A stretch of 64,000 nucleotides of DNA from positions 186,001 through 250,000 of the forward strand of contig NZ_JASGLW010000001.1 of assembly GCF_030156785.1 (NCBI RefSeq), in the 5' to 3' direction. Each line of letters begins with the position of its first letter. The first letter of the stretch is position 1. This document shows, in pieces, positions 1 through 64,000 of the stretch. This DNA is from Methanohalophilus sp. GTDB lineage: Archaea; Halobacteriota; Methanosarcinia; Methanosarcinales; Methanosarcinaceae. A program made the translations under genes and the position numbers. The notes below the pieces were generated by a model, which ran no database searches, was not told the origin of the DNA, and saw only the letters and a list, made by a program, of their open reading frames with translations.

Positions 1-368
1 TAGAAGTTGCCCGAAAGCTTCAGGAAGCAGGATTGAATCTCATGGGTACCAAAGCCACTGCCAAATATCTTGCAGATAAGGGTGTTGTTATGGAAGCAGT
101 ACAAAAGGTACATGAAGGTAGTCCAAACGTTATTGACATGTTGCGCCGTGGGGATGTGGCTTTGATTATCAACACCCCGACATCTAGGCAATCACGCAGG
201 GATGGATATTACATTCGTCGTTCAGCAGTGGATTATCAAGTGCCCTACATAACCACGATCCAGGCTGCAAAAGCGGCGGTTGAAGCAATCACTTCAATGA
301 AGAGTAGTGATAGGATAACTATAAAATCCATCAATGAGTACCATAAAGAAGTACTCCGGCAGGAATAA
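1..368 (+). CDS. carB: Carbamoyl-phosphate synthase large subunit, C-terminal end (partial)
   Basis: The gene enters from the left edge already open, and only the last roughly 120 codons are present. The visible part is the MGS-like allosteric domain that ends CarB, which makes carbamoyl phosphate from bicarbonate, ammonia or glutamine nitrogen, and ATP. Recognisable pieces are [15 protein letters not shown] near the start and LIINTPTS followed by a GYYIRRSA segment. It ends with TAA 47 bases before argG on the same strand. Carbamoyl phosphate feeds arginine and pyrimidine synthesis, so the pairing with argG is sensible. The catalytic ATP-grasp domains lie outside the window. Confidence 0.93.
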
Positions 369-415
369 GATCCTGCTGTAATTTTTATTTATTTTATCTA
401 CCAGAGGACGCAAAT

Positions 416-1600
416 ATGGTAAAGAAAGCTGTACTAGCATATTCCGGAGGATTGGATACCTCCATTTGTATCCCCATTCTTAAGGAAAAATATCACTGTG
501 ATGAAGTTATCACTGTAGCGGTTGATGTTGGTCAACCTGCAGAGGACGTAAAACAGGCTGAGGATAAAGCAAAGAAAATCAGTGATAAGCATTATACCAT
601 TGATGCTCGTGAGGAATTTGTTAACGATTATCTTTTCCCCCTCATCAAGGCAAATGGTGACTATGAAGGCTATGTGATGGGTACATCCATTGCAAGGCCA
701 CTTATTGCCCGTAAAGTTGTAGAGGTTGCTGAGAAAGAAGGGGCAAATGTCCTTGCACATGGTTGTACAGGTAAAGGTAATGACCAGCTTCGTTTTGAAG
801 CCATATTCAGGTTAACTGATATGGAAGTCATTGCTCCTATGCGTGAGATGAACCTTACTCGTGAATGGGAAATCAACTATGCTAAAGAGCATAATATTCC
901 AGTAACTGTAACCACCAAAAAGCCATGGAGTATCGACGAGAATCTCTGGAGCAGGAGTATTGAAGGTGGGAAACTTGAAGATCCGGGTTATATTCCACCT
1001 GAGGAAATCTACAAGTGGACGGTTGATCCTGCATTGGCTCCTGATGCCCAGTTGATTGAAATTGGTTTTGAGGATGGTGTTCCAGTATCCCTTGACGGGG
1101 AACTTATGGGCGGGGTTGAACTAATTGAAAGACTTAACCACATTGCTGGAGGCCATGGCGTAGGACGCACTGATATGATTGAGGACAGGATTCTCGGCCT
1201 GAAGGCACGTGAGAATTACGAGCATCCGGCAGCAACAGTGTTGCTTACGGCTCACAGAGACCTAGAAAAACTTGTACTCACCAGATCCGAATTGAAGTTC
1301 AAAGCTCATGTTGATTCCGAATGGTCAGAGCTCGCATACTATGGTCTTGTGGATGAACCTCTTTTTGATGATCTCAACGCGTTCATTGATAACACACAGC
1401 AGAGAGTTACTGGAACCGTCACCCTGAAGCTTTTCAAAGGGAATGCATACGTTGTGGCCCGTACTTCTCCCTTCGCCCTCTATTCGGAAGAACTTGTTTC
1501 CTTTGATAGCCAGTCCATCAACCAGCAGGATGCTGAAGGGTATGCAAAGTACCATGGCTTCCAGGCAAGATATTATCGCAGGTTTATTTCAGGGGAGTAA
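416..1600 (+). CDS. argG: Argininosuccinate synthase
   Basis: A complete 394-residue argininosuccinate synthase, the normal family length. It joins citrulline and aspartate using ATP in the next-to-last step of arginine synthesis. The N-type ATP-pyrophosphatase P-loop is seen at residues 9-16 (YSGGLDTS). Further conserved blocks are [10 protein letters not shown] and [18 protein letters not shown]. The ATG is preceded by GAGGACG at the usual Shine-Dalgarno distance. It follows carB closely and may be cotranscribed. Its last roughly 80 bases plus downstream sequence recur in degraded form near 2168-2245, evidence of a local duplication. Confidence 0.97.
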
Positions 1601-1613
1601 TTCCCCTCTACTT

Positions 1614-1785
1614 TCTTTTTTATTTGTTTACGCCAGCTTGTTCAGGTGAAGCCATCTTCCGGGCATTGTTACGAAAATAGGACCATTATACAATAGATGG
1701 CTTTTCAATATAGTGTATCCCAATGATTGTAATTGCTGCAGTTCCCATGCCAGATCAGGTTGCATAGGCGATAGCACAGATTTCA
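1614..1785 (-). pseudogene. Degraded copy of the 3' part of the SMR transporter gene
   Basis: Read on the minus strand, this stretch resembles the end of the intact SMR gene at 2269-2598. Both end with a codon series for L-x-L-(S-D)-K-L-A-stop, and both contain related blocks around GTTACGAAAATAG and TTGCATAGGCGATAG on the plus strand. Small deletions and substitutions break the frame and the 5' half is missing. It sits directly behind argG, just as the intact SMR gene sits behind an argG remnant. This is therefore one arm of a tandem duplication, now decayed. The exact ends are uncertain. Confidence 0.6.
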
Positions 1786-1846
1786 AGAAAATAATGAAAA
1801 CCTGTGAAATAAAGGAGTTTCCGGATCACCGGAACTTTCCCTTACT

Positions 1847-2014
1847 TCAAAAGAGGCTGGCATAAGTTGCAAATCTGAGGAAGGCCATCAGGGCAATAGA
1901 CACTGTAAGAGTGGCAATGAATGCACCGATGACATCAACATTAAGCCCCATGGTTTTCCATTCAAGGATGTTGTCTTCGTCGTCCATCATAGCCCCTTCG
2001 TAGTATGTGTCCAT
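1847..2014 (-). CDS. Small single-span membrane protein, 55 residues (unrecognised)
   Basis: A short ORF on the minus strand starting at ATG 2012-2014 and ending with TGA. The start is preceded by GGAGGAAAGAATAA, a strong Shine-Dalgarno sequence. The first half is acidic (MDTYYEGAMMDDED), followed by a hydrophobic segment of about 22 residues (GAFIATLTVSIALMAF) and a short tail ending ASLF. It would be a single-pass inner-membrane peptide. I do not recognise the family. It lies between the two arms of the argG/SMR duplication and is the only intact ORF there. A coding role is likely from the ribosome site and composition but is not proven. Confidence 0.55.
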   Translation of the reverse strand: MDTYYEGAMMDDEDNILEWKTMGLNVDVIGAFIATLTVSIALMAFLRFATYASLF

Positions 2015-2167
2015 TTATTCTTTCCTCCGGTTTTGGTGTTAAACAATTAATCATCACGATTATTCATTGCATACATCTATAATGATTAATCATTTATTAA
2101 AGTTTCTATTGCCGGCATAAACATATAACCCCACAATCCAAATTAATCAGATCAAACTTTTATCTGC

Positions 2168-2245
2168 CTGCATGATGCTGAAAGCTATGCAAAATATCAC
2201 GGCTTCCAGAAAGTACTACAGCAGGTTTATTTCAGGGGATAATTC
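2168..2245 (+). pseudogene. Remnant of the argG 3' end
   Basis: This segment repeats the last codons of argG and the bases after its stop. The shared blocks are GATGCTGAA, GGCTTCCAG and GCAGGTTTATTTCAGGGG. The intact gene has the same order at about 1528-1612. The copy has substitutions and no upstream coding sequence. It abuts the 3' end of the intact SMR gene exactly as the true argG end abuts the SMR remnant, so it marks the second arm of a duplicated unit. Confidence 0.7.
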
Positions 2246-2268
2246 CCCTTACTTTCCTTTTGATTTTT

Positions 2269-2598
2269 TTAGGCCAGCTTGTCGCTCAGGTTGAGCCCCG
2301 CAACCCCGAGCATTACCACGAAAATAGAAACCATTTTTATTGCGGTAGCCGTTTCCTTAAAATAAAAAATCCCGATGATCGTTATTGCTACGGTTCCGAC
2401 ACCGGACCATATTGCATAGGCAATGCTTACATCAATGGTTTTCAGGGCAATGGGAAATATGCCGAAACTGATTCCATAGAAAACAAAAATCAAAACAGTA
2501 GGCAGTATGTTTGCATATCCTTCGGATAATTTCATGCATATACTTCCGCATATTTCAAAAAAGATAGCTGCTGCCAGATATAAGTAACCTGTTATCAT
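2269..2598 (-). CDS. Small multidrug resistance (SMR/EmrE-type) transporter
   Basis: A 109-residue four-helix protein of the small multidrug resistance family, which exports cationic compounds or guanidinium in exchange for protons as a dimer in the cytoplasmic membrane. Helix 1 holds the key glutamate in AAAIFFEICGS (about residue 14). Later helices include the typical AYAIWSGVGTVAI block and the C-terminal GVAGLNLSDKLA. The ATG at 2598 follows GGAGAAAAAC, which is why the longer reading frame upstream (rich in Lys, running into the neighbouring gene) was not used. A broken duplicate of its 3' end lies at 1614-1785. Confidence 0.9.
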   Translation of the reverse strand: MITGYLYLAAAIFFEICGSICMKLSEGYANILPTVLIFVFYGISFGIFPIALKTIDVSIAYAIWSGVGTVAITIIGIFYFKETATAIKMVSIFVVMLGVAGLNLSDKLA

Positions 2599-2620
2599 GT
2601 TTTTCTCCGATTTTAGCAGA

Positions 2621-5167
2621 TTATTTTTCGGATGCTTTCTCCTTTTTATTTGCTTCAATTATTTCTCTTCCCCTACTTAAACATACCTCAAGGAGAAACA
2701 GCAACAAAGCTGCAAGGATATAATACATTTTCTGGCTTACTTGCACAAGCCGTGGCTTGTAGGAATTTTCTCTTGCGTCGCTTAAGAGAAGAGCTTTTGC
2801 TTCATTTTTGGAATAAACCTTGCCATCACTTTTATCTATCAAAGACAATAGTTCCTCATTAATGCCAACATCCCTGTATTCAATTCCATAATTTACTGCT
2901 ATAGGATATCCAGAAACATGATGGATTCCTATTTTTGAAGGGTTTATTGTTGCTTTATATTTATTCCTGCCAACAAGGGATAATTCCAGTTCACTACCCT
3001 CATAAACGAGTTTTGGGACCGTATCTGTATCATACATTGTAACAGTAACCTCTGCAGGAATTCCATACCAAGTATCATCAGCTTCAACAACTTGCCCTTC
3101 TTTAATCTGTGGATCGGCTATGGCCCAATTAAGAGATGCAGAAATAAGACGGGAATCGTTTGCATACATTTCCCTGCTCCATCCATAATCTCTTCCGTTA
3201 TCAGTTGTGATAGCGACAACTCTTCCAAGACCATATCTCCATGCGGTGATTACAGGTTTACCAGTATTTGTAATAATTATACGATCTGCTCCTGGCTTTG
3301 CTGTTACGTCATTGTAACCCGTAATATTCGAAGTCGTATTGGAATCACGTGATATAAAATGAGTGGGATTCAGTTCAATTAATTTATATTGTCCTTCTTC
3401 AGAAGTCTCATTCTGTAAATCTTCAGTTTTTTCGGGTTCAAAAGGATTATTTATCTCGTTTATATTGCCAATTCCATTTGGAGCTAATATATAGTTATAT
3501 TCAAGCTTATCTGTTCCTTCAACTTCCTCAATAAAATTACGGGCATAATTTATGCCAACTGGATTTGTGACCTGAATAAAAACGAAATCGATATTTTGTG
3601 ATTGCTTTAGTTGTTTTGCAACATTAATGCTCTGGGTATACGATTCTTCAATTTTCCCATCGGATAATATAATAATTGTTTTTTTACCAGCTTCTTTTTC
3701 AAGCATTTCACCAGCAGCTTCAATACCTACATGCAAATTAGTCCCTGCTCCACTTGTCAGGTTAAGAAGTTGTTTTTTGATATCATTCCGATTTGTTTCC
3801 GTATTCAATCTTGTCATTGGAAATTCAGTTTTGGCGTCCTTAGAAAATGAAATAAATCCTGCTTTTGCGTCCCATAGTTCCTGCCAGCCGATAAAAGAAA
3901 GTGTACTGGTTACTACAAGATCCAGAGTGCGTATATTAATAGTCTCTGCACTGGTTTCCGGGTTCTGAGGGTGACTGGGGTTTGGTATTACTTCACCTAT
4001 CTCATAATCACCACCGGAAGCACTTCCAGAAGTGTCCAATAAGAAAACAATAACTTCTCCTCCAGTTGTCTCTGTGGGCTCAGATATCACAGGCAATAGC
4101 ATTTCAAGAGAGGAATTCAGATACTCACCCCTATCATAGGAACGATCTCCTCCAACAACTACCAGACCTCCTCCATTAAGGACATACTCATCCAACTTAT
4201 TGATATCTTCTTCACTCAAAGAATTTATATGAATATTATCTAGTACAACTGCCTTTTTGTCATCAAGATTGTTGAAATCAGAAGATACGCTCAATTTGTA
4301 AAATTCATTCAGGATATCTAGCAAGCCTGATTGATATTGTTCTTCAGTTATATACTGGACTTTTGGTTTTGGTATAACATAGATTGATTTTATAAACTTA
4401 TTATTAATTGGATCATAATCTCTGCTTTCTGGAATTATTTCAACTTCTATTATGTGTTCTCCAACTTCATCAAAAATAGGAAGTTCTCCCTCTTTTGGAA
4501 CAATTATGTTTTCACGGGTTCTATGTAGTGCTATGTCATTGAACATCGTAGTGCTTTCCACACCATCAACATAAACTTTCAAATCACATTTTACAAAATC
4601 ATCGGATGCTTGTTTGACAATGATCTTAAAGTTATATCCATTGTCCTGTAATGCAACTTTTTCTCCCTCTATCTGAACGCTGAGATCGTTATACATGAGA
4701 TCAGGAACCACAGCATAAACAGTGGTATCTGTCTCTTTAGCAACTTCAAAAGCTTCTTCGAGATCGGCACCATAATTGTTGTTGCCATCAGTTACAAGGA
4801 CTATTTGCCGATCCCCCATGGAGTATTGCATAATGGCATCACCCAGTGGCGTTTTGTCTCCGTCAATTTCAACAAAAGTTGTGGGTGTTTTGGCGCTGAG
4901 GCTTTCATAAATTTCATCCCCCACACCCTTCTCAAAGAGCTGCATGCTGTCAGTATTATCCGAGATAATTACAAGCTGGGGGTTTTCCTCCTGCGTAACT
5001 TCACTGATGAAAGTATAGGGACCTGCAAGGGCGACCACAAGCAGGGAAAGTACAATCATACGGGAAATTATGAGGCTTCTGCTTCCACCTTTTATCAGGA
5101 AATAAATTGCTCCGATAATTACCGGAATTATAAGCAAAAGCAACAGCGGATTTTCAAAGGAAAACAT
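2621..5167 (-). CDS. BatA-like membrane protein with an internal von Willebrand factor A domain
   Basis: An 848-residue membrane protein, last gene of the MoxR operon. Two N-terminal transmembrane helices (about residues 7-60) lead to a BatA-type extracellular part. A von Willebrand A domain with a MIDAS motif (FLLDTSGSAS, about residues 375-385) follows. Before and after it are segments typical of class I glutamine-amidotransferase-like folds (LNGGGLVVVGGDRSYDRGEY, then GLGRVVAITTDNGRDYGW), so the VWA domain appears inserted in that fold. A final helix (YYILAALLLFLLEV) anchors the C-terminus. The start codon overlaps the stop of the gene upstream by one base (TAATG), indicating coupled translation. 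The substrate or partner is unknown. Confidence 0.8.
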   Translation of the reverse strand: MFSFENPLLLLLIIPVIIGAIYFLIKGGSRSLIISRMIVLSLLVVALAGPYTFISEVTQEENPQLVIISDNTDSMQLFEKGVGDEIYESLSAKTPTTFVEIDGDKTPLGDAIMQYSMGDRQIVLVTDGNNNYGADLEEAFEVAKETDTTVYAVVPDLMYNDLSVQIEGEKVALQDNGYNFKIIVKQASDDFVKCDLKVYVDGVESTTMFNDIALHRTRENIIVPKEGELPIFDEVGEHIIEVEIIPESRDYDPINNKFIKSIYVIPKPKVQYITEEQYQSGLLDILNEFYKLSVSSDFNNLDDKKAVVLDNIHINSLSEEDINKLDEYVLNGGGLVVVGGDRSYDRGEYLNSSLEMLLPVISEPTETTGGEVIVFLLDTSGSASGGDYEIGEVIPNPSHPQNPETSAETINIRTLDLVVTSTLSFIGWQELWDAKAGFISFSKDAKTEFPMTRLNTETNRNDIKKQLLNLTSGAGTNLHVGIEAAGEMLEKEAGKKTIIILSDGKIEESYTQSINVAKQLKQSQNIDFVFIQVTNPVGINYARNFIEEVEGTDKLEYNYILAPNGIGNINEINNPFEPEKTEDLQNETSEEGQYKLIELNPTHFISRDSNTTSNITGYNDVTAKPGADRIIITNTGKPVITAWRYGLGRVVAITTDNGRDYGWSREMYANDSRLISASLNWAIADPQIKEGQVVEADDTWYGIPAEVTVTMYDTDTVPKLVYEGSELELSLVGRNKYKATINPSKIGIHHVSGYPIAVNYGIEYRDVGINEELLSLIDKSDGKVYSKNEAKALLLSDARENSYKPRLVQVSQKMYYILAALLLFLLEVCLSRGREIIEANKKEKASEK

Positions 5168-7047
5168 TAAAGTTCACCTCTCTTTCTGATAATCAGAATT
5201 TCAATTATTGCAAGAATGATAACAATTGCAATCAGGTAATTCTCAAGATGTTTTTCGGCTGTGTATGTTGTTTCTCGTACAACTTTTGGTTCATCGGTAG
5301 TCATGGAACGTTCAATCAGTTTTTTCGGATCAACTGTTGTATCTGATTCAGAATCGCTATAGAGGTTGACCGCAATTGAGTTGCTTCCAATTGTGTAAAT
5401 ACCGGTTTCCTCGAAATAAACCCGGTTTGTGGTTATTGTACCAGAGGGTGTTAGTACATCCCTTTCTCCTGTAAGTTGGGTGACTGTTCCGGTTTTAAGG
5501 TTATAGTCGCCAATATCTCCTGCTTCACCAAGCAACGCAACAATGCGGGCCCACATAACCGGGTATTCCGGTAAATTATGAAAATTATTCCAAACATCCT
5601 CCTCTTTGTCATCAAATTCCAACCTGTCATTGAATCCCACATACAGGACTATTCCGTCACCTTTTTCCATGTATGCAAGCAGGGGGATATCATCTTCGGT
5701 TGTAACAACAGCCACTGCATCTTCCTTAAGCGTGGAATTAAGAAAGGTGTAAAGTGAAATCTCATCATATTTGATGTCATCAGTAAGGCGTGTTTCCTGT
5801 GTTATTTTAACTTCAGTACCTCTATGTTCTTCATCAATTCCGGATATTTCAATAGGAAGGAGTTTCTGTACATCATCAGCCACATCTGGATCCAGTGCTT
5901 TACTTGCAACGAAAACCACATTTCCGCCGGAATTGAGAAAGGTAGAAAGTCTGGTAACTTCTTCTTTGGAAAGTACAGTGTTTTTATTGGAGACAATAAC
6001 AATACGATAATTATTGAGATCAGATACAGAAGGCACTCCGGTGGAGGTACTCAATTTTGCCCCGGGAAGCAGGGAGAGAGCTAAGGATGAAGGTAGTCTA
6101 GGGGTATCGGTGATGATGAGACATGGAATAACAGTGTTTGAGGGTATCGAAACATAGGCAGTGTTGTCTTCAGTAAAGGAGTCTTTATTTGAAATACTGA
6201 TCTCTGTAATTCCTGTTCCAAGGTTAGTTATTTTGAATGCTTCGGTGTTTCTTCCCTGGATGCTAAGTGAAACTCTATCAGCATAATCTCCTGATTTAAT
6301 ATCTACATTAACAGTTTTCCTTGAACTGTCATAGTTCTTAATTATGCAATTATATTCATAGCCGTTAGGTGTCTGGTCAATCCAACCATCAATAATTCCG
6401 ATGTTGTTTACAGGACTTCCAACCGGAACAAAACTAACATCAATACCATAAGATTCTGCAAGCTGCTTTGATTCAACTGGGTCATTTCCATCCCAGCTTC
6501 CAAAATCGGATAGAACTACAATTCTTCCACCTCTCTCCGAAAGAATTCGCATGCCTTCGGATATTGCCGCCGAAAGATCAGCTACGGTGGAAGTTGCTTT
6601 TATTTCATCCAGCTGAGACTTGGCGTCACCTGAATTTCCTTCCTGAAGGACGATTTCAGGAATATTTTTTGCAAGGATTATGGTATTTTCCTTGCTCACA
6701 TAACCTTCGGCAAGACGAACAGCTTCTGCAAAACGGTTGTCAGCCTGCATGCTGGCCGATGAATCAATAATAATAACAGTATGCTCCCCGCTAAGGTCTT
6801 CCTCAGATGTCAGGAAGGGAGATGCTGCTGCTGTTGAAAGCAGAATTAAAACAAGCAATTGTATCAGAAAAATAGGATCCCTGAAGAGTTTCCTGATTGT
6901 AGAGAATCTTTTTTTCTGCTCCACTTTCATAAGGAACATCAGGGAAGGAATTTTAATTATAAATGGTTTAGGACGCAGCAGGTAAAGGATGATAAGTGGA
7001 ATAATGCTTGCAAGTGCTGCCAGGGCAAGAGGTGTTTCAAATGGCAT
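5167..7047 (-). CDS. BatA-like VWA domain membrane protein
   Basis: A protein of about 626 residues with the aerotolerance-regulator N-terminal domain: a hydrophobic start, LLRPKP, then a second helix near residues 55-80. A VWA-type domain follows with the MIDAS sequence IIIDSSASMQAD (about residue 95). A central amidotransferase-like part (FLNSGGNVVFVASK) and one C-terminal helix with a KRGEL tail complete it. ATG 7047 was chosen because it overlaps the DUF58 stop as TAATG, as at the next junction; a TTG two codons earlier is possible. In bacteria such proteins work with MoxR and DUF58 in envelope or metalloprotein assembly; the archaeal role is unproven. Confidence 0.82.
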   Translation of the reverse strand: MPFETPLALAALASIIPLIILYLLRPKPFIIKIPSLMFLMKVEQKKRFSTIRKLFRDPIFLIQLLVLILLSTAAASPFLTSEEDLSGEHTVIIIDSSASMQADNRFAEAVRLAEGYVSKENTIILAKNIPEIVLQEGNSGDAKSQLDEIKATSTVADLSAAISEGMRILSERGGRIVVLSDFGSWDGNDPVESKQLAESYGIDVSFVPVGSPVNNIGIIDGWIDQTPNGYEYNCIIKNYDSSRKTVNVDIKSGDYADRVSLSIQGRNTEAFKITNLGTGITEISISNKDSFTEDNTAYVSIPSNTVIPCLIITDTPRLPSSLALSLLPGAKLSTSTGVPSVSDLNNYRIVIVSNKNTVLSKEEVTRLSTFLNSGGNVVFVASKALDPDVADDVQKLLPIEISGIDEEHRGTEVKITQETRLTDDIKYDEISLYTFLNSTLKEDAVAVVTTEDDIPLLAYMEKGDGIVLYVGFNDRLEFDDKEEDVWNNFHNLPEYPVMWARIVALLGEAGDIGDYNLKTGTVTQLTGERDVLTPSGTITTNRVYFEETGIYTIGSNSIAVNLYSDSESDTTVDPKKLIERSMTTDEPKVVRETTYTAEKHLENYLIAIVIILAIIEILIIRKRGEL

Positions 7048-7931
7048 TACCAACGCCTCCTACTTCCCAGTGTGTAAAGGAATGTATCAAAAATCGGTAC
7101 ATCAGTTGTGACAGTATAGAAATCCGCATCCACATGATCACATACAGACTGTATGCGGGCAAGATGTTCATTCAGGATCTCATTGTATTCCTTCTGGAAA
7201 CTCTTACTGATATATGTTTTGAGTTCTTCTCCAGTCTCAAGATCCATAAGTCTTGAATCTCCATGCAATGTAAGTTCACGCTCACTTTTATCCAGAACCT
7301 GTATGAGCATTAGGTCATGCGCAGACAACCGGTATATCGCAGATTCGATTGCTTCGATTTCTTGCAGGAAATCTGACACTATGATTATCAATGAACGGGA
7401 GCGTATGGCTTTTTCATACAATTTTACACAATTGCCAATGTCTGTTTTCCCCCGAATTGTTGCATTATTCAACCTTTCTATTGAATCCAACAGATGCCTG
7501 CGTCCTCGTTTAGGTCGATGTATTTCAATATTATCTGCAAATGTGGAAATTGTAAAACTGTCATTATCTTTTGTCACAAGATAGGCAAAACCAAGGGAAA
7601 TCATAGAAGCATACTGGAATTTTGTCATCCCGTTTTCGGGATATGCCATACTGTTGCTGCTGTCAAGCAGGATATGGGTGGTAACTGATTTTGTTTCCTC
7701 AAACTGGCGAACATAGAGTTTTTCGGTACGTGCATAGACATTCCAGTCCACTGTGCGTAATTCATCACCCGGGTGATATTCTCGGTACTCAAGCGTATCC
7801 AGACCTCGACCACTTCGCACAGACCTGCGGCTACCTGCATAGGATGTAGAAACCCGTTTGCGAACCATCAGGGAAAAACGGTCCAGTTGTCTGAGGAAAT
7901 TCAGGTCTATTTTATCATCGCTTTCTTTCAT
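7047..7931 (-). CDS. DUF58 domain protein
   Basis: A 294-residue soluble protein with the DUF58 signature STSYAGSRRSVRSGRGLDTLEY early on, then EYHPGDELRTVDWNVYARTE and a VWA-like second half (ILLDSSNSMAYPE, about residue 90). DUF58 proteins are encoded beside MoxR ATPases and are thought to be adaptors or substrates in chaperone-like complexes. The ATG is preceded by AGGACTTTAA. It lies 27 bases after moxR and overlaps the next gene by one base, so all are one transcription unit. The biological target is not visible from the sequence. Confidence 0.9.
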   Translation of the reverse strand: MKESDDKIDLNFLRQLDRFSLMVRKRVSTSYAGSRRSVRSGRGLDTLEYREYHPGDELRTVDWNVYARTEKLYVRQFEETKSVTTHILLDSSNSMAYPENGMTKFQYASMISLGFAYLVTKDNDSFTISTFADNIEIHRPKRGRRHLLDSIERLNNATIRGKTDIGNCVKLYEKAIRSRSLIIIVSDFLQEIEAIESAIYRLSAHDLMLIQVLDKSERELTLHGDSRLMDLETGEELKTYISKSFQKEYNEILNEHLARIQSVCDHVDADFYTVTTDVPIFDTFLYTLGSRRRW

Positions 7932-7958
7932 TTAAAGTCCTGCATCGTAATGATGAGA

Positions 7959-8927
7959 TTAATTGCTGTGCTTAATTATTTCACTAATTACCTGATCAGG
8001 CGTAATGCTGCGCCTTTCAGACTCAAAAGTAAGCACTATCCTGTGCCTGAGAATCGGGTAAGCCATTGCGTCAATGTCTTCCTTGCTGACATAATTTCTT
8101 CCCATGATAAGTGCACGTGCCTTTGCAGCAAGAATGAGACCGATTGAAGCCCTGGGGGATGCTCCATACTCAATGTGCTCTGACCAGTTGCGAGTTGCAA
8201 CTACCAGTTTGATTGCATATTCCTTTATATCATCAGCAATCGGTACTTCCCGTGTCAAACGCTGAAGATTAATGATATCTTTTTTATTAAGAACAGTCTT
8301 GACTTGTGGAATATCTACCATCGTGTAGCGGCGGACAATTTCCTTTTCTTCTTCAATAGCAGGGTAATCTACAAGTATTTTCAGGAGAAAACGGTCAAGC
8401 TGAGCTTCAGGCAGGGGAAAAGTCCCTTCCATTTCTATAGGGTTCTGAGTTGCAAGGACAAAGAAAGGTTTGTCCAGAATAAATGTGTCATTTCCGATTG
8501 TGACCTGTTTTTCCTGCATGGCTTCAAGGAGAGCTGACTGGGTTTTTGGGGATGCTCTGTTTATTTCATCAGCAAGAACGATATTTGCAAAAACCGGTCC
8601 AGCTTCAAATCTAAATTCCTTGTGCCCATCAATTTCCTCTATAATGTGTGTACCTGTTATATCTGCAGGCATTAAATCCGGTGTACACTGAATGCGGCTA
8701 AAACTCAAATCCACGACTTTCGCAATCGTTGAAATCATTAAGGTTTTTCCTAGTCCCGGATTACTTTCTATTAATGTATGACCGTTAGATAAAATTGCTA
8801 CGATTATTTGTTCCACGGTTTCATGTTGCCCTACAACTACTTTTGAAATTTCAGTGAAAAGTTTGGAAAAAGTATCGGGTAAACTTTTATATGTTTCTTT
8901 CAGTTCAGTATTTGAAGCCTCGGTCAT
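7959..8927 (-). CDS. MoxR-family AAA+ ATPase
   Basis: A 322-residue MoxR ATPase. The Walker A region is SNPGLGKTLM (about residues 57-66), followed by the MoxR-type DITGTHIIEE, Walker B VLADEINRA, and PFFVLATQNPIEMEGTFPLPEAQ split across the sensor-1 region. These ATPases act as chaperones that insert cofactors or mature membrane and metal complexes together with VWA proteins. The start has AGGAGTAACAACA upstream. The order moxR, DUF58, BatA-like, BatA-like is the classical arrangement, here with an extra membrane protein first. Complete and intact. Confidence 0.95.
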   Translation of the reverse strand: MTEASNTELKETYKSLPDTFSKLFTEISKVVVGQHETVEQIIVAILSNGHTLIESNPGLGKTLMISTIAKVVDLSFSRIQCTPDLMPADITGTHIIEEIDGHKEFRFEAGPVFANIVLADEINRASPKTQSALLEAMQEKQVTIGNDTFILDKPFFVLATQNPIEMEGTFPLPEAQLDRFLLKILVDYPAIEEEKEIVRRYTMVDIPQVKTVLNKKDIINLQRLTREVPIADDIKEYAIKLVVATRNWSEHIEYGASPRASIGLILAAKARALIMGRNYVSKEDIDAMAYPILRHRIVLTFESERRSITPDQVISEIIKHSN

Positions 8928-8947
8928 TGTTGTTACTCCTTTTAATG

Positions 8948-9826
8948 TTACTGCTTTGTGATTTCTTCAAAATATGATTTTATCAGATCCTCGTACCCTT
9001 CCGGTAAGTCCTCATGGTAAGGTGAAGATGAGATCATTCCGATATCGTAAGATGAAGATGGTTTAAAATCCGGCGGAAGGCTTTCATCGTCTCCAGATTC
9101 AGTAAACCCGGTTTCAGATCCTGGTGGTAAGGTGAGATCAACTTCTTCACCTTCTACTATTATCACTGAGGGTTCCCCGGTGATATTTTCTCCAGATGGA
9201 TTCTTTCTGTCATCTAAAGGTGAGGTTTCAGGAGGCATATTTCCATTATCCGGAACAAATGGAAGATCTTCAATAACCTCTTCAATGTCTGAAGGAGTAA
9301 TTTGAGTACGGTAATCTAATACGGTTGTAGTAGTTGTTAATATGGAAGCAGCAAAGAAAAGTATTATCGTTAATCTGAGCATTTTATTGATTAGAACTAC
9401 AGAATTGGGTATTTCTTTTGTTGCTGATACTACAGACATTAAAAGTTCTGGAACTATTGTGTTTTGAACCTCACGATTATCATAGGCAGTTCTTAATTTT
9501 TCTTCAAGTATTGGATATTTTGATTCAATAATTTCAAGAATATTTTGTTTTTTATCTCTTCTATGTAACAATAAAACCGCCGGGAAAGAAATTATGAAAG
9601 CTGCAATCAAAAGTGCAATTGTAGATGCTTTTACTGTTATAGTAGAGATCAGGAAACTTTCATCAGGATCAGGATACAATAAATCCATGTTAAAAATTCG
9701 AAAAGCAATGTATAGAAGTAGTGTCACAGATAAACTGTCTATAGCTACAAAGATTCTTCTATATTTCTGAGCTGCTTTTTGTTTCTCTTGAATAAAAAGC
9801 TCCAAATCTTCACCGGCTTCTTCCAT
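8948..9826 (-). CDS. Membrane protein of the MoxR operon (unknown function)
   Basis: About 292 residues. Two N-terminal helices (LSVTLLLYIAFRIF; then IALLIAAFIISFPAVLLL) are followed by a cytoplasmic-looking segment (ESKYPILEEKLRTAYDN) and a third helix near residue 170. The long acidic Pro/Gly/Ser-rich tail (for example PPETSPLDDR) is probably outside the membrane. The ATG at 9826 follows GAGGGAATAACT; an earlier in-frame start would overlap pheA. It is the first gene before moxR and shares its orientation, so it is probably part of the same complex. I recognise only a general archaeal hypothetical family and assign no function. Confidence 0.7.
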   Translation of the reverse strand: MEEAGEDLELFIQEKQKAAQKYRRIFVAIDSLSVTLLLYIAFRIFNMDLLYPDPDESFLISTITVKASTIALLIAAFIISFPAVLLLHRRDKKQNILEIIESKYPILEEKLRTAYDNREVQNTIVPELLMSVVSATKEIPNSVVLINKMLRLTIILFFAASILTTTTTVLDYRTQITPSDIEEVIEDLPFVPDNGNMPPETSPLDDRKNPSGENITGEPSVIIVEGEEVDLTLPPGSETGFTESGDDESLPPDFKPSSSYDIGMISSSPYHEDLPEGYEDLIKSYFEEITKQ

Positions 9827-9851
9827 AGTTATTCCCTCAGATATTGTGCTT

Positions 9852-10700
9852 TTATGCAAAATATTCGCCGTAAGAACCCAGCATTTTCAATTTCTTTGTT
9901 TTCATAGCGATCTGACTAATCACATCATTGATATTTTCATCGTCAATTGTCCCTTCAAAATCAATATAAAACAAATAATCACCAAGAGATCTTTTTGAAG
10001 GTCTTGATTCTATTCTTGTAAGATTGATGTTCCTTGTGGCAAATTCTTTCAAAATTTCGTACAGTGCACCTGGACGATCGCTATCAAGATATACAATAAT
10101 GGATGTTTTGTAATTAGCTGCTTTTTCCTGCGGAACACATGTTTGTTGTTTATTATGGCTGGCAACCATTGTAATAAAGCGTGTTTCATTTTTCTTCCAG
10201 TCCTGGATTCCCGAGAGGAGGACATTAAGTCCATAGGTTTTCGCCGCCGCCTCTGAAGCAATTGCGGCCATCTCATTAAATTCAGTCGCAAGGCGGGCAG
10301 CGTGCGATGTACTGCCTGTAGTCCTCAATTCTGCATTCGGAAAGTTTTTCCTGAGAAATTGCCTGCATTGTGCAAGAGCGTGTGGGTGGGATAAGATTAC
10401 ATGGATATCTTCTGTTTTTCCCTTTGAAACAAGACAATGACTAATAGGAACAACAACTCCGCCAATGATCGTAACATCCTTTTCCATCAGTAAATCCAGA
10501 GTCACTCCAACAGAACCCTCTATGGAATTTTCAATCGGAACAATGCCGACATCAATCTCTTTTTCATCAAGGGCAGTGAAAACATCCGGAATGTCATCAA
10601 AAAAACGGACAATTTCTCCTTTCTTTCCGCACAATTCAAGCCAGACCTTGGTGGCTCTTTCGGAATAAGATTGTTGTGGACCCAATGTGCCAGTACGCAT
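9852..10700 (-). CDS. pheA: Prephenate dehydratase
   Basis: A 282-residue monofunctional prephenate dehydratase, which turns prephenate into phenylpyruvate for phenylalanine synthesis. The catalytic domain starts at once with GTLGPQQSYSERA and contains VGIVPIENSIEGSVG and the TTGSTSHAARLA region. KNETRFITMV ends the catalytic half. A C-terminal ACT regulatory domain (DRPGALYEILKEFATRNINL, with ESRPSKRSLGDYLFYIDF) gives feedback inhibition by phenylalanine. No clear Shine-Dalgarno is seen; a TATA-like TTTTTAATATC about 25-30 bases upstream suggests a nearly leaderless transcript. Confidence 0.95.
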   Translation of the reverse strand: MRTGTLGPQQSYSERATKVWLELCGKKGEIVRFFDDIPDVFTALDEKEIDVGIVPIENSIEGSVGVTLDLLMEKDVTIIGGVVVPISHCLVSKGKTEDIHVILSHPHALAQCRQFLRKNFPNAELRTTGSTSHAARLATEFNEMAAIASEAAAKTYGLNVLLSGIQDWKKNETRFITMVASHNKQQTCVPQEKAANYKTSIIVYLDSDRPGALYEILKEFATRNINLTRIESRPSKRSLGDYLFYIDFEGTIDDENINDVISQIAMKTKKLKMLGSYGEYFA

Positions 10701-10744
10701 CGCAATTTAGACTTATTTGATATTAAAAATAACTTGTGATTCAA

Positions 10745-12142
10745 TTATTGTTTCAGAAGCCAAAAAATCAGCGTTATCCCTGTGAGGTTTATTATTGCAA
10801 TTAATGCATAACCAAAATAATCAAACCATCCTTTGTCAGAAATGGGTGAATGAGATTTCTCTGTGGAAAGATGTATGATTCTGTCTCCACTAAGGGAATA
10901 TATCTTTTCATCAATCAGTTTTCCTTCTTCGTCAAATACAACAAAAGTATAATCGGTATCAATATCCAGTTTTTGAAAATAGTGTATAACTCCGGGTTCA
11001 CTTGAATCAACAATCTTACCTTCACGCAAAACACAGATATTACATCTATTTTCTGTAATTATTTTTAGTGTTGCATAATCCTTGATATGGATGCGTTTTC
11101 CTTCACAAAAATGGGGATTGTCGGGGATGTCTAGAAGACTAAGTATTGTGGGAGCAATATCCTGCTGATCTGCAGGGAAATCTATAATTTCAGGTTCAGA
11201 AGTGGGAGAGTATATTATTAAGGGAATTCTTTTTACTTCAGATGCTTCTGAGTACTTTCCGGATAGCACACCACCCCTGTTTTCTGAATCCGGAAAAGCC
11301 ATGCCGTGATCAGATGTTATTACAAGTGTAATGCCATTATCCCTGCAAAGTTGATACAAAGGGAGAATCATCATATCAAAATACTCTATGGTCTGCAGGT
11401 ATCCTCCGATTCCACGATAATGGCCGGCACTGTCAATTGCTCCTATATTTAGTGTAAGTATATATGGTACATCCGATTTTTTCATTTCCAGTATTGTGTC
11501 TTCTGCCGCCTTAAAAACAATTTCATTGTAGGCATTATATCGTTCAATGCTCCCTTCCCTTTCATTTTCCACAAGTTTGGGTAAGTCATTGGCATGTTTT
11601 CCCAGACTTTTCCAAACTTCATAAAGTGCTTCATCTTCTGAGCATTGCCTGGCTTTTAGCGATAAATTAACATCATTTATTGAATTTGTTGTATCATGAA
11701 GAATAAGATCCTGTTCTGCAATTATTTCAGCTGAATCGCCTTTTTCCATGATAGCAATCGCAACATATCCATAATCGTGAAGTACATCATAAATTGTAGT
11801 TCCTGGATACTCTACCATTTTTTCATCTGCTTTGCAGGTGCCTGTAATAAGCACATTATGTCCGCTATTTCCTGAAAGTGAAGTTGTGCTGATATCTAAA
11901 AACCGAATACTTTTTGATGATATTGCTGTGAAATTTTTTAATTGGGGTTTTTGCAATATGTTTCTATCAAGAGCTTTGGGTTGATATTCAGGATATATGT
12001 AAGATGCACCAAGACCATCAACAATCAGAATAACGATACTGTTAAAGTCGGTAGATTTTTCTTCTTCAACTACTCCATCGGCAGCAGATAACGGAATATG
12101 GGATGAGATTAATAAGATTATTAAAAACAAATATAATTTCAT
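10745..12142 (-). CDS. Secreted alkaline-phosphatase-superfamily protein (phosphodiesterase/sulfatase-like)
   Basis: A 465-residue protein with a signal peptide (LYLFLIILLISSHIPLSAA) and a C-terminal transmembrane helix (LIAIINLTGITLIFWLLKQ), so it faces outward and is membrane-anchored. The metal-binding core of the alkaline phosphatase superfamily is visible: IVILIVDGLGASYI near residue 35, NIGAIDSAGHYRG in the middle, VITSDHGMAFPDSENRGG, then DIAPTILSLLDIP. The usual nucleophile position falls in SLSGNSGHNVLITGT. It could hydrolyse phosphodiesters, phosphonates or glycan modifications; the substrate cannot be read from the sequence. It starts a minus-strand unit with pheA downstream. Confidence 0.82.
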   Translation of the reverse strand: MKLYLFLIILLISSHIPLSAADGVVEEEKSTDFNSIVILIVDGLGASYIYPEYQPKALDRNILQKPQLKNFTAISSKSIRFLDISTTSLSGNSGHNVLITGTCKADEKMVEYPGTTIYDVLHDYGYVAIAIMEKGDSAEIIAEQDLILHDTTNSINDVNLSLKARQCSEDEALYEVWKSLGKHANDLPKLVENEREGSIERYNAYNEIVFKAAEDTILEMKKSDVPYILTLNIGAIDSAGHYRGIGGYLQTIEYFDMMILPLYQLCRDNGITLVITSDHGMAFPDSENRGGVLSGKYSEASEVKRIPLIIYSPTSEPEIIDFPADQQDIAPTILSLLDIPDNPHFCEGKRIHIKDYATLKIITENRCNICVLREGKIVDSSEPGVIHYFQKLDIDTDYTFVVFDEEGKLIDEKIYSLSGDRIIHLSTEKSHSPISDKGWFDYFGYALIAIINLTGITLIFWLLKQ

Positions 12143-12581
12143 ATAAGAATAATTAGTTTACGTTTTAAGATAAATAATATTCTATTTTTGTAGTTTTTTA
12201 GAACCTCCACAATGATTCATATTTATAAGTTTCTCTTAACATCCTATTATTATTTGCATGTGAAATTTTCATTATTAAAAACAGGACCTGTCGGAGGTTT
12301 TAAAAAATGTGCCATGAAAAGAATCTATTCTATCATAGGTTTCTTTTTATATTATTAATTATAACTTGATTTTCGCTCATTATATATAAGTATTGCTCAC
12401 ATGCAATTGTTTATAAATCTCAAATATTCTATAAATTAAACAATGAATCAACATCAACAAAACCATTATTTTGTTTTTTAATGGAACAATTGTATTACTT
12501 TTTTACAAAATGTTAATATATGGCATTTTCAAAAAACAAATATTTATATACATAAAACACCAACGCAGCAATAGTCAAATA
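12143..12581. other. Intergenic region with divergent promoters
   Basis: This AT-rich spacer separates the phosphatase-like gene (minus) from mtaA (plus). TATA-like elements for the plus strand are seen at 12381-12390 (TATATATAAG) and at about 12541-12550 (TTTATATACA). The second is correctly placed to start a leader of about 50 bases for mtaA. The octamer GCTCACAT at about 12394 also occurs in the inverted repeat at 16417-16487. No ORF of interest was seen. Confidence 0.5.
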
Positions 12582-12617
12582 AGCCCATCATAATGGGTTC
12601 ATACATGTAGATTGGAG
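12582..12617 (+). promoter_or_regulatory. mtaA leader: hairpin plus conserved TGTAGATTGGAG motif
   Basis: A seven-pair hairpin (AGCCCAT at 12582-12588 with ATGGGTT at 12593-12599, loop CATA, one G-U pair) is followed by ACATGTAGATTGGAG at 12603-12617. The GGAG at its end serves as the mtaA ribosome site, 10 bases before the ATG. The same 15 bases occur before mtaC1 at 22135-22149, also after a small hairpin. The same arrangement at two unlinked genes of one pathway suggests a shared regulatory RNA element; its mechanism is inferred only. Confidence 0.6.
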
Positions 12618-12627
12618 TGAATTAGTT

Positions 12628-13647
12628 ATGGAAAAATTAGATCCAAAAACACGATTGATCAATGCGTTAACTGGGCAACCTGTTGATATGGCACCTGCAG
12701 TTTCAGTAACTCAAACTGCAATAGTGGAATTAATGGAAATGACCGGTGCTGCATGGCCGGAAGCCCATACAAATGCTGAAAAAATGGCAACTTTGGCAGT
12801 TGCTTCACATGAACAAGGAGGTCTTGAAGCTGTAAGGTATCCTTTCTGCCTGACAGTATTGGCAGAAGCAATGGGATGCGAAGTCAATATGGGTACAAAC
12901 AACAGGCAACCATCGGTAACCGACCATCCTTACAAGAGTGGAATTGATGGACTTCAAGCCCCTGAGAATCTGGCCGAAACTGGTAGGGTTCCTATTGTTC
13001 TTGAAACAGCAAAAATTGTAAGAGAAATGGTTGGTGAAGATATACCAATAATTGCAGGCATGGAAGGGCCTGTAACACTGGCATCTGATCTTGCAAGTGT
13101 GAAAAAATTCATGAAATGGTCAATCAAGAAACCTGATGACTTTGAAGCCATTCTTGATTTTGCTACAGATGCCTGTATAGAATATGCTAGCCTGTTGCTT
13201 GATAGTGGAGTAGACATGATCTGTGTTGCAGATCCGGTTGCATCTCCTGATCTCATGGATCCATCTACATTTGATTCTATACTGAAATCACGGCTTATAC
13301 GCTTTGCTGATAATATAGATTGTGTTAAGATCCTACACGTTTGTGGGAATGTTGAACCTATTCTTGATATGATGGCTGATTGCAAATTTGAAGGCCTCAG
13401 CATTGAAGAGAAAGTACCAGATCTCAAAGCTGCAAAAGAAACAGTAAAAGGACGTGCAACCCTTGTAGGAAATATATCCAGTCCCTTCGTAATCCTTGCA
13501 GGCACGCCCGATGACGTAAAAGAAAATGTTCGGAAGGCACTTGATGGTGGAATTGATGTAGTTGCTCCTGGCTGTGGTATTGCACCAAATTCTCCGCTTG
13601 AAAATGTGAAAGCTCTGGTTGAGGGCAGAGATGAATACTATCTTTAA
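12628..13647 (+). CDS. mtaA: Methylcobamide:CoM methyltransferase (methyltransferase 2)
   Basis: A 339-residue protein of the uroporphyrinogen-decarboxylase-like family that moves the methyl group from methylated corrinoid protein to coenzyme M. The zinc site expected in MtaA/MtbA is visible as H-x-C in HVCGN (about residues 237-239) and a distal Cys in APGCGIAPNSP (about residue 316). The start follows the motif GATTGGAG. Homologues specific for methylamines (MtbA) look similar; the MtaA name rests on two mtaCB pairs 6-10 kb downstream on the same strand. A perfect 18-bp hairpin lies just after the stop. Confidence 0.92.
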   Translation: MEKLDPKTRLINALTGQPVDMAPAVSVTQTAIVELMEMTGAAWPEAHTNAEKMATLAVASHEQGGLEAVRYPFCLTVLAEAMGCEVNMGTNNRQPSVTDHPYKSGIDGLQAPENLAETGRVPIVLETAKIVREMVGEDIPIIAGMEGPVTLASDLASVKKFMKWSIKKPDDFEAILDFATDACIEYASLLLDSGVDMICVADPVASPDLMDPSTFDSILKSRLIRFADNIDCVKILHVCGNVEPILDMMADCKFEGLSIEEKVPDLKAAKETVKGRATLVGNISSPFVILAGTPDDVKENVRKALDGGIDVVAPGCGIAPNSPLENVKALVEGRDEYYL

Positions 13648-13691
13648 AAATTTATGTAAAGATGCTTCCTCTTGCATCTTTACATAAATTT
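13648..13691 (+). terminator. Perfect 18-bp hairpin between mtaA and the activator gene
   Basis: The arms AAATTTATGTAAAGATGC (13648-13665) and GCATCTTTACATAAATTT (13674-13691) are perfect complements around an 8-base loop. The hairpin begins on the base after the mtaA stop and ends 14 bases before the next ATG. No long T-run follows. It may terminate mtaA transcription, stabilise its 3' end after processing, or attenuate expression of the activator gene. Confidence 0.75.
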
Positions 13692-13705
13692 TCAACGGTG
13701 ATACC

Positions 13706-15313
13706 ATGAAAATCGGAGTTGCAATTGATCTTGGAACAAGCGGATTTCGTGCCCAGAAAATCGATCTTGATTCTGGTGAAATTAAAAAAACTGTAATCAC
13801 TATGCGAAATCCTATACCTGGTGCCAATGTGATGGATCATCTGGATTTTGCTGTAACTTATGGCCAAGATCTTGCGCATGATCTTATGATCAATGCTTTC
13901 AAAAACATAATTGATAAACTTGAAGTTTCATCATCTTTAGAGCGCCTTGCTATCTGTGGAAATCCCATCCAATTATCTCTTTTCCAAGGTATTCCAATAG
14001 ATGATCTGGCATATGCCGGTCAGAGAAAGAAAGAAAAAGACAAGATTAAAGAACAGGAACGAAATGCAGTCATTATTAACGCAACCGATATTCATGGACT
14101 CGAAGATTTCAATAAATGCCGGGTTTTTATTCCCCCCGCAATTAAACATGAGGTCGGAGCTGATGCTCTTGCTCTTATCCTGAAATCCGGCATGCTTGAA
14201 AAAGATGAAATTGCCATTGCTACTGATTACGGAACAAATGCTGAGATGGCATTGAAGGTTAATAACGTTATATATACAGGTTCTGCGGCGGCGGGCCCTG
14301 CTCTTGAAGGACAGGAGATAAGTAATGGAACTATTGCCAGACCATTTGCAATTTCGGATGTTTCGTTTAATCAAAGTGGGTTACAAAACTTCGTTTTAAA
14401 TGAAGATATGGATACAATTCCCGGAGATATTGTAGATCCTGAAACGGGAACTGTGATTAATGAGGGTCAGATTGATGCCCGTGGAATTACTGGAACTGGT
14501 GTTATTGCTTTAATTGATGAATCCATCAAAAATGGATTGATAGTTCTTCCTCAAATTACTACCAAGGATAAATTGATTCATTTACAGGATGGTCTTACCT
14601 TTACTGAAAAAGATCTGAAAGAAGCAGGAAGGGCTATTGGTGCATTGCGTGCCGGGCATATTGCTCTGTGTAATGCCGCAGGTATTGGAATGGATGAAAT
14701 CGAAACCGTTTATATGTCCGGTGCTGCGGGAACTTACATGGATGCAGCAAAGGCGCATTCAATTGGTATGGTTCCGTATAGTGCCCAAAAAGTGTGCCAG
14801 ATAGGTAATACTTCACTTGCAATGGCTCGCGAAATCCTTCTATCGGAAGAAAGGTTGTGGGAATTACAATCTATTGCCAGGGAAATTGTCGGTACACATG
14901 TAATGTTTGCAACAGATAGTGCATTTAAAGATGCTTATATCCTCGAATTGTCCTACTGGGGAGAGGGGATGCCTTTTAAGGCCCTGAAAAAATACCTAAA
15001 AAAGAAGGGCCTACCAACAATTGATATTTCCAGTTCTAAACCAGTAATTGAAAAATGGGTGGAAAAAGACATTCCAGTTCTGGGTGAAGAAGGATTGCAT
15101 GTTCTTGATAAAGTTGGCACCTATCTGCAAATGGAAATCGAACATTGCACATCGTGCCATGAATGCATGAAAGTTTGCCCAAATGAAGCATTATCGGTTG
15201 AAGATAAAACTGTCAGGATACGTACGGATCTGTGTGATGGTGCACATTGCCAGAAATGTATGCATGCTTGCCCACAGGATCTTTTGGACTGGAATTTGCT
15301 CCAGGTGGTCTAA
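13706..15313 (+). CDS. RamA-like corrinoid protein reductive activase
   Basis: A 535-residue protein of the RamA/RACo type, which uses ATP and a low-potential iron-sulfur centre to return oxidised Co(II) corrinoid proteins to active Co(I). The N-terminal part is an ASKHA-type ATPase (GVAIDLGTSGFRAQK at residues 3-17; ATDYGTNAEMAL; YMSGAAGTYMD). The last 60 residues hold two [4Fe-4S] motifs: CTSCHECMKVCP and CDGAHCQKCMHACP. It lies between mtaA and the mtaCB pairs, so MtaC is the likely client, whereas classical RamA serves the methylamine systems. The stop is two bases from the next start. Confidence 0.88.
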   Translation: MKIGVAIDLGTSGFRAQKIDLDSGEIKKTVITMRNPIPGANVMDHLDFAVTYGQDLAHDLMINAFKNIIDKLEVSSSLERLAICGNPIQLSLFQGIPIDDLAYAGQRKKEKDKIKEQERNAVIINATDIHGLEDFNKCRVFIPPAIKHEVGADALALILKSGMLEKDEIAIATDYGTNAEMALKVNNVIYTGSAAAGPALEGQEISNGTIARPFAISDVSFNQSGLQNFVLNEDMDTIPGDIVDPETGTVINEGQIDARGITGTGVIALIDESIKNGLIVLPQITTKDKLIHLQDGLTFTEKDLKEAGRAIGALRAGHIALCNAAGIGMDEIETVYMSGAAGTYMDAAKAHSIGMVPYSAQKVCQIGNTSLAMAREILLSEERLWELQSIAREIVGTHVMFATDSAFKDAYILELSYWGEGMPFKALKKYLKKKGLPTIDISSSKPVIEKWVEKDIPVLGEEGLHVLDKVGTYLQMEIEHCTSCHECMKVCPNEALSVEDKTVRIRTDLCDGAHCQKCMHACPQDLLDWNLLQVV

Positions 15314-15314
15314 T

Positions 15315-16415
15315 ATGAAAAATATGAAAGTTCTTGTAATTGGTGGTTTTCTTGGAAGCGGGAAAACTTCAACTATCCTCAGGGTAAGTGAGTTTCTTGG
15401 AAAGAAAGGTGTAAAGGTTGCAATAATTGTTAATGAGATTGGGGAAGTGGGTATTGATGGTGACGTAATATCAAGCTATGGTTTTGATAGTATTGAACTC
15501 ACAAGCGGATGTATTTGCTGCACCTTAAAGCGAGATCTACGCTACACCATCAATGCTATAATAAAAGACTACAACCCTGATTTTTTGTTAATAGAACCTA
15601 CAGGAATTGCTTTTCCTGCAGTAATCAGGGATGAAATAATGCTGATGAATCTGGGCAATGTTGACTTTGCTCCTCTAGTAACATTGATCGATGGCAGCAG
15701 GTTCAAGGATCAGATGAAAGAAATAAAACAGTTTTCAGAGAGGCAAATAATTGACGCGGAAATTCTTGCCATAAATAAAGTAGATATTGTTGAAGATCTA
15801 TATGTTTCCATTATAGAATCTTCACTAAAGGAGATGAACCCAAAGGCGAGAATAGTGCGCTATTCTGCAAAATCTGATTCAATTCCTTTTTCAAATTTTA
15901 TGGATCTTTTACTTGAAAATAACGTCAATTCAGGAAAGAATACTCCAAAAGTTTTGGAGCAGCCAAAAGAAATCAATTCAATCACTGCATCGGGCATGGC
16001 GACCTATGCTGCAGAGTTTATTTTGATAAGAGGTAGTCTCAATACAAAAGATGCAGAGGACATTTCCTGCATACTCCTCAAAAAACTAAGGGAAAAAATT
16101 GCTGCATTAAATCCATCATTTATCGGCCATGTAAAATCGGTACTGAAAACAAACACAGCTACAATAAAGGCAAGTACCACTGCTTACTATGAAGAACCAC
16201 AAGTAGAAAGTTTTGAAAGCTTCAATTCGTCAATGTCTGTGAAAATTCTTGCAGCGGTATCCAACATTGCCAGTAAGGAGCTTATTGACTCCATTGATTT
16301 CTGTGTTCAGGAAGTATTTACACAAAATGACGTTCCCATAGTAAAGAATGTTGTTCAGAAAAGTCACAAGCATAAAAACTCTGTTGAGATTATAAATATA
16401 TGTAACGATATTTGA
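15315..16415 (+). CDS. COG0523-family (CobW/YjiA-like) GTPase, putative metallochaperone
   Basis: A 366-residue G3E-family GTPase. The P-loop GGFLGSGKTS lies at about residues 10-19, the metal-binding C-x-C-C is seen in GCICCTLKRDL, and the guanine-specificity sequence is INKVD. Such proteins bind zinc or cobalt and deliver metal to target enzymes or serve cobalamin synthesis. It starts one base after the activator stop region (TAATATG), so the two are coexpressed. In this setting it may supply zinc to MtaA/MtaB or act on the corrinoid of MtaC. That role is inference from context only. An in-frame ATG three codons later is possible. Confidence 0.85.
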   Translation: MKNMKVLVIGGFLGSGKTSTILRVSEFLGKKGVKVAIIVNEIGEVGIDGDVISSYGFDSIELTSGCICCTLKRDLRYTINAIIKDYNPDFLLIEPTGIAFPAVIRDEIMLMNLGNVDFAPLVTLIDGSRFKDQMKEIKQFSERQIIDAEILAINKVDIVEDLYVSIIESSLKEMNPKARIVRYSAKSDSIPFSNFMDLLLENNVNSGKNTPKVLEQPKEINSITASGMATYAAEFILIRGSLNTKDAEDISCILLKKLREKIAALNPSFIGHVKSVLKTNTATIKASTTAYYEEPQVESFESFNSSMSVKILAAVSNIASKELIDSIDFCVQEVFTQNDVPIVKNVVQKSHKHKNSVEIINICNDI

Positions 16416-16416
16416 G

Positions 16417-16487
16417 TTGCTCACATCTAAATACCAAACCACTTGTAGATTGGAGTAAGGAAGGAAGTGATACTTAGATGTGAGCAA
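16417..16487 (+). repeat. 14-bp inverted repeat enclosing a copy of the mta leader motif
   Basis: Perfect inverted arms TTGCTCACATCTAA (16417-16430) and TTAGATGTGAGCAA (16474-16487) flank 43 bases. Inside are ACTTGTAGATTGGAG (16441-16455) and TAAGGAAGGAAGTG (16456-16469). The first matches the mtaA and mtaC1 leaders in 14 of 15 positions. The second is identical to the mtaC1 ribosome-site region at 22190-22203. No start codon follows directly. It begins right behind the COG0523 stop. It could be a folded regulatory RNA, a terminator, or a relic of an mtaC leader. Confidence 0.65.
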
Positions 16488-16587
16488 ATATTATCATTAA
16501 TTGCGAACATATATAAGTTTGTAACTTCAAAACGGCATTTTAAATTAAATACCGCTTTTGATTACAAATTTATTACCGGACTTAAGT

Positions 16588-19452
16588 ATGGGAAATACAA
16601 CTATGATCAAAAAAGGCGGTGATGGAGGTGAAAATGCTCTTGTAAGCCGCTTTGTTACAGAAGATAATAGCAATCACATAGCATCGACTGCAGAAGATCT
16701 GGTGTCAATTTTTTCAGAATGTTTAGAAGATTGCATTCTTGTTGTCAAGGATTGCCGAATAGCATTTGCAAACAAGAAATTTTCTGAAATTGTAGGAAAA
16801 GAGATACAGGATATTTTAGGGACTTCTTTTTTGGATTATTTTGCTGTCGAATATCGCAGAATGGTTAAAAAAAAATACGATCAGCGAATCAAGAAAAATA
16901 CAAAGGTAACAATATCCTATGATGTGGAAATTGTGGGAACTAATGGTTCCTTATATCCTTTTGATCTTTCTACATCACTGGTTACGCTTTCTGGTGAACC
17001 AGCTGTTTTGATAACTCTGCGTGAAATAACCCAACGTAAAATTGTGGAAGAAAATTTTAAAGAAACAGAAAAAAAGTTTCGTGCAATTTTTGAAAGCAAT
17101 CCTGTGGGAATAGTTTACTTCAACAAAGAAGGTTTAATTGAAGATGCAAATGAAGCATTTAGGGAAATATTTGATTTCTGGGAAAATAAATCCACTCTTA
17201 ATAACAATATTCTTGATTTGGTAGCTGATGATACATTAAAGAAGTTTGTTCTGGAAATAATGAAGGGCAAATCATTATCGTGTCATGGCGAGTATCAATT
17301 TGAAGCTAATCAAAGAATTAAATCAATCAAATTGTTGTGCAAAGCTTTTCTTTTAGACGGTAATCTTCAGGGTGGAATAGGAATTTTTGAGGATGTAACG
17401 CTTCAAAAAACAGCTGAAAAAAGTTATCGTTACAATAAGAAGCGTCTAAAATTACTTTTAGAATTAAGCCAGATGAATTACGTGAATTTTGATGATATTG
17501 TCAGGATTGCATTGGTAAAAGCAGTTGATTTTACATCAAACAAATCGGGTTTCTTTTATTTTCTTGAAAAACCAGAGGGAATAAAAGAAGAAGTATATTC
17601 ATTTTCGCTGACCGGAAAGAAAAAAAGTAAAGAAAAGATCATTAATTATACGCAATCACTTTTTTCAACCACTACCGAAAATCAACTGAAAGAAAATAGA
17701 ATTTTAATTCCTATTTACGAGAATGAAAAACCTGTTTTTGTTGCAGGTTTTGATAAAGACCTAATATATGATGACATGGAAACACGACATCTCAATCTAT
17801 TGGTACATGATATATGGTCAATTTTCCAGCATAAATTATCCGAGCAGGCATTAAAAGCTTCAGAGAAAAAATACTCTACTCTTGTTGAAAAGGGAAATGA
17901 TGGGATTATAATAATCCAAGATGGAGCTCTACGATTTGCAAACTCAGTATTTACTGAGCTTGTCGGGGAGAAAAGTGATGAATTGTTGGGTACTGAATTA
18001 TCCTCTTTTGTTTCTGAAGAATACAGAAGAATGGTTCACAAAAAATTCAGCAAAATCCCTGATAATCCGGATCTTTTCCAGAAAAAACATGAGATTGAGC
18101 TTGTATCAAAAGACGGGAAACTTATTCCTGTAGAAGTGAGTTCCTCAGTTATTGTTCATGAAAATAAACCTGCAATAATGGCTATTATAAGGGACATTAC
18201 TGAACAAAAGGAAAAAGAAAAAACTCTGATTGAAACTCTTGATGCCCTTAAATTAATGCAATCGGTTATACGCACAAGCCCTGCAATTGTTTTCTTCTGG
18301 AGTCCAAAAGAAAATTGGCCGGTGGAATTTGTTTCATCGAATATTGAAAATTTTGGTTACAAACCGGATGAATTCATTTCGGGAAAACTTCGGTACGGAG
18401 ATATAATTCATCCTTCAGATCTGGAAATGGTTCAAAGAAGAGTTGAGGATTATTCCAAGAAAAAAGCATCTTCTTATGATCTTGAATACCGAATAATTAC
18501 TAAATCCGGAGAAATCCGCTGGGTAGAAGAAAGAGCGTCAATTCAATATGACAGCATGGGTCGATTAAGTCACTATCAGGGCTTAATTCTGGATATTACA
18601 GAAAGGAAAAGGATCAACAGTTTCCTGAATATCGAAACAGATATGGGACAATATTTTACTCCTGCGGGGGATATCCATGACGTTTTTGTTCATCTTCTTG
18701 ATATAGCATTACACATAGAAGGAATTGATTGCGGTGCACTTTATGTTGTAGATAAAACATCAGGCAACCTTAATATTGTTGCACACAAAAACCTTTCAAA
18801 TATATTTGTAGAAAAGTTCCAAGGTCTTGATAGTGAATCACTTGCCGGTAGATTCTTAACAGTTGATTATCCAGTATATATGCTCTTTCCTGAAATATAT
18901 CCTTTATCTCGTGACAAAGACATTCCAGATAAGCTTCTTGCAAGTGCTATTTTACCCATAAGGGTCAGGAATAAATTAACAGCAGTCTTGTTTGTTTCTT
19001 CCCATCAAAATTATGAGATAAGCATTCCTATTAGGGAATCACTGGAAAATGTTGCAGATCAGATTGAAGCAACAATGGAAAGAATTGGAAAAGAGGCTGA
19101 TCTAAGCAAAAAGCAATACGATTTACAGATTCTTTTTGATACTATAGACGAACTAATTTTCGTGATTGATACTGAAGGTTGCATTGTTTATAGTAACCAA
19201 ATGGCGTCAGAAGTACTTGGTTTTGCAAAAGAAGAACTCACTGGCATGAGTTTTATTAAACTTCAGCCGCATAATCAGGTTCTTGAGGCAGCTAAGGCCT
19301 TCAACACCGCTTTGCAAGGCTCAGATGTCAAGACAATTTTTAATTTATCTGATAAGAATGGAACGTTGATAAAGCTGGAATCTTCTCTTAAACTTGGAGA
19401 ATGGAACCACAAAAAAGCAATCATAATAGTAAGTCGAAAGGTAGGGATATAA
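16588..19452 (+). CDS. Multi-domain PAS/GAF sensor protein without a kinase domain
   Basis: About 954 residues from ATG 16588; a TTG at 16558 or an ATG at 16603 are alternatives. A TATA box (ATATATAAG, about 16510-16518) lies just upstream. Five PAS domains and two GAF-like regions are arranged PAS, PAS, GAF, PAS, PAS, GAF, PAS. PAS 1 and 3 share EYRRMV; PAS 4 ends in LILDITERKR. The protein ends inside or just after the fifth PAS domain; no histidine phosphoacceptor or HATPase region is present and no membrane helix is seen. It is a soluble sensor that must signal through a partner. It sits 61 bases before mtaC2, so sensing of methylated substrates or redox state is plausible. The ligand is unknown. 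Confidence 0.8.
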   Translation: MGNTTMIKKGGDGGENALVSRFVTEDNSNHIASTAEDLVSIFSECLEDCILVVKDCRIAFANKKFSEIVGKEIQDILGTSFLDYFAVEYRRMVKKKYDQRIKKNTKVTISYDVEIVGTNGSLYPFDLSTSLVTLSGEPAVLITLREITQRKIVEENFKETEKKFRAIFESNPVGIVYFNKEGLIEDANEAFREIFDFWENKSTLNNNILDLVADDTLKKFVLEIMKGKSLSCHGEYQFEANQRIKSIKLLCKAFLLDGNLQGGIGIFEDVTLQKTAEKSYRYNKKRLKLLLELSQMNYVNFDDIVRIALVKAVDFTSNKSGFFYFLEKPEGIKEEVYSFSLTGKKKSKEKIINYTQSLFSTTTENQLKENRILIPIYENEKPVFVAGFDKDLIYDDMETRHLNLLVHDIWSIFQHKLSEQALKASEKKYSTLVEKGNDGIIIIQDGALRFANSVFTELVGEKSDELLGTELSSFVSEEYRRMVHKKFSKIPDNPDLFQKKHEIELVSKDGKLIPVEVSSSVIVHENKPAIMAIIRDITEQKEKEKTLIETLDALKLMQSVIRTSPAIVFFWSPKENWPVEFVSSNIENFGYKPDEFISGKLRYGDIIHPSDLEMVQRRVEDYSKKKASSYDLEYRIITKSGEIRWVEERASIQYDSMGRLSHYQGLILDITERKRINSFLNIETDMGQYFTPAGDIHDVFVHLLDIALHIEGIDCGALYVVDKTSGNLNIVAHKNLSNIFVEKFQGLDSESLAGRFLTVDYPVYMLFPEIYPLSRDKDIPDKLLASAILPIRVRNKLTAVLFVSSHQNYEISIPIRESLENVADQIEATMERIGKEADLSKKQYDLQILFDTIDELIFVIDTEGCIVYSNQMASEVLGFAKEELTGMSFIKLQPHNQVLEAAKAFNTALQGSDVKTIFNLSDKNGTLIKLESSLKLGEWNHKKAIIIVSRKVGI

Positions 19453-19513
19453 TTCAATAGAAAATATATTGTGACATATTACAAAGTAGTGGTTATTTGG
19501 GAGGTTCATAATT

Positions 19514-20278
19514 TTGCTAGAAGTTAATCCGGATTTACTTATTACTCGTTATAATGTACTTGCAGAAGAAGAGATGACTCCAGAAGAAGTTGCTGAGCAA
19601 TTATATCCGGCTGATCCTAATTTAAGATCAATTGCAAGAGCCGTTTTTAATGGAGATGAGGACGATGTTGTAGCAAATATTAAAGATGCAATTGATCAGG
19701 GAAAAGATCCTATCTCCCTTATCAACGATGCCTTGATGGAAGGAATGTCAGTTGTTTCAACATTGTATGATGATGGAATGCTCTATTTACCTGATGTTAT
19801 TATATCAGCCCAAGCTATGATAGAAGGTATTGAATACTGCAAAGAACATTCCACAAAAGCACACGAATCAAAAGCAAAAATCATATCTTACGTAGTTGAA
19901 GGAGACATACACGACATCGGAAAACAGATTGTAACTGTACTTTTACGCGCAAATGGATACGAAGTTATTGATCTGGGTAAAGATGTGCCTGTGTAGGAGG
20001 TCATAGCTGCTACAAAGCGCGAAAAACCTATTATGCTTTCAGGAACTGCACTTATGACAACTACAATGCATGCTTTCAAAGAAGTGAATTCAAAACTACT
20101 TGAAAGTGATATTGATGTTCCGGTGGTTTGTGGAGGCGGAGCGGTTACCCAGGATTTTGTATCCCAGTACGAACTTGGTGTTTATTGTGAAGAAGCAGAA
20201 GACGTCCCCAAAATAGCAGATTCCATTCTCAAGGGTATGGATGTTAAGAAATTAAGAAGTACATTTCACAAACACTAA
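19514..20278 (+). CDS. mtaC2: Methanol corrinoid protein MtaC paralogue with in-frame TAG at codon 161
   Basis: Read through the amber codon at 19994-19996 this is a 254-residue MtaC, two residues shorter than the intact mtaC1 product. It accepts the methyl group from MtaB on its corrinoid. The cobalamin ligand motif EGDIHDIGK precedes the TAG, and the rest of the Rossmann domain (MLSGTALMTTTMHAF, CGGGAVTQDFV) follows in the same frame. The TAG replaces an Asp of mtaC1 in D-V-P-V-x-E-V. There is no other damage, and no start codon with ribosome site follows for reinitiation. The start is TTG after GGGAGG. Pyrrolysine insertion is the likely reading; a nonsense pseudogene is the alternative. 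Confidence 0.8.
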
Positions 20279-20289
20279 CCTGAGGCAAT

Positions 20290-21678
20290 ATGATGGGAAT
20301 TGGAAAATATAACACAATGGCATACAAAGATGCAGATGATCTTCTTTTCGGAGAATCTCTATACCCTGTCAAAACCGGATTGGATCTGGAAATTGGCGCC
20401 GGATACACTACAGCTGAAATTAATTATGCACCTAGACCACAGTCTGGTGAAAGCAAAGAATCCTTGATTGATGAATATGAAAGGATTACAAGAGATATTA
20501 TGCAGAGGATGGTTCAGGTTGGCTTTCAGTCAGTTGTACTTGAAACCGAACATGTTCACCAGATGACAAAAAATCCATCATGGGGCGCTGAAATTGCTGA
20601 GGCGCAGAAATCCATTTTGGAAGATTATCATGATAAATATGGAATAAAATGTGCACTCAGGCACACAATCGCAGATCTCAGAATTGACAGCCATGGTGTG
20701 GATCTACGGGGAGATTCTTATGATTTATTAATGGAATCATTTGAAGAAGTTTCATCTTCTGGTGCGGATATGGTTGCAATTGAATCTCTTGGAGGCAAAG
20801 AAGTATTCGATCATTCCATTTTGCGAAACGATATAAGCGGTTTATTATTTTCAATAGGGGTGCTTGGTACACTTGATGTTGGGTATATCTGGAAAGACAT
20901 TTGCAAAATATCAAAGAAGCATAATGTGATCCCCACAGGAGATACCGCCTGTTCCCAGGCAAATACAGCGATGTTTATTGCAGGGGGTATGCTTGATATG
21001 AAGCTCTCACATACAGTTGCAGCCATTGTGCGCGGAATGTCGGCAGCCAGATCTCTGGCAGCTTATGAGGCTGGAGCTATGGGTCCTGGAAAAGATTGTG
21101 GTTACGAGAATACTATAATCAAAGCGATTACCGGAACACCCATTTCTCAGGAAGGGAAGGGATCTACTTGTGCACATTCTGATTTTATGGGCAATCTTAC
21201 CATGCAATGCTGTGACCTGTGGTCCAATGAATCGGTTGAATACCACGGAGATTTTGGCGGTACAACTGTGCAGTGTTGGGGCGAGACACTTGCATATGAC
21301 TGTTCTATGATGAATACTGCACTTGTAGCAGGTTATGGGAAAATGCTACGCGATATCCTAATGGCATCCGATAGATATCGTGATCCTCAGTCATTTATTT
21401 TAGCCTATGATAATGCATATCGTATTGGAGAAACGATTGTCAACCATGCGAGTGATATTTACCTGCGTACCATGGATGCTGCCTTAGTGTGCTGTGATTT
21501 GATAGAAGATGCATCAAAGGGCTTACTTCACCTTTCTAAATTTGAGAAAGCCACTTTAAAGAAAACCAAAGCAGATTTACACTCACTAAGCATGGAAACA
21601 GATTTATTTATCGATAAATGTTTGAGTACCTATAGCAAAGAAGTAAGTTCTTTTAATCCTTCCAATTACGATCTGTAA
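20290..21678 (+). CDS. mtaB2: Methanol:corrinoid methyltransferase MtaB paralogue
   Basis: A 462-residue zinc enzyme that activates methanol and transfers its methyl to MtaC. It is similar to mtaB1 along its whole length. The regions that hold the zinc ligands in MtaB are intact: AIESLGGKE (Glu), GDTACSQANTAMF (Cys) and GPGKDCGYENTI (Cys). It starts 11 bases after mtaC2, with TGAGG before two adjacent ATG codons. Intact catalytic residues argue that the mtaC2-mtaB2 pair is still used and therefore that the TAG in mtaC2 is read through. The C-terminus FNPSNYDL parallels mtaB1 FRPENYDL. Confidence 0.93.
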   Translation: MMGIGKYNTMAYKDADDLLFGESLYPVKTGLDLEIGAGYTTAEINYAPRPQSGESKESLIDEYERITRDIMQRMVQVGFQSVVLETEHVHQMTKNPSWGAEIAEAQKSILEDYHDKYGIKCALRHTIADLRIDSHGVDLRGDSYDLLMESFEEVSSSGADMVAIESLGGKEVFDHSILRNDISGLLFSIGVLGTLDVGYIWKDICKISKKHNVIPTGDTACSQANTAMFIAGGMLDMKLSHTVAAIVRGMSAARSLAAYEAGAMGPGKDCGYENTIIKAITGTPISQEGKGSTCAHSDFMGNLTMQCCDLWSNESVEYHGDFGGTTVQCWGETLAYDCSMMNTALVAGYGKMLRDILMASDRYRDPQSFILAYDNAYRIGETIVNHASDIYLRTMDAALVCCDLIEDASKGLLHLSKFEKATLKKTKADLHSLSMETDLFIDKCLSTYSKEVSSFNPSNYDL

Positions 21679-22058
21679 CAAATACTTGTAACAAATACTT
21701 ACTTTTTTGACTATTTCGTTTTTCAGAGTGTTATTTTTAGCGTCTAGAAAATGGGTTCTATATAACATTTATCCTTCAATTAACCCTCTCTTTAGGCTAA
21801 AAGTACTTTTCTCAAAGAAAAACGTTGTCTTGTGGCGGCTTTCTTTTTACTAAGTTTTTTAGTTTATTTTTAACAACCGTTTTTTATATATACTTGTTTT
21901 ATTTCCGAGTTCAAAATTAATAATATATAAGTAAATCGATTTGTTTATGTAGGTTTCTTATGTGTATATATTAAAATAGTTTCAAAAAACCAATCAGCAG
22001 CAGTTATAATCCACAATGAGTACTTCAGTTAATATTTTAAATTTAAGGGTAATCTTAA
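21679..22058. other. Long AT-rich intergenic region upstream of the mtaC1 promoter
   Basis: About 380 bases without a credible ORF separate mtaB2 from the mtaC1 promoter. T-runs just after mtaB2 (about 21700-21730) may end that transcript. The rest is AT-rich with several TATA-like stretches, for example near 21884-21893. Long upstream regions are usual for methanol methyltransferase operons, which are strongly regulated; no repeat or known operator was recognised. Confidence 0.4.
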
Positions 22059-22203
22059 TATATATAAAATTGCACATCGGTATATTTAAATAGTATGCGA
22101 TGCCTCAATTAAATGAGGTTTGAGTACAAATCTCACATGTAGATTGGAGGGGGGGCAATTTCGTAAGATATTGCCTTCATTTAAAGAAATAAGGAAGGAA
22201 GTG
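22059..22203 (+). promoter_or_regulatory. mtaC1 promoter and structured leader
   Basis: TATA-like elements lie at about 22059-22068 and 22081-22090. The leader then holds a hairpin (CCTCA 22103-22107 with TGAGG 22114-22118), the motif ACATGTAGATTGGAG (22135-22149) running into a G-run, a second hairpin (GGCAAT 22154-22159 with ATTGCC 22170-22175), and the ribosome site TAAGGAAGGAAGTG (22190-22203) before ATG 22208. The first hairpin and motif match the mtaA leader. Such a leader could allow post-transcriptional control of methanol genes. Confidence 0.65.
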
Positions 22204-22207
22204 TATT

Positions 22208-22978
22208 ATGACCAGTTTAGAAATAGAACCAAACACTATTCTGGTACGGTACAACGTCGAAAAAGAAAAATCAATGAGTCCTGCTGAAGCAGCTGAAGAG
22301 CTGTATCCAAAGGATGAATTGATTCGCCCAATTGCAGAAGCAATTTTTGAAGGCGAAGAAGACGATGTTGTAGACGGTCTCCAGAAAGCAATTGATGCCG
22401 GAAAAGATCCTATTGCATTAATTGACGATGCATTGATGGTAGGCATGGGTGTAGTCTCCAAACTTTACGATGAAGGTGTAATTTTCCTGCCAAATGTAAT
22501 GATGTCTGCGGATGCAATGCTTGAGGGTATCGAATTCTGTAAATCCAAGTCATCTACCGCCCCTGTTGCAAAAGGCAAAGTTGTGTGCCATGTTGCAGAA
22601 GGAGATGTGCATGATATTGGAAAGTCCATTGTTGTAGCTCTCCTGAGGGCCAACGGTTTTGATGTTGTCGATCTCGGTCGTGACGTACCTGTTGATGAAG
22701 TTGTTGAAGCTGTAAAAGCCGAAAAACCAATGATGTTAACTGGTACTGCATTGATGACCACCACAATGTTTGCATTCAAGGCGGTAAACGACAGGCTCCT
22801 CGAAGCTGGAATAAAAATTCCATTCCAGTGTGGTGGAGGTGCTGTGAACCAGGACTTTGTATCTCAGTATGAACTCGGAGTCTATGGTGAAGAAGCAGCT
22901 GATGCACCAAAGATGGCACAGGCAATCCTTGAGGGTAAGGATCTTGATGCACTGAAGAAGCAGTTCCATACACACTAA
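22208..22978 (+). CDS. mtaC1: Methanol corrinoid protein
   Basis: A 256-residue corrinoid protein. The N-terminal helical domain (PAEAAEELYPKDELIRP; LIDDALMVGMGVV) is followed by the B12-binding Rossmann domain with the axial histidine motif EGDVHDIGKSI and the later GTALMTTTM and CGGGAVNQDFVSQYELG. It carries the methyl group between MtaB and MtaA. The codon at the position of the TAG in mtaC2 is GAT (Asp, residue 163). Codon use is richer in GC and more regular than in mtaC2, fitting high expression. A long structured leader precedes it. Confidence 0.96.
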   Translation: MTSLEIEPNTILVRYNVEKEKSMSPAEAAEELYPKDELIRPIAEAIFEGEEDDVVDGLQKAIDAGKDPIALIDDALMVGMGVVSKLYDEGVIFLPNVMMSADAMLEGIEFCKSKSSTAPVAKGKVVCHVAEGDVHDIGKSIVVALLRANGFDVVDLGRDVPVDEVVEAVKAEKPMMLTGTALMTTTMFAFKAVNDRLLEAGIKIPFQCGGGAVNQDFVSQYELGVYGEEAADAPKMAQAILEGKDLDALKKQFHTH

Positions 22979-22990
22979 GAGGTGATCAAA

Positions 22991-24373
22991 ATGGCAATAA
23001 ACAGATACACAAAGATGGCATATGCAAGTGCAGACGACATGATTTTTGGTAATGCAACTGCACCTGTAAAAGCGGGTCTTGGCTTAGAGATTGGTGGAGG
23101 TTACACCGTCCCTGAGGTGAATTATGCACCCAGGCCGGAAGCAGGTGCAACAAAGGAGAAGCTCGTGGAAGAATACGAGCGCATTACCCGGGACATTATG
23201 GCAAGAATGGTCCAGATAGGAGCTCCTGCAGTTGTCCTTGAAACCGAACATGTCCAGCAGATGACCAACAACCCCACATGGGGCGGTGAAGTTGCTGCAG
23301 CCCAGAAAGCAATCATGGAAGACTATCATGATGAATACGGTATCAAATGTGCACTCAGGCATACTCCAGGGGATATTCGTGAAGACCGTGACTACCTGCA
23401 GCTTCGCGGGGACAAATACGATGTCCTGATGGAATCATTTGAAGAAGTCGCTTCAAACGGTGCAGATCTTCTTTCCATTGAAACAATGGGCGGTAAAGAG
23501 GTCTCTGACTATGCAATCCTGAGGAATGATATTGCAGGTATGCTCTTTGCAATCGGCTACCTCGGAACTACTGACATGGATATGATCTGGCAGGATATTA
23601 CAAAGATTGCAAAGAAGAACAATGTCATATCAGCTGGTGATACTGATTGTTCCGAAGCAAACACTGCAATGTTTATTGCAGGCGGTCTTCTTGACAAGAA
23701 CCTGGCTCACACACTGGCAATTATTGCAAGAGCTATCTCCGCTGCAAGATCACTCGCCGCATATGAAGCCGGTGCAGTTGGTCCTGGTAAGGACTGTGGT
23801 TATGAAAACACAATTGTCAAGTCAATTGCAGGTGTTCCAATTGCACAGGAAGGTAAGACATCTACCTGTGCTCACTCTGACGTGATGGGTAACCTTGTAA
23901 TGCAGTGCTGTGACCTGTGGTCTAACGAATCAGTTGAATATCATGGTGAATTCGGCGGTACTACAGTCCAGTGTTGGAGCGAATCCCTCGCATATGACTG
24001 TGCCCTGATGAATGTTGCCCTTGAAACCGGCAATGCAAAGGTCCTCAGGGACATGATGGTCCTTTCTGATAAGTACAGGGATCCACAGGGATACATCCTT
24101 GCATACGACAATGCTTACAAGGTTGGTGAGGCAATTGTTAAGGATGCCAATGATATCTACCTGCGTGCAAAGAATGCAGCAGTTGAGTGCGTAAATCTGC
24201 TTACAAACGCAGATCCAAAGCTCCAGATGACCAGATTTGAGAAGAATGCTCTCAAGGATGCAAAGGAAGCTCTGGACGGACTCACAGATGATACTGACCA
24301 GTTTGTCAGTGATTGTCTTGAAACCTACAAGGCAGAAGTTAAAGTCTTCAGACCAGAAAACTACGATCTCTGA
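22991..24373 (+). CDS. mtaB1: Methanol:corrinoid methyltransferase
   Basis: A 460-residue MtaB. ATG 22991 was chosen over GTG 22982 because GAGGTG, the ribosome site, covers the earlier codon. Zinc-ligand regions are present as SIETMGGKE, GDTDCSEANTAMF and GPGKDCGYENTI. It begins 12 bases after mtaC1, so the two form one operon, and the products form the MtaBC complex in the cytoplasm. The frequent codons and perfect downstream terminator suggest this is the main, highly expressed methanol operon, while mtaC2B2 is accessory. Confidence 0.96.
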   Translation: MAINRYTKMAYASADDMIFGNATAPVKAGLGLEIGGGYTVPEVNYAPRPEAGATKEKLVEEYERITRDIMARMVQIGAPAVVLETEHVQQMTNNPTWGGEVAAAQKAIMEDYHDEYGIKCALRHTPGDIREDRDYLQLRGDKYDVLMESFEEVASNGADLLSIETMGGKEVSDYAILRNDIAGMLFAIGYLGTTDMDMIWQDITKIAKKNNVISAGDTDCSEANTAMFIAGGLLDKNLAHTLAIIARAISAARSLAAYEAGAVGPGKDCGYENTIVKSIAGVPIAQEGKTSTCAHSDVMGNLVMQCCDLWSNESVEYHGEFGGTTVQCWSESLAYDCALMNVALETGNAKVLRDMMVLSDKYRDPQGYILAYDNAYKVGEAIVKDANDIYLRAKNAAVECVNLLTNADPKLQMTRFEKNALKDAKEALDGLTDDTDQFVSDCLETYKAEVKVFRPENYDL

Positions 24374-24406
24374 TCTCTGAGGATTAAAGTAGAAAGTAGA
24401 CATCTA

Positions 24407-24451
24407 GCTGCAGATCATGTAACATTCAAATCTCTCTGCATGATCTGCAGC
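24407..24451 (+). terminator. Hairpin terminator after mtaCB1
   Basis: Perfect 13-base arms GCTGCAGATCATG (24407-24419) and CATGATCTGCAGC (24439-24451) enclose a 19-base loop, 33 bases after the mtaB1 stop. T-rich sequence follows further down (about 24530-24548). It probably ends or stabilises the mtaCB1 transcript. Confidence 0.75.
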
Positions 24452-24596
24452 ATATCACCACATTCATCCACAACCTCCTATAAAGTCATCCTTTCAAGAA
24501 GGTGATAAATGTCAACAACCTCCTTTAACTCCTTTATTTTTTTTTATTAATTATGTTTGCTATATTTACTATGATTTGTAACAGGTGATTTTCATT

Positions 24597-25181
24597 ATGG
24601 ATATTGAAGAAAATGAAGCTAAATTAAATATTGTGGATAATACTGCAAACCCTGCAGCACTTGGATTTACGGGTTTGGGTTTATCTGCATTTCTTTTAAG
24701 CCTTACATATGTGGGTTTATTCCCACTGGATACAATGATAGTTTCGATGGCCATTTTCCTTGGCGGTTTTGCCCAAGTATTTGCCGGAATAATGGCTTGG
24801 AAGAAAGGTGATGTGTTTGCTGGAACAGCATTTGGAGCATTTGGTTTGTTCTGGTTTTCCCTTGCAGGATTAATAATTATTGATAGCCTTGGATGGGCAG
24901 CATCTCCAACGCCCATTGCAATGGCAGCGTATCTTGCAATGTGGGGAGTGTATACTCTGGGAATGTTAATTGCAACATTAAAGCTGGGAAGCCGTGCAAT
25001 TCAGTTTGTGTTTGTCACACTGTTTGTTTTGTTCATTCTTCTTGCTATGGTAAATGCAGGAAGTGGTGGACTGTTATTTATTGCCGGAATTGACGGACTG
25101 TTGTTGGGATTAGCATCTCTTTACACAGCACTTGCCATTGTACTGAATGAAGTTTATGGGAAAACCATATTACCGATATAA
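24597..25181 (+). CDS. GPR1/FUN34/YaaH-family acetate transporter
   Basis: A 194-residue, six-helix protein of the AceTr family, which moves acetate or succinate with protons across the cytoplasmic membrane. The family motif is seen near the start as NPAALGFTGLGLSAFLLSL, and the helices continue with FGAFGLFWFSLAGL and WGVYTLGMLIATLK. ATG 24597 follows AGGTGA at the proper distance; a GTG four codons earlier is less likely. In a methanol-growing methanogen it may import acetate as a carbon source. It lies between two terminators, so it is its own unit. Confidence 0.88.
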   Translation: MDIEENEAKLNIVDNTANPAALGFTGLGLSAFLLSLTYVGLFPLDTMIVSMAIFLGGFAQVFAGIMAWKKGDVFAGTAFGAFGLFWFSLAGLIIIDSLGWAASPTPIAMAAYLAMWGVYTLGMLIATLKLGSRAIQFVFVTLFVLFILLAMVNAGSGGLLFIAGIDGLLLGLASLYTALAIVLNEVYGKTILPI

Positions 25182-25215
25182 TTTCCTGTTTCCTGTTGTC
25201 CCATAAATCACCGTA

Positions 25216-25236
25216 GATGCCCCTTTTCAGGGCATC
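25216..25236 (+). terminator. Terminator hairpin after the YaaH-family gene
   Basis: GATGCCC (25216-25222) pairs with GGGCATC (25230-25236) around a 7-base loop, followed by TCCTTTTC. It lies 35 bases behind the transporter stop and ends 26 bases before the next start. Confidence 0.8.
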
Positions 25237-25262
25237 TCCTTTTCACAAAAAAGGGTTTGAAA

Positions 25263-26117
25263 ATGTACCGATTTCCTAAAACAACAAAAATCTTTTTTCC
25301 AATAACTGCTCTTTTGTTATCGTTATTTTTAATTGCAGTCGGATATTTCGTTCAAGTTCTTTATGTTGAAACAATTGGTTTCTATTGCTTTTTCTTTGTT
25401 ATTTCCATAATGATACTAGATTTTCAAAAATATTTAGCACTAAAAACTCCGGATAGTCATCACCCATATGGTTACACAAAATATGCCTCAATGATTCAAC
25501 TTCTCATTTCAATTGTTTTTCTGGGATTTGTTGTATTAACGATTTGGAAAACCTTGCTGGAGAAGACTATCAGTGATTCATATGTTTTTATTCAAAGTCA
25601 TATACAAGTATTGATAGGAATTATTCTGATCCTTAATATATTATTAATTCAAAAAATCCAAAATAAATCTGATATGAATGTTTTTTCAAGAAAAAGCACA
25701 TTGATGATTTTATCCCCATTTTTTATGATTCTTATTTTTCTTTTGATCCATGTTTATCCAAATCTTGATTTTATTTCATCATTGATTTTATTATTGGTTT
25801 TGCTTAAGATGTCGAGTGGTACAATTGTAAGAAGTATCGACGAGCTTTGTGACCATTGTTGCATACCTGAAAAACACATTAGTGAGCTTGTAAAGCAGGT
25901 AGAGGAAGTGAATGCAGTATACAACATAAGAACGTATGGAACCAAATATAGTATCTTTGTTGATCTTCAGGTTGCACTTGATCCTGATATGCAATTAATT
26001 GATGCAAAACCTGTTCTGACAAACATTAAAAAAATACTAATTCAAAACTATACATCAATTTCTGATGTTACAGTTCATATTAGACCTTATTTAAAAAATT
26101 CGGATGTGAGTATATGA
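25263..26117 (+). CDS. Cation-diffusion-facilitator-like protein lacking the usual metal ligands
   Basis: A 284-residue protein with about five or six hydrophobic helices and a C-terminal cytoplasmic domain of about 85 residues (VNAVYNIRTYGTKYSIFVDL) of the CDF type. The loop SHHPYGYTKY after helix 2 is the characteristic CDF signature. However, the expected H-x-x-x-D or D-x-x-x-D metal pairs are absent: the helix-2 region reads GFYCFFFVISIMILD and helix 5 reads RKSTLMILSPFFM. It may have another cargo or a structural role. ATG 25263 follows AAGGG. Its stop overlaps the next ATG (ATGA), so it is coupled to the hydantoinase-like gene. Confidence 0.7.
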   Translation: MYRFPKTTKIFFPITALLLSLFLIAVGYFVQVLYVETIGFYCFFFVISIMILDFQKYLALKTPDSHHPYGYTKYASMIQLLISIVFLGFVVLTIWKTLLEKTISDSYVFIQSHIQVLIGIILILNILLIQKIQNKSDMNVFSRKSTLMILSPFFMILIFLLIHVYPNLDFISSLILLLVLLKMSSGTIVRSIDELCDHCCIPEKHISELVKQVEEVNAVYNIRTYGTKYSIFVDLQVALDPDMQLIDAKPVLTNIKKILIQNYTSISDVTVHIRPYLKNSDVSI

Positions 26118-28042
26118 AATATGGCCTTGGGATAGACGCCGGTGGAACATATACTGATGCGGTAATTGTTGATCTGGAAAGTGGAAAAGTAATTGACTCA
26201 AACAAGCAATTAACAACATACCCCAACATACTGACGGGTATAGAAAAATCAATTGACGGCATTCTCCCCTCATTTCTTGAAGAAATTGCAGTTATTTCCG
26301 TATCCACCACACTTGCTACAAATACGGTTCTTGAAGGCACCGGATATCCCGTTGCATTAATCCTTATAGGTGAACACGGTACGTAGGAAAAAGAGTATCC
26401 TTCAAAGTATATTAAATGTATATCCGGTGGTCATGATCAGGACGGAGTTGAACTTGAGCCACTTGACGAGAAAAGTGTGGCAGAGTTCATAGATTCAGTT
26501 AGAGATAAAGTATCCTCATTTGCGATCTCTTCCTACTTCAGTATCCGAAATCCGGATCATGAATTAAGGGCAAAAGAAATAATCCTTGAGAAAATTAAAG
26601 ATGTACCGGTTGTTTGTGGTCATGAATTATCTCAGGATATCGGTGCCTATGAAAGGGCTGTAACCGCATCACTTAATGCCCAGCTGATTCCGATTATTAC
26701 GCAGTTTATCCATAGTATCGTTGCAGATTTTAAAAGACGTGGAATAGCTGCACCAATTCTAATGCTAAAGTGTGATGGTTCTGTAACCAGTATTGAAGAT
26801 GCATTAAAAAAACCCATTGAGACGATATTTTCCGGACCTGCTGCAAGCCTTATAGGTGCATCACACCTCAGTAAAATGGATACATGCGTCACAATTGATG
26901 TAGGTGGTACAAGTACTGATGTGTCTGCTATGTTTAACGGCATTCCAGCCCTCAGCGATTCAGGAGGTATAATAGGAGGATGGAAAACTCGTGTACGCTC
27001 AATCAATATGGAAACTTCTGCAATAGGTGGTGATAGCCACATCTGGATTAAAAATCGGCATTTTTTCATAGGTCCTAGAAGGGTCATGCCATTGTGTGTA
27101 GCTGCAGAAAAGTATCCCCAAATTCTTCTTAAGCTAAAAAATCTAGCAATTCCACCGAGAGCAGATTTTGACAATAACATACAACCTGCTACATTTTTCA
27201 TAAGAAATGGAAAAAGTGCTTCAGGAATCAATGAAGAAGAAAAACGACTTCTCAAATTGTTAGGGGATGACCCTATTTCATATGTTGATTTAACCTCGCT
27301 ATGCGGTAAATATGTTTCTTCCCGCACATTGAATGGTTTATTCCAAAAGCGCCTAATACAAGGCATAGGATTTACTCCCACGGACGTTCTTCATGTGCTT
27401 GGCGATTATACTCAATGGAATGCATCGGCTTCATCATTGGGGGCAGAGCATCTTGCAAAATTATTATTCAGATCAAAAGTTGAGTTCTGTCAGACACTCA
27501 AAACAGAATTTGCACAAAACATGGTATTTAACCTGATTAAATATCTCCTTCCTGGGTATGATGAAGTAGGTATTGAAAAGATATTGCGTGGAAAAGTTGA
27601 TGTTGGCTTTAAGGTAAAACTTCCAGTTGTACTAATAGGAGGACCTGTAGCCCCTTATGTACAGGAAATAAGCAATATCATTGATGCAAACATTGTTCTC
27701 CCCGAACATTCAGAAGTTGGAAACGCAGTTGGTGCACTTTTCGGAAAAGGAATTAAAAGAGTTGAATTTCTTATCAAACCGGTTTCACTGGAGGATCCCG
27801 ATGCTGGCATTATAGTTTTTTCGCCCGAAAAGAGAGAAGTTTTCGAGAAATATGCCGATGCATATGAATATGCAATCAATATGGGTGAAAGCCTCATAAT
27901 CGAATATATGTACAAATGCGGCATAGGTAAAAACAACGTTAGTATTGATTCAAATGTGAAAAAAATTACATTTGAAGGTTGGAAAAACCCTCCAATGGAA
28001 ACCCGGATAACAATGATTGGTATAGGGAAAAAGTACGTTTGA
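26114..28042 (+). CDS. Hydantoinase/oxoprolinase-family protein with in-frame TAG at codon 91
   Basis: A single reading frame of 642 codons interrupted only by TAG at 26384-26386. Before it lies the Hydant_A N-terminal fold (GLGIDAGGTYTDAVIVD, TTLATNTVLEGTGYP). After it come SSYFSIRNPDHELRA, LKCDGSVTSIEDALKKPIET, FSGPAASLIGA and TIDVGGTSTDVSAM, the actin-like ATPase core. Family members hydrolyse hydantoins or oxoproline with ATP, but partner B subunits are absent. In this location it might act on methylated compounds or act as a corrinoid activator; both are speculation. The TAG-free remainder is undamaged, so amber readthrough, probably as pyrrolysine, is likely. The start overlaps the CDF-like stop. 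Confidence 0.75.
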
Positions 28043-28423
28043 ATTGTTATATAGTGCCTTTTGTAAATATGTGATCCATTGTTGGATACTGTGAGTATTC
28101 ATGTACATACTGTGGAAGGAGCACGCATCTCTCTTACGGAAGCTAGCTTTCCATATTATTTAATACTTCAACTGTATAAACAAATCTCATTTTAAGTCAA
28201 CTATTTGATCAAGCAATATATTTTTTCGTTTTTTTCAGTTATAGTAAATTTTTCTAAATTCTTTCGTCTCATTGTTTTGAACTTACTAGTTTACTAGTGG
28301 CAAAAACGATTTTAGAAGTCACATAAGTTGTGCTAAAAGTGATCTTTTTAATGTAATCCACAGCAAATTTATAAAAATATTATATATTCAATGATTAATT
28401 TGGTTTTAACTATAATAATCTTG
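28043..28423. other. Intergenic region between convergent genes
   Basis: The hydantoinase-like gene and the MFS gene converge here. The 381 bases are AT-rich. One short open stretch with no start codon (about 28077-28196) is the only coding-like sequence. T-runs near 28210-28265 may act as termination signals. Nothing else was recognised. Confidence 0.4.
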
Positions 28424-29551
28424 TTATAAGTCAAAATCAAACTTATTCGTAAGAACAATTGTCGCAAAAAGAATAGTGGCTGTTGCGATAAAAACAATTT
28501 CAAATCCCGGGTCGTTGGTAAAAAATCCTGCAATAACAGGTGCGATTGCAAGTCCTGCATAACTGCAAGTGCTGTAAACTCCCATTGTAGTACCTCTTTC
28601 CGTAGTCAAATATGATAATATGATTGGCAATCCTACCATAGCAAAACCTGATCCTAAGCCAAGCAGTATAAATCCCAAAAAAGGCATTGAAGTTGCAAGG
28701 AAAGTTCCTGCTGAGGCAACAATAATGCCTATACGAACAAGATTTTGTTCCTTAATAGGCAAATACGCCGAGGCAATTGAGGACGCCATGGTTGCAATAT
28801 AAGTTGTCCCGATTGCAATACCCAAATCTGCTTTTGAAAGAAAATCCACACTATATTCCGGATAAAGGGCAAGAAGTACTCCATTGGCACCAAGAAGGGC
28901 AAAATTTACTACCCATATGTAAATAAAAGGAGATTTAATTATTAAACTAAAAGATGATTTGAATTTTTCCCGAAGCTCTATTCGGATGTCTTTTCTTATG
29001 GTTTCACTAAGTTGAACAGTATTGGAATTAAATATTGCAATTCCAAGAGGAATTATGGCAAGTACTGTGAAAAAGGCAATCCCGTATTTGAAATATATTG
29101 ATGCCATTGTACCGGCAAGCACAACTCCACTTGCAAGTCCTGCATTGAGCAGGAAATAAAATTCCCCGATATATTGTTTTCTTTTTTGGTAAGTTGTCAG
29201 TATTGCAAAAGCTGATGGAAAAAAAGCACCGCATGCGGTTCCTTCTAATAAACGTGCAAGGATCAATAAAGTGATGTCATTGATATAATATAGCAAAAAA
29301 CCTGAAACAACAGTTAAAATCATAGCCAATAAAATGAGTTTCCTATGTCCCACTCTTTCTGAAACCATTCCAAAGGGAAGCATGGTAGCAAGTGCTCCGA
29401 AAAAGTAAGCGGAAAACAGGAGGGTGGAAATAACTACACTGGATTCATGCTGGCTAAAATTGACAAATTCCGGCAATACGGGAATTACCGCATCAGACAT
29501 GCCCATTATTACAAAAATCGATAGATATATAAGAAGCCTGTCCCGATCCAT
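28424..29551 (-). CDS. Major facilitator superfamily transporter
   Basis: A 375-residue MFS transporter with about 12 helices. The loop 2-3 signature is visible as GMVSERVGHRKLILL, and helix 4/5 contains ARLLEGTACGAFFPSAFAIL. Helix 11 has YSTCSYAGLAIAPVIAGF. It probably exports a drug or takes up a small solute by proton coupling; the substrate is unknown. ATG 29551 was taken as the start, with GGTG six bases upstream. A longer frame would add 12 mostly polar residues. It is alone on the minus strand, facing the methanol region end-to-end. Confidence 0.87.
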   Translation of the reverse strand: MDRDRLLIYLSIFVIMGMSDAVIPVLPEFVNFSQHESSVVISTLLFSAYFFGALATMLPFGMVSERVGHRKLILLAMILTVVSGFLLYYINDITLLILARLLEGTACGAFFPSAFAILTTYQKRKQYIGEFYFLLNAGLASGVVLAGTMASIYFKYGIAFFTVLAIIPLGIAIFNSNTVQLSETIRKDIRIELREKFKSSFSLIIKSPFIYIWVVNFALLGANGVLLALYPEYSVDFLSKADLGIAIGTTYIATMASSIASAYLPIKEQNLVRIGIIVASAGTFLATSMPFLGFILLGLGSGFAMVGLPIILSYLTTERGTTMGVYSTCSYAGLAIAPVIAGFFTNDPGFEIVFIATATILFATIVLTNKFDFDL

Positions 29552-29797
29552 TTTTAGCACCCATTGAAAACAAAAGCCTTTCTTCAATGGCTTGACAGAT
29601 TAATAACTGTTCCTCTAGTGGACTGAAAGTTTTATTTAGGAATCAACGAATAAAATTCAAAGACCCAGCTTAGAAGCATCCAAAGGGATAGGATAAAGGG
29701 TTTTGTAGAAAATCCTCATTTGAACATTGAACAATCTATAATTTTATCAATATGTTAACTTCATCAACCTGCCAGTCATAACTTCTGATTTTTGAAA

Positions 29798-30094
29798 TTA
29801 TAACTCTTCTGAGATCATAGCCTTATGATATGCCATTGATAATATGCGATTTATAAGCATTTCTCCTTCTTCGACATCTTTTACCCTCCTTATGGCAACT
29901 TTCCCATTATTGAAAATATTAAGTTCCTTGTTTCCATATTTCACCATCAGGACTCCCAATCCTTCTGAATATCTGCCACCAAGATATCTGGTAAGCAGAG
30001 AAAGGTCTGGAACTTCATCCAAATGTGCAATAACTCTTAGTTTCCAAGGATCTGAGATGCAAGGCAAAACTTTTTCGATACTGGATACCCTCAT
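29798..30094 (-). CDS. Small conserved protein of unknown function, 98 residues
   Basis: The reading frame extends further upstream, but ATG 30094 has GAGGATTTACT in front and begins a compact protein (MRVSSIEKVLPCISDPWKLR). The second half, NIFNNGKVAIRRVKDVEEGE, is reminiscent of the sheet-helix motif of TATA-binding-protein-like folds; this is only a visual likeness. A single Cys is present. It is divergent from the Cys-rich DUF6951 protein, with 167 bases between, so a shared regulatory region is possible. Function unknown. Confidence 0.6.
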   Translation of the reverse strand: MRVSSIEKVLPCISDPWKLRVIAHLDEVPDLSLLTRYLGGRYSEGLGVLMVKYGNKELNIFNNGKVAIRRVKDVEEGEMLINRILSMAYHKAMISEEL

Positions 30095-30261
30095 AGTAAA
30101 TCCTCTTTTACGGTTTACCATTCTAATACCATGGTGTTTCAATAATATTTTAAATCGTAAACTATATATACATTTCAATAATATTTAAAATACTGATCCA
30201 GATGACCGAATCTGCACAAATGATGACATGCTAGGAAATAATCCCTTAAGGGGGTGATCAA

Positions 30262-30576
30262 ATGACAGATTTAACAGTAAATTCGACAATATGTGGTTTT
30301 GTTCATGAGATTCATGGGGAACGTAAAGGGGACAAAATAATAATTAATATAGATACACCCTGTGAAAAGATCCAACAAATGTCACATTTGGAAGTTCCAA
30401 TGATGGAAATACTCGACATCAAAGATAATTATGTAATGGAAAAAGCCAAAGAAGCAAAATGCTCTTCTAACTGTCTGGTGCCTTGTGGTATTCTTAATTT
30501 GTGCAGAATAGAATCCGGGTTCCTGGCAAAGTCTCTGGCTAAAAAAGCAGGCAGTATAAGTATCAAATTCAAATGA
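30262..30576 (+). CDS. Cys-rich small protein, DUF6951-like
   Basis: A 104-residue protein with a pattern of conserved cysteines: TICGF near residue 11, TPCEKI, then CSSNCLVPCGILNLC. It resembles the DUF6951 family of methanogens and other anaerobes, which is usually found beside thioredoxin-like and DGC-domain proteins, as here. The Cys set could hold an iron-sulfur cluster or zinc. The ribosome site GGGGGTGA precedes the ATG. It is first in a row of three small redox or metal proteins on the plus strand. No enzymatic activity can be assigned. Confidence 0.65.
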   Translation: MTDLTVNSTICGFVHEIHGERKGDKIIINIDTPCEKIQQMSHLEVPMMEILDIKDNYVMEKAKEAKCSSNCLVPCGILNLCRIESGFLAKSLAKKAGSISIKFK

Positions 30577-30706
30577 GTTTGAAAACTCTTTCATACATAG
30601 GCAAGGCAAGAAAAACAATGTCATATGCAGATGAGCTTATAGTGATATATAAAAGGTTTCGATAATACCAAAAATTTAAACTTTCAAGAAAAAAAGGTGA
30701 GCTTAG

Positions 30707-30940
30707 ATGAAAATAGAAATTCTTGGCACTGGATGTGCTAAATGCATTAAAACAAAAGAGATTGTCGAAAAGGCTCTCAAAGAGAGTGCTGTAGACGCTG
30801 ATGTCATTAAGGTTGAAGATATTGACAAGATCCTGTCCTATGGGGTCATGATTACCCCTGCAGTCGTAATTGACGGAGATGTTAAAGTAGCGGGCAAAGT
30901 TCCTAACATAGATGATGTTAAAAAATGGATAACTGAATAA
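30707..30940 (+). CDS. Small thioredoxin-family redox protein
   Basis: A 77-residue thioredoxin-fold protein of the MTH895 type with the active-site motif GTGCAKCIKTK (Cys 10 and Cys 13). The cis-proline region is YGVMITPAVVIDGDVK. These very short thioredoxins reduce disulfides or handle metals in anaerobes. AAGGTGAGCTTAG precedes the ATG. It lies between a DUF6951-like and a DGC-domain gene, a combination that suggests a common role in persulfide or metal-thiol handling. Confidence 0.88.
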   Translation: MKIEILGTGCAKCIKTKEIVEKALKESAVDADVIKVEDIDKILSYGVMITPAVVIDGDVKVAGKVPNIDDVKKWITE

Positions 30941-30989
30941 TTAAACATTTTATTTGTTAATTTATTGACTAAAAAAGGAGATGAATCAG

Positions 30990-31364
30990 ATGGTGGAAGG
31001 CATAACATGTTCGTGCGGCTCTGAAAATGTTGCAATCTACCCCTGTTCTGGTGGATCAAATGTTGGCCAGATATCAAATAAAGTAGCGGTTGAACTCACA
31101 AAAGCAGAAGCAGGCAAGATTATGTGTACCGCAGGGATAGGAGGTCGAGTTCCTGGTCAGATAAAATCTGCAGAGGGTTGTGATAGGATCATAGTAATAG
31201 ATGGATGTCCCATGCACTGCGCATTGAAAACGCTTGAGAATGCTGGACTTTCAGTTGACAAACATATTGTAATCACAGAACTTGGTATGAAAAAGAGTAA
31301 AGACCTGGACATTGATAACTCTACAATCTCAGATGCGATGGAAAAAATTTTAAAGATAATTTGA
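30990..31364 (+). CDS. DGC-domain putative zinc-binding protein
   Basis: A 124-residue protein of the DGC family, named for an Asp-Gly-Cys motif, seen as VIDGCPMHCALKTLE (about residue 73). Other conserved cysteines are in CSCGSENV, YPCSGGSNVG and IMCTAGIGG. It probably binds zinc through these residues. ATG 30990 was chosen since GGAG touches the ATG at 30981, leaving no spacer there, whereas it stands eight bases before 30990. It closes the three-gene Cys-rich group. The physiological role is unknown. Confidence 0.8.
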   Translation: MVEGITCSCGSENVAIYPCSGGSNVGQISNKVAVELTKAEAGKIMCTAGIGGRVPGQIKSAEGCDRIIVIDGCPMHCALKTLENAGLSVDKHIVITELGMKKSKDLDIDNSTISDAMEKILKII

Positions 31365-31773
31365 TCGATGTCTATTGTAGGCGACTTATGAAATTGATGC
31401 ATGACTCATAATACATTTCAATACCACTTCATGCATTAATTTTATGTGGTAGAAAATGTATCGGTTCGGGAAATATGCTTGGATATTTTCAGATGAAATC
31501 TACATCATTGGCAATTTATCTCGCCGTCTGAACATAGACAGCTTAGCAATCTGCCAACTTTTGTATTTCTCATATTTATGATATTGTCATTTTCATCTGA
31601 TTCTAAAATTCAATGTGAGGGAAATGTTACTATAATGGAAGAATTTATGAGCTAGTTGATTTGCCAATCTCTAACGACTAAGATCCGGTTTCCGCCAATT
31701 GGTGTTAAAGGCTATATTCACTATATCAGGATTAAGTTTATATCATGATATCAACTATAAACCGAAAGCTTAT
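31365..31773. other. Intergenic region before tRNA-Arg
   Basis: About 400 bases with no supported ORF. The AT-rich stretch at about 31736-31760 (TTTATATCATGATATC) probably holds the tRNA promoter. No repeat was recognised. Confidence 0.4.
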
Positions 31774-31845
31774 GGACCTGTAGTGTAGAGGATATCACTT
31801 AAGCCTCCGGAGCTTAGAACCCGGGTTCGATTCCCGGCAGGTCCG
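31774..31845 (+). tRNA. tRNA-Arg (anticodon CCG)
   Basis: A 72-base cloverleaf: acceptor GGACCTG pairs with CAGGTCC, the D stem starts GTGT, and the anticodon stem TAAGC/GCTTA closes the loop CTCCGGA with anticodon CCG at 31807-31809. The T arm is CCGGG-TTCGATT-CCCGG. The discriminator is G; CCA is not encoded. It reads CGG codons. Confidence 0.95.
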
Positions 31846-31862
31846 TTTAAAAAATGCCTGAA

Positions 31863-32258
31863 TTACAGGCCATATAATTTGCAAATATGCTCTTTTATTT
31901 TATTGCAAAGGTGGATTCTGTAAACTTCAGGATTCACGATGTCGAAGATCACTGCACCGTGCCAAGAAACATTGGTTATGAGACTTTTTTCTTCCATCTC
32001 ATCCACAAAAGAACGGACTTTGCTGTAATCGAGATTCTGTCTCCAGTCCCCAACCTTCATGTTTGATCCACCTTTAAGGGCTAATTCCAATTCCTCCAGA
32101 CCAAACTTGTATACTTCAAACCACTGGATGTCGTCCTTTTCGGATTTGATATGTCCCTTTTTTGTATCTTCTTCTATCATTTTAATGATAAGATCGATGT
32201 CTTTTGATTCTAAAACATTGTTCCTAATTTTTTCAAGATAAAGGTCAATCTCTTCCAT
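31863..32258 (-). CDS. Hypothetical protein, 131 residues
   Basis: A soluble, highly charged protein with mainly helical character (YLEKIRNNVLESKDIDLIIK; LEELELALKGGSN) and a C-terminal part containing NVSWHGAVIFDIVNPEVYRI. One or two Cys only. AGAGGATACAAG gives a good ribosome site for ATG 32258. No domain is recognised. It ends 17 bases from the convergent tRNA-Arg gene. It is retained as a real gene on the strength of its ribosome site and balanced composition. Confidence 0.6.
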   Translation of the reverse strand: MEEIDLYLEKIRNNVLESKDIDLIIKMIEEDTKKGHIKSEKDDIQWFEVYKFGLEELELALKGGSNMKVGDWRQNLDYSKVRSFVDEMEEKSLITNVSWHGAVIFDIVNPEVYRIHLCNKIKEHICKLYGL

Positions 32259-32502
32259 CTTGTATCCTCTTGAATTTATGGTTGCTTCTGCTATATTTGA
32301 GATAAAAGGTGCTAATATAGATAAGTATTTCTTAATGTTTTGCCAAAAAGCACATACTTTCCTTCGGCAAGAGATGCCACTCTTAAAAATTACAGTTTTA
32401 TACGGTGGGAGATGATGGGAATTCTTGCGGTGAGGAAGGATTCCAGTTTTTATCGTTTATAGTATTCAGATACCCCTTCTGCAAGGGGCATCATGTAATA
32501 TT

Positions 32503-33120
32503 TCAGAAATACAGCGCATCTTTCGGGCAAGCTTCCACACAGCGGCCGCACTTGATACAATCCGGGTTATTCCCGATATCCCTGACGGAAAGTTGCATGG
32601 GACATACTTTTTCGCATTTTTTGCAATTTATGCAATCATCGTGTCTCATTTTAAGCTGGTATTTCTTGCCACCAATTATTCTCTGCATGGTTCCCATTGG
32701 ACAGACAGTACACCACGCCCTTGAACTGAAATATCCTCCCATCATTATTGCAATGAATGTTGTCACAAAACACATTGATGCAAAGATTGTTCCTACCTTT
32801 TCAAAGGTATTCTGTGTGGCGAAAGCTATGGAAAGTCTGTATACCACAAGGGTCATCATCAAGACGATTGCAGGGACACGAATCCAGAGTTTTGAAAGGA
32901 TTGCGGGAATTTTCTGCTTTCTTGAGAACTTGTCCAGCACAAAATCATGGAGACTTCCTCTCGGACATAGATTGCCGCAGAACCACCGACCACGGAAGAC
33001 ACTTGTTGTAAGTAGTATAACCATTACAACTACCATTATGTATCCAAGGGCGGGATAAAAAAGCCCTCCGATGGATGCAATCAGCACTATAATCCAGAGA
33101 TAAGGGGTAATTTTAAGCAT
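32503..33120 (-). CDS. NapH-like membrane iron-sulfur protein
   Basis: A 205-residue membrane polyferredoxin. About four helices occur, with NapH-type loop cysteines in GRWFCGNLCPRGS and AWCTVCPMGTMQR. The C-terminus carries two [4Fe-4S] motifs, CINCKKCEKVCP and CIKCGRCVEACP. Such proteins pass electrons between membrane quinones or methanophenazine and soluble partners. ATG 33120 overlaps no coding region; the ribosome site GGTGA contains the stop of the regulator upstream, so both form an operon. The electron donor and acceptor are not known. Confidence 0.85.
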   Translation of the reverse strand: MLKITPYLWIIVLIASIGGLFYPALGYIMVVVMVILLTTSVFRGRWFCGNLCPRGSLHDFVLDKFSRKQKIPAILSKLWIRVPAIVLMMTLVVYRLSIAFATQNTFEKVGTIFASMCFVTTFIAIMMGGYFSSRAWCTVCPMGTMQRIIGGKKYQLKMRHDDCINCKKCEKVCPMQLSVRDIGNNPDCIKCGRCVEACPKDALYF

Positions 33121-33124
33121 TTTT

Positions 33125-33472
33125 TCACCAGTTTTCCAGTTCGTTTTCGACTTTTTTTGCCCATTTAAAGACAATTTCCATAATTATCTTTTTAATCTCG
33201 TTTTTGTCTTTGATCATGTAGATATAGGTATATCCTCCATTGTTAAGGTTATTTTGAGATTTTATCAGTACTCCTTTTTCGTGCAATCTCTTCACAGAAC
33301 GCTGAACTGTGGAAAGGTCGAGATGTGTTTCTTTGGCAATCAAATTAGTGTTATACCAATTCCCTGGTTTATGGATAAAGTAATCCATTATTTTCACATC
33401 TGCACGTGTGAGTGCCAGAGCACATTTGATTACTTCATTAATCTGGAATTCCTTACAGGCAAAATCAATCAT
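33125..33472 (-). CDS. Winged-helix transcriptional regulator
   Basis: About 115 residues from ATG 33472. The central part is a MarR/TrmB-like winged helix: NTNLIAKETHLDLSTVQRSVKRL for the helix-turn-helix (shown here in pieces: LIAKETHLDLSTVQ, RSVKRLHEKG) and NNGGYTYIYMI for the wing. A more upstream GTG at 33514 lies inside a 30-bp palindrome and was rejected. It directly precedes the NapH-like gene and probably controls it and itself through that palindrome. The C-terminal helix (IVFKWAKKVENEL) may form the dimer. Confidence 0.8.
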   Translation of the reverse strand: MIDFACKEFQINEVIKCALALTRADVKIMDYFIHKPGNWYNTNLIAKETHLDLSTVQRSVKRLHEKGVLIKSQNNLNNGGYTYIYMIKDKNEIKKIIMEIVFKWAKKVENELENW

Positions 33473-33483
33473 ATTCAATACCT

Positions 33484-33533
33484 TGAATTTATTACAGTAC
33501 TGTAATAAATTCACGGTTTTTATATATATATGC
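33484..33533 (-). promoter_or_regulatory. Promoter with 30-bp perfect palindromic operator
   Basis: A perfect palindrome covers 33484-33513, with half-site TGAATTTATTACAGT. On the minus strand a TATA box (ATATATATATAAAAA, about 33516-33530) lies just upstream, so the transcription start predicted about 25 bases further falls within the palindrome. A bound dimer would block initiation. The next gene is the winged-helix regulator, so autorepression is likely. Confidence 0.75.
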
Positions 33534-34238
33534 GTTTTTAAGTACGGTTTAATCTTTTAGAAAAATATCAGTACTTACTGATTCGAGATATCATCAATGA
33601 ATTGTGATAATTAGGAATATTGAATATTTTCATATTTCACGATGCCATCTAATACTTCTCAACATGTACCCAGCTCATTGGAAAACAGGCAACTTCAGTA
33701 GTTTGCTAATTTTGCATAATCCTATATAAGTCCCTATCAGCATTGATATACATAAAATGTGCCACCTTCATCGAATTGAAACCTACTCATTGCATCAAAG
33801 CTCGTTTATACCCCTTCTTGGGAGCACATAAATTTCGACCAACGGTTAGCTCAAGAGCAAGGGTCTTTTTGTCAGTGTTTTTGGGATGTTAACAGGGAAA
33901 CGTTCAGTCCATTCTGTTGGTAAACAGTATCATATGACACCATGTAAAACATCAATGAGACATCATTTACAGATCAATTTTGATCAAATTGCTGAAAAAA
34001 TACAGGAGATATATTTTGTGACAGTAAATATTAACCAAAAACGAAGAGGATGATGATTTCAAATTTGAAATTTGATATGTTTGTTCATTTGGTTGAGAAA
34101 ACAGTTGCTGTCATTCACTTTTTTGGTGGAGTGATAGCAAAAATACCACCAATTTCAATGATTTTCTGCCGTCTAATTATTATAGTGCTTTGGACAATTT
34201 GTAATACCATCTATAAGGTATAAGAAGGAGTGAACAAT
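33534..34238. other. Intergenic region with a possible transposase relic
   Basis: About 700 bases between divergent transcripts. Plus-strand 33886-34053 is a 55-codon ORF beginning MLTGKRSVHSVGKQYH and containing MRHHLQINFDQIAEKIQ. It resembles from memory the N-terminal part of archaeal IS transposases, cut short by TGA, with no terminal repeats seen. The remainder has no recognisable gene. A TATA-like element for the rubrerythrin gene may lie near 34180-34215. Confidence 0.35.
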
Positions 34239-34622
34239 ATGAGTCTTGAAAATATTTTACAGCAGACTTTTAAAGGTGAAACGACAGAAGTTGGTTGGTA
34301 TTTGGCAATGTCAAAGCTTGCGGAGAAGGAAGGGTATCCTGAAGTAGCCGTATACCTTCGCCAGATTGCGATGGATGAAGCATGGCATGCAGCTGAGGTC
34401 GCCGAAATTCTTGGACTTATCAAAGAAACAACAGTTGATAACCTCAAGATGATGCTTGAGGGCGAAACGATGGCAGAAGGTGAGAAAGCCGACGCCGCAA
34501 AGATTGCACATGATGAAGGTAATGAGCAGGCAGCTCTTTTCTTCGCTAAAGCTTCCTACGACGAAGCACGCCACAAAGAAGGTCTTAAAGGTCTTCTCAG
34601 AAGGCTTGAGAAAGGCGACTGA
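34239..34622 (+). CDS. Rubrerythrin-type ferritin-like protein
   Basis: A 127-residue four-helix diiron protein. Iron ligands appear as EVGWYLAM, MDEAWHAAEV and SYDEARHKEG (E-x-x-H type pairs), with FKGETTEVGWY at the start. There is no rubredoxin domain. It is expected to reduce hydrogen peroxide or store iron in the cytoplasm of this strict anaerobe. ATG 34239 follows AAGGAG by eight bases; the GTG three codons earlier overlaps the ribosome site. It is 15 bases upstream of the siroheme protein gene, so they are likely cotranscribed. Confidence 0.9.
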   Translation: MSLENILQQTFKGETTEVGWYLAMSKLAEKEGYPEVAVYLRQIAMDEAWHAAEVAEILGLIKETTVDNLKMMLEGETMAEGEKADAAKIAHDEGNEQAALFFAKASYDEARHKEGLKGLLRRLEKGD

Positions 34623-34637
34623 AGAGGAGGGTCTTAG

Positions 34638-35300
34638 TTGACAAAAAAAGATCTTCTTGAGAAAGCTGCAATTGTGCAGCGTGACAGGGAGACTTATGCA
34701 ATCGCTCCCCAAACACCCGGTGGAATCGTAACGCCTGATATGCTTCGCAAGATTGCCGATGTTGCAGAAAAATACGGAGCTTCGGCCATCAAATTAACAT
34801 CCGCACAGCGTGCCTGTATAGTCGGGCTTAAGGAAGAAGATATCGACAATGCCTGGAATGATCTTGGCATGAAGCCCGCAGCTGCAATTGGTCTTTGTGT
34901 TCGGAGTGTCAAAATATGTCCGGGTACAACATTCTGTAAGCGCGGACAACAAGATTCAGTTGCACTGGGGCTTGCCCTTGATGAGAAATATCACGGAATG
35001 CAGCTTCCTTCAAAATTCAAGATTGCGGTTTCAGGTTGTATGAATTCCTGTTCCGAGCCGGCTATTAAGGATATTGGAATCATGGGCACTCCTAAAGGTT
35101 ATACGTTGATGGTTGGAGGAAATGCAGGGATCCGTCCACGTCTTGGTGATATAATTGCCGAGGAACTTAATGAAGAAGAGGTTATGGAACTTGTGGATCG
35201 GATTATAAGTTTCTACAAGACCCATACAAAGAAATGGCGCATAGGCCGTGTCATTGATGAGATGGGACTTGAAAAATTCAAAAAAGAGATCGGGCTTTAA
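34638..35300 (+). CDS. Small sulfite-reductase-like siroheme protein
   Basis: A 220-residue member of the small dissimilatory-sulfite-reductase-like proteins of methanogens. The siroheme/[4Fe-4S] site is visible as CPGTTFCKRG (C-x5-C) and SGCMNSCSEP (C-x3-C). The N-terminal ferrodoxin-like part has TPDMLRKIADVAEKYGA and KLTSAQR. It lacks a second repeat, so it is about half of a full sulfite reductase. The substrate is unproven; sulfite, or a role in siroheme-dependent redox, is possible. The start is TTG after GAGGAGGG. It follows rubrerythrin and precedes hdrED. Confidence 0.85.
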   Translation: MTKKDLLEKAAIVQRDRETYAIAPQTPGGIVTPDMLRKIADVAEKYGASAIKLTSAQRACIVGLKEEDIDNAWNDLGMKPAAAIGLCVRSVKICPGTTFCKRGQQDSVALGLALDEKYHGMQLPSKFKIAVSGCMNSCSEPAIKDIGIMGTPKGYTLMVGGNAGIRPRLGDIIAEELNEEEVMELVDRIISFYKTHTKKWRIGRVIDEMGLEKFKKEIGL

Positions 35301-35473
35301 GGTAAATCCTTAAACCTTTTCTTTCTTTTCATCAGTCTCCTGATTATCTTTTTGTTGATTTTTCAAGTGCTGCAGATGAAAATATTTAAATACAATCGTT
35401 ACTACCAATAGACCAGAGTTAATTTTACATATTACATTTGTTTGAAAAGAACACATCAGGAGATATAGACGTT

Positions 35474-36247
35474 ATGGCTATGGAATATTTTGCGGGAATA
35501 TCCGATACTTTGAGGATTACTTTCGTGCAGATCATGATATTGTCAACCCTCGCGATAATTATTTTCCTCTACGGAATGTATATAAATTTGAAAAAATGGG
35601 GTGCAGGCGCAGAAGAATATGGTGGAAGCGGCACTAAAGGCAGTCTTTTAGCTTTTCCAAGAACACTTATTCGCCAGATGAGTGCGGAAGGACAGCATCA
35701 CGGACAACATATTATTGTAACCCTTGTTCTTGATATCCTTTTCCAGAGGCGTATCCTGCGTCGCAGTCCTCTTCGCTGGTTCATGCATATCACAATTTTC
35801 GTTGGTTGGATGGCTCTTTTTGCTATGTCTCTTCTTATGTTCCTTGTGGAAATGACACATATGGTACTCCACATGGGTCCCGATCCTGAAGTCTTCAGGG
35901 AAATGCTTTCCCTTCCCAATGACATATTCAGCTACGTCCTGCTTACAGGAATTATCATTGCAATTGCAAGAAGACTTTTCATGCAGAGGATGAGAGAAAG
36001 CACAATAGCTTATGATTCAATACTTCTTGGCGGTCTTACTGTTATTACAATTACAGGTTTTATTGCAGACGGTATCAGGAACGGTACTTTCTGGGGTATG
36101 GGACTTCACTCTGAGTGGGCACCACCTGCAGCTTTGTTCCACGTAATTATTTCCTTGCTGTTTTGTATTGCATATATCCCATATAGCAAATACATCCACA
36201 TGATTGCAATACCACTTACCCTTCTGGCAAATAAGGGAGGTGAATAA
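35474..36247 (+). CDS. hdrE: Heterodisulfide reductase membrane subunit (cytochrome b)
   Basis: A 257-residue b-type cytochrome with five helices that brings electrons from methanophenazine to HdrD and releases protons outside. Helix and heme-ligand features include [32 protein letters not shown] and [18 protein letters not shown] 35474 follows AGGAG by 11 bases; ATG 35480 is an alternative. A TATA-like AAATATTTAAATAC lies near 35378. It is three bases before hdrD. This pair is specific to cytochrome-containing Methanosarcinales. Confidence 0.93.
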
Positions 36248-36249
36248 TT

Positions 36250-37509
36250 ATGGTACGAGATTCTCCATCTATAAACACAAATAACCTCACAGCCGTTCAG
36301 CTCATGGAACTCGATGCATGCAGCCGTTGTGGTGAGTGTGTACTTTGGTGCCCAACATATGATGCTTCAGGCAAAGATCCGGGACTTGCACCAAGAGACA
36401 AGATTCTCCGATGGAGAGAATTCATGAATAAGTCCTATGGTCTCAGGGCAAAACTATTCGGACCTAAAAAGATTCCGGAAGATGAAATTGAACAGTTCAA
36501 GGATGATGTTTACGGATGTACCACCTGTGGAATGTGTGCTACAGTCTGTGAATCCGGGATCAATACAGTAGAACTATGGGAAGCAATGCGTGCAAATCTT
36601 GTTAAACGCGGAAACGGTCCATTCGGCAAGCAGGGAATGTTTGTCAAGCTCATAGGCGAATATGGTAATCCTTACATGGCTGCAAAAGAGGAACGTTTAA
36701 GCTGGATTCCTGATGATGTTGTTATAGAAGACGAAGCAGAAATTCTCTACTTCGGTGGCTGTACCGCAGAACTTCGCCAGAAAAAACTTGCATTCGCAAC
36801 AGCTCGTGTTCTCAACAAGCTAGGTATCAAATTCACCATGTTAGGGGAGGATGAAGTCTGCTGCAGTTCCGCACTTATCAGGACAGGTCAGTACGAGATT
36901 GATGATATTGCTCGTAAGGCTGCAAAGGCTAATGTTGATGGTATAAAGAAAAAGGGCGCAAAGAAAGTTCTTTATGCCTGTGCAGGATGCTTCCGCGCTT
37001 CTAAGATTGACTGGCCAAGGCTTCTTGGTGAAGAATTACCATTTGAAGTTGTTCACATCACAGAATTCCTTTCAGATCTCATCAAGCAGGGCAAGATTGA
37101 ATGGAAGCAGTCCATCGATAGGACTGTGACCTACCACGACCCATGTCACCTGGGACGTCATGTAGGTGTTTTTGAGGCACCAAGGCATGTGCTCAGGAGT
37201 ATTCCTGGCATAAAGTTTGTTGAAATGGACAGGATCAAAGACAACCAGCGCTGCTGTGGTGCAGGCGGTGGTGTAAAGGCCGGTATACCTGATCTTGCGC
37301 TTGGAGTTGCGGAGACCCGTGTAAAGGATGCTCTTGAAAAGAAACCAGACATTCTTTCAAGTGCCTGTCCTTTCTGCAAGAGGAACCTCAGCGATGGAAG
37401 GGATTCCCTCAACCTGACTCCCGATGAACTTGAAGTTGAGGACATAATTGTACTTGCCGCCCAAGCATTGGGAATAAGCCTCGACGATTGTGAAGATCAG
37501 GCAAGATGA
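36250..37509 (+). CDS. hdrD: Heterodisulfide reductase catalytic subunit
   Basis: A 419-residue iron-sulfur protein that reduces CoM-S-S-CoB, the last step of methanogenesis. Two [4Fe-4S] ferredoxin motifs come first: [12 protein letters not shown] and [13 protein letters not shown]. Two CCG cysteine-rich domains follow, with [29 protein letters not shown], and then [27 protein letters not shown]; these bind the active-site noncubane clusters. GGGAGGTG precedes the ATG. It is cotranscribed with hdrE and ends 11 bases before a hairpin terminator. Confidence 0.96.
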
Positions 37510-37520
37510 ACAGGATTTTT

Positions 37521-37540
37521 AGGGGATATGATTATCCCCT
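37521..37540 (+). terminator. Terminator hairpin after hdrD
   Basis: AGGGGATA (37521-37528) pairs with TATCCCCT (37533-37540) over a TGAT loop, followed by TCTTTTCCC. It closes the hdrED transcript. Confidence 0.8.
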
Positions 37541-37586
37541 TCTTTTCCCAGAAAATATTTTAAAGTAATGTATTTCTGTTTTCAAT

Positions 37587-38221
37587 ATGCAAATTCCCTA
37601 TGAACTTCTTGGCAAAGTATTTGTCTACACATTTATTTTTTCTTTTGTAGTATTACTTTTTGCCTTGATAATAGGTATTTACAGTTTCAAAAAAAGAAAA
37701 TAATTATTCCAAATTTTATTCTTTTTGTACTTTATTTGTTTTATTCCCCTTCCAAGTGGGTATGCAAGGTTTTACAGATTCGTGATACACTGGTGGATGA
37801 AATCCTTATTGAGGTACGCAATGCTGTAATGAGAAATGATTTTATCCATAACAATGACCGCAGGATTATTTTACTTCCGCAATGTTTGAGGAATTCGGAT
37901 TGTTGTGCACGTTGTGATCCAATTTTTGGATATGAATGTAAACAGTGTGGTAAATGCGATATTGGGACGGTATATAAAGTTGCCCAAAGCAAAGGTTTTA
38001 AGGTTTTTGTGATTCCAGGGGGCAGTTTTGTCAAGAAAATTATAAAACAATACAAACCGAGATCGTGCATAGGGGTAGCCTGTTACACCGAACTTTCCGA
38101 ATCCATGGAAGAAGTGTCATTTATGCCTGTGCAGGGGATCCCTCTCCTGAAAGACGGTTGCTTTGAGACCAAAGTCGATGTGGATGAAGTGATCAAAGCT
38201 ATGGAGATGTGTGATGTATAA
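37587..38221 (+). pseudogene. DUF116 protein gene with a -1 frameshift in an A7 run
   Basis: The start (MQIPYELLGKVFVYTF) at ATG 37587 is about 25 bases behind the TATA-like ATATTTTAAAG, suggesting a leaderless message. The frame runs through a membrane helix to IYSFKKRK and stops at TAA just past AAAAAAAGAAAA (about 37691-37702). In the -1 frame coding continues without gap: KIIIPNFILFVLYLFY, then RIILLPQCLRNSDCCARC, CKQCGKCDIG and GIPLLKDGCFETKVD of DUF116. The neighbour at 38214 shows the same two-part architecture in one frame, supporting a single gene. The shift is mutation, sequencing error or programmed slippage. Restored length is about 210 residues. Confidence 0.7.
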
Positions 38222-38852
38222 TTTTATAGGAAAATTATTGGTACTGTTTCTGGTATCATCTTTTATTCTTAGTTCCCTGGCACTTTTTATGGGGAAAATC
38301 AGCATTAGAAGAAATGTTCGTTTAGCCGGATTTTTTGCACTGATTTTGGATCTCTTTTACATGCCTATCAAATATCTTTTTTGCAGATTTTCTGATCCGA
38401 GAAATCTTGATCAATGGATGGTTTCTCTGAAGAATACCGCTAATCGCGAATCCTTCAAAAAATCTACTTCAAGAATAATGTTTGTACCTCATTGTATACG
38501 TTCTCTGGATTGCCCAGCTCTTTCCACCCGGGATGGTATACAATGTGTGGAATGTGGGAGATGTGTTCTCGGAGAACTCAGGAAAAAAGCAGAATCTGAA
38601 GGTTATGATTTCTATATTGTCACTGGTTCATCATTTGTAGAACGCATCCTACGTAAAAGCAAAGCAGATGGAGTGCTTGTGATAGCGTGCAATTATGAAA
38701 TCAACAAGGGCATGCGTGCTTTAAGGGGTAGCAAACTTCCGATATTAGGCATACCTCTTCTCAAGGATGGATGCTTCAACACCTGTGTGGATCTTGATGA
38801 AGTTCTCCTGACAATGAAGAATTTCAGGAATGAGAATAAGATGTGTGAGTGA
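38214..38852 (+). CDS. DUF116 family membrane protein
   Basis: A 212-residue protein. Two N-terminal helices (LLVLFLVSSFILSSLALFM, then LAGFFALILDLFYMPI) are followed by the DUF116 domain with cysteines in MFVPHCIRSLDCPAL, CVECGRCVLGEL and GIPLLKDGCFNTCVDLDE. The Cys set probably binds a metal or cluster near the membrane face. It overlaps the end of the frameshifted DUF116 gene by eight bases and is its paralogue. ATG 38214 has GGAG six bases upstream. The stop lies within the P1 helix sequence of the convergent RNase P RNA. Function unknown. Confidence 0.85.
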   Translation: MYNFIGKLLVLFLVSSFILSSLALFMGKISIRRNVRLAGFFALILDLFYMPIKYLFCRFSDPRNLDQWMVSLKNTANRESFKKSTSRIMFVPHCIRSLDCPALSTRDGIQCVECGRCVLGELRKKAESEGYDFYIVTGSSFVERILRKSKADGVLVIACNYEINKGMRALRGSKLPILGIPLLKDGCFNTCVDLDEVLLTMKNFRNENKMCE

Positions 38853-39196
38853 GGAGAGTAAGCTCCCTTCTGTTGGTGTAAATACACTGGCGGCATTCGG
38901 CTTAGCGTCAATACTTCGGGGGATGATCCAGACGTCACCGATCCCCTACTTCCGACTTGCACCCGCGAAGATTCGCCGTTCCATTCGGACACCATAGGAC
39001 CTCAGTTTCTCAACATCATCGCATAAGTATGGGCCGATATCGTTTCTGTGCCAGCATGCAACCTTAGTTGCAAGAGCTGGTTTCCCAGCTGCCCGAGCTC
39101 TCGCCCGACACCCTTTACAGGTGTTCGCGTTTCTGGAAGGTGGGGAGACTTTCCTCAGGCCAATAAGGCCCGGCAGCCGCCCTTCCTCTCTCACAC
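38843..39196 (-). ncRNA. rnpB: RNase P RNA
   Basis: On the minus strand the conserved core is clear: GAGGAAAGTCTCCCCACC near the 5' end (CR-I, about 39140-39157), ACAGAAACGATAT in the middle, GCTAAGCCGAATGCCGCC, and ACAGAAGGGAGCTTACT near the 3' end. The ends GTGTGAG (39190-39196) and CTCACAC (38843-38849) are complementary and form the P1 helix. The ends are estimated from that pairing. It is the catalytic RNA of tRNA 5' maturation. The last ten bases overlap the convergent DUF116 gene. Confidence 0.93.
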
Positions 39197-39263
39197 GGTT
39201 TTAAGTATTGTTGATGTTGCGATAAACCCGTCGTTTGCATTAATAGTTTTCGGGTACAAATTT

Positions 39264-39704
39264 TCAGGGTACTACAAGCACTGGTTTTGTAGAATGCCTG
39301 ACTACATTTTCAGCTACACTACCAAGAAGGAATCGCTTAATTCCTCTTTTGCCGAGCGTACCTATCACAATGAGTTCTATCCCATTATTTTCAGCATATT
39401 TTAGTATAGCATCCGTAGGGTTTCCTTCAATAATCACTGCTTCAACTTCAACTCCTGCCTTTTTGGCCTTATCTTCAACATACTTTATGGCTCTATTTCC
39501 CTCTTCTTTTAGATGCTCTTTCAATGCTTCTGCCCAATTGGCTCCCCTTGTTGCTAATCCAACATCAACGTCTGATATGACATATATTGCAAAAAGCTGT
39601 GCACCGGTTACACGGGCAAGTTCAACACTCCAGTCAATTGCATTCTTTACATTTTCAGAACCATCAGTCGCCACAAGAATTCTTTTGTAAGTTTTTGAAC
39701 CCAT
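39264..39704 (-). CDS. Universal stress protein (UspA family)
   Basis: A 146-residue single-domain Usp. The nucleotide-binding fold starts with ILVATDGSENVKNAIDW and ends with the ATP-binding motif GTLGKRGIKRFLLGSVAENV (G-x2-G-x9-G-S), so it should be of the ATP-binding type. It forms dimers in the cytoplasm and helps survival in stress. It is a single-gene unit, upstream on the minus strand of rnpB, which it precedes by 67 bases, and divergent from ccmA. Confidence 0.93.
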   Translation of the reverse strand: MGSKTYKRILVATDGSENVKNAIDWSVELARVTGAQLFAIYVISDVDVGLATRGANWAEALKEHLKEEGNRAIKYVEDKAKKAGVEVEAVIIEGNPTDAILKYAENNGIELIVIGTLGKRGIKRFLLGSVAENVVRHSTKPVLVVP

Positions 39705-39793
39705 AATTTATCCCCAAATAAAAATGGTTTTTTAGCAATTTATTGATTTTGGTAAATATCAAAATATTAATTTATTGCGAACTCCATTCTTAG

Positions 39794-40507
39794 ATGATGA
39801 ATAATCTAATTGTTGCAAAGAGCATTGCAAAAAAATATGGCAGGATAATTGCAGTTGATAATGTTGATTTATGTGTAAAGGACGGAGAATTTGTTGCAAT
39901 CACAGGTCCCAATGGAGCGGGGAAGTCTACTTTACTCAAATTGCTTTCATCAAGCCTTCATCCTTCAGATGGTGAAGTTCTGATCAATGGAGTGTCGTTT
40001 TCTGATGATAGAATAGACATAAGAAAAGAGTTTGGGGTTTTATCACATGAATCGTATCTTTATGATGATCTCAATGCTATCGAAAACCTGCGTTTTTTTG
40101 GGAATATGTATGATATGAAAGGTATCCAGCTTGAGGAGCAGATTAAGATGTTACTGGGTGAAACAGGATTATGGAAGCGTGCCACGGATAGGGTAAGTAC
40201 TTTTTCTCGTGGCATGAAGCAGCGCCTGTCTTTTGCTCGCGCCTTAATTCATGACCCTAAAGTCCTGTTTTTGGATGAACCTTTCAGTGGTCTTGATCCC
40301 GGTGCATCAAAGATCATAGAGCAACTGTTGATCAAGAAATCATCTACAACAAGACTGCTGGTAACTCACAATATTGAGTTTGCGATATCCATATGCGATC
40401 GCATACTTGTAATGGATGCCGGCAGATTGGTAGCGGATTTTGAGTCAAAGGATGAATCGGTCAGAGAAACAATTTCACAAATATGCGGCATTGATGCCTG
40501 TGTGTGA
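39794..40507 (+). CDS. ccmA: Cytochrome c maturation ABC transporter ATPase
   Basis: A 237-residue ABC ATPase. Walker A is GPNGAGKSTLLKLLSS, the signature is TFSRGMKQRLSFARAL, and Walker B is KVLFLDEPFSGLDPGASK. It pairs with CcmB and CcmC directly downstream to load or release heme from the CcmE chaperone in c-type cytochrome biogenesis. No ccmE or ccmF is within the window. The presence of ccm genes points to an organism with multiheme cytochromes, as many Methanosarcinales have. Two ATG codons are adjacent at the start. Confidence 0.9.
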   Translation: MMNNLIVAKSIAKKYGRIIAVDNVDLCVKDGEFVAITGPNGAGKSTLLKLLSSSLHPSDGEVLINGVSFSDDRIDIRKEFGVLSHESYLYDDLNAIENLRFFGNMYDMKGIQLEEQIKMLLGETGLWKRATDRVSTFSRGMKQRLSFARALIHDPKVLFLDEPFSGLDPGASKIIEQLLIKKSSTTRLLVTHNIEFAISICDRILVMDAGRLVADFESKDESVRETISQICGIDACV

Positions 40508-40516
40508 GGTATGTAT

Positions 40517-41188
40517 ATGATCAAGGCTTTACACATAGCTGTCAAGGATTTCCGTATAGAAGCCCATGCAAAGGAATTGCTGAATTCAATGCTCCTGTTC
40601 TCATTCCTCATACTGGTAGTATTCAGCATTGCATTTTCCGAGTTGACGTCCTCTTCTGGAAATATTGCCATGCTTGGAGCCGGTGTTTTGTGGATATGTT
40701 TTGTATTTGCGGGAACACTCGGTTTTTCCCGTGCTTTTGCTTCGGAAACCCAAAATGGGGCTATTCAGGCACTGAAAATATGCCCGATGTCACCGATTTC
40801 AATCTACCTTGGGAAAGTAGTGTTTACGATTTCAATAATGCTTATTGTGGAGGCAATTACAGTAATCTTGTTTTCCATTCTGTTTAATTACACAATTCTA
40901 TCTCCACTTTTTGTAATAGTTGTAATAGGTGGTACCATCGGGTTCGCGTCAGTTGGGGTTCTGCTATCTGCCCTTGTTCAGAATATAAAGGCAAAGGAAA
41001 TCATGCTTCCTGTTCTCCTTTTGCCTTTACTTGTACCTGTGCTGCTTCCTGCCGTATCCGCAACCTCTGCGATTTTCAAAGGCGGGGATTTGGGTATGAT
41101 TACCACTTATCTTAGGATCCTGTTTGTTTACGATATAGTGTTTTTGGCGGTTGCTTCAATTGTTTTCGAATACGTGATTGAGGATTAA
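40517..41188 (+). CDS. ccmB: Cytochrome c maturation membrane protein CcmB
   Basis: About 223 residues with six hydrophobic helices. The cytoplasmic start (KALHIAVKDFRIEAHAKELL) and the block FAGTLGFSRAFASETQNGAI with LKICPMSPISIYLGK are characteristic of CcmB. It is the membrane partner of the CcmA ATPase. ATG 40517 lies seven bases after GAGG; ATG 40511 would be too close. The gap to ccmA is ten bases. Confidence 0.9.
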   Translation: MIKALHIAVKDFRIEAHAKELLNSMLLFSFLILVVFSIAFSELTSSSGNIAMLGAGVLWICFVFAGTLGFSRAFASETQNGAIQALKICPMSPISIYLGKVVFTISIMLIVEAITVILFSILFNYTILSPLFVIVVIGGTIGFASVGVLLSALVQNIKAKEIMLPVLLLPLLVPVLLPAVSATSAIFKGGDLGMITTYLRILFVYDIVFLAVASIVFEYVIED

Positions 41189-41246
41189 CAATTAATATAG
41201 CTATAATATATTCTATGATTAAATTCAGTCATGCTCGGGTAGAATT

Positions 41247-41948
41247 ATGAATTATGGAAAATATGAACGTGTTACGAGTTTACTTTCAGGAATCCTGATG
41301 ACAGCTGCTGTCTATTCTGTGTTTTTCGTACTTCCCGTTATGAAGGATGATTCGGGAAATGCCCTTGATACATCTTTCAATATTTTCTATTTCCACCTAC
41401 CGATTGCAATTATTTCGTATATTGCATTTACAGTTGTTTTCATAGCAAATGTACAATACTTGAGAACACGCGAGATTTCGTGGGATATTCTTGCCAGATC
41501 GTCTGCAGAGATTGGTTTGATCTTTGCTTTCCTTGTGCTGGCATCGGGTTCGGTTTGGGCCAAACATATATGGGGGTGGTATTGGGTTTGGGAGCCACGC
41601 CTGACGACTTCCCTTGTGCTTTTCCTTGTTTATGCTGTTTACCTGCTTTTGCGTAACTCCATTGATGCTGTGGAAAGCCGTGCACGTCTTTCTTCCGTTT
41701 TCGGGATTGTCGGGTTTGTGTCGGTTCCTTTGAGTTTTTTTTCCATAAGACTGTGGAGAAGCGCACATCCTCTGATGTTTGGTGATTCCCTCTACGGACA
41801 AAGCGGTGGTGGTCTTGAGGGTACAACCCTGCAAACAGTCCTTTTAATAAATGTTGCAGCATTTATTTCTCTTTACATAGCATTGCTCATTTACAAACTT
41901 GGAAATGAATATCTTTTGGAAAACATAGAGGAATTGAAAAACTTCTGA
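41247..41948 (+). CDS. ccmC: Cytochrome c maturation protein CcmC
   Basis: A 233-residue six-helix heme-handling protein. The tryptophan-rich signature is present as WGWYWVWEPRLTTSL (about residues 109-123), and flanking His in NIFYFHLP and RSAHPLMFG can serve as heme ligands. CcmC passes heme to CcmE. Bacterial forms have Asp where this has Glu after the last Trp, a common archaeal variant as I recall. It lies 58 bases behind ccmB on the same strand. Confidence 0.9.
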   Translation: MNYGKYERVTSLLSGILMTAAVYSVFFVLPVMKDDSGNALDTSFNIFYFHLPIAIISYIAFTVVFIANVQYLRTREISWDILARSSAEIGLIFAFLVLASGSVWAKHIWGWYWVWEPRLTTSLVLFLVYAVYLLLRNSIDAVESRARLSSVFGIVGFVSVPLSFFSIRLWRSAHPLMFGDSLYGQSGGGLEGTTLQTVLLINVAAFISLYIALLIYKLGNEYLLENIEELKNF

Positions 41949-41995
41949 ATCACCCTGCAAAAACATAATTATTATGTATCCTTATCACTAAGAGT

Positions 41996-43084
41996 ATGCT
42001 TTTTGAACCCATCAAATTAGGAAATATTGAAATTCCGAACAGGTTTGTAAGGTCAGCGACCAATGAATGGCTCGCGAATGATGATGGAATACCTACCAGT
42101 GCCATAGGTGATATATATGAGCAACTTGCCCGCAATGATGTTGGTCTAATTATAACGGGATATTCCTATGTGAACCCTCAGGGAAAGAGTAATGAAAAAC
42201 AGCAGGGGATCTATGATGACAGGTTTATTGCTCCATACTCTGAAATCACTTCCCGTGTTCATAAATACAACAGCAAGATTGTTGCACAGATTGTTCACGG
42301 CGGAAGACAGTCTATAGTAAGGGAGAGCAGCGTTCTCCTTGCCCCATCGGCAGTAAGGGATGAATCCTCCGGAAAGATGCCGGTAGAAATGACTGAAGAA
42401 GAAATCCTGCAGACCATTGGTGATTTTGTCGAAGCTGCAAGGCGCACAAAAGAGGCAGGGTTTGACGGTGTGCAGCTGCATTGTGCACACGGTTTCCTTT
42501 TGAGCAGTTTTATTTCTCCCTATACAAATAGGCGTATAGATGAGTGGGGAGGTTCTGTGGAAAACCGCACACGCATAATCGTGGAGATTATTAAAGGAAT
42601 ACAGAAACATGTAGGTTCTGATTACCCAATTATGGTTAAGCTGAACGCAACTGACGGCTTTGACATATATTCTGGGAAAATAGGTCTTGATGCACCGGAA
42701 TGTGTGGAGATTGCCGCAATCCTCGAAAAAGCCGGAGTTTGTGCAATTGAAGTCAGTGGCGGTATCTTTGAGGCAGGAGATGTGATGTCAAGGCCGGATA
42801 TAGATTCCGAGGACAAGGAAGCCTATTTCAGGAGATATGCAAAGATGATCAAGGATACAGTGAACATCCCAGTTATTTTGGTAGGAGGGATTCGCTCCAG
42901 AAATGTCATGGACCTTGTGCTGAAGGCTTATGCAGACATGGTTTCCATGAGTCGTCCTTTTATCTGTGAGCCAGATCTTGTGCCAAAAATAAGGGATGGG
43001 GTTACTGCTGCTAAATGTGTCTCTTGCAATCTTTGCTTTGATCCCGATGGAATTAAGTGCCATTATTTTGCCAGTGAAAAATAA
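41996..43084 (+). CDS. Old-yellow-enzyme-family flavin oxidoreductase
   Basis: A 362-residue FMN TIM-barrel protein. The start FEPIKLGNIEIPNRFVRSAT, the active-site AQIVHGGRQS, the DGVQLHCAHGFLLSSFISP block with NRRIDEWGGSVENR, and VGGIRSRNVMDLVLK are typical. C-terminal cysteines CVSCNLCFDPDGIKC could bind a [4Fe-4S] cluster as in 2,4-dienoyl-CoA reductase-type members, though the long NAD-binding extension is missing. It reduces activated double bonds in general; the physiological substrate here is unknown. It begins 47 bases after ccmC. Confidence 0.88.
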   Translation: MLFEPIKLGNIEIPNRFVRSATNEWLANDDGIPTSAIGDIYEQLARNDVGLIITGYSYVNPQGKSNEKQQGIYDDRFIAPYSEITSRVHKYNSKIVAQIVHGGRQSIVRESSVLLAPSAVRDESSGKMPVEMTEEEILQTIGDFVEAARRTKEAGFDGVQLHCAHGFLLSSFISPYTNRRIDEWGGSVENRTRIIVEIIKGIQKHVGSDYPIMVKLNATDGFDIYSGKIGLDAPECVEIAAILEKAGVCAIEVSGGIFEAGDVMSRPDIDSEDKEAYFRRYAKMIKDTVNIPVILVGGIRSRNVMDLVLKAYADMVSMSRPFICEPDLVPKIRDGVTAAKCVSCNLCFDPDGIKCHYFASEK

Positions 43085-43154
43085 TACTTTTCTATTTTGA
43101 AAAGTATTTCACTTTGCTGTAGCTATTTATAGTAGGGGCCATATTGAGCTAACG

Positions 43155-43811
43155 ATGAGACTTGATTCCTATTTGGTAGAGACTGGTATTTTCAGTTCAC
43201 GCGGAAGGGCCAAGAAGGCCATTTACAACGGTGAAGTCAAAGTTGATGGTGTAGTTGTCACCAAAACCTCAAAGGATGTTTCTACCATTAATTCCATAGA
43301 AGTAACCGAAGGGCTGGACAAGCCAGAAGGTTATTTCAAATTGCAGAGTATCCAGAAAAAAACGGGAATTCTCGAGGCAGGAGATCGGGCCCTTGATCTT
43401 GGTTCAAGTGCCGGTGGTTTTATCATGTACGCTTCCGGAATCGTGGGACACATTAAAGGTGTTGAGTTCAGCAAACATTTCCGCTCTGAGCTGGGCAAAC
43501 TTGCGTATGAGAACGAAAACGTGGATATAATTTTTGGTGATGTTTTTTCCATTCCCCTTGAGGAGCTTTCTGAAACTCCTGTAGATGTTATCCTCTCGGA
43601 TATGACATTGGAACCAGCTGATTCCCTTAAAGCCCTTGAACGTGTACTTCCGCTACTGAAGGAAGGGGGAAAACTGCTTCAGGTTCTGAAGATAGATAAG
43701 GCAAGATCATACAAGGGTTGGCTCAAAAAAATGGAAGCAATGGGATTGTCCATAGTTGATGTAATTGAACCAAAGAAGCGAGAGATTTACATTTTTGCAA
43801 GAAAAGAATAA
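43155..43811 (+). CDS. TlyA-like S4-domain SAM-dependent methyltransferase
   Basis: A 218-residue protein. Residues 1-60 form an S4 RNA-binding domain (MRLDSYLVETGIFSSRGRAK; NGEVKVDGVVV). The rest is an FtsJ/TlyA-type Rossmann methyltransferase with SAM motif I in ALDLGSSAGGFIMYA and SDMTLEPAD further on. TlyA proteins methylate the ribose of rRNA or act as hemolysin-like proteins; an rRNA 2'-O-methyltransferase role is most likely. It is slightly shorter than bacterial TlyA. It is a monocistronic gene with an AT-rich upstream region. Confidence 0.85.
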   Translation: MRLDSYLVETGIFSSRGRAKKAIYNGEVKVDGVVVTKTSKDVSTINSIEVTEGLDKPEGYFKLQSIQKKTGILEAGDRALDLGSSAGGFIMYASGIVGHIKGVEFSKHFRSELGKLAYENENVDIIFGDVFSIPLEELSETPVDVILSDMTLEPADSLKALERVLPLLKEGGKLLQVLKIDKARSYKGWLKKMEAMGLSIVDVIEPKKREIYIFARKE

Positions 43812-44048
43812 TTGTGATATAATCCGTGATTTTTTCGGATATATGGTAATGGAAGACCAGACATGTGGGGGTCTGCACGGCCAATGTATGGATAAACAGT
43901 TCCGCCTGATGTCTTTTAGGTCATATTTTAAATGTAAAAGGTAGGATATATCTATAAAAATAGAAATACCAAATAGAGTCAAAATACCTAATTAGACTCA
44001 TAAACTTAGCTTTGAAAGCAAGTGATACATGCTAAAGAGGTGTGAAAA

Positions 44049-44474
44049 ATGAATAAATTGATAATTGATTTCTTGTATCTTGATCTGTCTTGTTGTGAGA
44101 GATGTCAGGCAACAGATGAGACATTAGATGAAGTTTTGATGGAATTAAAGCCTCAACTTAAAGTGATTGACCACCTTTGCATAAACAAGATACGTGTTGC
44201 AAGCAAGGAAGAACAACAAAAATATGATCTTAAAAGATCGCCAACGGTTAGAATTAATGGAAAGGACTTAGAAGAAATTGTATTTGATAAATTAAGCATT
44301 AGAGACAATTATTGCGGATCTTGTTCTGATATTTGTGGAGAAGATACAAATTGTCGGATATTTGAATACAAAGGAGAAACCAGTGAGGATATCCCTAAAG
44401 AAATGTTAAGGGAAGGATTATTGAAAGTATTGAGCGAGTATGATAATTCTTTCAGTAAGAAATGTAGCTGTTGA
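44049..44474 (+). CDS. DUF2703 Cys-rich protein
   Basis: A 141-residue protein of the DUF2703 family with a thioredoxin-like start (LYLDLSCCERCQATDETL) and a later C-x2-C-x3-C cluster (YCGSCSDICGEDTNC), ending KKCSC. Family members are often beside arsenic or mercury genes, or sulfur-handling genes. It might bind a soft metal or reduce disulfides. AAGAGGTGTGAAAA precedes the ATG. No arsenic genes are present nearby, so the role is open. Confidence 0.78.
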   Translation: MNKLIIDFLYLDLSCCERCQATDETLDEVLMELKPQLKVIDHLCINKIRVASKEEQQKYDLKRSPTVRINGKDLEEIVFDKLSIRDNYCGSCSDICGEDTNCRIFEYKGETSEDIPKEMLREGLLKVLSEYDNSFSKKCSC

Positions 44475-44863
44475 AGGAGATTTTGGAACATCTTAGAGTA
44501 GTTTTTTGATAGGACTATAATGTCCACCGCATTTCTGGTTTCATTCTTGACCAGGATTATGTATGCGGTTTCGATAATTTCCTTTAACCCTTTTCCACTG
44601 GTTTTAAAAGTGGTCTTTGTAGAAATCTTCAAAGCGGAATATTTTGGCATTAAATCTCTGATTTAATGGGAGTTCCAGATTTTGAATTTGAAACAAGACA
44701 CAATAATTCTCCTTGTGTTTTTGGTACAAACAGGGAATTATTCTTATAAAAAATATAATGGCTTAGTAGGATTTAAAATAGTTTTTCTGCAGGGTCTAAA
44801 AAATACAAAAAGAGTTTGGATTTCGGACACTATATATGTTCCTCAGAAATAATCTCCCTAAAT
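44475..44863. other. Intergenic region between convergent genes
   Basis: About 390 bases between DUF2703 (plus) and the ferritin-like gene (minus). A minus-strand open frame covers part of it and runs into DUF2703, but it has no ribosome site and was judged a shadow. No repeat or RNA was recognised. Confidence 0.4.
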
Positions 44864-45346
44864 TCACATCACTCTTCTAAATCCGCCTATCTTCTCGTCG
44901 CATATCCTTTTGTGTCGTTCCTCTTCTGCAACAAGGTGCTCCATATCCTGTATGAATTCTTTCCTATTCTCTTCATCAGGAAATGTTTCTTCCAGTACAC
45001 TTGGCTCTGTTGAGGCTATGTTGTGGTAGGTATCCCTTGCAAGGATCTCGTATTTTCTAATTTCAGTAAAAATTTCAAATATGTTTGTCATGTTAAAATC
45101 AAATACTTTGAGTGGGATTCCTCTGGGTGCTCTTTTAGGAAGCTCAATGTTTGCGATATTGAGCCACTTCTCGAGAATCAGAGCATGTTTATCAGAATCA
45201 TTTGAAAGGATCTCCAGTGCTTCTTTATGTTCTTCTTCGAGCTCAATTTTTGCTTCCCATGTTGCGAGCTGTTCCATTTCCGTTTCAATCCAGTACATTC
45301 TCTGAAGGTTCAGGGCTAGTATCTCTTTTTGATTAATCTTTTGCAA
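44864..45346 (-). CDS. Ferritin-like (rubrerythrin-superfamily) protein
   Basis: A 160-residue all-helical protein. Potential diiron ligands are seen as MYWIETEMEQLATWE, DKHALILEKWL, YEILARDTYHNI and EEERHKRICDEK. It most resembles rubrerythrin-domain proteins of unclear activity. The start is TTG preceded by GGAGAG eight bases upstream. An 8-bp inverted repeat lies 127 bases upstream (45473-45492). The C-terminal GGFRRVM is basic. Peroxide or oxygen defence is a reasonable guess. Confidence 0.7.
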   Translation of the reverse strand: MQKINQKEILALNLQRMYWIETEMEQLATWEAKIELEEEHKEALEILSNDSDKHALILEKWLNIANIELPKRAPRGIPLKVFDFNMTNIFEIFTEIRKYEILARDTYHNIASTEPSVLEETFPDEENRKEFIQDMEHLVAEEERHKRICDEKIGGFRRVM

Positions 45347-45472
45347 TGGGATCTCTCCAGAATAATTCTTCTACGAATATCTTGCTTCATCTTATATAAA
45401 ATTCTAAGCAGAACATAAATCAAATACGGTAAATGATTATAACATTAATTAATCAACATTACTTAATAATAT

Positions 45473-45492
45473 TTTTCTACGTTTGTAGAAAA
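45473..45492 (-). promoter_or_regulatory. Inverted repeat upstream of the ferritin-like gene
   Basis: TTTTCTAC (45473-45480) and GTAGAAAA (45485-45492) form a dyad with a GTTT spacer, embedded in AT-rich DNA. It may be an operator or the foot of an RNA hairpin. No recognised regulator site matches it. Confidence 0.35.
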
Positions 45493-45664
45493 TCTCAACC
45501 ACACAAAAGATACAATTTTCTCAGAGGATTGCGATTAACTGCTGATTTTTAAAAAAGCAAATAGTGTAAACTATTCACCTGAAACTCAATTAGCAGAAGT
45601 ACTAAGCAGCATTGAAAAATAGCAAAATTTGGAAAAATCACTATCATAAATGATAATGGTTAGG

Positions 45665-45739
45665 TGCTCCGGCCGGGATTCGAACCCGAGTCTTCGGCTC
45701 GAAAGGCCGGAATGATTGGCCGGACTACACTACCGGAGC
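45665..45739 (-). tRNA. tRNA-Glu (anticodon TTC)
   Basis: A 75-base cloverleaf on the minus strand: acceptor GCTCCGG with CCGGAGC, the T arm TCGGG-TTCGAAT-CCCGG, and the anticodon loop CTTTCGA with TTC. The anticodon stem is CCGGC/GCCGA, giving a C-A mismatch at the outermost pair (27-43) where most relatives, as I recall, have U-A. The discriminator is A; CCA is not encoded. Confidence 0.95.
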
Positions 45740-45787
45740 ATCTAGCTTTGTTATGTAAAAGCGACCCTACTAAGGCATACTTACATA

Positions 45788-46141
45788 TTAAGTTTTCGCC
45801 TCTTGGCCATCCTTTTCTTCATCAAGATGGAGTATCCATTCGGTCAATGCTTCACAGCTTTCTGGCTGACATGCAAGACGGCATCCGGTACACGGGGAAA
45901 ACATATTGCCTGCCAACAAAAGCTTGAAATTTTTCTTTTCAGGAGATGTAGCTCTAATCAAATACGTGTTCGAGCCGTTAACAGTTGCTTTTTCTCTGGT
46001 TATTTTCCCTTCTTTGAGCAGCTTTGCAACAATCCGGGAACACTTACGGCTATCAATATCAAGCTCTTTCCAGAGAGCATTCTGGTAAATACCATCCTTA
46101 TTCTTCTTGATAAGGTCCAGAGTATCTTCTTCTATTCCCAT
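45788..46141 (-). CDS. HTH regulator with a C-terminal cysteine cluster
   Basis: A 117-residue protein. Residues 5-60 are a winged helix-turn-helix resembling the Lrp/MarR type (YQNALWKELDIDSRKCSRIV, LLKEGKITREK). The C-terminal half has FSPCTGCRLACQPESC, four or five cysteines that may bind zinc or an iron-sulfur cluster. This kind of regulator is common in methanogens; its target is unknown. It starts five bases after the Sm-like gene on the same strand. Confidence 0.78.
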   Translation of the reverse strand: MGIEEDTLDLIKKNKDGIYQNALWKELDIDSRKCSRIVAKLLKEGKITREKATVNGSNTYLIRATSPEKKNFKLLLAGNMFSPCTGCRLACQPESCEALTEWILHLDEEKDGQEAKT

Positions 46142-46146
46142 GGTAC

Positions 46147-46380
46147 TCAGACACTTTGTTCGTCAACTGGGATTATCAATATTATATTATTTCCACGTAA
46201 TACCACAGATCCAAGAGAACGTTTGCGCTCTCCGTCTACTATCTCTACAGATTCATCAAGGTGAAGGTTCATATAGTCGTCAGAACTTTTCAGAACTCCT
46301 TCAAGTATAGCCTGATCGCCCTTCATCTCGACCAGAACCCTTGACCCTATTAACTTTTGGACTTTCTTATTTGGAAACAA
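46147..46380 (-). CDS. Sm-like (LSm/SmAP) RNA-binding protein
   Basis: A 77-residue Sm fold. Sm1 spans GSRVLVEMKGDQAILEGVLK and the following SSDDYMNLHLDESVE, where Asp and Asn of the RNA pocket are present. Sm2 is SVVLRGNNIILIIP, with the RG-N hallmark. It should form a ring that binds U-rich RNA. The start is TTG with GAGG eight bases upstream. Translation is probably coupled with the HTH gene. Confidence 0.9.
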   Translation of the reverse strand: MFPNKKVQKLIGSRVLVEMKGDQAILEGVLKSSDDYMNLHLDESVEIVDGERKRSLGSVVLRGNNIILIIPVDEQSV

Positions 46381-46495
46381 GTTTCAATCCTCTCATGATT
46401 GATTTTTGAGCAGAATGTGCATCACTAGACTGTAATATCCATTATTTATGCCTATCGATTATTATGGTTTGCAGAGCTATATAGTTTATTATTTT

Positions 46496-46864
46496 TCAAA
46501 TATAACCCTGTAAGTGTGCACTGTCATCCTTCGCAGGCTTCTCATCTTTTGGCATAGGTTTTCCTTTAATGGGACCAAACACTGCTATATACTCATTCAG
46601 GTGTTGGTTAAGCCATTTTGAAAGCTCCATTGCAGCAAGCGGGGACAAGATTATTTCAGTTTCCAGTGTTCTCTCAATTACCTGCTCATTGTTCTCGGAA
46701 ACACCTTTTGGAGTATCGTTATAAAAACAAATCCTGAAATCATATGGGCTATGGCCACCCATTGCACCAATTGCATAGCATTGCTTAAAAGAATCAGGGC
46801 GGTTTAACTTAATCTTCACTTTTCTTTTTGGCTGCTCTGCATTTTCTGGTACTTTTTCAGTCAT
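46496..46864 (-). CDS. DUF3467-like small protein
   Basis: A 122-residue protein with a charged start (PENAEQPKRKVKIKLNRPD), a central sheet (GGHSPYDFRICFYNDTPKG; LETEIILSPLAAMELSKWLN) and a flexible charged end (PMPKDEKPAKDDSAHL). The central pattern matches DUF3467, a family without known function. It is separated by 115 bases from the Sm-like gene downstream and by 66 from the helicase gene upstream of it in transcription. AGAAGGGGGATATAT serves as the ribosome site. Confidence 0.65.
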   Translation of the reverse strand: MTEKVPENAEQPKRKVKIKLNRPDSFKQCYAIGAMGGHSPYDFRICFYNDTPKGVSENNEQVIERTLETEIILSPLAAMELSKWLNQHLNEYIAVFGPIKGKPMPKDEKPAKDDSAHLQGYI

Positions 46865-46930
46865 ATATATCCCCCTTCTCTTTTCAGGATGATTAAATGT
46901 CAGTCATACTTCTAATACCTTTTGAGATAA

Positions 46931-49408
46931 TTAACCCTCAATACGTTTTTTAAGTTGTTTAGCCAGATATGCTATTTTAGCTTTTGAAAATGCTCTTGCC
47001 ATCATTTCAATAGCATCAAGACATCTAATTACATCATCAAGGTATCCGTAAACATCGCCTGCATATGTGCTAATCCCGTACATCGCATCAAGTCTTTGAA
47101 CAATATCCTCCGGCTCAAGTCCTTCAACCCTCCATTTAATGATTCTTTCCCCAAATTTCTTCTCAGCACACCCGCAAAAGGGGTTTTCTTTGCAGTTGCA
47201 TGTAAGGAAATCTGAAGCAAAAGCATACAACTGATCCTGTATTGTATCGTTAAGAGCAGAAAGGTTCTCTGCTTCAAAAACAATATCAATTGCAGCTCCC
47301 TGAAAAACTCTTGAAGGCATGTTAATCTTTAGTGCCGATGAAATCTGTGGAGCAAATTTAAAATAAGCTGCATCAAAAAACACAAGGTTAGAAACAATGT
47401 TAAGGGGTTCTTTTTCTCCAAGGACTGCGTCTTTTATCAAAAATGCCCTTGCCGGAGAGAGGAAATGCCTTGCAGCGATTGAACCTAGGCGTGTTAATGC
47501 TATATCTTTTCCTTTTTTCACAATAAACTTGTACTTTTGCAGCTTTTGAACGGTCGTATTGAAGTCAATATCCGCAACCATTTTTCTTGCCATGTATTTC
47601 AAGTCTTCCATGTTTGACGTAACAGCTGCACATGCAAGCATCTCCTCGGTTTGCTCTTCTTCTCCATATGCAACATGCATTTCTTCCATCTGGCCTTTGA
47701 GGAGTTTCACTGCCACTTCATCCTCGGTCATAGCCTGCTCAGATGAATAATTTTTCTCGGGGCTGGCGAGCAGGATTACAACTCCTCTATCATGGAAATC
47801 AGGTCTACCTGCTCTTCCAAGCATCTGAAGAAACTCCTTCTGTGTAATCCAGTTAATCCCCATAGCAAGGGATTCAAAAATTACCTGTGATGCGGGAAAA
47901 TCAACTCCGGCTGCAAGAGCTGCTGTAGTAACAACCACTGGCAATTTTCCGGATGCAAATTGTTTTTCTATTATGCGCCGCTTTTCAAGCGAAAGACCAG
48001 CATGATAAGCTCCTGCCTGCATCGATAGCCCTTGTGCAATTCGATGGCAATTGCGGCGTGAGTTTGTGAAAACAATAGTCTGGCCGCGATGATTCTTTGA
48101 TGATGTTTTTGCATACTCTTCCCTGATCAGACGTTCCATTATTTTCAGCTTCTTTTCTTGTGAACTGAAAATCAGATGACGCTCAATTGGAACCGGTCTG
48201 TGTTCATATTCTACCAGAGTAGCATCAAGCTTTCGTGCAAGTTCTGCAGGATTTCCCACAGTCGCCGAAAGATAGATAAATTGTGCCATCGGAGCTACAT
48301 ATTTGAGACGGGAAATAACCCCATCAAGCCGGTGACCTCTGTCAGCATCCTCTAACATATGGACTTCGTCAACAACAATAGTTCCGATCTGACCAAGTAA
48401 ATCCGCCTCACCAACACGCAGCAGATAATCAATTCCTTCATAAGTTGCAACAATTATTTCCGAATCAAGGCTTTTGCGCATTGATTGTGTTTTTCGTGTT
48501 CTGATTTTTGTGCTTCCTATTCGGATTGAAGTACGGAGTCCGATTTGACCGTAGCGCTTTCCAAACTGATCATATTTCTGGTTTGCAAGAGCAACAAGAG
48601 GTACAAGATATAACATCTTTCCCTTCTTTTTAAGGCAGTTTTCCACACCTGCCATTTCACCTATGAGTGTTTTGCCGGTAGCTGTAGCCGATGTAACAAG
48701 CAGGTTTTTACCGAAAAAAAGTCCGCTTTCCACAGCAAGACTCTGCACTGGAAGAAGAGTTTTGGATTTTTTGAGGAGCAGTCCCTTGAGTTTCTTTGAT
48801 ATTTTAAGTGTACTGGTCTGTACAAGTTTTTCTTCGGTTTTAGCCTGAATTACATCATATTTTGTAATATCTGATTCCAGCTCTTCAGGATCCAGCATTC
48901 CAAGGGTTCTATCCAGATCTTTAGTCTTTGACAGTATGTCCAGCATCCTCTGGATAGCATCTTCTGAATAATGGCAATGGGTATTTCTGAGTGCTCGCAA
49001 TAGTTCTTCTTCCGCACATTCCTTACAAATCCTTTCACTGTGATATAAAATTGATTTTGGGTTTACAAAATTGAATTGTTTTTTCATCAGACAAAACCGA
49101 CATACATTTACGAGTTCAGCTTCAAGATGAAAACCTGAAAGCATTTCCACAAGGCGAATCTGGCTTTTTTGATTCCCGCCTTTTGAAATAAGTATCCTTT
49201 CAGAACGCCTGCAGAGTTCAATCACTTCTTCGGGACGCCGGAGCTCTTCCTTACCGTCTCGAATAACCCTGAATCTTAGAGGGCGTGGTCCGGTAGGTGT
49301 ATCACTTAATGATACTTCTCCTAAAATAACAGGATTTTTTCTTTTATCCTTGATTAACATCAGGATCAATTTGTTTTTTTCAGGTCGAAAGAAGGACCAA
49401 AGAACCAT
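46931..49408 (-). CDS. SKI2-like DEAD/DEAH-box helicase with Cys-rich segments (DUF5814-type)
   Basis: An 825-residue superfamily 2 helicase. An N-terminal domain of about 200 residues has a zinc-like cluster (CRFCLMKK and ICKECAEEE). Then follow Walker A VTSATATGKTLIGE, Walker B VVDEVHMLEDAD, motif III YLSATVGNP, and motif VI QMLGRAGRPDF. A second Cys group FLTCNCKENPFCGC is near the C-terminus. It resembles Hel308/Ski2 enzymes that unwind DNA or RNA; archaeal members with this N-terminal domain are not well characterised. ATG 49408 is used; a TATA-like TTTTATAATC about 25 bases upstream suggests a leaderless transcript. Confidence 0.87.
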   Translation of the reverse strand: MVLWSFFRPEKNKLILMLIKDKRKNPVILGEVSLSDTPTGPRPLRFRVIRDGKEELRRPEEVIELCRRSERILISKGGNQKSQIRLVEMLSGFHLEAELVNVCRFCLMKKQFNFVNPKSILYHSERICKECAEEELLRALRNTHCHYSEDAIQRMLDILSKTKDLDRTLGMLDPEELESDITKYDVIQAKTEEKLVQTSTLKISKKLKGLLLKKSKTLLPVQSLAVESGLFFGKNLLVTSATATGKTLIGEMAGVENCLKKKGKMLYLVPLVALANQKYDQFGKRYGQIGLRTSIRIGSTKIRTRKTQSMRKSLDSEIIVATYEGIDYLLRVGEADLLGQIGTIVVDEVHMLEDADRGHRLDGVISRLKYVAPMAQFIYLSATVGNPAELARKLDATLVEYEHRPVPIERHLIFSSQEKKLKIMERLIREEYAKTSSKNHRGQTIVFTNSRRNCHRIAQGLSMQAGAYHAGLSLEKRRIIEKQFASGKLPVVVTTAALAAGVDFPASQVIFESLAMGINWITQKEFLQMLGRAGRPDFHDRGVVILLASPEKNYSSEQAMTEDEVAVKLLKGQMEEMHVAYGEEEQTEEMLACAAVTSNMEDLKYMARKMVADIDFNTTVQKLQKYKFIVKKGKDIALTRLGSIAARHFLSPARAFLIKDAVLGEKEPLNIVSNLVFFDAAYFKFAPQISSALKINMPSRVFQGAAIDIVFEAENLSALNDTIQDQLYAFASDFLTCNCKENPFCGCAEKKFGERIIKWRVEGLEPEDIVQRLDAMYGISTYAGDVYGYLDDVIRCLDAIEMMARAFSKAKIAYLAKQLKKRIEG

Positions 49409-49663
49409 ATGCACGCAAATGGGGTTATCGATTATAAAAGAAATGGTGCATTAAAGCTAAAATGGAAAAGGAGATTTAATTAGGTTGCTTTAGTTTTCAA
49501 TATAAGTTTTGTACAACATTATTGCTTCTCAAAATATAGTTTCACAGATATTTTTATATTAGGTGCAACATAGTTTAGTAAAATTTATTAGTAATAGAGA
49601 TGCCCAATATTATATATACAAATTGTATAATATCTTGTATTATTATGTTGGAGATATTTATCG

Positions 49664-50497
49664 ATGATGCCGTATGAAGAGAGTAGTAAATTTCAATATC
49701 AAGCGGCAAGGCCTGCATATATGAAGCAGGAACCAAAGTCTTCATATCAGCACATAATGAGTGATGCTGAGCAATCTTCAACTATGCCGGAATCTTATAT
49801 CATACCAACCGGTATCTCTCTTCTAGATGACAGTCTGGGCGGAGGTCTGCCTTCCAGCTCACTTGTTTATTTCTCGGCTAACCCACGATCTATGTCTGAA
49901 GTATTCCTTTACCAGTTTTCTCAATCAAGAAAGACTTACTACTTTGCAACAAGCCGAAGACCCAGCTATATCCAGAAAGATATTTTAAATCTGGGCTTTG
50001 ATCCTTCTAACATCCTATTTGTGGATGTCTACAGTGAATATTATTTCACAGCTACAGGTGATATGGTGGATAATGTCGGGAATGAATTTGCCGATTCCAA
50101 AATTATAGAATTTACGGAATACAATCTGCATAACATCCTTCTTGATTTGGAAAATGAAGAAGCGAACATAATTTTTGATACATTTTCATTCTTCACCAAC
50201 CTGAATGTGAATTTTGGTTTAATAAAAAAGCTCATTAATGTTTTGTACGAAACGACTAAGGAAATTTCCGGAATTACGTATCTTTATGGGCTAAAGGGCA
50301 GCATACGCGAGCGGGTTGAAAATGAGATTTTCAATGTTTCAGATGTTATTTTTGACGTGACTATGGATTGCACATCCGATAAAATAATAAACAAACTGTC
50401 TATTCCAAAAATAAGGGGTATGGTCCCCTCTACGGACGTCATCAAGTTCAATGTTGCACGTGGTGTTAGCATTGATACTTCAAAAGATATTGTCTGA
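49664..50497 (+). CDS. RAD55/KaiC-like protein with a degenerate P-loop
   Basis: A 277-residue RecA-superfamily protein. After a disordered start of about 45 residues comes TGISLLDDSLGGGLPSSS, the usual entrance of the KaiC/RAD55 fold. The Walker A site that should follow reads VYFSANPRSMSEVF and lacks the Gly-Lys-Thr, so ATP binding is doubtful. Walker B-like EANIIFDTFSFF is kept. Related archaeal proteins occur beside signalling proteins. GGAG about 11 bases upstream of two adjacent ATGs gives the start. It converges with the phosphorylase gene, one base apart. Confidence 0.72.
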   Translation: MMPYEESSKFQYQAARPAYMKQEPKSSYQHIMSDAEQSSTMPESYIIPTGISLLDDSLGGGLPSSSLVYFSANPRSMSEVFLYQFSQSRKTYYFATSRRPSYIQKDILNLGFDPSNILFVDVYSEYYFTATGDMVDNVGNEFADSKIIEFTEYNLHNILLDLENEEANIIFDTFSFFTNLNVNFGLIKKLINVLYETTKEISGITYLYGLKGSIRERVENEIFNVSDVIFDVTMDCTSDKIINKLSIPKIRGMVPSTDVIKFNVARGVSIDTSKDIV

Positions 50498-50498
50498 T

Positions 50499-51281
50499 TC
50501 AAATTATGGCGTTTTCTTTTGAATTTTTACAGTTGCAGTTCCTCTGGGGATCAAGTATTCCAATTGAATCAAGGATGACTCTGAAGAGTTTTTCTTTTGT
50601 GGATTCCACTATTTCAACAACTTCGTCACTTGTGAGTTTTCCACAATTTAAGCCACATGCAGGATTTGTAATTGTGCAGATTGAAGCATAACATAGTTGT
50701 AATTCTTTTGCCAGTACAACTTCAGGGAACCCAGTCATACCGACTACATCTCCGAATTGGCTTAGCATTTTTACTTCAGACTTAGTTTCAAATCGTGGAC
50801 CTTCGGTACAAATATAAGTCCCCTGACTAAAAGGCAATGTGTTTTTTGAGAGGGAATGAAGGAGTGCTGCCCTTAGTTGGGGGCAATATGGTTCACTCAT
50901 ATCGATATGTACCGTTTCATTATCAAAAAAAGTTGATGGTCTCATTTTAGTGAAATCAATAAAATCGTTTGGGACGAAAAAACTTCCCAAAGGATGATTT
51001 TTCATACTGCCTACGGAATTTGTTGCAATAATGCGTTTTACTCCAATTTTCTCTACAGCTTTTATGTTTGCACGATAATTAATCCTGTGAGGTGGAATAT
51101 GTTTACCATTAACAAGATGTCTCGGGATTATTGCCAACTTAATTCCTTTTTCTTCAACAAAAAAAGCTTCCACTTCTCCAAAAGGCGTTGATATCATTTG
51201 GAGTGCGTCCTTTTCTGGCTTGAATACGCCAACACCTCCGATAATCGCACACTCTGCTTGAGGCAGGTTGTCACTATTCAT
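50499..51281 (-). CDS. Purine/methylthio-nucleoside phosphorylase (MTAP/MTIP family)
   Basis: A 260-residue nucleoside phosphorylase. The phosphate-binding IPRHLVNGKHIPPHRINYRA has the family H-x-P-P-H-x-I-N-Y-R pattern. Also present are ATNSVGSMKNHPLGSFFVP, GTYICTEGPRFETKSE and VGMTGFPEVVLAKEL, with the last region favouring 6-oxopurines. It probably splits methylthioinosine, as in methanogens that deaminate methylthioadenosine first, or other 6-oxopurine nucleosides. The tail (RNCNCKNSKENAII) is short and lacks domains. Confidence 0.88.
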   Translation of the reverse strand: MNSDNLPQAECAIIGGVGVFKPEKDALQMISTPFGEVEAFFVEEKGIKLAIIPRHLVNGKHIPPHRINYRANIKAVEKIGVKRIIATNSVGSMKNHPLGSFFVPNDFIDFTKMRPSTFFDNETVHIDMSEPYCPQLRAALLHSLSKNTLPFSQGTYICTEGPRFETKSEVKMLSQFGDVVGMTGFPEVVLAKELQLCYASICTITNPACGLNCGKLTSDEVVEIVESTKEKLFRVILDSIGILDPQRNCNCKNSKENAII

Positions 51282-51302
51282 AATAAATCACATTCAGGAT
51301 AC

Positions 51303-52391
51303 TCAGTTTTTTTCTTTGGAGTCGGTTGTTGCAAAACGAATTCCTGTAAGTCCCAGTATGATTGCACCGACAATAGAATATACAAAATACTGAAATGTAA
51401 CTTCAATTGCATTTGATGAAACTGCACTGATAGCAAGGATGTATTCGCTGGCCCCCCATAGCAAAAGACCAATGGAAAGTGTAAAAATAGAGGGTGACAG
51501 CATTCTTTTGTTAAACCGATTTTCTATTTTCAGATCAATTATTTTTCCGGCATTTGCAAAGATTACAGATGTCACATACCACCAGACAGTTACATTAACA
51601 AAAACAGTCATCAAGGTGACAAATCCATAATACCAGCTTCCTCCGGTTGTATAGTAACCCCATAATTCTACGGCGCCTCTTATGGTTGCAATAATTGCAA
51701 TAAGTCCTGCTGTCAGATACGTTATAAATGTCATCTGGCCAGCATAAAAAGACTGCTTTGCTTTTTCCTTTATTATGGTAAATGTTTCATCGAGATTCAG
51801 GCCCCTGTAGAGCATGTATAAACCAATTGCAGCTGATATTCCTATGATTGCTCCTGCAGGATACTGGATCAGAAGGAAAAATGCGTAAATAATCGCAGCA
51901 AGTCCAATTGGAATGAAGAATGTGTGTGAGATTTTAGGATCCCTAAATGCATGTTTGAGGATGTAGTAAGTACTCTCAAGATTTGCACTCTGCTTTACCA
52001 CAATTCTTTTTACTGAATCAATTTTTATTCGGGATTGTACAATTGGAACGAGAGTCTCGTCTTCTGCTCCATCGGACACAAAAATTGCACTTTTTACATT
52101 CATTTCCTGAAGCACATCTTCTATTTGTTGTGCTATTTTCTGATCGGAAAGTATGCCGACGTTGCGGTCACCTGCGAAAGAGACAATTTCGGCATCAATA
52201 CCTCTTTCTCTCAATTCATCAAGGACTTTTACGCCTCCAAAAATAGTATTTACGTCGGAGTCCTCCGGATCAACAGAAGCAAGCTTAACAGCAGCATTTA
52301 TGTTATTTTCACGACCTATTAGAGGCGTCTGAATTCCGGCTTTATCTCCCAGGTCATTGTCCCTATCAATACAGATCACAAGAGTTTGCAT
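51303..52391 (-). CDS. DUF373 family membrane protein
   Basis: A 362-residue archaeal protein. The soluble N-terminal half (about 150 residues) starts with LVICIDRDNDLGDKAGIQTP, the DUF373 signature, and includes AEIVSFAGDRNVGILSDQKI and FVSDGAEDETLVPIVQSR. The C-terminal half has about six helices. The N-terminal part has a TOPRIM-like acidic look, but no function is established. It is 21 bases upstream of the phosphorylase gene on the same strand and probably cotranscribed. Confidence 0.88.
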   Translation of the reverse strand: MQTLVICIDRDNDLGDKAGIQTPLIGRENNINAAVKLASVDPEDSDVNTIFGGVKVLDELRERGIDAEIVSFAGDRNVGILSDQKIAQQIEDVLQEMNVKSAIFVSDGAEDETLVPIVQSRIKIDSVKRIVVKQSANLESTYYILKHAFRDPKISHTFFIPIGLAAIIYAFFLLIQYPAGAIIGISAAIGLYMLYRGLNLDETFTIIKEKAKQSFYAGQMTFITYLTAGLIAIIATIRGAVELWGYYTTGGSWYYGFVTLMTVFVNVTVWWYVTSVIFANAGKIIDLKIENRFNKRMLSPSIFTLSIGLLLWGASEYILAISAVSSNAIEVTFQYFVYSIVGAIILGLTGIRFATTDSKEKN

Positions 52392-52452
52392 TTGTCTCTA
52401 TATCTTGTTAATGCCGAAAATATAAATATGTTCTGTCAAAATTTTAAAAGTT

Positions 52453-53079
52453 TTATACAAGATTCTGTAGCAGGCGATATGCCCATTGGAGTTTTTTCTT
52501 CTTGATTTCTCTCACAGACTCATCATCGAAATCAAATCCTGCAAGAGTTATACTTGATGCTCCAAAATGGTGGGCAAGGTATGCAGCCCTGTCGCCGTCG
52601 GTGAATCCACCAAAGTTGTAGATGTTACCAAATGGTTCCGACTGCGTAGTCCCGATTACCTTTGAAAGCAGAGGTACGTATTTGAGCAGTTTATCGGTGT
52701 TATCTCCATGGGCATGTACCACCATGATAGCACCTTGTATGTTTGCTTCAATCTCTTTTTCAACATCTCCATCTAGATCCGTCACAATGATTGCAGGTAT
52801 AACTTCTCTGTCTACAAGCACGGAAGTAGCACCATCTGCCGCTATAATAATATAATCCTGCAAGTTCAACTCATCGAGTTCCTTTTTTAACGTAGGAGCA
52901 TTCCCGCAAACGAGGATGTTTTTTCCATGGATAAGTTGCATGAGTGTTTCCGGAGGTTCCACAGAATCCGCTATCAGAAGAGTTGAAAGTAATAAGGCGG
53001 CACTTTCATCATCTTCCTTTGAGAAGCCAAAATCTTCAAGTATTTGTTTGTAAATTGGCTTCCAGTCATTAAATTCCAT
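52453..53079 (-). CDS. mptE: 6-hydroxymethylpterin diphosphokinase (MptE type)
   Basis: A 208-residue enzyme of the DUF115 family that adds pyrophosphate to 6-hydroxymethyl-7,8-dihydropterin in tetrahydromethanopterin synthesis. Features are NILVCGNAPTLKKEL, IIIAADGATSVLV, IIVTDLDGDVEKEI, HAHGDNTDKL and NFGGFTDGDRAAYLA, the last near GFDFDD. It lies 15 bases behind ileS in the same direction. It matches the known archaeal-type enzyme, unlike bacterial FolK. Confidence 0.88.
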   Translation of the reverse strand: MEFNDWKPIYKQILEDFGFSKEDDESAALLLSTLLIADSVEPPETLMQLIHGKNILVCGNAPTLKKELDELNLQDYIIIAADGATSVLVDREVIPAIIVTDLDGDVEKEIEANIQGAIMVVHAHGDNTDKLLKYVPLLSKVIGTTQSEPFGNIYNFGGFTDGDRAAYLAHHFGASSITLAGFDFDDESVREIKKKKLQWAYRLLQNLV

Positions 53080-53094
53080 GTCTTCCTCCGTTTT

Positions 53095-56000
53095 TTATTC
53101 ATCTGCTGGAGATATTCCGATATGCATGGAAACGCCTTCAACATCCCAGTCCTTTGTAAGCTTTCCAGTTGCTTCGATATCATAACCTATGACTTGAACT
53201 TTTGATCGGACTTCCTTTGCAATGAATGTTTCCATATCAAGGACGAGATCTACAACTCTTTCATCATCGATCTTGATATGTGCAATTATATTTTCATCGA
53301 CTTCGAGATCAAGCTCTTTCCTCATGTCCTGTATCCTGCGGATAACCTCACGTGCAAAACCTTCAGATTCAATTTCACGATTAAGGGATGCATCAACATA
53401 TACTTTCCCTCCTGTGAAATCCGCAGAGGCAACGTCTTTAGGTAATTTATCTTCAAAGTTTACCATTTCAGGTGTTATGGATACAATGCTTCCGTCTTCG
53501 AGTTCGATTTCCATGCTTCCGGAAGCAAGTCCGCTTTTGAGATCGTTGCCACTTATGGCATTGATGGCTTTGATAACCTTCCCGGCGTCTCCTTTGAAAA
53601 CAGGTCCTATTGTACTTGGATTTGGTGTAGCTTCAACCCCCAGCTCTTCCCAACTTTCTCCTGTTTTTACAAGGAAAACCTGTTTTGTGTTAGTCTGATC
53701 CATAAGAACAGACTTGAGTCTTGCAGTTGCTTTTGCCACCATCTCATTTTCAGGTTCGATGACTATCCTGCTTACAGGCCATCTTAGTTTCCGTCCTGCT
53801 TTTTGGCGTGCATTGGATACTGCTTCCACAATATATCTGATTGTTTTCATCTGTGCCTCAAGCTCAAGGTCTCTCAGGTTTTCATCAGGCTTTGGCCAGT
53901 CACACATGTGAACGGTGAAAGGAGCTTCCTTATCCACATTTAGTACTATGTTGCTGTAAATTTCCTCTGCAAGATGCGGCATGAATGGTGCTATGACCTT
54001 TGTAAGTGTCACAAACACATCGTAGAGGACCCTGTAAACAGCCAGTTTGTCAGGATCATCAGCTTCATTCCAGGTACGTGGACGTATCAACTGAATGTAC
54101 CATCTGGAGAGATCTTCAAGGATGAATTCATTAATTGATCTGATTACTTTATGAAGCTCATAATTGCTAATGGAAGTGTTGACATCTACAATAAGTGACT
54201 GCATCCTTGAAAGGATCCATTTGTCTTCATTTCGAAGGTGTGGTACAATCGATTCAAAGGATATTTTATTAGGATCAAATCTATCCAGTGCCATGTATGG
54301 CAATGGGAAACGGTAGACGTTCCAGAGGATGTTTAATGTCCTGTGGATAGTAGCAACTTCATCCCAGTTGAATTTCAGATCTTCCCAAGGTGCACTTGAT
54401 GACAATACGTAGGTACGCAGTGCGTCAGCACCGAATCGGTCGATTACTTCCTGTGGCTGAACCACATTCCCAAGACTCTTTGACATTTTCTTTCCTGCGT
54501 CATCAAGGGTGAAGCCGTGCATCAGCACACTCTTGTAAGGTGCCTTCCCAAATCCAACCATACTTGCGCCGAGTTGTGAATAGAACCATCCCCTTGTCTG
54601 GTCATGACCTTCCGTGATAAAATCTGCAGGCCACCATTCATCGAACAGTTCTCTTGTATGCGGGAAGCGCAAGGTAGCCCATGAGGCTACTGCTGAATCA
54701 AACCAGACATCAAATACATCCTCAACCCTTCTCATGCTTCCCCCACATGAACATGGAATTATTATTTCATCCACATACGGTCTGTGAAGTTCGAGATCCG
54801 AATCGATTCCTGTAACTTTTACAAGTTCCTCACGGGTTCCGATAACTTTGATTTCATCGCATGAATCACAATTCCAGACAGGTATAGGGATTCCCCAGTA
54901 ACGCTGTCTTGAGATGCACCAGTCCCTTGCACCTTCGATCCAGTCTTTGAACCTTGCTGAACCTGCCCATTCTGGATACCACTTGACTTTTGTGATTTCA
55001 TCCAGCATATCATCTTTCAAATCGCTAATCTTGATGAACCACTGTTTTGTTGCAAGATAAATAATTGGGGTCTTGCATCGCCAGCAATGTCCATACCTGT
55101 GGCTGATTTCATCTTCGGAAAGCAATAGGTTCTTTTTGTCAAGATCCTCGATAACTATTGGGTTTGCATCCCGAATGTTCATGCCGCTATACTTTCCAGC
55201 ATCGCGGGTGTAGCTACCGTTTGAACTTACTGGGCAGAATATGGGTAAACCGTTCTTGATACCAACTTCAAAGTCTTCAACACCGTGGCCGGGAGCAATA
55301 TGTACGCATCCTGTGTTTTCAGCTGTAACGTAGTCTGCAGTATATACGTGATGTTTCATTTCCGCTTGTATGGGAACGAGATCTGCCAAGGGATGCTCGT
55401 ATTCAAGTCCGGCAACTTCTTCTCCTGTAAGCGTTTCGAGGATTTCGTAGTCAGTGTATCTTCCCTTGCGGAGTACGCTTTCCACAAGTTCGGTAGCCAT
55501 TATGAGAATCTCAGTTTTCCTATTCTTTTCGGCTTTAACTTTAGCGTACTCAAATTCAGGATTTACTGCAACTGCGATGTTTGAGGGAATTGTCCAAGGC
55601 GTGGTTGTCCAGATAACGATGAATGAATTTGCCTTATCCTTGAGAGGGAATTTGATGTAAATGGAAGGATCTGTCCGCTCTTCATACTCAACCTCGGAAT
55701 CCGCAATAGCGGTTTCGCAACGTGGACACCAATTTACCACCCGCTTGCCAACTTCAAGGAGATCTTTTTCATGGGCTTGCTTAATAGTCCACCATGCCGC
55801 TTCGATGTATTCATCCTTGAGAGTCATATAAGGATCTTCCCAGTCAAGCCAGGTACCAAGTTCTTGGAACTGTTTTGTCATATCATCTTTCTGCTTGAGG
55901 GCAAATTCCTTACACTTATTAATGAAATTCTCAACACCATAACTTTCGATGTCTTTCTTTGATTTGAATCCAAGTGCAGCTTCTACCTTAACTTCTATGG

Positions 56001-56274
56001 GAAGGCCGTGCATATCCCAGCCGGCACGGTCAAGGATATCGTGACCGTTCATGGATTTGTATCTGAGAATCGAATCTTTGATGATTTTGTTCCAGGCAGT
56101 ACCAAGGTGGATATGTCCTGTAGTATAAGGTGGTCCATCTACGAAAAAGAATTTTTTCTCTCCCTTGCGATGCTGCCTTACTTTAGAGTAAGCATAATTG
56201 TCCTCCCAGAATTCGTGTATACGCTTCTCTATTTTCTTGGCATTATATTGGTCAGCGACTTCCTCAATCATCAT
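53095..56274 (-). CDS. ileS: Isoleucyl-tRNA synthetase
   Basis: A 1059-residue class I synthetase of the archaeal/eukaryotic type. The HIGH region is [15 protein letters not shown] (about residues 48-62) and KMSKS lies near residue 596 in [14 protein letters not shown]. The editing domain with [20 protein letters not shown] is present, as are zinc-type cysteines WCPRCETA and CWRCKTP. The anticodon-binding domain and C-terminal extension follow. Two adjacent ATGs begin it. It is upstream of mptE in one operon. Confidence 0.96.
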
Positions 56275-56449
56275 GGATCATCTCTATAATCAGTAAGTCT
56301 TCTGTATCCCTAATACGATAAAGGTTTTAAATACTTTGGGTACACTGACAGGTTTTCTGGAGGCGCTATGCATTCCTAGCATTATATCTGAACAAATGTT
56401 TAAGACCGATTGCAGATAAATGCATGACACTATCTGATTAGGTGATATA

Positions 56450-56929
56450 TTGAAAGTTAAAGGAAGGGTTCAACTCCGCAAATCTGACAGGAAGAAGCTG
56501 CTGGAGGATCTCAAAAAGCGATTCAATGGTCTAGAAGTTCTGGAAAACAGTCGTCTGGAGAGCATTAAGGCGGATGAAATACCAGTTTTACTTGTTGATG
56601 GTAAACCCTTTTTTTTCCAGGAATCCGGTGTTTGGTTTCCCACTCTAAAAGGGGTCTTGGAATACAATATTGACAGACAGGTTGTCGTAGTAGACATGGG
56701 TGCCGTTCGGTTTGTTGTTAACGGAGCCGATATCATGTGTCCGGGAATTGTTTCTGCAGATCCGAATATTGCAGAAGGTGATCTGGTTATTATCAAGGAA
56801 GAGGGTCACAACAAACCACTTGCAATAGGCAAGGCTTTGTTAGAAGCCTCCAAAATGATTGCAGATTCAGGGAAAGCCATAAAGTCGATTCATTATGTTG
56901 GCGATAGACTCTGGAATCTGGAAATATAA
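56450..56929 (+). CDS. PUA-domain RNA-binding protein (MCT-1-like)
   Basis: A 159-residue protein with an N-terminal DUF1947-type domain (KGRVQLRKSDRKKLLEDLKK) and a C-terminal PUA domain (VVDMGAVRFVVNGADIMCPG, then DPNIAEGDLVIIKEEGHNKP). It is the archaeal relative of eukaryotic MCT-1/Tma20, which bind ribosomes. The start is TTG after GGTGA. It is divergent from ileS and upstream of sepF, so it begins a gene set for translation and division. Confidence 0.88.
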   Translation: MKVKGRVQLRKSDRKKLLEDLKKRFNGLEVLENSRLESIKADEIPVLLVDGKPFFFQESGVWFPTLKGVLEYNIDRQVVVVDMGAVRFVVNGADIMCPGIVSADPNIAEGDLVIIKEEGHNKPLAIGKALLEASKMIADSGKAIKSIHYVGDRLWNLEI

Positions 56930-57025
56930 GCGATATCATTAAAATAACATGAACGTTCATATAACAATGGTTGCATAATCATAACAGACTGGTTGCTTAA
57001 AAGAAAATTTAATAGGTGAGGATTA

Positions 57026-57406
57026 ATGGCAAATTTCATGGACAAACTTTTTGGAAGCAGCAGTAAAAGCGCTTCTTCTATAGAGGAGTATACTGAACTT
57101 GATTTAGGCAAGTATGAAGAGGTCTTGGAGGACGAGCCTGCAGAAACCTATGTGAGGGTTGCAGAACTTAACAACCTGAACGATTTGCCCGCTCTCAAGA
57201 AAGAGATATATGACGGCAATATCCTCATGATAGATATTTCGAATATTAAAGCAGACAAACTAATGCTTGATCGCGCCCTGAAAGACCTCAAGGATGTTGT
57301 TATTGATGTTCATGGGGATATTGCAGGTATTAAAGAAGATCAGGTTCTTGTGACTCCGACAGGTATTAAGATAGACAGATCCAAAATTTTCGGTGGGCGT
57401 TATTGA
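57026..57406 (+). CDS. sepF: Archaeal SepF cell-division protein
   Basis: A 126-residue protein. The N-terminus MANFMDKLFGSS can form an amphipathic membrane helix, followed by a flexible acidic linker (ELDLGKYEEVLEDEP) and a SepF core (YVRVAELNNLNDLPALKKEI; NILMIDISNIKADKLMLDRA; IAGIKEDQVLVTPTGIKI). Archaeal SepF tethers FtsZ to the membrane. AGGTGAGGATTA precedes the ATG. The stop overlaps the start of the ZPR1-type gene by four bases, a conserved pairing as I recall. Confidence 0.92.
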   Translation: MANFMDKLFGSSSKSASSIEEYTELDLGKYEEVLEDEPAETYVRVAELNNLNDLPALKKEIYDGNILMIDISNIKADKLMLDRALKDLKDVVIDVHGDIAGIKEDQVLVTPTGIKIDRSKIFGGRY

Positions 57407-58047
57407 ATCCAAGTTTGAATAATGGCAAAGGTTTTGAGACCAGATCATCCTGCCCCCTTTGTCATGGCGATCTCATTATTCACTGGCAGGAAGATGAGAT
57501 TCCTTATTTTGGTGCAGTTATGTATATATCTACAAGATGCAGTTGCGGCTTCAGATTTGCTGACACCATGATCCTAAGCCAGAAAGATCCTGTGCGTTGC
57601 AAACTGAGCGTTGAAAATCTGGAAGACCTCAATGCACGTGTAATACGCTCGACTTCGGGAACTATCAGAGTGCCTGAACTGGGAATTGTTGTTGAACCGG
57701 GTTCAATCTCTGATTCTTACGTTACCAATATTGAAGGTCTACTTACCCGAATACGGGATGTTGTGATAACTGCTACTAAATGGTGTAAGGAAGAACCGGA
57801 AAAATATGCAGTAGGGAATTCCATTCTTGCAAGAATCAACGATGTTCTGGAAGGGTTGGGAGGAATCTCTATAATTATTGAAGATCCCCTTGGCAATAGT
57901 GCAATAATTAGTGACAAGGCAGTTTGCGAGACTCTTTCTCCAGAGGAGGCGGCAGGACTTAAAACTGGCATGATTGTTTTTGATGTTGACACTTCTTCCC
58001 TGAAAGCGGATACTTCAGAAGATGGGCAAAGCTATGAATTGCAATAA
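57403..58047 (+). CDS. ZPR1-type zinc-finger protein
   Basis: A 214-residue protein. The zinc ribbon is CPLCHGDLIIHWQ and RCSCGFRFAD, with a following ZPR1 sheet domain (VRCKLSVENLEDLNARVIRS, PELGIVVEPGS). It is the single-copy archaeal form of ZPR1, which in eukaryotes is a chaperone for elongation factor 1A. It starts with TTG inside the sepF stop (TTGA). The acidic tail (SSLKADTSEDGQSY) is unstructured. Archaeal function unproven. Confidence 0.88.
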   Translation: MNPSLNNGKGFETRSSCPLCHGDLIIHWQEDEIPYFGAVMYISTRCSCGFRFADTMILSQKDPVRCKLSVENLEDLNARVIRSTSGTIRVPELGIVVEPGSISDSYVTNIEGLLTRIRDVVITATKWCKEEPEKYAVGNSILARINDVLEGLGGISIIIEDPLGNSAIISDKAVCETLSPEEAAGLKTGMIVFDVDTSSLKADTSEDGQSYELQ

Positions 58048-58380
58048 GGTTTCAAACGACTTCCTAACTTAAGATGTCTATACTTCCGGGTCAAGTTTAC
58101 GCATATTGAGATTCAATATGAAAGCCGGCAATATCTTCAGATATAATTTGTAGGAAAAAATCTATTTTTCTCCTCACAGACTTAATTATAAGGAGTCCCT
58201 TGTGATTTTTCCAACCAAAAACACAAAGAGGATTCTACAAAGCCATATAATGCACAAGGTTGAAGAAAACAATTTTTATGCTACTTGCTGGTTAACATAT
58301 GGTGGAGAGTGGGGGAAATAATAAAATAAGAGTCTTCCCCTCTTATTTTTGCTTTTTAATTCTTTTACTTACTTTCAGCT
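58048..58380. other. Intergenic region with bidirectional terminator
   Basis: The ZPR1-type and lysA genes converge. Near the lysA end, AAAATAAGAG (58323-58332) and CTCTTATTTT (58340-58349) form a ten-pair hairpin with T- and A-tracts on both sides, which would work in both directions. The upstream 270 bases hold no supported ORF. Confidence 0.75.
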
Positions 58381-59643
58381 TTATTCAAATGATTTAAGAG
58401 TTTCAAAGTCCAGTGTTGCAAAATAATCGTCTACTGTTTCAGCCCTGCGTATTTTTATAAAGCTTCCGTCTTTCCTCAGGAGTATTTCAGCTGAACGGAG
58501 CTTGCCGTTGTAGTTGAATCCCATTGCATGTCCGTGTGCACCTGCATCATGAATAGCGAGGGTATCACCCCTTTCTACATCAGGAAGCATCCTATCTATT
58601 GCAAACTTGTCGTTGTTCTCGCACAGTGAACCTGTGACGTCATATTTGTGAGTGGGTGTGATATCTTCCTTACCCAAAACAGTAATGTGATGATATGCAC
58701 CATACATACCTGGCCTCATGAGGTTTGCCATACAGGCATCGGTACCTACATAATCTTTATATGTGTGCTTTAGATGGCGTACGGAGGTTATCAGATAACC
58801 ATACGGACCTGTGATTACCCTGCCACATTCAAGGAAAATTTTCAGGGGTGAAAGACCCTTTGCTTCAATGATGCGATCATATTCTTTTTTGACACCTTTT
58901 GCAATCACGTCATAGGAAACCGGATTCTGATCTGGCTTGTATGGGATTCCAATACCTCCGCCAAGGTTGGCAAATTCAAAGCGAATTCCCAGTTTTTCGG
59001 ATATTTCGGCTATAACCTCAAAAAGAATCCTTGCGGTCTCGATGAAATATTGAGGATCAAGTTCATTGGAAGCGACCATTGTGTGAATACCAAATCGTTT
59101 CACACCTTTCTCTGCAAGGATCCTGTATCCTTCAAAGAGTTGCTCACGGGTAAAGCCATATTTTGCTTCCTCTGGATTACCGATAAAGATATTGCCTTGC
59201 TTAAGTGCGCCTGGATTATAACGGAAACAGATAAGATCAGGTAATCCTGCAGTCTCTTCCAGATACTGTATATGGGATATATCATCGAGATTTATGATTG
59301 CACCTAATTCCTTTGCTTTGATAAATTCCTCTGCTGGTGTGTCATTGGAGCTGAACATGATATTTTCGCCGACAATCCCGACCTTCTCTGCCAGGATTAG
59401 TTCAGGAAGCGAACTGCAATCCACCCCAAAGCCTTCTTTTTTAAGGATTTTCATTATGTATGGATTTGGAAGTGCCTTGATCGCAAAATATTCTTTAAAG
59501 CCTTCAAGAATTCCGAATGCTTCTTTGAACTTTCGGGCGTTTTCAAGAATACCATTTTCATCATAAAGATAGAATGGCGTAGGATATTCTTCAAGGATTT
59601 CCTCTATTTTTTGCTTTGTAAAAGGAAGAGCTTTCGATGCCAT
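58381..59643 (-). CDS. lysA: Diaminopimelate decarboxylase
   Basis: A 420-residue PLP enzyme of the fold III type that converts meso-diaminopimelate into lysine. The PLP lysine lies in EYFAIKALPNP (about residue 58), the phosphate site is in FANLGGGIGIPY, and the substrate-binding residues are in FLECGRVI and GSLCENNDKF. ATG 59643 follows GAGG by nine bases; a TTG five codons upstream overlaps that ribosome site. It is a single-gene unit with a strong terminator at its end. Confidence 0.94.
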   Translation of the reverse strand: MASKALPFTKQKIEEILEEYPTPFYLYDENGILENARKFKEAFGILEGFKEYFAIKALPNPYIMKILKKEGFGVDCSSLPELILAEKVGIVGENIMFSSNDTPAEEFIKAKELGAIINLDDISHIQYLEETAGLPDLICFRYNPGALKQGNIFIGNPEEAKYGFTREQLFEGYRILAEKGVKRFGIHTMVASNELDPQYFIETARILFEVIAEISEKLGIRFEFANLGGGIGIPYKPDQNPVSYDVIAKGVKKEYDRIIEAKGLSPLKIFLECGRVITGPYGYLITSVRHLKHTYKDYVGTDACMANLMRPGMYGAYHHITVLGKEDITPTHKYDVTGSLCENNDKFAIDRMLPDVERGDTLAIHDAGAHGHAMGFNYNGKLRSAEILLRKDGSFIKIRRAETVDDYFATLDFETLKSFE

Positions 59644-59779
59644 TGATGTTGTCCTCAAGGTGTATATTTATACGTTGTTATCTTTTTCGATGTATCGATC
59701 AGAATTTCATGGACCATAATATATGTTTACACTTTTCATCTGCATAATTGATAAATAAGATTTTCCCTGAATAAATGTA

Positions 59780-60472
59780 ATGGATAAACTCATTGAACAT
59801 CTCAGAAATTCAGATTATTGTGTTGTTCTTACAGGAGCAGGCGTTTCAACCTTTTCGGGAATCCCAGATTTCAGAGGGAGCGGTGGTCTGTACAGTTCAT
59901 TTGATGCTGATAAGATATTCTCATTTGACTACTTTTTAAAAGACCCTTCATATTTCTACTCCAGTTCAAAGGATTTTATCTATAATCTGGACAAAAAGGA
60001 ACCCGGGTCTCCTCATATAGTTCTTGCAAAACTGGAGGCAATGGGAGTGGTAAAATCCATAATAACCCAAAATATTGATATGCTTCACCAGAAAGCAGGA
60101 TCACAAAATATCATTGAAGTACATGGATCGCCTAAAACACACAGCTGTCTGAACTGTGGGGCAAAATACGATTTTGAAGATATAGCTGCAAGAATCTGGC
60201 ACAATCCAGAACCGCCCCACTGCATTAAGTGTGGAGGTTTAATCAAACCTGATATTATTTTTTACGGGGAACTGCTGGAAAAAAATACTATTGAAAAGGC
60301 GTTGGAGGAGGCATCAAGGGCTGATTTGATAATAACAATCGGCACCTCACTCGTAGTACAACCGGCAGCATCATTGCCGCTCTATTGTCTTGACAACGGA
60401 GGAAAAATCATAATTATAAACAATATGGATACTCCACTTGAGTGGTATAAGTATTATCTTCCTGCTATGTGA
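59780..60472 (+). CDS. Sir2-family NAD-dependent protein deacylase
   Basis: A 230-residue sirtuin. NAD-binding blocks are VLTGAGVSTFSGIPDFRGSG, TQNIDMLHQKAG and VHGSPKTHSC, with the catalytic His in EVHGS. Zinc is held by SCLNCG and HCIKCGG. GTSLVVQPAASLP and IIINN complete the fold. It removes acyl groups from lysines, for example on chromatin proteins such as Alba. It is the last typical host-like gene before the AT-rich restriction module. Confidence 0.93.
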   Translation: MDKLIEHLRNSDYCVVLTGAGVSTFSGIPDFRGSGGLYSSFDADKIFSFDYFLKDPSYFYSSSKDFIYNLDKKEPGSPHIVLAKLEAMGVVKSIITQNIDMLHQKAGSQNIIEVHGSPKTHSCLNCGAKYDFEDIAARIWHNPEPPHCIKCGGLIKPDIIFYGELLEKNTIEKALEEASRADLIITIGTSLVVQPAASLPLYCLDNGGKIIIINNMDTPLEWYKYYLPAM

Positions 60473-60524
60473 CTTTACATTTCACTATTATTTCTCATCA
60501 AATTCAATTAACTTCGCTTTTAAA

Positions 60525-63500
60525 TTAAATTTCCCCACCTACCCCTTTAAACTTCTCTACAAATGCAGCTATTTTTTGAAAAACACTTTTCTTTTTAGTT
60601 AAATATTGAGGGTTTAGAGGACTCATTTTAGGGAGAATCTCATTTAGTTCTGTTCCATTTTCACTAGCATATTCTCTTTTTAATGAAACCATAATATATC
60701 TTTTTGCTGCTTCTTCATTAAGTTTTTCATCTTTAATAAGCTCCTCTGCTTCCCTTTTTTGCACAGCTTGGGCAAATTTAAAAAATGCCTCTATAATACT
60801 CGCTTTATCCTGAAACTGGTCTAAATCTGTCCTATTGATAAAATCAACTACTAAGCTTTCCTTGGCACGGTTTCCTACGCTAGAACGGATTATACGACGT
60901 ACATCTTCAACCAATAGCTCTTTATTTTTTATTTTTTTATTCTTTTCAAAAATAAGTTCAAGAATATAATCTAGATTTATCTCTTGAGATTTTAAAAGGT
61001 CTATTTCAAATTCCACATCATCCCAATCAATAGAAGATTCTTCTTTTTCTTTTCCAGCCTTTTCTCGGCGTAACCATTCTCGAATATCATTATACATAGA
61101 ACGATAGTCTTGAATTGTTCTTTCTCCTATAAATGGTGTCTCTTTTAATACTTCTATCTCTTCATCAGTTACATAGTAAGTGGCTTTAAATTTTTCCAAA
61201 GCTTTTGGGTCATTTTTATCTAATCCTTGATAAACTTTTAACTTTGTAAATTCATCATAATTTTGTAGGATATTTTCAATCCGTAAGTATTCTCCGAAGA
61301 GTTTAACAAAATCTTTTTTAGCCTTTTCAGTAACTATATTATCTATATTAGGATACTTTTCCTGTAAATCCTTTACAATACTTATATATCCACGGCGGGC
61401 TTCACCGGTTATTATATCGGTAAAACCTTCCATATACTCTTTATAACTTTTTTCTAATATCACATTTCTAGTGTTTTTATCACCAAAAAGGGTGATGGCA
61501 TCGATGGTCGCCTTTTCCAAATCCCTAAAGGTAACTATATTTCCAAAGGTTTTGGTAGAATCATAGATCCGGTTTGTCCTTGAATAAGCCTGTATTAAAC
61601 CGTGGTATCTAAGGTTTTTATCTACAAATAAAGTATTTAATGTAGGTGCATCAAAACCTGTTAAAAACATCCCTACTACAATTAGAAGGTCTATTTCTTG
61701 ATTTTTCACCCGTCTTGAAAGATCTCTATAATAATTCTGGAATTCTTTACTTTCAACACTATAATTAGTTTTAAACATATCGTTGTAATCTTTAATTACT
61801 CTACTTAAAAACTCTTTAGCACTACTATTCATCGCTGAAGGTTCAAAGTTTTCATCGATAATTTCACCTATTGCACTTTGTTCTTCATTGGCAGCATAGG
61901 AAAATATTGTAGCAATTTTTAGTTTATCATCTCTATCTTTTTGTAAGTTTTGTAAAGTTTCATAATAAAGTTTTGCTGCCTCAACACTACTTACAGCAAA
62001 CATAGCATTAAACCCTTTGCCACTAGGATTTAATCGATGGGTTTTTATTTTAAAGTTATCAAGAATATATTGAGAAATTTCTCTAATTCTTTCAGGATGG
62101 AGTAGTGCTTCTTTAGTTTCTGCTGCTGATAATTTTTTCTCGTCTTGTTCTGTCTCAATATACTTAAACTTAGGACGTACATCATTATAATCTACTTTGA
62201 ATTTTAAAACCTTTTCATCTCTAATTGCATCAGTAATTACATAAGAATGTAACTGTCTACCAAAGACAGAAGCAGTGGTTTCAGAACCTAAAGCATTTTC
62301 TGGGAAAATAGGGGTACCGGTAAATCCAAATTGATAGTATTTTTTAAATTTCTTTTTAATGTTTTTTTGAGCTTCACCAAATTGTGAACGATGGCACTCA
62401 TCAAAAATAAAGACAACATGTTTGTTATATATAGGTAGATTTTTTTCACTTTTTATTAGATTGTTTAGTTTTTGGATTGTTGTAACAATAATTTTATTAT
62501 CATCTTTTTCGATATTACGTTTTAACCCTGCTGTACTTTCTGAACCATTAACACTATCAGGAGAAAAACGCTGATATTCTTTCATTGTTTGATAATCTAG
62601 ATCTTTTCTGTCTACTACAAAAAAGACTTTATCTATAAAATCAAGCTCTGTTGCTAGACGAGCCGCTTTAAAACTTGTAAGGGTTTTTCCTGAGCCAGTT
62701 GTATGCCAGATATAACCTCCACCCTCTGTTGTTGACCATTTTTTTGCATGATATGAACTTTTAATTTTCCACAGTATCCTTTCTGTAGCAGCAATTTGAT
62801 AGGGTCTCATTATGAGTAAGGTGTCATTTACATCAAAAACTGAATACTTAAAAAGTACATTAAGTATAGTATTTTTTTGAAAGAATGTAGCTGTAAAATC
62901 CTTTAAGTCTTTTATTAAGGTGTTATCAGCCTTTGCCCAGTTTATGGTAAAATCAAAACTATTTTTATCCCTTTTAGTAGTGTTGGCAAAATAACGGGTA
63001 TCTGTTCCATTAGAAATTATGAAAATCTGTATATATTTAAACAGAGAGTTGTCTGAATTGAAACTCTCTTTACTATATCTATGAATTTGGTTAAAGGCTT
63101 CTCTAATAGCTACACCACGTTTTTTAAGTTCTACATGTACTAAGGGTAGTCCGTTTACTAAAATGGTGACATCATATCTATTAGCATGATTTCCCTTTTG
63201 CTCAAATTGTGAAATTACCTGAACCTTGTTTTTAGCAATATTCTTTTTGTCTACTAAATAGATATTTTGAATATGGCCATCATCAAAAACAAAGTCATAG
63301 ATATAATCATTATGAATTTTTCGGGTTTTATCGATATGGGTATCTCCAGGTTTATCTAAATATTCTTCGCAAAATCTCTTCCATTCAGCATCTGAAAACT
63401 TAACATTATTGAGTTTTTCTAATTGGGTACGGACATTAGATAGCATTTTTTCCGGAGTGTTTAGATTAGTTAAATATTCATATCCTTGATTTACTAAATC

Positions 63501-63623
63501 TTGAATAAACTCCCTCTCTAAATCGGCTTCTGTTTGATAGGTTTCCTTCACCTGAAAACACTTTTCATATTTATCTAAAACTATAAAATTTTTAGATTCT
63601 GTTATTGATTTGTATTCATACAT
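60525..63623 (-). CDS. hsdR: Type I restriction enzyme R subunit
   Basis: A 1032-residue HsdR. An N-terminal nuclease domain has [11 protein letters not shown] (the E-x-K of the PD-D/ExK site), the helicase part has [26 protein letters not shown] and FGFTGTPIF, and the C-terminus is helical and highly charged. HsdR with HsdM and HsdS cleaves unmethylated foreign DNA after translocation. The sequence is distinctly richer in A and T than neighbouring genes and resembles bacterial (Firmicutes-like) proteins, suggesting transfer. It is three bases from hsdS. It is complete. Confidence 0.94.
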
Positions 63624-63625
63624 CT

Positions 63626-64000
63626 TTAATCCTCCTCTTTAGGAAAACTTAGGAGCAAATCACGATAATACTCATATTGTTTTTGACGTAGCTCTATTTC
63701 TCTAGGCAGTCCTTCTGTAATTGAGTTAGTCAATGTATCAAATTTGTCTAAAATTGATACTATACGCTCTTGTTCTTCAAGGGGTGGGATGGGGATTTTT
63801 ATTTTTTTTACATCATTGGCATTCATATTTGGGACACTACTTTTCTTACTATAAATGTTTATTGATGATAAATAATAAAACAAATATTTTGATAATAAAT
63901 TTTCTTTAATAGGTAATACTACTTTAAGCCTAATTATTGGTGTAAAAAAAGCTTTTCTAAAATATATTGTTCCAGTATTTGCTCCTATTGAAGAAATTGT
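63626..64000 (-). CDS. hsdS: Type I restriction specificity subunit, C-terminal part (partial)
   Basis: The frame is open from the right edge (about 124 codons visible). The end of a target-recognition domain ([15 protein letters not shown]) runs into the conserved helix pair [20 protein letters not shown] and LDKFDTLTN, then [16 protein letters not shown]. HsdS selects the DNA site for modification and cutting. hsdM is expected beyond the window. The sequence is AT-rich as in hsdR. Confidence 0.92.

Follow-up and report, generated by a model that had tools for sequence, protein, structure and literature searches.

The locus considered here raises the question of whether an in-frame TAG within mtaC2, a gene for a methanol corrinoid protein, ends translation or specifies an amino acid. 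The gene lies in a stretch of 64,000 nucleotides (hereafter, the window) that belongs to a Methanohalophilus assembly of 1.55 Mb in 19 contigs, 94.6% complete. The features needed for the argument are the following:

19514..20278, + strand: mtaC2, methanol corrinoid protein with a TTG start and an internal TAG, recognized from its translation and from profile and Pfam matches.
19994..19996, + strand: the in-frame TAG, codon 161 as counted from the TTG at 19514; GAA in 6/6 congeneric orthologues read.
19499..19505, + strand: GGGAGGT, a putative ribosome-binding-like site 8 bases 5' of the mtaC2 TTG, read from the sequence.
20290..21678, + strand: mtaB2, the intact methanol:corrinoid methyltransferase partner of mtaC2 (758.7 bits, cut-off 720).
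22208..22978, + strand: mtaC1, an intact paralogue with GAT at the codon equivalent to 161 (profile match, alignment).
22982..24373, + strand: mtaB1, intact (profile match).
13706..15313, + strand: a RamA-like corrinoid reductive activase upstream of mtaC2 (TIGR04270, 808.6 bits, cut-off 500).

The preliminary description of the locus had presented the TAG as the only lesion in a full-length MtaC frame, with the cobalamin His motif before it and the rest of the Rossmann domain after it, and both statements were borne out. The frame translates with a single internal stop, the TAG, ahead of its terminal TAA; and, with that codon read through, the product scores 436.9 bits against the MtaC profile NF040655 (cut-off 420) over residues 3-254 of 254, the Pfam B12-binding match covering residues 122-231 and thus enclosing codon 161. 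Coding potential is strong in this frame both 5' and 3' of the TAG, and the position of the codon inside a continuous frame and domain is more than chance. The EGDIHDIGK motif has its His at residue 133, which aligns by hand count with residue 136 of the M. barkeri MtaC (2i2x_B), and membership in MtaC is indicated by the full-length profile score, this cobalamin-binding motif, and the paired MtaB. In a structure model with a mean pLDDT of 89.7, strands and helices continue up to residue 251, and residue 161—the counterpart, again by hand count, of residue 164 of 2i2x_B—is located in the first turn of a helix formed by residues 160-170. Judged from that model, a stop at 160 would, as had been claimed, deprive MtaC2 of the second half of the Rossmann fold, all from helix 160-170 on. 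The three zinc-ligand regions ascribed to the paired MtaB were likewise found, in that MtaB2 retains the residues aligned with Glu164, Cys220, and Cys269 of the M. barkeri MtaB (2i2x_A), which we take to be the zinc ligands. The gene order is mtaC2, mtaB2, and then mtaC1/mtaB1, the intact mtaCB copy beginning 0.5 kb past mtaB2; directly upstream of mtaC2B2 (13706-19452) are the RamA-like activase, a CobW-like GTPase, and a multi-PAS sensor protein.

Two local devices by which the codon might have been bypassed were considered and rejected. The 100 bases 3' of the TAG fold no better than expected (z 0.52, with 130/200 shuffles folding at least as well), so that a PYLIS-like recoding structure is not indicated; and a restart of translation after the TAG was discarded because, although the TAGGAGGT at 19994 resembles a ribosome-binding site, the next in-frame ATG, at 20033, is too distant from it.

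A search for the pyrrolysine genes had been proposed as a check, their absence counting against readthrough, and the decoding set proved to be complete: pylT, encoding a tRNA-Pyl with the anticodon CTA, stands shortly before pylS, followed by pylB, pylC, and pylD and then by an mtbA-type methyltransferase gene. PylB, PylC, and PylD score above their NCBIfam cut-offs, the first 212 residues having been scanned for PylC. Readthrough as pyrrolysine is the best reading of the codon. The pylB gene (L050:18311-19363) itself terminates in TAG, with the ATG of pylC one base further on, as pylB is described to do in several methanogens (Rother and Krzycki, 2010; PMC2933860); this TAG is a normal end, and pylB was rejected as a read-through frame. 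The same source reports that one release factor of M. acetivorans recognizes all three stop codons (PMC2933860); therefore, some truncation at TAG is likely.

The use of TAG was surveyed in a sample of 972,982 bases, corresponding to 63% of the assembly and including the window. TAG served as terminator in 27 of 858 ORFs of at least 100 aa and in 11 of 615 of at least 200 aa, and in 10 of those 27 the TAG was actually inside a Pfam domain and not at a gene end. A screen for stops with strong in-frame coding potential on both sides gave 47 candidates (17 TAA, 16 TGA, and 14 TAG). A Pfam domain over the gathering cut-off extended across the stop in 12/14 TAG versus 0/32 TAA/TGA candidates (Fisher's exact p 2.3e-9), the TAG frames having been scanned whole, with the scan of the TAA/TGA controls limited to the region up to 130 codons from the stop; of the 33 controls 32 were tested, the omitted one crossing a stretch boundary. 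MtmB and MttB are known pyrrolysine enzymes, and without them a domain spanned 10/12 TAG candidates. Most of the TAA/TGA candidates had different families on each side, as expected of adjacent genes in one frame; no Pfam match appeared in 3 of the 32 (L081, L067:3045, and L080), and in another of them, L090, one sub-threshold match (RE_endonuc) spans a TGA. The scan displayed the best stretch per family only, as at L088, where one of four CBS stretches was seen. Because it is TAG, and not TAA or TGA, that occurs inside conserved domains, and because TAG is rare as a terminator, this codon is best read as a sense codon across many genes of this Methanohalophilus genome, the residue inserted being presumably pyrrolysine. 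Some archaea reportedly read all their TAG codons in that way, according to a report of 2025.

When frames found only through the list of TAG-ending ORFs were added to those of the screen, a domain extended across the TAG in 15 of the 20 frames scanned, and 13 of these 15 genes do not encode methylamine methyltransferases. The products, some of them named by reading the Pfam matches, are MtaC2, a hydantoinase/oxoprolinase-like protein, a CYTH protein, an HtrA-like protease, a SLOG protein, an Elp3-like protein, a ModE-like regulator, a class I aminotransferase, a geranylgeranyl-reductase-like flavoprotein (with two TAGs), a class I amidotransferase, a RimI-like acetyltransferase, a CCA-adding enzyme, an FkbM-type methyltransferase, MtmB, and MttB. 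Since the screen misses short or weakly coding pieces, the 15 genes constitute a lower bound for the sampled part of the genome. Besides pylB, the candidates that failed were a CbiO-like frame (L094:597), whose TAG lies past the domain; the 104-aa frame L082 and the frame L057:12499, both lacking a Pfam match; and a DUF167 frame (L094:6942). The mtaC2 codon, described beforehand as an isolated lesion, is accordingly one of many in the genome, with another in the window itself at 26384-26386.

This second TAG is codon 91 of 642 in the hydantoinase/oxoprolinase-like gene (26114..28042, + strand), and its counterpart is GAA in 6/6 syntenic congener genes, with CCC and CTG in a further pair of less closely related copies; the aminotransferase TAG, for its part, corresponds to TAC or TAT in 7/7. 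The in-frame TAGs of the flavoprotein gene (L070:15927-17129, - strand) are at codons 182 and 225, and the HtrA-like frame (L061:867-2186, - strand) gains a second TAG if extended upstream. In four of the TAG-ending ORFs (L071:8204-9763, G000:C17:39689-41344, L061:13021-13725, and G000:C6:69783-70688) a TAA or TGA follows 2-7 codons on, which may be a reserve stop behind a leaky TAG. In a 400-kb sample of one congener (G002), 5 of 339 ORFs end in TAG, and TAG occurs inside a glycosyltransferase-like frame, an integrase-like frame, and mtmB, as named from reading the translations; the same sample holds 8 TAA/TGA candidates by the coding-potential screen alone.

At codon 161 the mtaC2 orthologues read have GAA in 6/6 congeners and in 3/3 members of another genus (g3), GAG in G013, and AGC in G020, and none of them has TAG; residues Glu162 and Val163 are invariant in this set and residue 161 is variable. 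A search of 111 genomes of the family, 94 of them with a match, revealed no internal stop in any other mtaC among the matches listed. In a separate MtaC listing, 1 of 55 rows over the cut-off by hand count, the window copy, contains one. A family-wide amber codon conserved in mtaC was consequently rejected. In the congener nearest by one aminotransferase (G005, 92% identity), MtaC was matched neither at E 1e-100 nor at 1e-75, and the methanol genes may be absent from it. The simplest history of codon 161 would be a single transversion from GAG to TAG, with GAG as the probable direct ancestor. The evidence at this codon points to a recent, near-neutral Glu-to-TAG change and not to a conserved regulatory or catalytic pyrrolysine, because the congeners have GAA, the site is variable, and there is no clear acceleration after the TAG.

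The mtaC2 TAG is most likely not a stop, because UAG seems to specify an amino acid in numerous genes of ordinary function in this genome, and we hold with considerable confidence that it is a sense codon at which Glu161 has given way to a tolerated pyrrolysine, the change being near-neutral and MtaC2 of full length. With pyrrolysine synthesis and a tRNA-Pyl (CTA) encoded, the genome would employ TAG throughout as a rare amino-acid codon and at few gene ends. In a duplicated mtaC, a single G-to-T change would then have turned the Glu codon GAG into TAG where a helix of the B12 domain begins; it would have exchanged Glu161 for pyrrolysine instead of truncating the protein, and would have been tolerated; the full-length MtaC2 with Pyl161 would bind cobalamin via His133 and work with MtaB2, Pyl161 itself having no catalytic role and calling for no special recoding signal. 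For MtaC2 we infer pyrrolysine as the residue inserted, synthesis of an active protein, and neutrality of the change.

The preliminary description had also suggested that readthrough could tie the expression of the methanol system to methylamine status. Full-length MtaC2 would then depend on the supply of pyrrolysine, since it would require Pyl-tRNA, and the second methanol system would be coupled to methylamine metabolism, with the intact mtaC1/mtaB1 staying as an uncoupled system beside it; the mtbA-type gene after pylTSBCD is in keeping with such a link. Were this true, one of two tandem methanol systems would be on only when methylamine metabolism is active. The proposal found no positive support, however: TAG is present in many unrelated genes, such as those for the aminotransferase, the class I amidotransferase, and the CCA-adding enzyme; the congeners have Glu at the site; no TAG is found in any mtaC2 orthologue read, or in other mtaC among the matches listed; the RNA after the codon has no notable structure; and an intact mtaCB lies 0.5 kb on. 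A further argument against it comes from an mtaC search in 102 genomes of another archaeal family (that of G134), 73 of them with a match, in which one row contained TAG, from G148, apparently ISO4-H5, and five contained TGA or TAA, the TGA of one (L220) being near the end, at residue 251 of 256. G148 has two mtaC copies in tandem; one contains the TAG, at residue 67 of its match, where the sister has Glu (GAG), and the codon concerned is another than that of mtaC2. Under regulated readthrough, two unrelated archaeal orders would have reached a tandem of one amber-containing and one amber-free mtaC at different codons. We regard regulation of this kind as improbable.

The TAG might, on the other hand, have made a pseudogene of a redundant mtaC2, half of the B12 domain being lost. 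A second intact mtaCB at 22208-24373 would make that loss affordable, the orthologues have sense codons at 161, truncation would take away everything from the modelled helix on, and with some outgroup choices the amino-acid changes lean to the window lineage. Against this, mtaC2 has no other lesion, MtaB2 is intact, and conservation past the TAG matches that seen between genera: MtaC2 is 83-85% identical to the six congeners after the TAG versus 73-76% before it, and three between-genus pairs have 77-84% identity after and 76-78% before. This lack of decay argues against a long-untranslated 3' part. In relative-rate comparisons after the TAG, the changes were level with outgroup L045 (5-6 unique to the window versus 4-5 unique to the congener) and leaned to the window with L047 (6-7 versus 2-3, p 0.18-0.51), p ranging from 0.18 to 1 over the two outgroups. 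Before the TAG, the window:congener counts leaned in the same direction, at 18:7, 18:7, and 17:10 with L045 (p 0.043, 0.043, and 0.248) and 14:8, 14:8, and 17:10 with L047, not significant. The intact mtaC1 leaned similarly with L045 (24-25 versus 11-13, p 0.041-0.073). A weak, gene-wide rate excess in the window lineage is therefore possible, one not consistently stronger after the TAG. Pairwise dN/dS was set aside, third positions differing at about half of all codons. The combination of sense codons in relatives with relaxed selection on the mtaC2/mtaB2 pair had been named as evidence against readthrough; the sense codons are there (GAA, GAG, and AGC), and the relaxed selection did not emerge from these comparisons. 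By divergence, a redundant mtaC2 hit by a nonsense mutation only very recently would look no different. Nevertheless, domain interruption specific to TAG in the sampled genome is not what ordinary pseudogenes would produce, and a disabled mtaC2 seems to us as doubtful as a regulated one.

An error of assembly or sequencing, in turn, would need to affect one base only, in an assembly that is fragmented. Errors should, however, yield TAA and TGA as well, these making up 64-68% of the one-step nonsense changes expected from the codons of this genome and TAG 32-36%, and among the 32 TAA/TGA candidates there was no domain over the cut-off with a stop inside it; an artefact is thus very unlikely. 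Finally, amber suppression by near-cognate readthrough or with another amino acid, which the DNA cannot tell from pyrrolysine insertion, hardly merits belief, since the genome encodes PylS and a dedicated tRNA-Pyl(CTA), and mass spectrometry has measured pyrrolysine in the MttB of the congener M. portucalensis (PMC4928046).

With the TAG of mtaC2 read as a tolerated sense codon, the most useful outcome concerns the Methanohalophilus genome as a whole, across which TAG would act as a sense codon, and not the single gene. Standard annotation would label mtaC2 and other genes of this genome as truncated or as pseudogenes, with methanol metabolism mis-scored as a result. The contrast between TAG and TAA/TGA in domain spanning is a simple test for a sense codon and supplies a list of testable pyrrolysine proteins. 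In addition, two orders that each have a TAG in one member of an mtaC tandem offer an attractive natural pair for examining the neutrality of non-catalytic pyrrolysines.

Among known systems, the methylamine methyltransferases MtmB, MtbB, and MttB share with mtaC2 the codon and the decoding machinery, MtmB and MttB having TAG in this same genome. Their pyrrolysine is conserved and catalytic, whereas the TAG of mtaC2 is found in one genome at a variable site; a catalytic role would be marked by a family-conserved TAG in the active site, and the orthologues read have GAA, GAG, or AGC instead. A close likeness is in ISO4-H5, a member of the Methanomassiliicoccales with a full pyl set, for which Li et al. 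(2016; PMC5011839) list 46 genes with an in-frame amber, including the mtaC AR505_0952, and predict that MtaC1 contains pyrrolysine; the statement that no pyrrolysine was known to have been described in a methanol corrinoid protein is not supported in that light. Two geranylgeranyl reductase genes of ISO4-H5 contain amber codons as well (PMC5011839). Unlike codon 161, the G148 TAG at residue 67 is far from the B12-domain position and belongs to a different archaeal order. The two sites being unrelated, we infer independent origins, and mtaC would therefore have gained a TAG at least twice; both sites are outside the cobalamin His motif, which argues for tolerance and against a function of pyrrolysine in MtaC.

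For Ca. Methanomethylophilus alvus, Borrel et al. (2014; PMC4153887) report that TAG stops are rare (1.6%), suggesting constitutive expression of the Pyl genes, under which new in-frame ambers become stable. The window genome, with its few TAG ends and its amber-containing genes, would fit that picture; the pyrrolysine proteins predicted there are from a different order, and the main text of that paper does not contain the word MtaC. Within the genus, an amber codon in another non-methylamine enzyme, the citrate synthase of M. mahii, is proposed by its authors to encode pyrrolysine, in a protein different from MtaC2 that they consider needed for the synthesis of 2-oxoglutarate (PMC3017947). 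Among the eight genomes of the genus, we found one TAG in the citrate synthase of G007, apparently M. mahii, none in that of G002 or G005, and no citrate synthase match in the other five, the window genome included. Thg1 of Methanosarcina acetivorans provides the last comparison, with a species-specific, dispensable pyrrolysine (Rother and Krzycki, 2010; PMC2933860) whose study by Heinemann et al. (2009) bears a title on neutral evolution (as cited in PMC2933860). Thg1 differs from MtaC2 in being a tRNA-modifying enzyme and in having been tested experimentally (as described in PMC2933860). The pattern of the codon is nonetheless of the Thg1 type—a TAG seen in one genome, a single base away from a Glu codon and at a site that varies, in a protein otherwise constrained—so that mtaC2 is probably a neutral example of an already described kind of pyrrolysine gene.
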